From Candidatus Thermokryptus sp. (GTDB lineage Bacteria; Bacteroidota; Ignavibacteria; Kryptoniales; Kryptoniaceae): a DNA stretch of 21,644 nucleotides. Location of the stretch: assembly GCA_028276305.1 (NCBI GenBank), contig JAPYWO010000001.1, positions 1 to 21,644 on the forward strand, written 5' to 3'. The notes beneath the pieces were generated by a model. It did not search any database, was not told where the DNA came from, and worked only from the letters and a program-made list of their open reading frames with translations. This document shows, one piece after another, positions 1 through 21,644 of this stretch; within the stretch, counting starts at the first letter, position 1; each line of letters begins with the position of its first letter. The position numbers were made by a program, and so were the translations under genes.

Positions 1-530
1 GAGGTAAAGCGTTTAAAGATGTGATTTACAAAAATTTGGGCTATTATGAGTCAAAAGATCAAGCAGAAGCAGCTCTTTACCTTGTGAGAAAATACAGGTT
101 TGTTGATAGCACTCGCATAGGAATCTGGGGTTGGAGCTACGGTGGTTATATGTCAAGTTTAACGCTATTTAAGTTTGGCGATATTTTTAAGCTTGCGGTT
201 GCGGTAGCTCCTGTTACGACTTGGCGACTTTACGATACCATTTACACCGAAAGGTATATGCAAACCCCGGAATTAAATCCAGAGGGATACGAGAATAGTT
301 CGGTTTTAAAGTATGTTGATGGTTTAAAGGGGAAATATCTCGTCATTCACGGGACAACAGATGATAATGTTCATTGGCAAAACACAATACAACTTGTTGA
401 TAAGTTACAAAAAGCAGGAAAACAATTTTGGACGATGTTCTATCCAAACAAGGACCATAGCATCGCTGGGCGTGACACAAGGTATCATCTTTTTACGCTT
501 ATAACGAATTTTATCCTTGAGAATCTGTAA
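1..530 (+). CDS. S9-family serine peptidase (DPP IV / prolyl oligopeptidase type), C-terminal part
   Basis: This is the catalytic end of an alpha/beta-hydrolase peptidase of family S9, which removes dipeptides or cuts after proline in short peptides; the homologues are usually exported. The gene starts before the window: the open frame runs back to base 3 with typical family sequence (GKAFKDVIYKNLG), so the GTG at 21 is not a real start. The nucleophile-elbow serine lies in GWSYGGYM, the catalytic aspartate in TTDDNVHW, and the catalytic histidine in NKDHSI near the end. The catalytic domain therefore looks intact from the elbow onwards. The N-terminal beta-propeller expected for the family is outside the window, so the subfamily cannot be fixed. 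A 61-base gap with a promoter candidate separates it from the next gene. Confidence 0.9.
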   Translation, partial: GKAFKDVIYKNLGYYESKDQAEAALYLVRKYRFVDSTRIGIWGWSYGGYMSSLTLFKFGDIFKLAVAVAPVTTWRLYDTIYTERYMQTPELNPEGYENSSVLKYVDGLKGKYLVIHGTTDDNVHWQNTIQLVDKLQKAGKQFWTMFYPNKDHSIAGRDTRYHLFTLITNFILENL

Positions 531-562
531 TTTGACTGAATTTCTCAAAATTGTTATTTTTC
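531..562 (+). promoter_or_regulatory. candidate Bacteroidetes-type promoter for the 592 operon
   Basis: TTTG at 531-534 and TATTTTTC at 555-562 are separated by 20 bases. The second box matches TAnnTTTG at all but its last position. The consensus for the primary sigma factor of Bacteroidetes is TTTG, 19-21 bases, TAnnTTTG. Transcription would start near 567-570, leaving a leader of roughly 25 bases before the GTG at 592. The gap is AT-rich, so a chance match is possible. Confidence 0.4.
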
Positions 563-591
563 TCTAAATCTTAAAACAAAAGTTTCGCTTT

Positions 592-1701
592 GTGAAAAAG
601 TCGCCTTTATATGAAATACACCTTGACCTTGGAGCGGTTTTCGGCGATTATTTCGGTTGGATGATGCCAAAACATTATGTGAATCCGATTGAGGAATATA
701 AATCCGCTAAAACATCAAGCATAATGATTGATAGGGCTAATGTTGGGAAGTTACGTCTTTGGGGTAAGGATGTAATTGATTTTATGAATAGAATTTCAAC
801 AAACGATTTAAGGGGATTAACACCAGGGACAGGGGCTGTCACTGTCTTAACAGATGAGAAAGGTAAGATGATTGATGTCGTCAACCTTTGCCTTTTGAAG
901 GTTGAAAATGGTCATCAAGAAGCGATTTTATTTTTAAGCCCCGGGTCGGCTGAAGATGTTAAATCTTGGTTTGACAAATTGATAATTATGGACGATGTAA
1001 AATACGAAGACATAACCGACGATTATGTCGTCATCTCCATCTACGGATATGGTGTGAATGAAGTTATCTCCTCTGAATTTAAAGTTGATCACAAGCATTT
1101 CCTTGACATTTCAAAGATGCCTCTTTATAACTTCGTCCGTGGTTTTATAGTTGGAAATGAAGTTTTCATAGTGAGGGTTAATGGATTTTCAACTTTGGGA
1201 TATGATGTCGTTTGCAGAAAAGATGACGCTGTTGCGATTTGGAGGTTGTTGCGAAGTAAAGGTTTAACGGCGGTTGGACACGAGGTTTTTAATGTGTTAA
1301 GGGTTGAAGCCGGTATTCCATCTTTCGGAAGGGAGATAACCAGGGATTACAATCCTCTTGAAGCAAACCTGATCAAATTCGTCAGTTTTTCAAAGGGATG
1401 TTACATCGGGCAGGAAGTTCTGGCAAGGATTGATTCATATAATAAGTTGCAGAAACGCCTTGTTGGCTTTATGATTGAAGATAAGAAAGGAAAGTTAAAA
1501 TTTGACAAAGATGCGATCGTTTTTTCAGATGATGAAGAGGTTGGAAAGGTGACAAGCGTTGTGTATTCGTACGGTTTTCAAAAGTATATCGCTTTGGGAT
1601 ATTTGAAGGTAAAGTTTGCAGTTCAAGGGGAGAAAGTTAAGATTGAGTTTGGAGGCGATAAATATGATGCGGTTGTAATCTTACCTCCGTTTTCGGTTTA
1701 A
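592..1701 (+). CDS. YgfZ/GcvT-like folate-binding protein
   Basis: 369 residues related to the glycine-cleavage T-protein fold. The KGCYIGQE motif near residues 265-272 is the signature of the YgfZ branch, folate-binding proteins that assist assembly or repair of some iron-sulfur enzymes; it is not typical of true GcvT. Bacteroidetes-like genomes often annotate this gene as an aminomethyltransferase, but no other glycine-cleavage genes are nearby, so the YgfZ role is preferred. The start is GTG with no Shine-Dalgarno; the N-terminus (SPLYEIHLDLGAVFGDYFGW) has the expected family form. It is the first gene of a packed plus-strand run, 19 bases before the next gene. The exact substrate is inferred from the family only. 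Confidence 0.85.
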   Translation: MKKSPLYEIHLDLGAVFGDYFGWMMPKHYVNPIEEYKSAKTSSIMIDRANVGKLRLWGKDVIDFMNRISTNDLRGLTPGTGAVTVLTDEKGKMIDVVNLCLLKVENGHQEAILFLSPGSAEDVKSWFDKLIIMDDVKYEDITDDYVVISIYGYGVNEVISSEFKVDHKHFLDISKMPLYNFVRGFIVGNEVFIVRVNGFSTLGYDVVCRKDDAVAIWRLLRSKGLTAVGHEVFNVLRVEAGIPSFGREITRDYNPLEANLIKFVSFSKGCYIGQEVLARIDSYNKLQKRLVGFMIEDKKGKLKFDKDAIVFSDDEEVGKVTSVVYSYGFQKYIALGYLKVKFAVQGEKVKIEFGGDKYDAVVILPPFSV

Positions 1702-1720
1702 AACAAAGAAATGAATCAGC

Positions 1721-2200
1721 ATGGAACAGATAATTGTAAAAGGGCAGACAAAGGACGAAATATATTCTGAACTTTTACCTCAGATAAAATCACTTATTGA
1801 GGATGAGAGCGATTTAATTGCAAACCTTGCCAATGTGACATCTGCATTGAAACAAGCTTTTCCGTCTTTCTCCTGGGTGGGTTTTTATTTGATGAAAGGA
1901 GGGGAGCTTGTCCTTGGACCGTTCCAGGGAAAACTTGCGTGTACGAGGATTAAAATTGGAAGTGGCGTTTGTGGGACAGCAGTTTTAAAGAAAGAGACGA
2001 TTATCGTCCCGGATGTGGAGGAATTCCCTGGGCATATTTATTGCGACCCTGATTCAAGGTCGGAGATTGTTGTCCCGATAATAAAGGATGGAGAGGTTCT
2101 TGGAGTTCTTGACATTGACAGTTATGAATTGGATAATTTTGACGAGACGGACAAGTTTTATCTTGAAAAGCTTGTTGAGATTCTTTTAGGGAAATTTTAA
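1721..2200 (+). CDS. msrC: free methionine-R-sulfoxide reductase (GAF domain)
   Basis: A single GAF domain of 159 residues with the three cysteines of the fRMsr family: C74 (KLACTR), C84 (GVCGTA) and C108 (IYCDPD). Their spacing of 10 and 24 residues is the same as in the E. coli enzyme (C84, C94, C118). The family reduces free, not protein-bound, methionine-R-sulfoxide, using thioredoxin to reset the disulfide. Supporting motifs are FSWVGFYL, GPFQGK and GVLDIDS. The protein is cytosolic, with no signal peptide. The start is ATG with no clear Shine-Dalgarno. The gene sits next to the YgfZ-like protein, which fits a mild oxidative-damage theme for the front of this operon, though that theme is inference. 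Confidence 0.92.
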   Translation: MEQIIVKGQTKDEIYSELLPQIKSLIEDESDLIANLANVTSALKQAFPSFSWVGFYLMKGGELVLGPFQGKLACTRIKIGSGVCGTAVLKKETIIVPDVEEFPGHIYCDPDSRSEIVVPIIKDGEVLGVLDIDSYELDNFDETDKFYLEKLVEILLGKF

Positions 2201-2218
2201 AGAAAATTTTTTAAGAGG

Positions 2219-2950
2219 ATGGAAAAGAAAGTTGCGCTTGTTACTGGTTCTGGGAGACGGCTCGGGCGTCAGATTGCGATTGCTTTAGCTGAAGCTGGGT
2301 TTGATATAGTTGTGAATTATAATCAGTCAAAGGATGAAGCGAAAAAAACACTGCGAAAGGTAGAAGAATTCGGTCGTGAGGCGATAGCCATAAAGGCGGA
2401 TATAACCAACAGCAGGCAAGTCAGGAAGATGGTTGAAAAGGCGATTGAAAAATTTGGTCAAATAGATGTCCTTGTGAATAATGCAGCAATTTTCCCAAAG
2501 CCAGTTAAATTTTGGGAGATAACGGATGAGTTGTGGGATCGTGTGATTGATACTAATTTGAAAGGTCAATTTCTTTGTTCAAGGGAAGTTGTTAAGTATA
2601 TGTTAGAAAGGAAGAAAGGGAAGATTATAAACATCGCTTCGCTTGGTGGTTTACAGGTTTGGACGGAGCACATCGCATATAATGTTGCTAAGGCGGGTTT
2701 GATAATGTTGACGAAGGCGATGGCAAAGGCACTTGCACCTTATATCACTGTTAACGCAATTGCCCCAGGGACTATAATAATTCCAGGTGAAGAAACGGGC
2801 GAAATAAAGCATATACCCGAGCGTAAAATTCCGCTTAAAAGATACGGCAAGCCGTCAGATATAACTGATGTCGTTGTTTTTTTGGCGACGAAAGGGGATT
2901 ACATAACTGGTCAAGTTATAGCTGTTGACGGTGGAAGGTCAATTTTATGA
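2219..2950 (+). CDS. short-chain dehydrogenase/reductase (FabG or pteridine-reductase-like)
   Basis: A 243-residue classical SDR that uses NAD(P)H. The nucleotide-binding motif is TGSGRRLG (residues 9-16), followed by the NNAA motif (VLVNNAAIF), the catalytic serine region (INIASLGG) and YNVAK with the catalytic Tyr and Lys. The arginine in TGxxxRxG resembles pteridine reductases, while many relatives are annotated as 3-oxoacyl-ACP reductase; the sequence alone does not decide between them. No fatty-acid genes are nearby. The length is normal for the family. It ends in a four-base ATGA overlap with the next gene, so the two are probably translationally coupled. Confidence 0.85.
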   Translation: MEKKVALVTGSGRRLGRQIAIALAEAGFDIVVNYNQSKDEAKKTLRKVEEFGREAIAIKADITNSRQVRKMVEKAIEKFGQIDVLVNNAAIFPKPVKFWEITDELWDRVIDTNLKGQFLCSREVVKYMLERKKGKIINIASLGGLQVWTEHIAYNVAKAGLIMLTKAMAKALAPYITVNAIAPGTIIIPGEETGEIKHIPERKIPLKRYGKPSDITDVVVFLATKGDYITGQVIAVDGGRSIL

Positions 2951-3837
2951 TAAACAAAAATTTGAACGAGATGGCAAAAGAGGAAATCAAGGAAGCATTA
3001 AGTTCAAACAAACAACCGATCAAGGCGTATAAAAATTTAAAGTTTCTGAACAGCCCTGATGCAAGGGCTTTGAGGATTTTGGCTGAGTATCTTGAGCCAC
3101 TCTCAAGGTTTAAGAGATATCAAATTGTTGATACGATTGTTTTCTTTGGTTCGGCAAGGACGAAACCGATGAAAGAGGTGAGAGCAAAACTTAAAGAGAT
3201 TGAAAACAGGATAAAAGAATTTGAAACAAAGGGAAAGGATGTTCCTCAGTCGTTGCTTGAAGAGAGAAAGAAAGCGGAGGTTGAACTTTATATGTCAAGA
3301 TATTATGAAGACGCTGTTGAACTTGCCAGATTGATAACTGAGTGGTCAAAAGGGCTTGGCGATGCAAACGGTCGGCGTTTTGTGGTTTGTTCTGGCGGTG
3401 GTCCAGGGATTATGGAAGCAGCAAATAGGGGAGCAGCAAAGGCAAAGGGTATAAGTATAGGACTTAACATAAGTTTGCCCTACGAGCAAAAGCCAAACCC
3501 GTATATCACGAATGAATTGATCTTTGAGTTTCATTATTTCTTTATGAGAAAATTTTGGTTTGTTTATCTTGCAAAGGCGCTTGTTATTTTCCCCGGCGGA
3601 TATGGAACGCTTGATGAATTATTTGAGGTTTTGACGCTTCTTCAAACTGGCAAGATAAAGAAAAAACTTCTTGTTTTAGTTTACGGTACTGAGTATTGGC
3701 GTAAAATCATAAATTTTGATGCGATGGTTGAACATGGTGTCATTGATAAAGATGATTTGAAACTTTTTAAATTTGTTGATACGCCAGTTGAAGCTTTTGA
3801 ATATCTTAAAAATGAATTGACGAAACATTATCTTTGA
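2947..3837 (+). CDS. LOG-family (TIGR00730-like) nucleoside 5'-monophosphate phosphoribohydrolase
   Basis: 296 residues. The LOG signature is present as SGGGPGIMEA (149-158) and PGGYGTLDE (216-224), the nucleotide-binding and catalytic motifs of proteins once annotated as lysine decarboxylases. Characterised members release the base from cytokinin-type or ordinary nucleoside monophosphates. Between the first strand motif (FFGSART, about 66-72) and the core lies a charged, probably coiled-coil insert (about 75-118) that short plant-type LOG proteins lack; with the roughly 55-residue N-terminal extension it explains the larger size. The ATG start lies inside the stop of the SDR gene. The true substrate is unknown. 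Confidence 0.85.
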   Translation: MINKNLNEMAKEEIKEALSSNKQPIKAYKNLKFLNSPDARALRILAEYLEPLSRFKRYQIVDTIVFFGSARTKPMKEVRAKLKEIENRIKEFETKGKDVPQSLLEERKKAEVELYMSRYYEDAVELARLITEWSKGLGDANGRRFVVCSGGGPGIMEAANRGAAKAKGISIGLNISLPYEQKPNPYITNELIFEFHYFFMRKFWFVYLAKALVIFPGGYGTLDELFEVLTLLQTGKIKKKLLVLVYGTEYWRKIINFDAMVEHGVIDKDDLKLFKFVDTPVEAFEYLKNELTKHYL

Positions 3838-4694
3838 GCTCTGAAAGATACATAGTTTCGCTTATAAAACTCCTTGACGATGAAGATTCTTTTGTCGCAA
3901 GAACGGCTTATGAAAAATTGATGTGTCTTGACCCTAGCCATGCCCCGTTGATAAGCAAGTACAGAGAAAATGCAAATCCGAGGTTGAAGGTTTTACTTGA
4001 TGAAGTTATTGATTCGTTGCGCTATAAAGGATACATTGATGCGGTTGTGGATTATTTTAAAAATGATGGTGAAGATTTTGAACAAGGTGCTTTTCTTGTC
4101 GCAAAGTTTGCGTATCCGGATGTGAATTTTAAGAGTTATTCTGAGATTCTTGACCTTATGGCTGTTGATTTGAAAAAGCGACTTTATACAAAGGAAGATA
4201 CGCTTGATGTGATTGAAGCTGTGAATAGGTTTTTCTTTTTTGAGAAAGGTTTCAGAGGCAATTTTGAAAATTATTATGAGCCGGATAACTCTTACATAAA
4301 TCGTGTCATTGACAGAAAGATAGGCATACCGATCACATTATCGCTTGTTTACATTCTTGTTGGCAAGAGGATTAACCTGCCTGTTTATGGGATTGGAATG
4401 CCAGGGCATTTCATCGTAAAGTATGAGTCAAACGGTTTTGAAATTTTCATTGATCCATTTAACGGTGGGAGGTTGATGTCAAGGTCGGAATGCGAAAGGT
4501 TGCTTTCTCAACTCGGGTATGTTCCAAAAGATGATTACTTTAGGCGGGCAACCGCAAAGGAAGTGGTGAAAAGGATGTTTGGAAATCTCGTTCTCGCTTA
4601 TAGAAACAATGGTTATGTTGATAAGGCGAACAAGTTAATTGAGATAATAAAATTGGTTGAAAGTTTTGATGAAAATCTACACGCGCACAGGTGA
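3834..4694 (+). CDS. SirB1 / Transglut_core2 family protein
   Basis: 286 residues. The central block (about 155-215) carries the family pattern IDRKIGIPITLSLVY, GIGMPGHF and FIDPFNGG, typical of SirB1-type proteins with a transglutaminase-like fold and often tetratricopeptide-like helices. Their biochemical activity is not established. The first 60 residues look helical and HEAT-like (LLDDEDSFVARTAYEKL). The start is TTG at 3834, inside a TTGA overlap with the LOG stop codon; no ATG occurs in the first 25 codons and no Shine-Dalgarno is visible. The 3' end overlaps the adenosyltransferase start by 26 bases. Confidence 0.82.
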   Translation: MSSERYIVSLIKLLDDEDSFVARTAYEKLMCLDPSHAPLISKYRENANPRLKVLLDEVIDSLRYKGYIDAVVDYFKNDGEDFEQGAFLVAKFAYPDVNFKSYSEILDLMAVDLKKRLYTKEDTLDVIEAVNRFFFFEKGFRGNFENYYEPDNSYINRVIDRKIGIPITLSLVYILVGKRINLPVYGIGMPGHFIVKYESNGFEIFIDPFNGGRLMSRSECERLLSQLGYVPKDDYFRRATAKEVVKRMFGNLVLAYRNNGYVDKANKLIEIIKLVESFDENLHAHR

Positions 4695-5211
4695 TGATGG
4701 CACAACCTCATTGTTTGGTGGAGTAAGAGTGAAGAAAAACAATGTTAGAGTTGAAGCTTACGGGACGGTTGATGAACTTAACGCTGTGCTTGGTATTGTG
4801 AGAGCTGTTTCAAAGGATGAGAAGATAAATAAGATAATTCAAACAGTTCAAAATCTTTTGTTTACGCTTGGAGCTGACCTTGCTACGCCTTTTGATGTTA
4901 AGAGCCCAAAGTTGAAAAGGATAGGGGATGAAGATATTAAACTTGTTGAGAATTTTATTGATGAGTTGGAAGCAGAACTTGAACCGTTAAAAAATTTTAT
5001 ACTTCCGGGTGGGGTTTTACTCTCATCCGTTTTGCACCTCGCGAGAGCTGTTTGTAGAAGAGCCGAAAGGAGAATAATCTCACTTTCCGAAGTTGAAAAG
5101 ATAAATGAAAAAGTAATCCCCTTTGTAAATCGCCTTTCTGATTTATTTTTTGTCCTTGCAAGATATGCGAACAAAATTGAAGGCGTTGATGATATAAAAT
5201 GGGGTGTTTGA
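4669..5211 (+). CDS. PduO-type cob(I)alamin adenosyltransferase
   Basis: This enzyme moves the adenosyl group of ATP onto cob(I)alamin to make coenzyme B12. The N-terminal ATP-binding motif YTRTGDDGTTSLFGG starts at residue 3, and the C-terminal half has the expected RAVCRRAERR helix. The frame is open back to a TTG at 4657, but the ATG at 4669 gives the standard family start (MKIYTRTGDD) and 180 residues, so I use it. It overlaps the end of the SirB1-like gene by 26 bases and ends three bases before ispE. A BtuF-like protein at 9253 and a microcompartment operon at the window's end are also present. PduO enzymes can serve compartments with B12-dependent diol dehydratases, but no such link is shown here. 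Confidence 0.92.
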   Translation: MKIYTRTGDDGTTSLFGGVRVKKNNVRVEAYGTVDELNAVLGIVRAVSKDEKINKIIQTVQNLLFTLGADLATPFDVKSPKLKRIGDEDIKLVENFIDELEAELEPLKNFILPGGVLLSSVLHLARAVCRRAERRIISLSEVEKINEKVIPFVNRLSDLFFVLARYANKIEGVDDIKWGV

Positions 5212-5214
5212 GAG

Positions 5215-6048
5215 ATGGAAAGTGTCAAGGTTTTATCGCCCGCGAAGATAAATATCGGTTTGAGGGTTCTGAGAAAACGCCCGGACGGGTATCACGATAT
5301 TGAGACGATTTTTCACGAGGTCAAGCTTTTTGATGAGATTGAAGTTGAAATTTCACATAGGATTGAGTTTGAGACGGATTCAAGCGAAGTCCCGTTGGAT
5401 TTTGAAAATTTATGTTTGAGGTCAGCGAGGATTTTTATTGAAAGTTTTGGGATACATTCTGGGGTGAGGATTTTTTTGAAGAAGGTAATTCCAGTTGGAG
5501 CTGGGCTTGGGGGTGGAAGTAGTGATGCTGCTGGTGTTTTGAAAGCACTTAACATTTTGTTTGAAACAGGAGCTGATGAGGATTTCCTCTGCGAGCTTGC
5601 TGGATTGATCGGCTCCGATGTTCCTTTCTTCATACGTGGTGGGACGGCTTATGCCACAGGTCGTGGTGAGATGATTGAACAGCTACAAGTTGATTTTCCT
5701 TATAAAATTGTTTTAGTGTATCCGAATATAAAAATCTCAACCGCCTGGGCTTATGGAAATTTGAAACTGCGAGACCATGCTGGAAAGAGAAGTTTGAAGG
5801 AAATTTTCATTCAATATATCAATTCACCTGAAAATTTGAGGATGGAGATTGAGAACGATTTTGAAGAGCTTGTTTTTTCGCATTATCCCGAGGTAGGGAA
5901 GGTAAAGGCAAAACTTTATGAGCTTGGGGCTTTGTTCTCGCTTATGTCGGGGAGTGGTTCAACTGTATTTGGCTTTTTTGATGAGATAAGGGATGAGGAT
6001 GAGGTTCTTTCGGCGTTTGGTGGTTATCGTGTTTTCATTTTGAGGTGA
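5215..6048 (+). CDS. ispE: 4-diphosphocytidyl-2-C-methyl-D-erythritol kinase
   Basis: A GHMP-family kinase of the non-mevalonate (MEP) isoprenoid pathway that phosphorylates the 2-hydroxyl of CDP-methylerythritol with ATP. K11 lies in PAKINIGLRV, followed by RPDGYHDIETIF. The glycine-rich ATP loop is PVGAGLGGGSSDAAG (93-107), and catalytic Asp135 is in GSDVPFF. The third GHMP motif is LMSGSGSTVFGFF near the C-terminus. The length of 277 residues is close to the usual 280. The ATG start is three bases after the adenosyltransferase stop. The organism therefore makes isoprenoids by the MEP route. It is the last gene before a 71-base gap with a promoter candidate. Confidence 0.95.
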   Translation: MESVKVLSPAKINIGLRVLRKRPDGYHDIETIFHEVKLFDEIEVEISHRIEFETDSSEVPLDFENLCLRSARIFIESFGIHSGVRIFLKKVIPVGAGLGGGSSDAAGVLKALNILFETGADEDFLCELAGLIGSDVPFFIRGGTAYATGRGEMIEQLQVDFPYKIVLVYPNIKISTAWAYGNLKLRDHAGKRSLKEIFIQYINSPENLRMEIENDFEELVFSHYPEVGKVKAKLYELGALFSLMSGSGSTVFGFFDEIRDEDEVLSAFGGYRVFILR

Positions 6049-6050
6049 TG

Positions 6051-6081
6051 TTTGTTGGACTTGAAAAATTTTGTAATTTTA
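6051..6081 (+). promoter_or_regulatory. candidate Bacteroidetes-type promoter for the AMMECR1 operon
   Basis: TTTG at 6051-6054, a 19-base spacer and TAATTTTA at 6074-6081, which matches TAnnTTTG except for the last base. The predicted transcription start near 6087 would leave a leader of about 33 bases before the ATG at 6120. It lies in the only long gap of the plus-strand run, directly after the ispE stop. Confidence 0.4.
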
Positions 6082-6119
6082 ATTAGTTTATTGTTGGAAA
6101 ATTTAATTTTGAGAGTCCG

Positions 6120-6695
6120 ATGAACCTCACCGATGAAGAGAAAATTGAGCTTTTGCGGATTGCCCGCCGATCAATAACAAGCGTCGTAAATGGGGAAGAA
6201 CTTCCGGAAGTTGTGCCGAGCACTGAAAATTTGAAGACGCCATGTGGTGCTTTCGTGACGATAACAATTAACGATAATTTGCGTGGTTGTATTGGATATG
6301 TTGAGGCGGTCAAACCGCTCGCTGAGACAGTCAACGAAGTCGCAGCAAAAGCAGCTCTTGAAGACCCGCGATTCCCACCCGTTGAACCGTATGAGCTTGA
6401 AAATCTTGAAATTGAGATTTCGGTTTTGTCGCCATTGAAACCTGTTAAGTCGGTTGACGAGATAAAAATTGGTGAGCACGGGATAATGATAAAGAAGGGA
6501 TGGAGGCGTGGGCTTCTTCTACCGCAGGTCGCAATTGAGCATAACTTAACAAGAGATGAATTCCTTGAGCACACATGTTTGAAGGCGGGCTTACCTCCGG
6601 ATTGTTGGAAAAGCGAAGGGACGGAAATTTATATCTTCTCTGCGATAATTTTCAAAGAGAGCGATTTCAAACAAAAAATGAGCGAAAAATTATGA
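6120..6695 (+). CDS. AMMECR1-domain protein (AmmeMemoRadiSam component A)
   Basis: 191 residues with the AMMECR1 signature LRGCIGYV (about 57-64), preceded by PCGAFVTI and followed by AALEDPRFPPV. AMMECR1 proteins occur in all domains of life; in bacteria they pair with MEMO1 and often with a radical SAM protein. The invariant Cys in LRGCIG suggests a catalytic or ligand role, but the biochemical function is not settled. The ATG start follows a GAGAG sequence too close to be a normal ribosome site. The stop overlaps the MEMO1 start in ATGA, so the pair is surely co-translated. No radical SAM gene is in this window. Confidence 0.92.
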   Translation: MNLTDEEKIELLRIARRSITSVVNGEELPEVVPSTENLKTPCGAFVTITINDNLRGCIGYVEAVKPLAETVNEVAAKAALEDPRFPPVEPYELENLEIEISVLSPLKPVKSVDEIKIGEHGIMIKKGWRRGLLLPQVAIEHNLTRDEFLEHTCLKAGLPPDCWKSEGTEIYIFSAIIFKESDFKQKMSEKL

Positions 6696-7549
6696 TCAAA
6701 GAAAAAGTCAGACCCCCAGCTGTTGCAGGATTATTTTACCCGGATGTCCCATCAATTTTAAACGCAGAAATTGAAAAGATGTTTGAAAGGTCAGTTGATA
6801 TAGTAGGTGATAAGAAAATCAACGGTGAAATCAAAGGTATAATAGCACCTCACGCGGGCTATATGTATTCGGGTCAAACAGCCGCTGTTGCTTATTCTTT
6901 GCTTCGTGGTAAAAGTTTTGATACTGTTGTCGTTGTTTCGCCAAGTCATAGGGAATATTTTGATGGCATTTCGGTTTATGATGGAAGGGCATACAGAACA
7001 CCACTCGGGGAGATAGAAATTGATGTTGATTTAGCCGAATTGATAGTTGAAAGGGGCAATGGTTTGATTGAATTTTCACCTTACGGGCACAGACAAGAAC
7101 ACGCCATAGAAGTCCATTTGCCATTTCTTCAAAAGTCGCTTGGATATTTTAAACTAATTCCAATTGTTATGGGTGATCAAAAAGCGGATTATTGTTTTCG
7201 GCTTGGCGATATACTTGGGGAGGTCTTGAAAGATAGAAATGTCCTTCTCGTTGCGAGCACAGATCTATCGCATTATTATCCTTACGATATCGCATTGAAG
7301 TTTGATAAGATCGTGATTGATGATGTTGCAGAATTTAGTCCCGAGAAACTTATGGACGACCTTGAACAGCAAAGATGTGAAGCGTGCGGTGGTGGACCAA
7401 CAGTTGCAGTTATGAGCGCAGCTAAAAAACTCGGCGCAAATAAGTCGGAAGTTCTCCATTATTGCAACTCTGGCGATGTCACAGGCGATAAAACCGGCGT
7501 TGTGGGTTATCTTTCAGCTGTCTTATTTAAACAGGTTGGTGTGAATTGA
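6692..7549 (+). CDS. MEMO1-family protein (AmmeMemoRadiSam component B)
   Basis: 285 residues related to extradiol dioxygenases. Motifs are IIAPHAGYMYSG, HRQEHAIEVHLPFLQ, STDLSHYYPYD and CEACGGGPTVA, which carry the conserved His, Asp and Cys residues that form the metal or active site in structures of the family. Human MEMO1 is reported to bind a metal ion; the bacterial role is unknown. The open frame extends 39 codons upstream into AMMECR1, but that part does not look like the family, whereas the ATG at 6692 gives the typical MIKEKVRPPAVAGLFYP start. It ends in a TTGA overlap with the next gene. Confidence 0.92.
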   Translation: MIKEKVRPPAVAGLFYPDVPSILNAEIEKMFERSVDIVGDKKINGEIKGIIAPHAGYMYSGQTAAVAYSLLRGKSFDTVVVVSPSHREYFDGISVYDGRAYRTPLGEIEIDVDLAELIVERGNGLIEFSPYGHRQEHAIEVHLPFLQKSLGYFKLIPIVMGDQKADYCFRLGDILGEVLKDRNVLLVASTDLSHYYPYDIALKFDKIVIDDVAEFSPEKLMDDLEQQRCEACGGGPTVAVMSAAKKLGANKSEVLHYCNSGDVTGDKTGVVGYLSAVLFKQVGVN

Positions 7550-8448
7550 CTTTCAAGGTCTTCAACATAGCGATTGTAGGTGCTGGAAGAGTTGGGACTT
7601 TGATCGGGAAATTTTTATCTGAGATAATCGGACACAGAATTGTAGCTGTTATCAGCAGAAGCGATGAATCGTTGAAGAGGTTTCAAGAAAGAATTAAAGT
7701 TGAATTTTCCGGGAAATTTATCGGTGATTTGCCAGGAAGTGTTGAAGTTGTGTTTATAACAACGCCAGATTCAGCAATTGAAAGTGTCGCTTGTGAAATC
7801 TCGGAATTAAAAAACTTGAACTTTAAAAATCTCGTCGTTTATCATACTTCTGGGGTTATGTCAAGCGATGTCCTTTATAAAATTAGGGAGCAAGGGGCTG
7901 AGGTTGGCTCCTTGCATCCAATTTATTCTGTTTCCCATTTTGACCATTCTTTGGATGAAATAAAGAAAATAAGGTTCACGCTTGAGGGTAGCGAGAGAAT
8001 TTATGACATAACAAGGTGGATTTTTTACGGCTTTGATAAGAACATAGTTTTGATGGAGAAATCGCAAAAGGTTCTTTATCATGTCGCTTGTGTTTTCGCT
8101 TCAAATTATTTGGTGTCTTTATTAAATGCAGTTGATGAAATTTTTGAAAAAGCTGGTATGGGTTTTGACCATAAATTTTTATTTCCTTTGATTGATGCAT
8201 CGTTAAAAAATGCCGGTGAATTTGGACCGATAAAGGCGCTAACTGGACCAATTGAAAGGGGTGACATTGAGACCGTGAAATTGCATCTTGAGGAATTGAA
8301 AAGTAAGTTCCCGGAAATCCTTCCGCTTTATTCGTCGATTGCGATTGAGACAATAAGAGTTGCTTTTAAGAAAGGTAGTATATCGGCTAAACGGGCATCC
8401 GAATTTCTTGATCTTGTAAGTTCATATATCGGAAAGAAAGTATTTTGA
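7546..8448 (+). CDS. Rossmann-fold / DUF2520 protein
   Basis: 300 residues. The N-terminal NAD(P)-binding fold starts at once with IAIVGAGRVGTLIG, and the C-terminal half is the DUF2520 helical domain with its hallmark ALTGPIERGD. The arrangement resembles pyrroline-5-carboxylate or ketopantoate reductases and F420-dependent oxidoreductases, but no member has a firmly assigned substrate. The start is TTG at 7546 inside the TTGA shared with the MEMO1 stop. No ATG or GTG lies between it and the glycine-rich loop, so the TTG is well supported. No Shine-Dalgarno is visible. It overlaps the next gene in the same way. Confidence 0.88.
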   Translation: MTFKVFNIAIVGAGRVGTLIGKFLSEIIGHRIVAVISRSDESLKRFQERIKVEFSGKFIGDLPGSVEVVFITTPDSAIESVACEISELKNLNFKNLVVYHTSGVMSSDVLYKIREQGAEVGSLHPIYSVSHFDHSLDEIKKIRFTLEGSERIYDITRWIFYGFDKNIVLMEKSQKVLYHVACVFASNYLVSLLNAVDEIFEKAGMGFDHKFLFPLIDASLKNAGEFGPIKALTGPIERGDIETVKLHLEELKSKFPEILPLYSSIAIETIRVAFKKGSISAKRASEFLDLVSSYIGKKVF

Positions 8449-9248
8449 GCGCAGTGATAGATTACCACACTCATACAAAACTTTGCAATCACGCAAAGGG
8501 TGAACCGAGGGATTATGTTTTAAGTGCGATTTCAAAAAATCTATCCGAGATAGGGCTTTCTGATCATATGCCTTTGCCTGGTGATTTTGACCCTGACCAT
8601 AGAATGAAGATTGAGGAATTTGAAATTTACAGAAGCTGGTACCGAGAAGTCGTTGGGGAGTTTGGGGATAAAATTAAAATCAGGTTTGGGATTGAGGCGG
8701 AGTTCATTGAGAGTGAAATTGACTTCATAAGCGATTTTATTAGGCATGGGGATTTTGACTATGTCATCGGTTCTATTCACTTCATCGGTGAATGGAACAT
8801 AGCAAGCCACAAGCAATCTTGGAGATGGGAGGGGCAGGATGTCAACGCTGTGTATGAAAGTTATTATCAAATTATGAAGAAGCTTGTTAGTTCGGGGTTG
8901 TTTGATGTGATTGGTCATTTTGATATGATAAAGAAGTTCGGGCATAAGGCGAACGATGATTTTGAAGATTTGATCAGGGAGATTTTTTCTATGATAAAGC
9001 GAAATGGTTTGTGCGTGGAGATTAACACATCGGGGTTAAGACATAAGGTTTCGGAAATTTATCCATCATTTAAGATACTTGAACTTGTGAAGGAATATGG
9101 TATTCCGGTTACACTTGGTTCCGATGCGCACGACCCAGGCGATGTTGGGCGTGATTTCAGAATGGCTTATGAGTTAGTTGAAAGATATGCGGACGGAAAG
9201 ATTTCGGTTTTTGATAAGAGGGAAAGGAAGGAAATAAAAATCAGGTAA
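8445..9248 (+). CDS. HisJ-like PHP-family histidinol-phosphatase
   Basis: 267 residues of the polymerase-and-histidinol-phosphatase (PHP) metal hydrolase family. Metal ligands are visible in order: DYHTHTKLCNHA (7-18), GLSDHMP, GIEAEFI, IGSIHFIG, GHFDMIKKFG and TLGSDAHDPGDVG. This layout fits HisJ, which dephosphorylates L-histidinol phosphate. No other histidine-pathway gene is nearby, so another phosphomonoester substrate is possible and I give no symbol. The start is TTG at 8445 in a TTGA overlap with the DUF2520 stop; a GTG at 8454 is the alternative and would trim three residues. Confidence 0.85.
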   Translation: MSAVIDYHTHTKLCNHAKGEPRDYVLSAISKNLSEIGLSDHMPLPGDFDPDHRMKIEEFEIYRSWYREVVGEFGDKIKIRFGIEAEFIESEIDFISDFIRHGDFDYVIGSIHFIGEWNIASHKQSWRWEGQDVNAVYESYYQIMKKLVSSGLFDVIGHFDMIKKFGHKANDDFEDLIREIFSMIKRNGLCVEINTSGLRHKVSEIYPSFKILELVKEYGIPVTLGSDAHDPGDVGRDFRMAYELVERYADGKISVFDKRERKEIKIR

Positions 9249-9252
9249 ATGT

Positions 9253-10083
9253 TTGAGGAAGGTCTATTGCGAGTTGACACATAAAGAGCTTCTTCTCCCC
9301 GATAGATGTGAAAGGATAATAAGTTTCAGCCCTGCGGTGACGGAAGCACTTTTTCAAATGGGGCTTGGTGATTTCGTCGTCGGCGTGAGCGTTTATTGCG
9401 TAAGACCGGAATCAGCAAGAAAGAAAAACATTGTTGGAAGCTATAACTCGTTCAAGGAGGATAAGCTAAGGGAACTTATGCCAGATATAATTTTCACTAC
9501 GACCGGGTATCAACTTGAACTCATTGAGAAGTTGAACGATAAGTTCAATGTTTATCCGGTTCGTCTTCCGCCATCTGTTTCTGAGATAATCGCTACTTGT
9601 TTTGAAGTGGGGGTTGTCGCTGGCTATTTTTCAAAGGCGAGGGAAATTGAGAGAAAATTGACAACAGAGCTTGGCAATTTAATTTCAAGCGCGAGAAAGG
9701 AAGTTAAACCGAGGGTTTATGTTGAAATTGACCTCGGAGGACCTGTGACATTTGGTGCTTATAGTTATATAACTGATGCGATTGAACTTCTCGGTGGTGT
9801 GAATGTATTTGGCGAATTCCCCGCAGAATGGCTTAAACCAGATGATGAAATAGTTAAGGAATTGAACCCCGATTTAATTATCTATGAGCCGAAGATGTTT
9901 TCAAAGCGAAGGGAGAGAGAAAGGATTTTAAGTATGTTCAATGCAAGGTTTGGGGATATCAAGGCAGTGAAGGAAGGGAAGATTTTTATAACCCCTGGGA
10001 TTTACGATTTCCTTGCACATCATGGTCCAAGCTTTATAACTGAAGTGATGCCTTGGCTTAAGGGTATAATTGATTCATTTTAA
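9253..10083 (+). CDS. BtuF-like metal-chelate/cobalamin-binding protein without a signal peptide
   Basis: 276 residues of the helical-backbone periplasmic-binding-protein fold (cobalamin or iron-siderophore receptors). Typical elements are [42 protein letters not shown] and a final HHGPSFI. The N-terminus (TTG start, [20 protein letters not shown]) is hydrophilic, with no signal peptide or lipobox, so the protein is predicted to stay in the cytosol; no in-frame start giving a signal peptide lies in the four-base gap upstream. No ABC permease or ATPase gene is adjacent. Similar leaderless proteins are often annotated as cobalamin-binding. Its TAA stop shares TTAA with the uvrA stop on the other strand. 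Confidence 0.8.
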
Positions 10084-12908
10084 ATGCCGAGTTCCTTCTT
10101 TAAGAATTTTCCTGTATAGGACTTTGGAGTTAGGGCGATTTCCTCTGGAGTTCCTTCGGCGACGATATAACCGCCATCATCACCGCCTTCGGGACCAAGG
10201 TCAATTATCCAATCAGCAACTTTAATAACTTCAATGTTATGTTCAATCACGATGACTGTGTTGCCTTTATCAACGAGTTTGTTCAGGACATCAAGCAACA
10301 TTTTCACATCTTCAAAGTGAAGTCCTGTTGTTGGTTCGTCAAGGATGTAAAGTGTTTTTCCAGTTGCGACCTTTGAAAGTTCTGTTGCAAGTTTAACCCT
10401 TTGTGCTTCACCACCTGATAAAGTTGTGGCTGGCTGACCAAGTTTTATGTATCCAAGTCCGACATCATGGAGAGTTTGAAGTTTCCTTTTTATGTTCGGG
10501 ATATCCTTAAAGAATTCAAGCGCTTCGCTGACGGTCATGTTAAGGACATCGCTTATTGATTTCCCCCTGTATTTAATTTCAAGTGTTTCCTTGTTGTATC
10601 TTTTTCCTTTGCAGACATCACAGGTTACATAAACATCCGGTAGGAAGTGCATTTCTATCTTTTTTACCCCTGAACCCTCGCAAGCATCGCATCTACCACC
10701 CTTGACATTAAAGCTGAACCTGCCCGGTTTATAACCACGAAGGCGGGATTCCGGAAGCTGTGAGAAAAGTTCTCTTATAAATGTGAAAACACCGGTGTAT
10801 GTGGCTGGGTTTGAGCGCGGAGTTCTTCCAATTGGCGATTGATCTATCTCAATCACCTTGTCTATGTTTTCAATTCCCTCAATTGAAGTGTAAGGTAGCG
10901 GTTCATCAGTTGAATTGTAAAAGTGCTTCGCAAGTATTCTATAAAGCGTTTCATTTATCAATGTTGATTTGCCAGAGCCACTTACGCCCGTCACGCAGAT
11001 GAATTTTCCAAGCGGGAATTTCACATCTATATTTTTCAAGTTATTCCCACGGGCTCCTCTCAAAATGAGATACTTACCGTTTCCCTCTCTTCTTCTCTTT
11101 GGAATTTCAATTTTCCTTTCCCCCTTGAGATATTGTGCTGTTAACGAGTTGTTGTCAAGTTCGTTTGGTTTTCCCATGGCTATGACATATCCGCCATGTT
11201 CACCAGCCCCGGGTCCAAGGTCAATGACGAAGTCAGCGTTTTCTATGGTTTCTTTGTCATGTTCAACGACTATAACGGTATTCCCGAGGTCTCTCAAATT
11301 TTTCAATGACTGGATCAATCGCAGGTTGTCCCTTTGATGTAATCCTATGCTTGGTTCGTCAAGGACATAAAGTACACCGGAAAGTTGTGAGCCAATTTGC
11401 GTAGCAAGACGAATCCGTTGCGATTCACCGCCAGAAAGTGTTCTCGCGGGTCTGTTAAGCGTTAAGTAGTCAAGCCCGACATCAAGTAAAAATTTCAACC
11501 TTGATTTTATCTCTTTAAGGATTTGATTCGCTATTAAAAATTCCCTCTCCGAAAGATTTAAGTTCTCAAAGAAGTCATACGCTGATTTAATTGACATCTC
11601 AACGATCTCATCTATCCCGGTTTTTTTACCGGTTTTGGCGTCAACGAGTTTCACCGCAAGCGATGACTTTTTGAGTCGCTTGCCATTGCATAACTTACAC
11701 GGCTGAGCTCTCATAAAACCTTCCACCCATTCACGGATGCTTTCGGATGTCGTATTGTAGTATAGTTGCTTTAAATTGTTTATCACGCCTTCAAATTTGT
11801 GTAAATATGTCGCTACATATCCATCTGAGTAGGTGTATTTCACCTGAAATTTTTCGTCCCCAGCTCCGTAGAGCAGAATGTTCAATTGTTCTTTTGAAAG
11901 TTCCTTTATCGGTTTGTTTAGGTCAATTTTGTATTTTTTTGCGACTGATTTTAAAAGTGACCACTCCCAAGTGTCCCTTTCTTTCCCATAGGGTGCGATG
12001 GCTCCATCTGAAATTGAGATTGAATTATCTGGGATGACCAATTTCACATCAATTTCCAATTTTTCACCAAGCCCGTCGCATTCGGGGCAAGCGCCATAGG
12101 GTGAGTTGAAAGAAAATGAATTCGGGGAAAGTTCTTCATAACTTATTCCACAATCAACGCAAGCGAGATGCTTGCTGAAGAATAAATCCTCAGAGCCATC
12201 GTTGACTATTATTGAATCATTCCCATAATCAAGAGCGAGTTCAACCGCCTCATAAATCCTTCTTTTCGCGCTTTCAGAAACCGTCAATTTGTCTATTAAA
12301 ATTTCAATGTTGTGCGTTTTATACCTGTCAACTTGCATCCCTGGGGTTATCTCAAGCACTTTCCCATCAACCCTTACTCTCAGAAATCCGTCTTTTAATA
12401 TCTTTTCAAATAGTTCCCTGTAATGACCCTTTCTACCTCTTACGACAGGCGCAAAAATTTCAATCCTTTTCCCACTGCCTATTTTCAAGATGTTTTCAAC
12501 GATTTGATCAGTTGATTGTTTTTGAACCCTTTTCCCGCAGTTGTAACAAAATTGAACCCCTACCCTTGCGAAGAGAAGACGCAGATAATCGTAAATTTCC
12601 GTCACCGTTCCAACCGTTGACCTCGGATTGTGGCTTACTGATTTTTGATCAATTGAAATGGCTGGACTTAGACCATCAATCAAATCAACATCTGGTTTTT
12701 CCATTATATCAAGAAATTGTCTCGCATAAGATGAAAGCGATTCAACATATCTTCTTTGTCCCTCGGCGTAGATGGTGTCAAAAGCAAGTGAGGATTTCCC
12801 TGAACCGGATACACCCGTGATGACGATTAATTTTTCCCTCGGGATTTCAAGATTTATGTTTTTTAAATTGTGTTGCCTTGCCCCGCGGATTATTATCTTT
12901 TCAAGCAT
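10080..12908 (-). CDS. uvrA: excinuclease ABC subunit A
   Basis: 942 residues, the normal UvrA length. UvrA is the damage-sensing ATPase of nucleotide excision repair and loads UvrB. The first Walker A is [10 protein letters not shown] (31-40); a second [10 protein letters not shown] lies in the C-terminal half. Two ABC signatures ([12 protein letters not shown] and [12 protein letters not shown]) and two Walker B motifs ([10 protein letters not shown] and [10 protein letters not shown]) follow. The zinc modules are CVDCG paired with CPECDG, and CDACEG paired with CDVCKG. It is third in kdsA-kdsC-uvrA, 16 bases after kdsC, with no Shine-Dalgarno. The link to Kdo synthesis is positional only. 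Confidence 0.98.
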
Positions 12909-12924
12909 CTTGGATTTTAAGAAC

Positions 12925-13431
12925 TCAAATTTTTTTCTGCGCTTTCAGGATGAAGTCAATTATTTCTCTTACAGCGCCATTTCCTCCGGAAGATGATGCG
13001 ACATAATCAACGATTCTTTTAACCTCGCTCCTTGCGTTTGAAGGAGCTGCGCTGAATCCAACAATTTTTAAAAGCGGGATGTCAAGTATATCATCTCCAA
13101 CATAGCAAAACTCCTCTTTGTCAAATCCATATTTTTTTGATAGCTCTTCAAAAGGTTTGACCTTGTCAATTGCATTTTGAATTAAATCAGATATCCCAAG
13201 TTCATTTGCTCTTCTTTTTATTATCTCAGATTCACGCCCAGTTATAATGCCAACTTTTAATCCAAGCTCAATCGCCCTGACAATTCCATAGCCATCTTGG
13301 GCATTGAAAACTTTGATCTCGCCACAATTTGAAGAGTAGATTATGCTTCCATCTGTTAGGACACCGTCAACATCAAGCAAAATCATTTTAACTTTCTTTG
13401 CTTTTTCAAGTGCGTTTTTCCTTACCTTCAC
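12925..13431 (-). CDS. kdsC: 3-deoxy-D-manno-octulosonate 8-phosphate phosphatase
   Basis: 168 residues of the capless C-type HAD phosphatases. It removes phosphate from Kdo-8-phosphate, the product of KdsA, on the way to the Kdo of lipopolysaccharide. HAD motif I is [11 protein letters not shown] with D20 and D22, motif II is ITGRES (63-68), the motif III lysine is near K92, and motif IV is GDDILDIP (112-119). The glycine-rich C-terminal tail ([11 protein letters not shown]) matches KdsC, in which the tail enters the neighbouring active site of the tetramer. The start is GTG in a four-base GTGA overlap with the kdsA stop. Confidence 0.95.
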
Positions 13432-14279
13432 CGCACATCTTGATTTATTGTGAATTCGTCAAACTTTTTCACAAGTTCATCAATCTGTTTTACCTGATAA
13501 AGGAGTTCGTATAAAAAGTCCAGTTTGAGTTGACTTGCTGAATCGCTCAGAGCTTTTGACGGCTCTGGATGTGTCTCAAGGAAAATCGCGTCAACTCCCA
13601 CGGCAACAGCTGCCCTTGCTATATGGAAAATGAATTCTGGTCTACCTCCTGATTTTTCCCCAATGCTTGGAAGCTGTAAAGAGTGAGTTGCATCTATTAC
13701 AACAGGGTATCCAGTTGACCTCATTATTGGAATTGAACGCATATCAACGACAAGGTTGTGATAACCAAATGTGGTTCCTCTTTCTGTAAGCAAAATTTTC
13801 TCATTTCCTGTTGAGGCGACCTTTTCAGCAGCGTATTTCATATCTTCTGGAGCCATGAATTGACCTTTTTTTATGTTAACTGCTTTTCCTGTCCTTCCAG
13901 CAGCTATTAAAAGTTCGGTTTGTCTGCAAAGGAAGGCGGGTATTTGAAGGACATCAACATATTCAGCTGCCATTTCCGCCTCTGGTTCGGAGTGAATGTC
14001 AGTTAAAACTGGGATATCAAGTTCTTTTCTTATTTGCGCCAAAATTTCAAGAGCTAACTTTTCCCCGATCGTTGAAAAACCCTTTAAACTTGTTCGGTTT
14101 GCTTTTTTATAGCTTGACTTAAAAATAAATGGCATTCCAAGCTCAGTTGTTATCTCCTTTGCCCTTTTTGCTGTTTGATAGGTGATTTCATAATTTTCAA
14201 CGACGCACGGACCAGCTATCACAACGATTGGATTTCCACCGCCAATTTTTATTCCTTTAACCTCAACGATTTTCGTCAT
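13428..14279 (-). CDS. kdsA: 3-deoxy-8-phosphooctulonate synthase, metal-dependent type
   Basis: Condenses phosphoenolpyruvate with arabinose-5-phosphate to Kdo-8-phosphate. Motifs are VIAGPCVVEN, FKSSYKKANRTS, TERGTTFGYHN, DATHS and ETHPEPSKALSD. The cysteine in AGPC occupies the place of the metal-ligand cysteine of the Aquifex enzyme, where E. coli has asparagine, so this should be the metal-dependent class. Two starts are possible: ATG at 14279 (283 residues) and GTG at 14291 (287). I choose ATG because the promoter match predicts transcription from about 14295-14297, which leaves almost no leader for the GTG. The gene heads a minus-strand operon with kdsC and uvrA. Confidence 0.95.
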   Translation of the reverse strand: MTKIVEVKGIKIGGGNPIVVIAGPCVVENYEITYQTAKRAKEITTELGMPFIFKSSYKKANRTSLKGFSTIGEKLALEILAQIRKELDIPVLTDIHSEPEAEMAAEYVDVLQIPAFLCRQTELLIAAGRTGKAVNIKKGQFMAPEDMKYAAEKVASTGNEKILLTERGTTFGYHNLVVDMRSIPIMRSTGYPVVIDATHSLQLPSIGEKSGGRPEFIFHIARAAVAVGVDAIFLETHPEPSKALSDSASQLKLDFLYELLYQVKQIDELVKKFDEFTINQDVR

Positions 14280-14301
14280 GGGTTCTGCCACATTTTTTTA
14301 T

Positions 14302-14332
14302 CAAAATTAAAAAACGATGAATTTAATTCAAA
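14302..14332 (-). promoter_or_regulatory. Bacteroidetes-type promoter for kdsA-kdsC-uvrA
   Basis: Read on the minus strand, TTTG (14332-14329), a 19-base spacer and TAATTTTG (14309-14302) match TTTG-N19-21-TAnnTTTG at every defined base. Predicted transcription starts near 14295-14297, about 17 bases before the kdsA ATG. This is the best promoter match in the window and lies in the 112-base gap between divergent genes. Confidence 0.55.
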
Positions 14333-14354
14333 ATGAACACTTTGAAAGCCCCGG

Positions 14355-14385
14355 TTTGACTAATTCTTAAAAATTGTTAAATTTT
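14355..14385 (+). promoter_or_regulatory. candidate promoter for the degenerate signalling cluster
   Basis: TTTG (14355-14358), a 19-base spacer and TAAATTTT (14378-14385), one mismatch from TAnnTTTG. An overlapping sigma-70-like reading is also possible: TTGACT at 14356, 16 bases, TAAATT at 14378. Predicted transcription would begin about where the ATG of the kinase fragment lies (14392), so that message would be nearly leaderless, or the promoter may really serve the gene at 14609. Confidence 0.4.
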
Positions 14386-14391
14386 AAATGA

Positions 14392-14631
14392 ATGATGTGC
14401 TTTTCGTTCTTTACGACGAAGCCGACGATTTACACCCGCAGTGATACAAGTGAGCCAGTTGGCACCGGTATTGGACTTGCCACTGTGAGAAGATTGGCTG
14501 AGAAATATAATATCCAAATTGATGTAAAGACGAAAGTGGGCGAAGGAACGAGTTTTATACTTAAAATCCCGCTTGCAAAAGAGCAAACAAAAGTAGGAGG
14601 TAGTTATAATGATAAGGAAAATTTGGCGTGA
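14392..14631 (+). pseudogene. C-terminal ATPase-domain fragment of a histidine kinase
   Basis: 79 residues equal to the last third of a HATPase_c domain. FFTTKP (about 6-11) is the F-box and GTGIGLATVRRLAEKYN (from about 24) is the G2 box, both intact; the end KVGEGTSFILKIPL is the usual last strand. The N box, G1 box, dimerisation domain and sensor are missing. A stop codon (14389-14391) lies directly in frame upstream, and only about 100 bases separate it from kdsA, so the rest of the kinase is gone, not merely frameshifted nearby. It cannot bind ATP or phosphorylate alone. A relic is the simplest view. A promoter candidate ends just before its ATG, and the next gene starts inside it, so a small expressed protein or leader cannot be excluded. 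Confidence 0.6.
14595..14601 (+). promoter_or_regulatory. strong Shine-Dalgarno site for the gene at 14609
   Basis: AGGAGGT, seven bases before the ATG at 14609. It is one of only three clear sites in a window where most genes have none, and it fixes the start of this gene inside the 3' end of the kinase fragment. Confidence 0.7.
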
Positions 14632-15157
14632 GTTTGTTGATGATTTCGTCTTGAAACACCCCGCTCTTTTTTCTGCTTTGATAATTTATCTTTACTATCT
14701 TTTCACGACGCTTGATCTTTTCAGAAAACTCAGGGAAGGTATCGTGTCTTTTTCGGATATATTTACGCATTTTGATTCGCTTCTGTGGATATGGGGTTTG
14801 TCTTATCTTTTCGTGAAGCTTGTCAATTTGAAAGAGCAACAGCACCGCGAGGAAAAACTTCGGCTTGAACAGATCAAGCAATATGAAACGCAAATAGCTA
14901 AGTTGAAAATGGTCAAAGATTTTACTTTCTCCCTTAGGGATTTGATTTATAACCCGCTGACTATAATTTTGAGCGCATCTGCAAGGATTGAGAGGCGTTT
15001 CCCCTACGATAATGAAACGATAAGAGATATCAGAGCGATTGAGCAAGGTTGTAGGAGGATTGAGCGTCTTTTGATGGAGGTTAAAGAGTTTGAAGAAAAA
15101 CTTGTGATTGAAGAAGCAAAAGAGGAAACAAACGAAGTTAAAACAGAAAAAGCTTAA
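14609..15157 (+). CDS. membrane protein with a histidine-less kinase-dimerisation-like domain
   Basis: 182 residues. Two likely membrane helices (about 18-38 and 52-74) form a hairpin, followed by a charged coiled coil (about 72-103) and a helical pair resembling a HisKA/DHp domain: FTFSLRDLIYNPLTII lines up with the H-box SHELRTPLT. Asp111 falls where the phosphorylated His should be; N115, P116 and L117 match. A second helix (about 136-163, IRAIEQGCRRIERLL) follows, then an acidic, lysine-rich tail. There is no ATPase domain. The ATG start is set by a strong Shine-Dalgarno. Four bases separate it from the receiver gene, so the two proteins probably act together. Possible roles are docking or dimerising the receiver protein at the membrane; this is inference. 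Confidence 0.7.
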   Translation: MIRKIWREFVDDFVLKHPALFSALIIYLYYLFTTLDLFRKLREGIVSFSDIFTHFDSLLWIWGLSYLFVKLVNLKEQQHREEKLRLEQIKQYETQIAKLKMVKDFTFSLRDLIYNPLTIILSASARIERRFPYDNETIRDIRAIEQGCRRIERLLMEVKEFEEKLVIEEAKEETNEVKTEKA

Positions 15158-15161
15158 CCTT

Positions 15162-16226
15162 ATGACTATACTTGTGGTTGATGATGAAAAGGAGTTAAGG
15201 GAGACCCTTAAAAACGCACTTGAACTTGAAGGTTATGATGTCATATTGGCTGAAAATGGTCTTGTTGGGTTTACACTTGCTCAGGAAAAAAAGCCGGATT
15301 TGATTTTGCTTGATATAAGTATGCCTGTTATGGACGGCTTCACAACTTTATTTAAATTAAAACAGAACCCTTCAACAAAAGATATACCTGTGATAATCCT
15401 TACCGGTCAGTATGTTGATGAAGAAAACCTTGAACGCGGTTTTAACCTTGGCGCGGTTGAATATCTTTACAAACCGATAAAGTTGGCTGAATTGACCGCA
15501 CGTGTCAGGTCAGTTTTAAGGATGAAAATACTTGAACTTGAAGCGAAGAAAGCGCAAACGAGCACAGCGAAATTTTTTATAAACGAGATAAAGAGGATTT
15601 TTTCAACGCTTAAAGGAGTGATGGAAATTTTGATATTGAGCGAGGGGATAAGTGGTGAATTTAAAGCGAGCATTTCAGAAGACCTAAAGAAGTTGAAAAA
15701 GTGGTTTGAGGTCGTGGATTATTACACCATTATAAACGATATAGTTGCCGGCGTTGAAAAAATGGATATGAGAATTGTTGATTTGAGCACATTGTTGAAA
15801 AATTTAATTGAGGAAGTCAAGGGGAAATATGAAAGTGTGAAGTTTGAACTTAACCTGGCAAGGGAGGCGATAATTCAAGGGGATGATAACTTATTGAGGG
15901 CGGGATTTAAAATTTTCATTGATTCAATCTCGGAAGGGATGCCTTCGGGCGGAACAATATCAATAACTCAAACGATAAGATCTGGCAAGGATGGAAGATT
16001 TGTATTTGTCGTGGTTCGTGACGAGGCGCAGAAACTTCCGCTTGAGTTCGCAAAAATTTTGTTCAATCCATACGCACTTTCAAATTTTGAGTTCACACCT
16101 CCCTATAACCTTCTCGGTTTAAAAGTTTTCCAGATGTTGATTGAACTACACGGCGGTTTTGTCTTAGTTGAACCTTCAGAGCTGACATCGGGAAATAAGT
16201 TTATCATACAGGTTAGATCCGCTTGA
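15162..16226 (+). CDS. response regulator fused to a degenerate histidine-kinase-like half
   Basis: 354 residues from ATG 15162; the frame stays open back to 15108, but that extension is the tail of the previous gene in another frame. Residues 1-120 form a complete receiver: D7/D8, phospho-acceptor D51 (ILLDISMPVMDG), T81 and K104. Residues 136-185 look like a DHp helix pair in which N141 (FINEIKRIF) replaces the H-box His. Residues 205-354 follow a HATPase_c domain: GDDNLL then MPSGG for the N-box region, DEA at 287-289 in place of the G1 DxGxG, and LLGL near 317-320 for the G2 GxGxGL, then HGG. The N-box Asn appears as Ser255. ATP binding is therefore unlikely. The output may be protein interaction gated by receiver phosphorylation. 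The 3' end overlaps the convergent transporter gene by 14 bases. Confidence 0.78.
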   Translation: MTILVVDDEKELRETLKNALELEGYDVILAENGLVGFTLAQEKKPDLILLDISMPVMDGFTTLFKLKQNPSTKDIPVIILTGQYVDEENLERGFNLGAVEYLYKPIKLAELTARVRSVLRMKILELEAKKAQTSTAKFFINEIKRIFSTLKGVMEILILSEGISGEFKASISEDLKKLKKWFEVVDYYTIINDIVAGVEKMDMRIVDLSTLLKNLIEEVKGKYESVKFELNLAREAIIQGDDNLLRAGFKIFIDSISEGMPSGGTISITQTIRSGKDGRFVFVVVRDEAQKLPLEFAKILFNPYALSNFEFTPPYNLLGLKVFQMLIELHGGFVLVEPSELTSGNKFIIQVRSA

Positions 16227-17367
16227 GCTGTAAAAAGGTTATAAGTGAAAGAGCTTGAAGTACGAGAGAAAATGTTATAAGTAGATAAATTGAAACCTCG
16301 TATAATAAACCCATCACAAAACTTCCAGCAAACCAAGCAAATCCATATAATCCGTGGAAAATTCCAAATGCTCTGGCTCTTTTTTCGGGATGGATTATAT
16401 CCGCAATTGCCGATTTCATAATTGTCTCTTGAAGTCCCATCGCTGAACCCCAAAGAAAAACTGAAAACATCACAGGAAGTGTTTTGTTAAACGCAAACGC
16501 AAGAACAACAATTGGAGCTGAAACGAGCGGAATTAAAAATAAGATATTTGATCTGAAACGATCAAAAATCGGACCGATTATCAAAGCTACAATTGCATCA
16601 ACTCCCATGGCGAAGGCAAACATAAGAGGTATGATTTCGTCGCTTACGAGCTGGATTTTTTTGAGGTGAAAAGATATAATTTGAAAATGTGGGAAACCAC
16701 AGATTGTAAAGGCAGTGAAGAGGAGATAAAGGTAAAAGGTTTTGCTGAAATGGTTTGCATTTTGCGTTTTATCATCTTCTGATTCAAGTCTTTCCGGTTT
16801 CGGATAAATTGCTGAAGTGATTAAAAGGAAAATTAGGGAGATAGCAGCTGGAATTCCAAGTATGAGAAATGCGTTTGAATAACTTTTGCTTTTTGAAATC
16901 GCACCAGCAACGATAAGGGGTCCTGCAATTGCTCCAATTTGGTCAAGCGCCTCGTGAAGCCCGAATCCCTTTCCGAAGCCAATTTTTGAAGAAGCGTAGG
17001 ACAAAATTGTATCCCTTGCTGGCGTCCTTATCGCTTTTCCAAATCTTTCTGCTACAATTAAAATTGAAGCTATCTCCCATCTTCCAGCGAAAGCAAGCAA
17101 AGGCACAGAGACGAGATTTATGAAGTAACCCAAAATTGTTATCGCCCAGTATTTTCTTGTTTTGTCAGCGACATATCCAGAGACAAGGCGAAATCCATAG
17201 CCAAACAATTCCCCAACACCGCTGACCAATCCGACAAGTCCAGCTGTAGCGCCAAGCGTGTAAAGAAATGGACCGGTTACACCGCGAGCCCCTTCATAAG
17301 TTACATCAGCGAATAAACTTACAAGACCGAGCAAGGTTATAATTGCAAGTGCTTTATTTTTTGCCAT
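16213..17367 (-). CDS. major facilitator superfamily transporter
   Basis: 384 residues with about twelve hydrophobic segments. A motif-A-like loop (SGYVADKTRKYW) lies between helices 2 and 3, and RTPARD between helices 4 and 5. The N-terminal half (GLVSLFADVTYEGARG) resembles a widespread family annotated only as MFS transporter; the substrate cannot be read from sequence. The frame opens at 17388, but the ATG at 17367 is chosen because a clear Shine-Dalgarno lies six bases upstream; it overlaps the end of the DUF1028 gene by 14 bases. It is the last gene of the microcompartment-linked operon and converges with the receiver gene, overlapping it by 14 bases. Confidence 0.85.
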   Translation of the reverse strand: MAKNKALAIITLLGLVSLFADVTYEGARGVTGPFLYTLGATAGLVGLVSGVGELFGYGFRLVSGYVADKTRKYWAITILGYFINLVSVPLLAFAGRWEIASILIVAERFGKAIRTPARDTILSYASSKIGFGKGFGLHEALDQIGAIAGPLIVAGAISKSKSYSNAFLILGIPAAISLIFLLITSAIYPKPERLESEDDKTQNANHFSKTFYLYLLFTAFTICGFPHFQIISFHLKKIQLVSDEIIPLMFAFAMGVDAIVALIIGPIFDRFRSNILFLIPLVSAPIVVLAFAFNKTLPVMFSVFLWGSAMGLQETIMKSAIADIIHPEKRARAFGIFHGLYGFAWFAGSFVMGLLYEVSIYLLITFSLVLQALSLITFLQLKRI

Positions 17368-18370
17368 GTTTTGCCCTCCATTGTTCATAATTTTTTCTTA
17401 TATCCTGCAAAACTTCAATATCAATCAAATCATCCTCTCTTATCCTCACATCATAGTTTTCCCACCCCATGAAGTCCTGTAATGCTTTCTTTGTTTTCGC
17501 ATCAAAAATTCCGTTGACGGGTCCATCGTAAAATCCGCGGTCTTTCATTATCTGTTGAAGTTCCCGACAAATTTTTTCGTCAATTTTCACGAGGTTCTTC
17601 GGGTCGCTTTTGAAGAAGTAAAGTTTATGAAGATTGTAAAGTCGTTGAAGTTCTTCAAGTGGTTTTGGATGATCGTAAATGCTTATGTCAATGTAGTTAT
17701 CCATGGTGCTATCATATCCAGCGCCCTTTTTGACGACAAGCAAAGCTGCTGATTGTTCACCTCTTCTGTCGCCCCCAGCTTTACCACCTGCGACGAGAGC
17801 CGAGACGAGTTTGTCCGCCAATGTTCCCTTTGTTTCTTCAAATGCTTTTGCCATCGCTTCAACAGTTCTTTGATCAACAAGTATATTCCCTTGAACGGCG
17901 TAATATCTTCCGGTGATGATTTGACCCTTTCCGCCGTATTTTTTCCCCTCACCATAGCCAACTATTCCACCAGCCCAATCAAAGCATTCGTTTCCAGTCC
18001 AACTTGCTGAATTTCCCTTGAAATCAACTATTCCAACCTGTCTTATTTCTTTCTTTGGATCGTTTTGAAGCAAAATTTGTAATGCTTGCTCAGCTGTTGC
18101 ACCGTTTTCAAGTAGCGCAAGTCCAACGGGTCCATAGCTGACATTTGCGAAACTTTGAGTTGCTATGGCTCCGACTTCCGCCTTTGCCCATGGGACTATA
18201 GGTCTGACATTGGGGAATTTTGACTGCACCGCAACACCGACTTCCCTTGCGTCAGGGTCAAAGGCAACTATTGAAAAAGTCGCACTTATCTTTGGCTCAA
18301 AAAAGTTTGAAGGAAAATTGAACAGAAACAAAATCGTAACTGCAATTGAAAAAACCAGCACTATTTTCAT
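17354..18370 (-). CDS. secreted DUF1028 protein with a C-terminal peptidoglycan-binding-like domain
   Basis: 338 residues. A hydrophobic N-terminal segment (about 3-20, VLVFSIAVTILFLF) predicts export or membrane anchoring. DUF1028 (about 28-235) shows ATFSIVAFDPDAREVGVAVQS, ATQSFANVSYGP, RQVGIVDFKG and GGDRRGEQSAAL. The family is predicted to be Ntn-hydrolase-like, but I know of no settled activity. The last part (about 265-305, LQQIMKDRGFYDGPVNGIFD) resembles a peptidoglycan-binding repeat, as often attached to DUF1028. The ATG follows GGGAGGT, which overlaps the stop of the upstream peptidase gene; the gap is two bases. Following an M14 peptidase, a peptide-turnover role at the envelope is plausible but not shown. 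Confidence 0.85.
   Translation of the reverse strand: MKIVLVFSIAVTILFLFNFPSNFFEPKISATFSIVAFDPDAREVGVAVQSKFPNVRPIVPWAKAEVGAIATQSFANVSYGPVGLALLENGATAEQALQILLQNDPKKEIRQVGIVDFKGNSASWTGNECFDWAGGIVGYGEGKKYGGKGQIITGRYYAVQGNILVDQRTVEAMAKAFEETKGTLADKLVSALVAGGKAGGDRRGEQSAALLVVKKGAGYDSTMDNYIDISIYDHPKPLEELQRLYNLHKLYFFKSDPKNLVKIDEKICRELQQIMKDRGFYDGPVNGIFDAKTKKALQDFMGWENYDVRIREDDLIDIEVLQDIRKNYEQWRAKHGKK
17374..17380 (-). promoter_or_regulatory. Shine-Dalgarno site deciding the transporter start
   Basis: On the minus strand TGGAGGG lies six bases before the ATG at 17367, within the coding end of DUF1028. It argues against the in-frame ATG at 17388. Confidence 0.6.
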
Positions 18371-18372
18371 TT

Positions 18373-19959
18373 TTACCTCCCAAATTTATTTTTGATTTTA
18401 TAAACCGGATAAATCGCCTTGCCTTTGTCTTTTAATTCAGCAATTAAAAACTCATCAAAAAAATTCCAATTTGCAAAACCATCATCGCTTTCCGGTTCAA
18501 GGAGATAGAAAATCAAAACCAGTTTTTCCTGTTGTGTTTGAACATAATAATAACCGCTGTCTATCTCAACTTCCATTTCTTCAAAACGACCAAAAAGTTT
18601 TGTTTCATTATGCCCCTGAAATTTTCTTTCGGATCGCTTCAAACTATCAACGATGAAAACATCTGCCTTCGCTTTAAATTTTCCTTTAACTTTTTCTATC
18701 TTTATTCCGTGTTGCTTTAATTTCTCCGCTACGAGCTCAAATTTCCCTGGGAAAACATATGCATCTGGCACATTTCTTTTTTCAACGGTTTTGAATTCGC
18801 CGAAGTTTGTTGTTTTAAAGAGTTCAATCTTGTCGCTAACCTTTCTTTTCTTCTCCCCGGTCAATGAGTCAATGTATTCAATTGTTCTATATCCCCAAAT
18901 TTCGGCTGGTTTCCCTGCGATTTGAAATCGTATCCCGAGCGAATCAACTTTTCCACTTGAAGTTTCTCTGTCAACTTGTTTTATAAGTTTCAGCATCTTT
19001 TTGTAGTTTTTTGATGCGAACATTAAAATTTCCTCTACGAATTTCTCCGTAGCGTCAATCCTTGTCTTGAAATCGGCGTATGCGTAAGCTTCACTTAACA
19101 CTGAAAAACGATTTGTCAAACCAAAGTAATTGGTCCCGAACCTCGGTCTGTGATCAAATGTGATCCAACCTTTTGATGGGTCAAGTGGGTCAATGAAATT
19201 TCCGTAATAGAATGTCATGTAGCCATATTTTTTAAACATTTTATCTGTGATTTCCGGGAAAAGTTCATCCCTGATAAATGAGGTTATTCTCTCGTCGGCA
19301 TTGGGATTTAAATTTGTCGCATAGGTTAAAATGTATCCGTGATATGAGCCGTTTGTCGTATGGCAATCAATTAAAAGATGCGGTTTCCATTTGTTAAAAA
19401 CATTTGTCACAAGCGATGTTATCTCCGGCGTTTCAAGTTTCGTGAAGTCCCTGTTCAAATCAAGCCCTTGAGAATTTTCTCTGATACCGACGCCACCGAT
19501 GGGTCCATTTTGATGAGGTCTATTTGTTGGGCTTATTTTTTCATTTCCATCTGCATTTAAAATCGGGATCGCAAGGATGATGAGGTCGTTGAGAAGTTTC
19601 TTGAATTTCTCATCGCTATGGAATTTTCTTATGGTGTGAAGAATCGCCTCCTTTCCTTCAACTTCGCCTGCGTGTATGTTCCCGAGAAGTAAAACTATCA
19701 ATTTACCACTTGAATGAGCTTCCCGCGGGCTGGTGATTTTCGGCTTTGATAAAATGACAAGGGGAAGGTCTCTGCCTTCAAAACTTTTCCCAAAAACGGT
19801 TGAATTTATGATTTCGCTTTGTTTGGAAAGTCCGTCAATAAAAGTGATTACATCGGAATATGTTGATGTCTCCGTGAAGTTTGAAATCTCCGCTCTTGTT
19901 TTCGGAAGTTCGCTGATTTGGAAAAGTTGAAATAGAAAAGCAAAAAGTAAAACTTGCAT
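18373..19959 (-). CDS. M14-family zinc carboxypeptidase, exported
   Basis: 528 residues. A short hydrophobic leader (MQVLLFAFLFQLFQ) predicts export. The M14 zinc site is visible as NIHAGEVEGKEA (His and Glu ligands) and DCHTTNGSYHG (third ligand); RDF after LDLN gives the substrate-binding region, and catalytic Glu is likely in LSEAYAY. The last 190 residues are a separate beta-rich region with no recognised motif. M14 enzymes remove C-terminal amino acids or cut peptidoglycan peptides; the substrate here is unknown. It starts 14 bases after ybbR-like gene's stop with no Shine-Dalgarno, and its final codons contain the ribosome site of the DUF1028 gene. Confidence 0.88.
   Translation of the reverse strand: MQVLLFAFLFQLFQISELPKTRAEISNFTETSTYSDVITFIDGLSKQSEIINSTVFGKSFEGRDLPLVILSKPKITSPREAHSSGKLIVLLLGNIHAGEVEGKEAILHTIRKFHSDEKFKKLLNDLIILAIPILNADGNEKISPTNRPHQNGPIGGVGIRENSQGLDLNRDFTKLETPEITSLVTNVFNKWKPHLLIDCHTTNGSYHGYILTYATNLNPNADERITSFIRDELFPEITDKMFKKYGYMTFYYGNFIDPLDPSKGWITFDHRPRFGTNYFGLTNRFSVLSEAYAYADFKTRIDATEKFVEEILMFASKNYKKMLKLIKQVDRETSSGKVDSLGIRFQIAGKPAEIWGYRTIEYIDSLTGEKKRKVSDKIELFKTTNFGEFKTVEKRNVPDAYVFPGKFELVAEKLKQHGIKIEKVKGKFKAKADVFIVDSLKRSERKFQGHNETKLFGRFEEMEVEIDSGYYYVQTQQEKLVLIFYLLEPESDDGFANWNFFDEFLIAELKDKGKAIYPVYKIKNKFGR
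18375..18381 (-). promoter_or_regulatory. Shine-Dalgarno site for the DUF1028 gene
   Basis: On the minus strand GGGAGGT lies four bases before the ATG at 18370. The same bases encode the last residues (Gly-Arg) and the first base of the stop codon of the M14 peptidase gene, so the two genes are likely translationally coupled. Confidence 0.6.
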
Positions 19960-19973
19960 AGCACTGGTTTAAA

Positions 19974-20900
19974 TTACTTTTGCCTTATAATATAGCTTAA
20001 ACCCTCGGGACTTGTGCTTATAAGTTTCAAATTTTCCGGAACTGTCACCTGTGGTTTTACAAGACCTGTTTTATCGCTTACTACATCTCGGTAATCAACG
20101 AATGCTTTTAAGTTCTTATCTTGTTCGTTGGGTTTGTATTCAAGTTCAACAAGCGATGAGAGGGCGCCTCTTAACACAACTTTTATCTCGGGCGGGAAAA
20201 GGATAACTTCTTTATCTTGTGGCAAGTTTATAACTTGAACTGGGAGATTGAATTCCCTCTCGGCGATTTGATCAACTGAGTAGATGACTTCAACTGTTTC
20301 GTCGCTTAAGGTGACTAAGCGTTTATTTGGGTTTACAAGTGGAAGTTTTGCGATTTCATATTTTTGCGTTTTTTCAATTATAATTTTTTCCGTTTGGATG
20401 TTTTGTATTTTTTCAAGGATTGATTCAGCTCCTGTGATTGTGACGCTGTCAGGGTTTAACCTCGGAGGATGTGCGAAGTCATATCCATTTTTTTTGATTT
20501 CAAAGTCAAGCACGATCGGAACTTTCTTCGTTGCTTTTTTATCAAGTTCAATGTTCAATGTCTCTGGTTCAACGCTTACTACTTGGACGCCCCTTGGAAG
20601 TATGAACATAACGCGGTGGTTGTTGAAAAGGTGAATATTTAAATTCTTCTGAGTGTTTGCGAGGTCAATTATAATTTTCGGGCGGTAAAAAAAATAAAGA
20701 GGCAGGATTTTCCAACCCTGCCCTTTGACTTTTAGATTTATGCTTTCGGGATAATCGCTTTTGAGCGCTTTCTCTTGCGGGATGTTTTTGACTAAAATTT
20801 CAGCTTTGAAATTTTCTTCATACTCTCCGTTTAAATTGACGATCAGCCACAAAATAAATGCGAAGAAGAAGGAGACAAGGAATGAGACATAATTTTTCAT
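19974..20900 (-). CDS. YbbR-domain membrane-anchored protein
   Basis: 308 residues. One N-terminal membrane helix (about 4-23, YVSFLVSFFFAFILWLIV) has the YbbR form ending in a short charged linker, and the rest is extracytoplasmic beta-rich repeats. YbbR-like repeats are suggested by PESINLKVKGQGWKI and RLNPDSVTITGAESILEKI. Firmicute relatives (CdaR) regulate the diadenylate cyclase CdaA, and the two genes are usually adjacent; here the upstream neighbour is a shell protein and no cyclase is visible. Regulation of cyclic-di-AMP is therefore only a possibility. It starts five bases after the shell gene's stop, so it is in the same transcript. Confidence 0.85.
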   Translation of the reverse strand: MKNYVSFLVSFFFAFILWLIVNLNGEYEENFKAEILVKNIPQEKALKSDYPESINLKVKGQGWKILPLYFFYRPKIIIDLANTQKNLNIHLFNNHRVMFILPRGVQVVSVEPETLNIELDKKATKKVPIVLDFEIKKNGYDFAHPPRLNPDSVTITGAESILEKIQNIQTEKIIIEKTQKYEIAKLPLVNPNKRLVTLSDETVEVIYSVDQIAEREFNLPVQVINLPQDKEVILFPPEIKVVLRGALSSLVELEYKPNEQDKNLKAFVDYRDVVSDKTGLVKPQVTVPENLKLISTSPEGLSYIIRQK

Positions 20901-20905
20901 CTAAT

Positions 20906-21400
20906 TCAGCCGAACTTCACTTTGATAATTCTTTCAATTAACTCCTCTTTCGTTGCCTTTGAGATTTCGCGACCCGATAGACCTATTCCTTCAATTTTCC
21001 TTGCGATTGAGCGTAGTTTCATCACGGTTAAATTTTCAAGCTGGGAGCGAAGTTCTTCCGGTGATTGTGCCTCGGGAAGTTCAGCTGGGTCAACGGCGAT
21101 TTCACCACCGGAGATTTCGGATGGTTTTTCGGGATAAATGAGCATTTCAAGGTCATCAATCGGTCTTGGGATGACATGGACTGAGACGAGTTCGCCGACG
21201 CGTTGAGCTGCGGATGCCCCAGCGTCAACCGCTGCTTTTACTGCTGCCACCTCGCCGATTATTTTGATCGTCACATAACCTCCGCCTATATATTCTTTCC
21301 CGACGAGTTTAACATTAGCAGCTTTACAAGCTGCATCAGCAGCTTCAATTGCAGCTACAAGCCCTCTTGTCTCTATTAAGCCGAGTGCATATTCAATCAT
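20906..21400 (-). CDS. BMC-H shell protein with a C-terminal SAP/Rho_N-like domain
   Basis: 164 residues. Residues 1-85 are a canonical hexamer-forming BMC domain ([10 protein letters not shown], pore loop [26 protein letters not shown]). After an acidic, proline-containing linker (86-120) comes a helical domain (121-163) with [13 protein letters not shown] and [12 protein letters not shown], resembling the SAP or Rho N-terminal helix-extended-loop-helix fold. That fold usually binds nucleic acid, but it also occurs in protein contacts. Ordinary BMC-H proteins end near residue 95, so the extra 70 residues are real. It is 19 bases downstream of another BMC-H gene, and a paralogue of it. The ATG start has only a weak purine stretch upstream. 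Confidence 0.9.
21161..21211. repeat. 51-base direct repeat, copy in the second BMC-H gene
   Basis: Identical to 21468-21518, including synonymous positions. It encodes [17 protein letters not shown] on the minus strand. Sequence on both sides is similar but clearly diverged, which suggests gene conversion or strong DNA-level constraint. Confidence 0.85.
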
Positions 21401-21419
21401 AGTTTGAAACCCTTTTAAT

Positions 21420-21644
21420 TTACTTTCCCTCCGGTCGCTTCGGGAGAATTAGTTCAACATCGGCGTGCGGTCTTGGGATGACATGGACTGAGACGAGTTC
21501 GCCGACGCGTTGAGCTGCAGCTGCTCCGGCGTCAACTGCTGCTTTTACTGCTCCGACATCACCGCGGACCATTACGGTTACATATCCACCCCCAATTACT
21601 TCTTTCCCGATGAGCGTAACTTTTGCAGCTTTGCACATCGCATC
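21420..21644 (-). CDS. BMC-H shell protein, N-terminus beyond the window
   Basis: 75 codons of a standard BMC-H shell protein, open to the window edge with family sequence ([15 protein letters not shown]), so the apparent internal start at 21638 is false. The pore loop is VIGGGYVTV and the hexamer-edge motif VHVIPRP is followed by a short basic tail ending in PKRPEGK, as in canonical shell proteins without extensions. BMC-H hexamers tile the facets of bacterial microcompartments. It is a close paralogue of the next gene, which begins 19 bases downstream. The compartment's enzymes must lie upstream, outside the window. Confidence 0.92.
21468..21518. repeat. 51-base direct repeat, copy in the first BMC-H gene
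   Basis: Partner of 21161-21211, offset 307 bases, identical at all 51 positions. See that entry. Confidence 0.85.

Follow-up and report, generated by a model that had tools for sequence, protein, structure and literature searches.

A conserved pair of a histidine-less membrane DHp-like protein and a receiver fused to a dead histidine-kinase module in a hot-spring bacterium

To our knowledge, pseudo-histidine kinases such as DivL and RocA have been described as single cases. The separate roles of residues at and after a phospho-acceptor histidine are illustrated by CrdS, whose H371A variant still dephosphorylates its partner (phosphate half-life of 2.6 min, versus 53.5 min without CrdS) and whose N375A variant, altered at position His+4, fails to do so (47.6 min); only the kinase reaction requires E372, at His+1, according to the excerpt cited (PMC3510030). 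DivL, a pseudokinase credited with neither kinase nor phosphatase activity in the passages cited, binds DivK~P (PMC4211667). PhyT, a membrane-anchored degenerate kinase, keeps unphosphorylated PhyR at the membrane, and the corresponding excerpt reports that no phosphatase activity on PhyR was seen (PMC5898713). Together, DivL and PhyT caution that a DHp fold is no proof of a phosphatase. RocA, a membrane pseudokinase, co-precipitates with the histidine kinase CovS (PMC7028121, in the part cited).

We analysed a cluster of three genes from a hot-spring bacterium in which parts of such kinases lie side by side. The window is a whole contig of 21,644 nucleotides (G000:C127) from an assembly of 1.91 Mb in 390 contigs with a completeness of 71.55%. 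We take its relatives to be Kryptonia, genome G006 to be Candidatus Thermokryptus mobilis and genome G002 to be Candidatus Chrysopegis kryptomonas JGI-23. The features of the cluster are the following.

14356..14383, forward strand: weak promoter-like site, 9 of 12 matches, with TG
14392..14631, forward strand: gene A, 3' stump of a membrane PAS histidine kinase, comprising the F box, G2 box and tail only
14609..15157, forward strand: gene B, stand-alone membrane DHp-like protein, 182 aa
14666..14722, forward strand: hydrophobic segment 1 of B, about residues 20-38, mean hydropathy 1.71, within model helix 18-43
14759..14830, forward strand: hydrophobic segment 2 of B, about residues 51-74, mean hydropathy 1.28 from residue 51, at the start of model helix 48-130
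14897..15118, forward strand: predicted DHp-like helical hairpin of B, residues 97-170
14939..14941, forward strand: codon GAT for Asp111 of B, the phospho-acceptor His position in the alignment of genus members
14951..14953, forward strand: codon AAC for Asn115 of B, position His+4 in the family alignment
15162..16226, forward strand: gene C, receiver fused to a dead histidine-kinase module, 354 aa (Pfam and structure model)
15312..15314, forward strand: codon GAT for the phosphorylatable Asp51 of the C receiver, present in 19 of 19 rows
15525..16223, forward strand: DHp/CA-like pseudokinase half of C, residues 122-354, with Asn141 at the His position

The start of C was placed at ATG 15162, as in relatives, and a longer TTG reading frame from 15108 was not adopted; four bases thus separate the stop of B from this ATG, the spacing given in an earlier note made from the DNA alone. 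The same note had seen a promoter candidate before the cluster, a claim that did not hold up: five promoter-like sites were found against a mean of 5.6 in shuffled sequence, no better than chance. The stretch upstream of the cluster is alignable with G006. At the other end, a convergent major facilitator superfamily (MFS) gene overlaps C by 14 bases (window 16213-16226), and at 20906-21644 lie two tandem genes whose products by eye resemble shell proteins of bacterial microcompartments, the first gene being truncated by the end of the contig.

Gene A, 79 codons long, matches only positions 62-110 of the 111 in HATPase_c (Pfam search, E 2.6e-8) and carries an F box and the motif GTGIGL, confirming the lone end of an ATPase domain described earlier. 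At the same place G006 has a 603-aa membrane PAS histidine kinase, its H box recognised on inspection, with B and C after it; the G002 orthologue, of 571 aa, stands in the same gene order, and database copies of this kinase are annotated (precomputed) with PAS, HisKA and HATPase domains. An intact kinase at the same place in relatives, which the earlier note had set against its own reading, was thus found for A alone. Window and G006 are collinear, with flanks 93.5 and 94.4% identical and a single junction between 14390 and 14406, where 1,570 G006 bases, all within kinase A, face 15 unmatched window bases. The stump is 90.7% identical to G006, compared with 96.2% for B and 96.6% for C, as expected under relaxed selection, and its dN/dS is 0.35, computed from few changes (8.5 nonsynonymous, 6.5 synonymous). 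Upstream of B and C, gene A is intact in two of seven genus genomes, a stump in the window and absent in four; no kinase A orthologue was found in G001, G003, G004 or G005, and no other one in the 71.55% complete assembly G000, each genus genome having 12 to 24 matches to kinase A.

Gene A is therefore a deletion remnant, or else an artefact of a single assembly. Under the second possibility the truncation would have arisen in assembly or amplification and the organism would have an intact kinase. The deletion is indeed seen in just one assembly, a fragmented and incomplete one, and genomes of single cells amplified by MDA, of which the window's assembly may be one, are common for the Kryptonia group according to the excerpt cited (PMC4737851). 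None of six protein clusters checked came near 91% identity to the G006 kinase, in a database clustered at 90% in which an allele of the window's own species could be hidden. The collinear flanks meeting at one junction with 15 unmatched bases, the lower identity of the stump than of its neighbours, and the lack of a further copy in G000 speak against an artefact, which we regard as possible but doubtful.

B and C have fared differently from A. The earlier note proposed looking for the same gene pair with the same substitutions in related genomes, and for frameshifts or stops. B and C adjoin in all seven genus genomes examined, with open frames and differing flanking genes; in one locus (L104) the C reading frame overlaps B too far for the neighbour script, and adjacency was established by eye. 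B and C are flanked by kdsA and the MFS gene in the window and in G006, and a permease-like gene lies upstream of B in the other five genomes (in G002, beyond kinase A). Downstream of C the genes vary across the genus, and a search by eye for a constant gene beside C in the genus loci found none. In G001 and G003 (L102:8938-15390 and L103:1258-7719), C is followed by a PorU-like gene of 1348-1350 aa and then a PorV-like gene, assigned by eye to type IX secretion. Across the genus, B is 81-96% identical to the window's B among its seven members, and C 58-97% identical to the window's C. B dN/dS is 0.023-0.050 in the 10 of 21 genus pairs with finite dS, in the same range as kdsA (0.037, one pair). 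For C, dN/dS is 0.092-0.139 in 15 of 21 pairs; divided by half in three pairs, it is 0.02-0.06 for the receiver and 0.12-0.14 for the pseudokinase half. Synonymous divergence between the window and G006 is 0.14-0.47, depending on the gene.

These data bear on the first of two readings offered earlier, that the whole cluster is a two-component system in decay. The truncation of A with its elevated dN/dS, and the complete absence of A from four of seven genomes, fit such decay, but B and C remain open and under purifying selection in all seven genomes, and B with the same aspartate recurs in six further families of the class. On conservation and dN/dS we reject decay for B and C, and as an account of the whole cluster we consider it very improbable; it survives for gene A. 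The second reading, a functional receiver and pseudokinase pair, is borne out by the retention in all seven genomes of the same pair with the same aspartate, by purifying selection, and by the occurrence of the Asp form in those other families. No single event underlies the impression that every kinase part is broken: A is a truncated copy, and the states of B and C are old and conserved. Taken as a whole, the earlier reading is partly supported.

As the earlier note described, B is a membrane protein with Asp where the phospho-acceptor His belongs. It has two hydrophobic segments, and the Asp is residue 111, in the motif RDLIYNPL. Both this aspartate and Asn115 are invariant in the seven genus members. 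The window's B matched no Pfam family, HisKA included. Its structure model has a helical hairpin at the place of a DHp domain, at a middling pLDDT of 72.7; Foldseek gave no match to this model better than E 0.99, and in a second structural comparison Z was similar for DHp domains and for helical hairpins of unrelated proteins. The phospho-acceptor His that marks HisKA domains and the Spo0B/ChpT/PhyT phosphotransferases is replaced in B by Asp111.

Distant relatives of B were found by alignment search. A narrower first search matched 14 of 296 genomes, the window's included, and a wider one 322 of 391 class genomes at E 0.001. Just 78 of these reach a best E of 1e-20 or lower, so most of the 322 were set aside as DHp domains of ordinary kinases; the next best value after the 78 is 4.2e-12. 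One of the 78, G271, is a fused kinase, in which the membrane half of B is joined to a DHp-CA kinase (L160:4576-5568, G271:C33). Matches had to start by model position 20 and reach position 150 or beyond, rows duplicating another's first 150 residues were dropped, and strong-hit places left unfetched are absent from the set, which comprises 97 locus rows from 74 genomes and 10 database proteins (P0010-P0019). In these 107 members the His column holds His in 56, Asp in 47, Glu in three and Gln in one; Pro at His+5 is universal (107/107), and Asn at His+4 is present in 103, including all 47 Asp forms. An acid at His+1 occurs in none of the 47 Asp forms, compared with 21 of the 56 His forms. HisKA (PF00512) is matched at E 0.01 or better by 26 of 32 family members. 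By alignment, B is thus an Asp-type member of a class-wide family predicted to have two membrane helices and a lone DHp-like hairpin, and the 56 His forms could qualify as histidine phosphotransferases of the Spo0B/ChpT/PhyT kind.

The Asp form is found in seven families in all, six besides the window's. In the rows collected, families f1, f6, f20 and f58 have Asp forms only, f13 has Asp, Glu and Gln forms, f4 has 34 His and one Asp, and f17 has 21 His and five Asp; G021, G152, G464, G520 and G538 each have both a His and an Asp copy. Second copies in f13 (L141, L142 and L211; two Glu, one Gln) carry Lys at His+4. When a tree was built without the His column, a single branch separated all 56 His forms from the rest (SH-aLRT 96), and the same split was recovered when the two neighbouring columns were also removed (SH-aLRT 97), in an unrooted tree of a quick kind that gave long-branch warnings. 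On this unrooted tree the genus takes an intermediate place, with the His forms to one side and the remaining Asp forms to the other, a position with which an independent origin of Asp within the genus would also be compatible. The spread of Asp over families of the class means that it is either older than the genus or of multiple origins, and either way not fresh decay.

The residue pattern of the Asp forms, with Asn kept at His+4 and the acid gone from His+1, corresponds to the phosphatase-competent, kinase-dead pattern of the CrdS dissection (PMC3510030, in the part cited), an analogy that suggests a phosphatase role for B. A role attributed to the catalytic His of HK853, which is held to assist dephosphorylation in the passage cited (PMC7005713), counts against a phosphatase lacking this residue. 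A passive B is the alternative: like DivL or PhyT, it would serve as a dock or sensor that binds the C receiver in one phosphorylation state and removes no phosphate. The precedents of DivL bound to DivK~P and of PhyT holding PhyR at the membrane, together with Asp in place of His in all seven genus members, lend this some credit, but retention of the His+4 Asn in 47 of 47 Asp forms with loss of the His+1 acid points to a reaction that has been kept, and we judge a purely passive B rather unlikely, if credible.

Receivers are enriched beside B. At the 79 B loci outside the genus, REC domains are encoded by 25 of 142 immediate neighbours of B and by 7 of 187 genes at least three places off (Fisher p 2.6e-5), in a test that used mechanically called reading frames on either strand, skipped those below 100 aa and drew on related, hence non-independent, genomes. 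Counted by genus, REC lies beside the His form in 7 of 20 cases, the Asp form in 6 of 13 and the Glu or Gln form in none of three. A receiver is the nearest same-strand neighbour within 300 bases at 19 of 79 B loci outside the genus; it is not at the other 60, 14 of which have no same-strand neighbour within that distance. These receiver neighbours include lone receivers (L191, L201, L202 and L250), C-like REC-CA proteins, and hybrid kinases (L219, L237 and L242) that are unlike C. About 30 His-type loci (for example L145, L146, L150 and L159) have a tadA-like deaminase gene immediately downstream, a prfA-like gene and another conserved gene being convergent; gene names were assigned by eye. 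In one genus, a His-type B adjoins a REC-DHp-CA protein (L158:3848-6904, L217:1913-3616 and L229:1795-4732) in which Asn replaces His and the N and G1 boxes survive, along with part of G2. The complementary losses of these pairs, as in a split kinase, make them candidates worth following as a lead.

The receiver of C matches PF00072 at E 3e-28, its HATPase_c match is weak (E 0.0012, 19.7 bits against a Pfam cut-off of 26.4), and Pfam HisKA did not match the window's C, so that the DHp part is seen by model and alignment only. We compared 19 rows of C, comprising the seven genus genomes and 12 of 16 orthologue-level clusters, some of which may be near-copies, with 20 outside homologues hand-picked among full-length matches. 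The receiver has its profile and key residues: Asp7, Asp8, Asp51 and Lys104 are present in all 19 rows and Thr81 in 18, with Arg in G002. The kinase half is dead by the residues that working histidine kinases need. The acceptor His is lost in 19 of 19 rows (Asn in nine, Gly in three, Asp in three, Ser in two and Arg in two), as is the N-box Asn; two G1 glycines are replaced throughout by Ala, Val or Thr and by Lys, Tyr and Leu replace the first two glycines of G2 in all 19, and the third is kept in two. The outside homologues retain His in 19 of 20, the N-box Asn and G1 glycines in all 20 and the first G2 glycine in 19. The earlier description of an intact receiver fused to a half without the His and the ATP-binding motifs is accurate for the N, G1 and G2 boxes, and needs amending in that all 19 rows retain the G1 Asp and the F-box Phe. 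A dead module with fixed letters of its own is what would be expected of a kept binding role. The genus also has a second family of receiver-pseudokinases (L114:639-1736, G000:C182, and L113:5816-6871), in which Gln takes the place of the His and the N, G1 and G2 boxes are degenerate; these paralogues were kept out of both residue groups.

The structure model of C (pLDDT 90) finds LvrB as its best Foldseek match (E 4.7e-20), at a TM score of about 0.38 and an rmsd of 21, so that the domains are alike and their arrangement is not shown; the REC-DHp-CA order of the LvrB kind is borne out by model, Foldseek and Pfam, for the DHp part by model and alignment. Further Foldseek matches include, among others, ZraS, DivL and the pseudokinase-like region of RetS. 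A second structural comparison placed lone receivers on top, with no match to the dead module among the best 50 entries, and so says very little about that half. Autophosphorylation triggered by phosphorylation of REC, as in LvrB, is not expected of C, because the catalytic residues are absent.

The explanation that we prefer, and to which we give an even chance, is that B and C form a working signalling pair without a kinase of its own. B has no phosphorylatable His, yet it retains Asn at His+4 and, as modelled, the hairpin on which receivers dock; it would most likely dock the C receiver at the membrane and either strip phosphate from Asp51 or hold C until it is phosphorylated. Phosphorylation of Asp51 would in turn alter the conformation or dimer of the dead module, which would act as a protein-binding output. 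The phosphate for C would come from another kinase, ancestrally perhaps from gene A, the upstream PAS histidine kinase, in an operon A-B-C that in the window is now without A. Since A is gone in the window's assembly, another kinase would have to serve C there, and phosphorylation of C by such a kinase is plausible. What we observe is the conservation, the selection, the domain order, the residue states, the enrichment of receivers beside B and the deletion in one assembly; docking, phosphatase activity, the output and the kinase are inferred from these. Against the pair as we picture it stand the precedents of DivL and PhyT, the role held for the His of HK853, the f13 copies with Lys at His+4, the many B loci without a receiver, the hybrid kinases among the receiver neighbours, the weak model of B, and the TM score of about 0.38 to LvrB.

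The dead parts might instead act on live kinases, with B, C or both tuning active histidine kinases in the manner of RocA and CovS. Co-precipitation of that pair, the similarity of C to the pseudokinase-like region of RetS, the 12 to 24 matches to kinase A per genus genome and the hybrid kinases among B neighbours elsewhere would suit such a role, but B and C have no adjoining kinase gene in four of seven genomes and lone receivers, too, adjoin B elsewhere; on balance we think it improbable.

Extending the kinase-free pair to the whole B family leads to a more tentative proposal, which we would call a possibility rather than a probability: that B and its relatives form a new class of stand-alone DHp proteins, anchored in the membrane and serving receivers, in which His forms with His-less REC-CA partners would be split kinases (L158, L217 and L229) and Asp forms in seven families would be kinase-free receiver docks or phosphatases. 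In the genus the partner has also lost its ATPase, and the pair would be made only of dead kinase parts. In the Asp forms the residue for dephosphorylation has been kept and that for the kinase has gone, going by the assignments excerpted from PMC3510030. The His-to-Asp switch extends across seven bacterial families of one class and is not a single case. The family is therefore a natural test set for a DHp domain surviving as a receiver phosphatase or dock without a kinase, and C offers a case in which to study receiver output by way of a dead kinase module. For the pair itself, docking or dephosphorylation is suggested as the mode of signalling, in place of phosphorylation.

We read the pair as a variant of known pseudokinase signalling, and our searches of the open-licence PMC literature turned up no published description of the B family. 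HisKA (PF00512) and the B family have in common the NPL motif, the His+4 Asn and, going by the middling model of B, a DHp-like hairpin, and differ in that the window's B has no Pfam match and is missing the His. For the remaining systems the comparison follows the excerpts cited. RocA of group A Streptococcus resembles B as a membrane pseudokinase whose His is dispensable, but it has retained a CA-like domain and its target is a kinase, CovS, whereas B adjoins a receiver protein (PMC7028121). PhyT/PhyP of Sphingomonas is a membrane-anchored, kinase-inactive DHp protein that binds a response regulator, as proposed for B; PhyT is a phosphate relay that still has its His and a degenerate ATPase domain, whereas B has neither His nor ATPase domain (PMC5898713). 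LvrB, a Rec-controlled histidine kinase of Leptospira (8vc9), has the REC-DHp-CA order and size of C, and its REC receives phosphate from an upstream kinase, LvrA, as we propose that C did from A; a functional His161 and a catalytic CA domain set LvrB apart from C, which lacks both (PMC13269768). DivL of Caulobacter has PAS and CA domains and a Tyr where B has two membrane helices, no CA domain and an Asp, and its DHp domain, like the DHp-like hairpin of B, is without the acceptor His and has been repurposed as a receptor for a receiver (PMC4211667).
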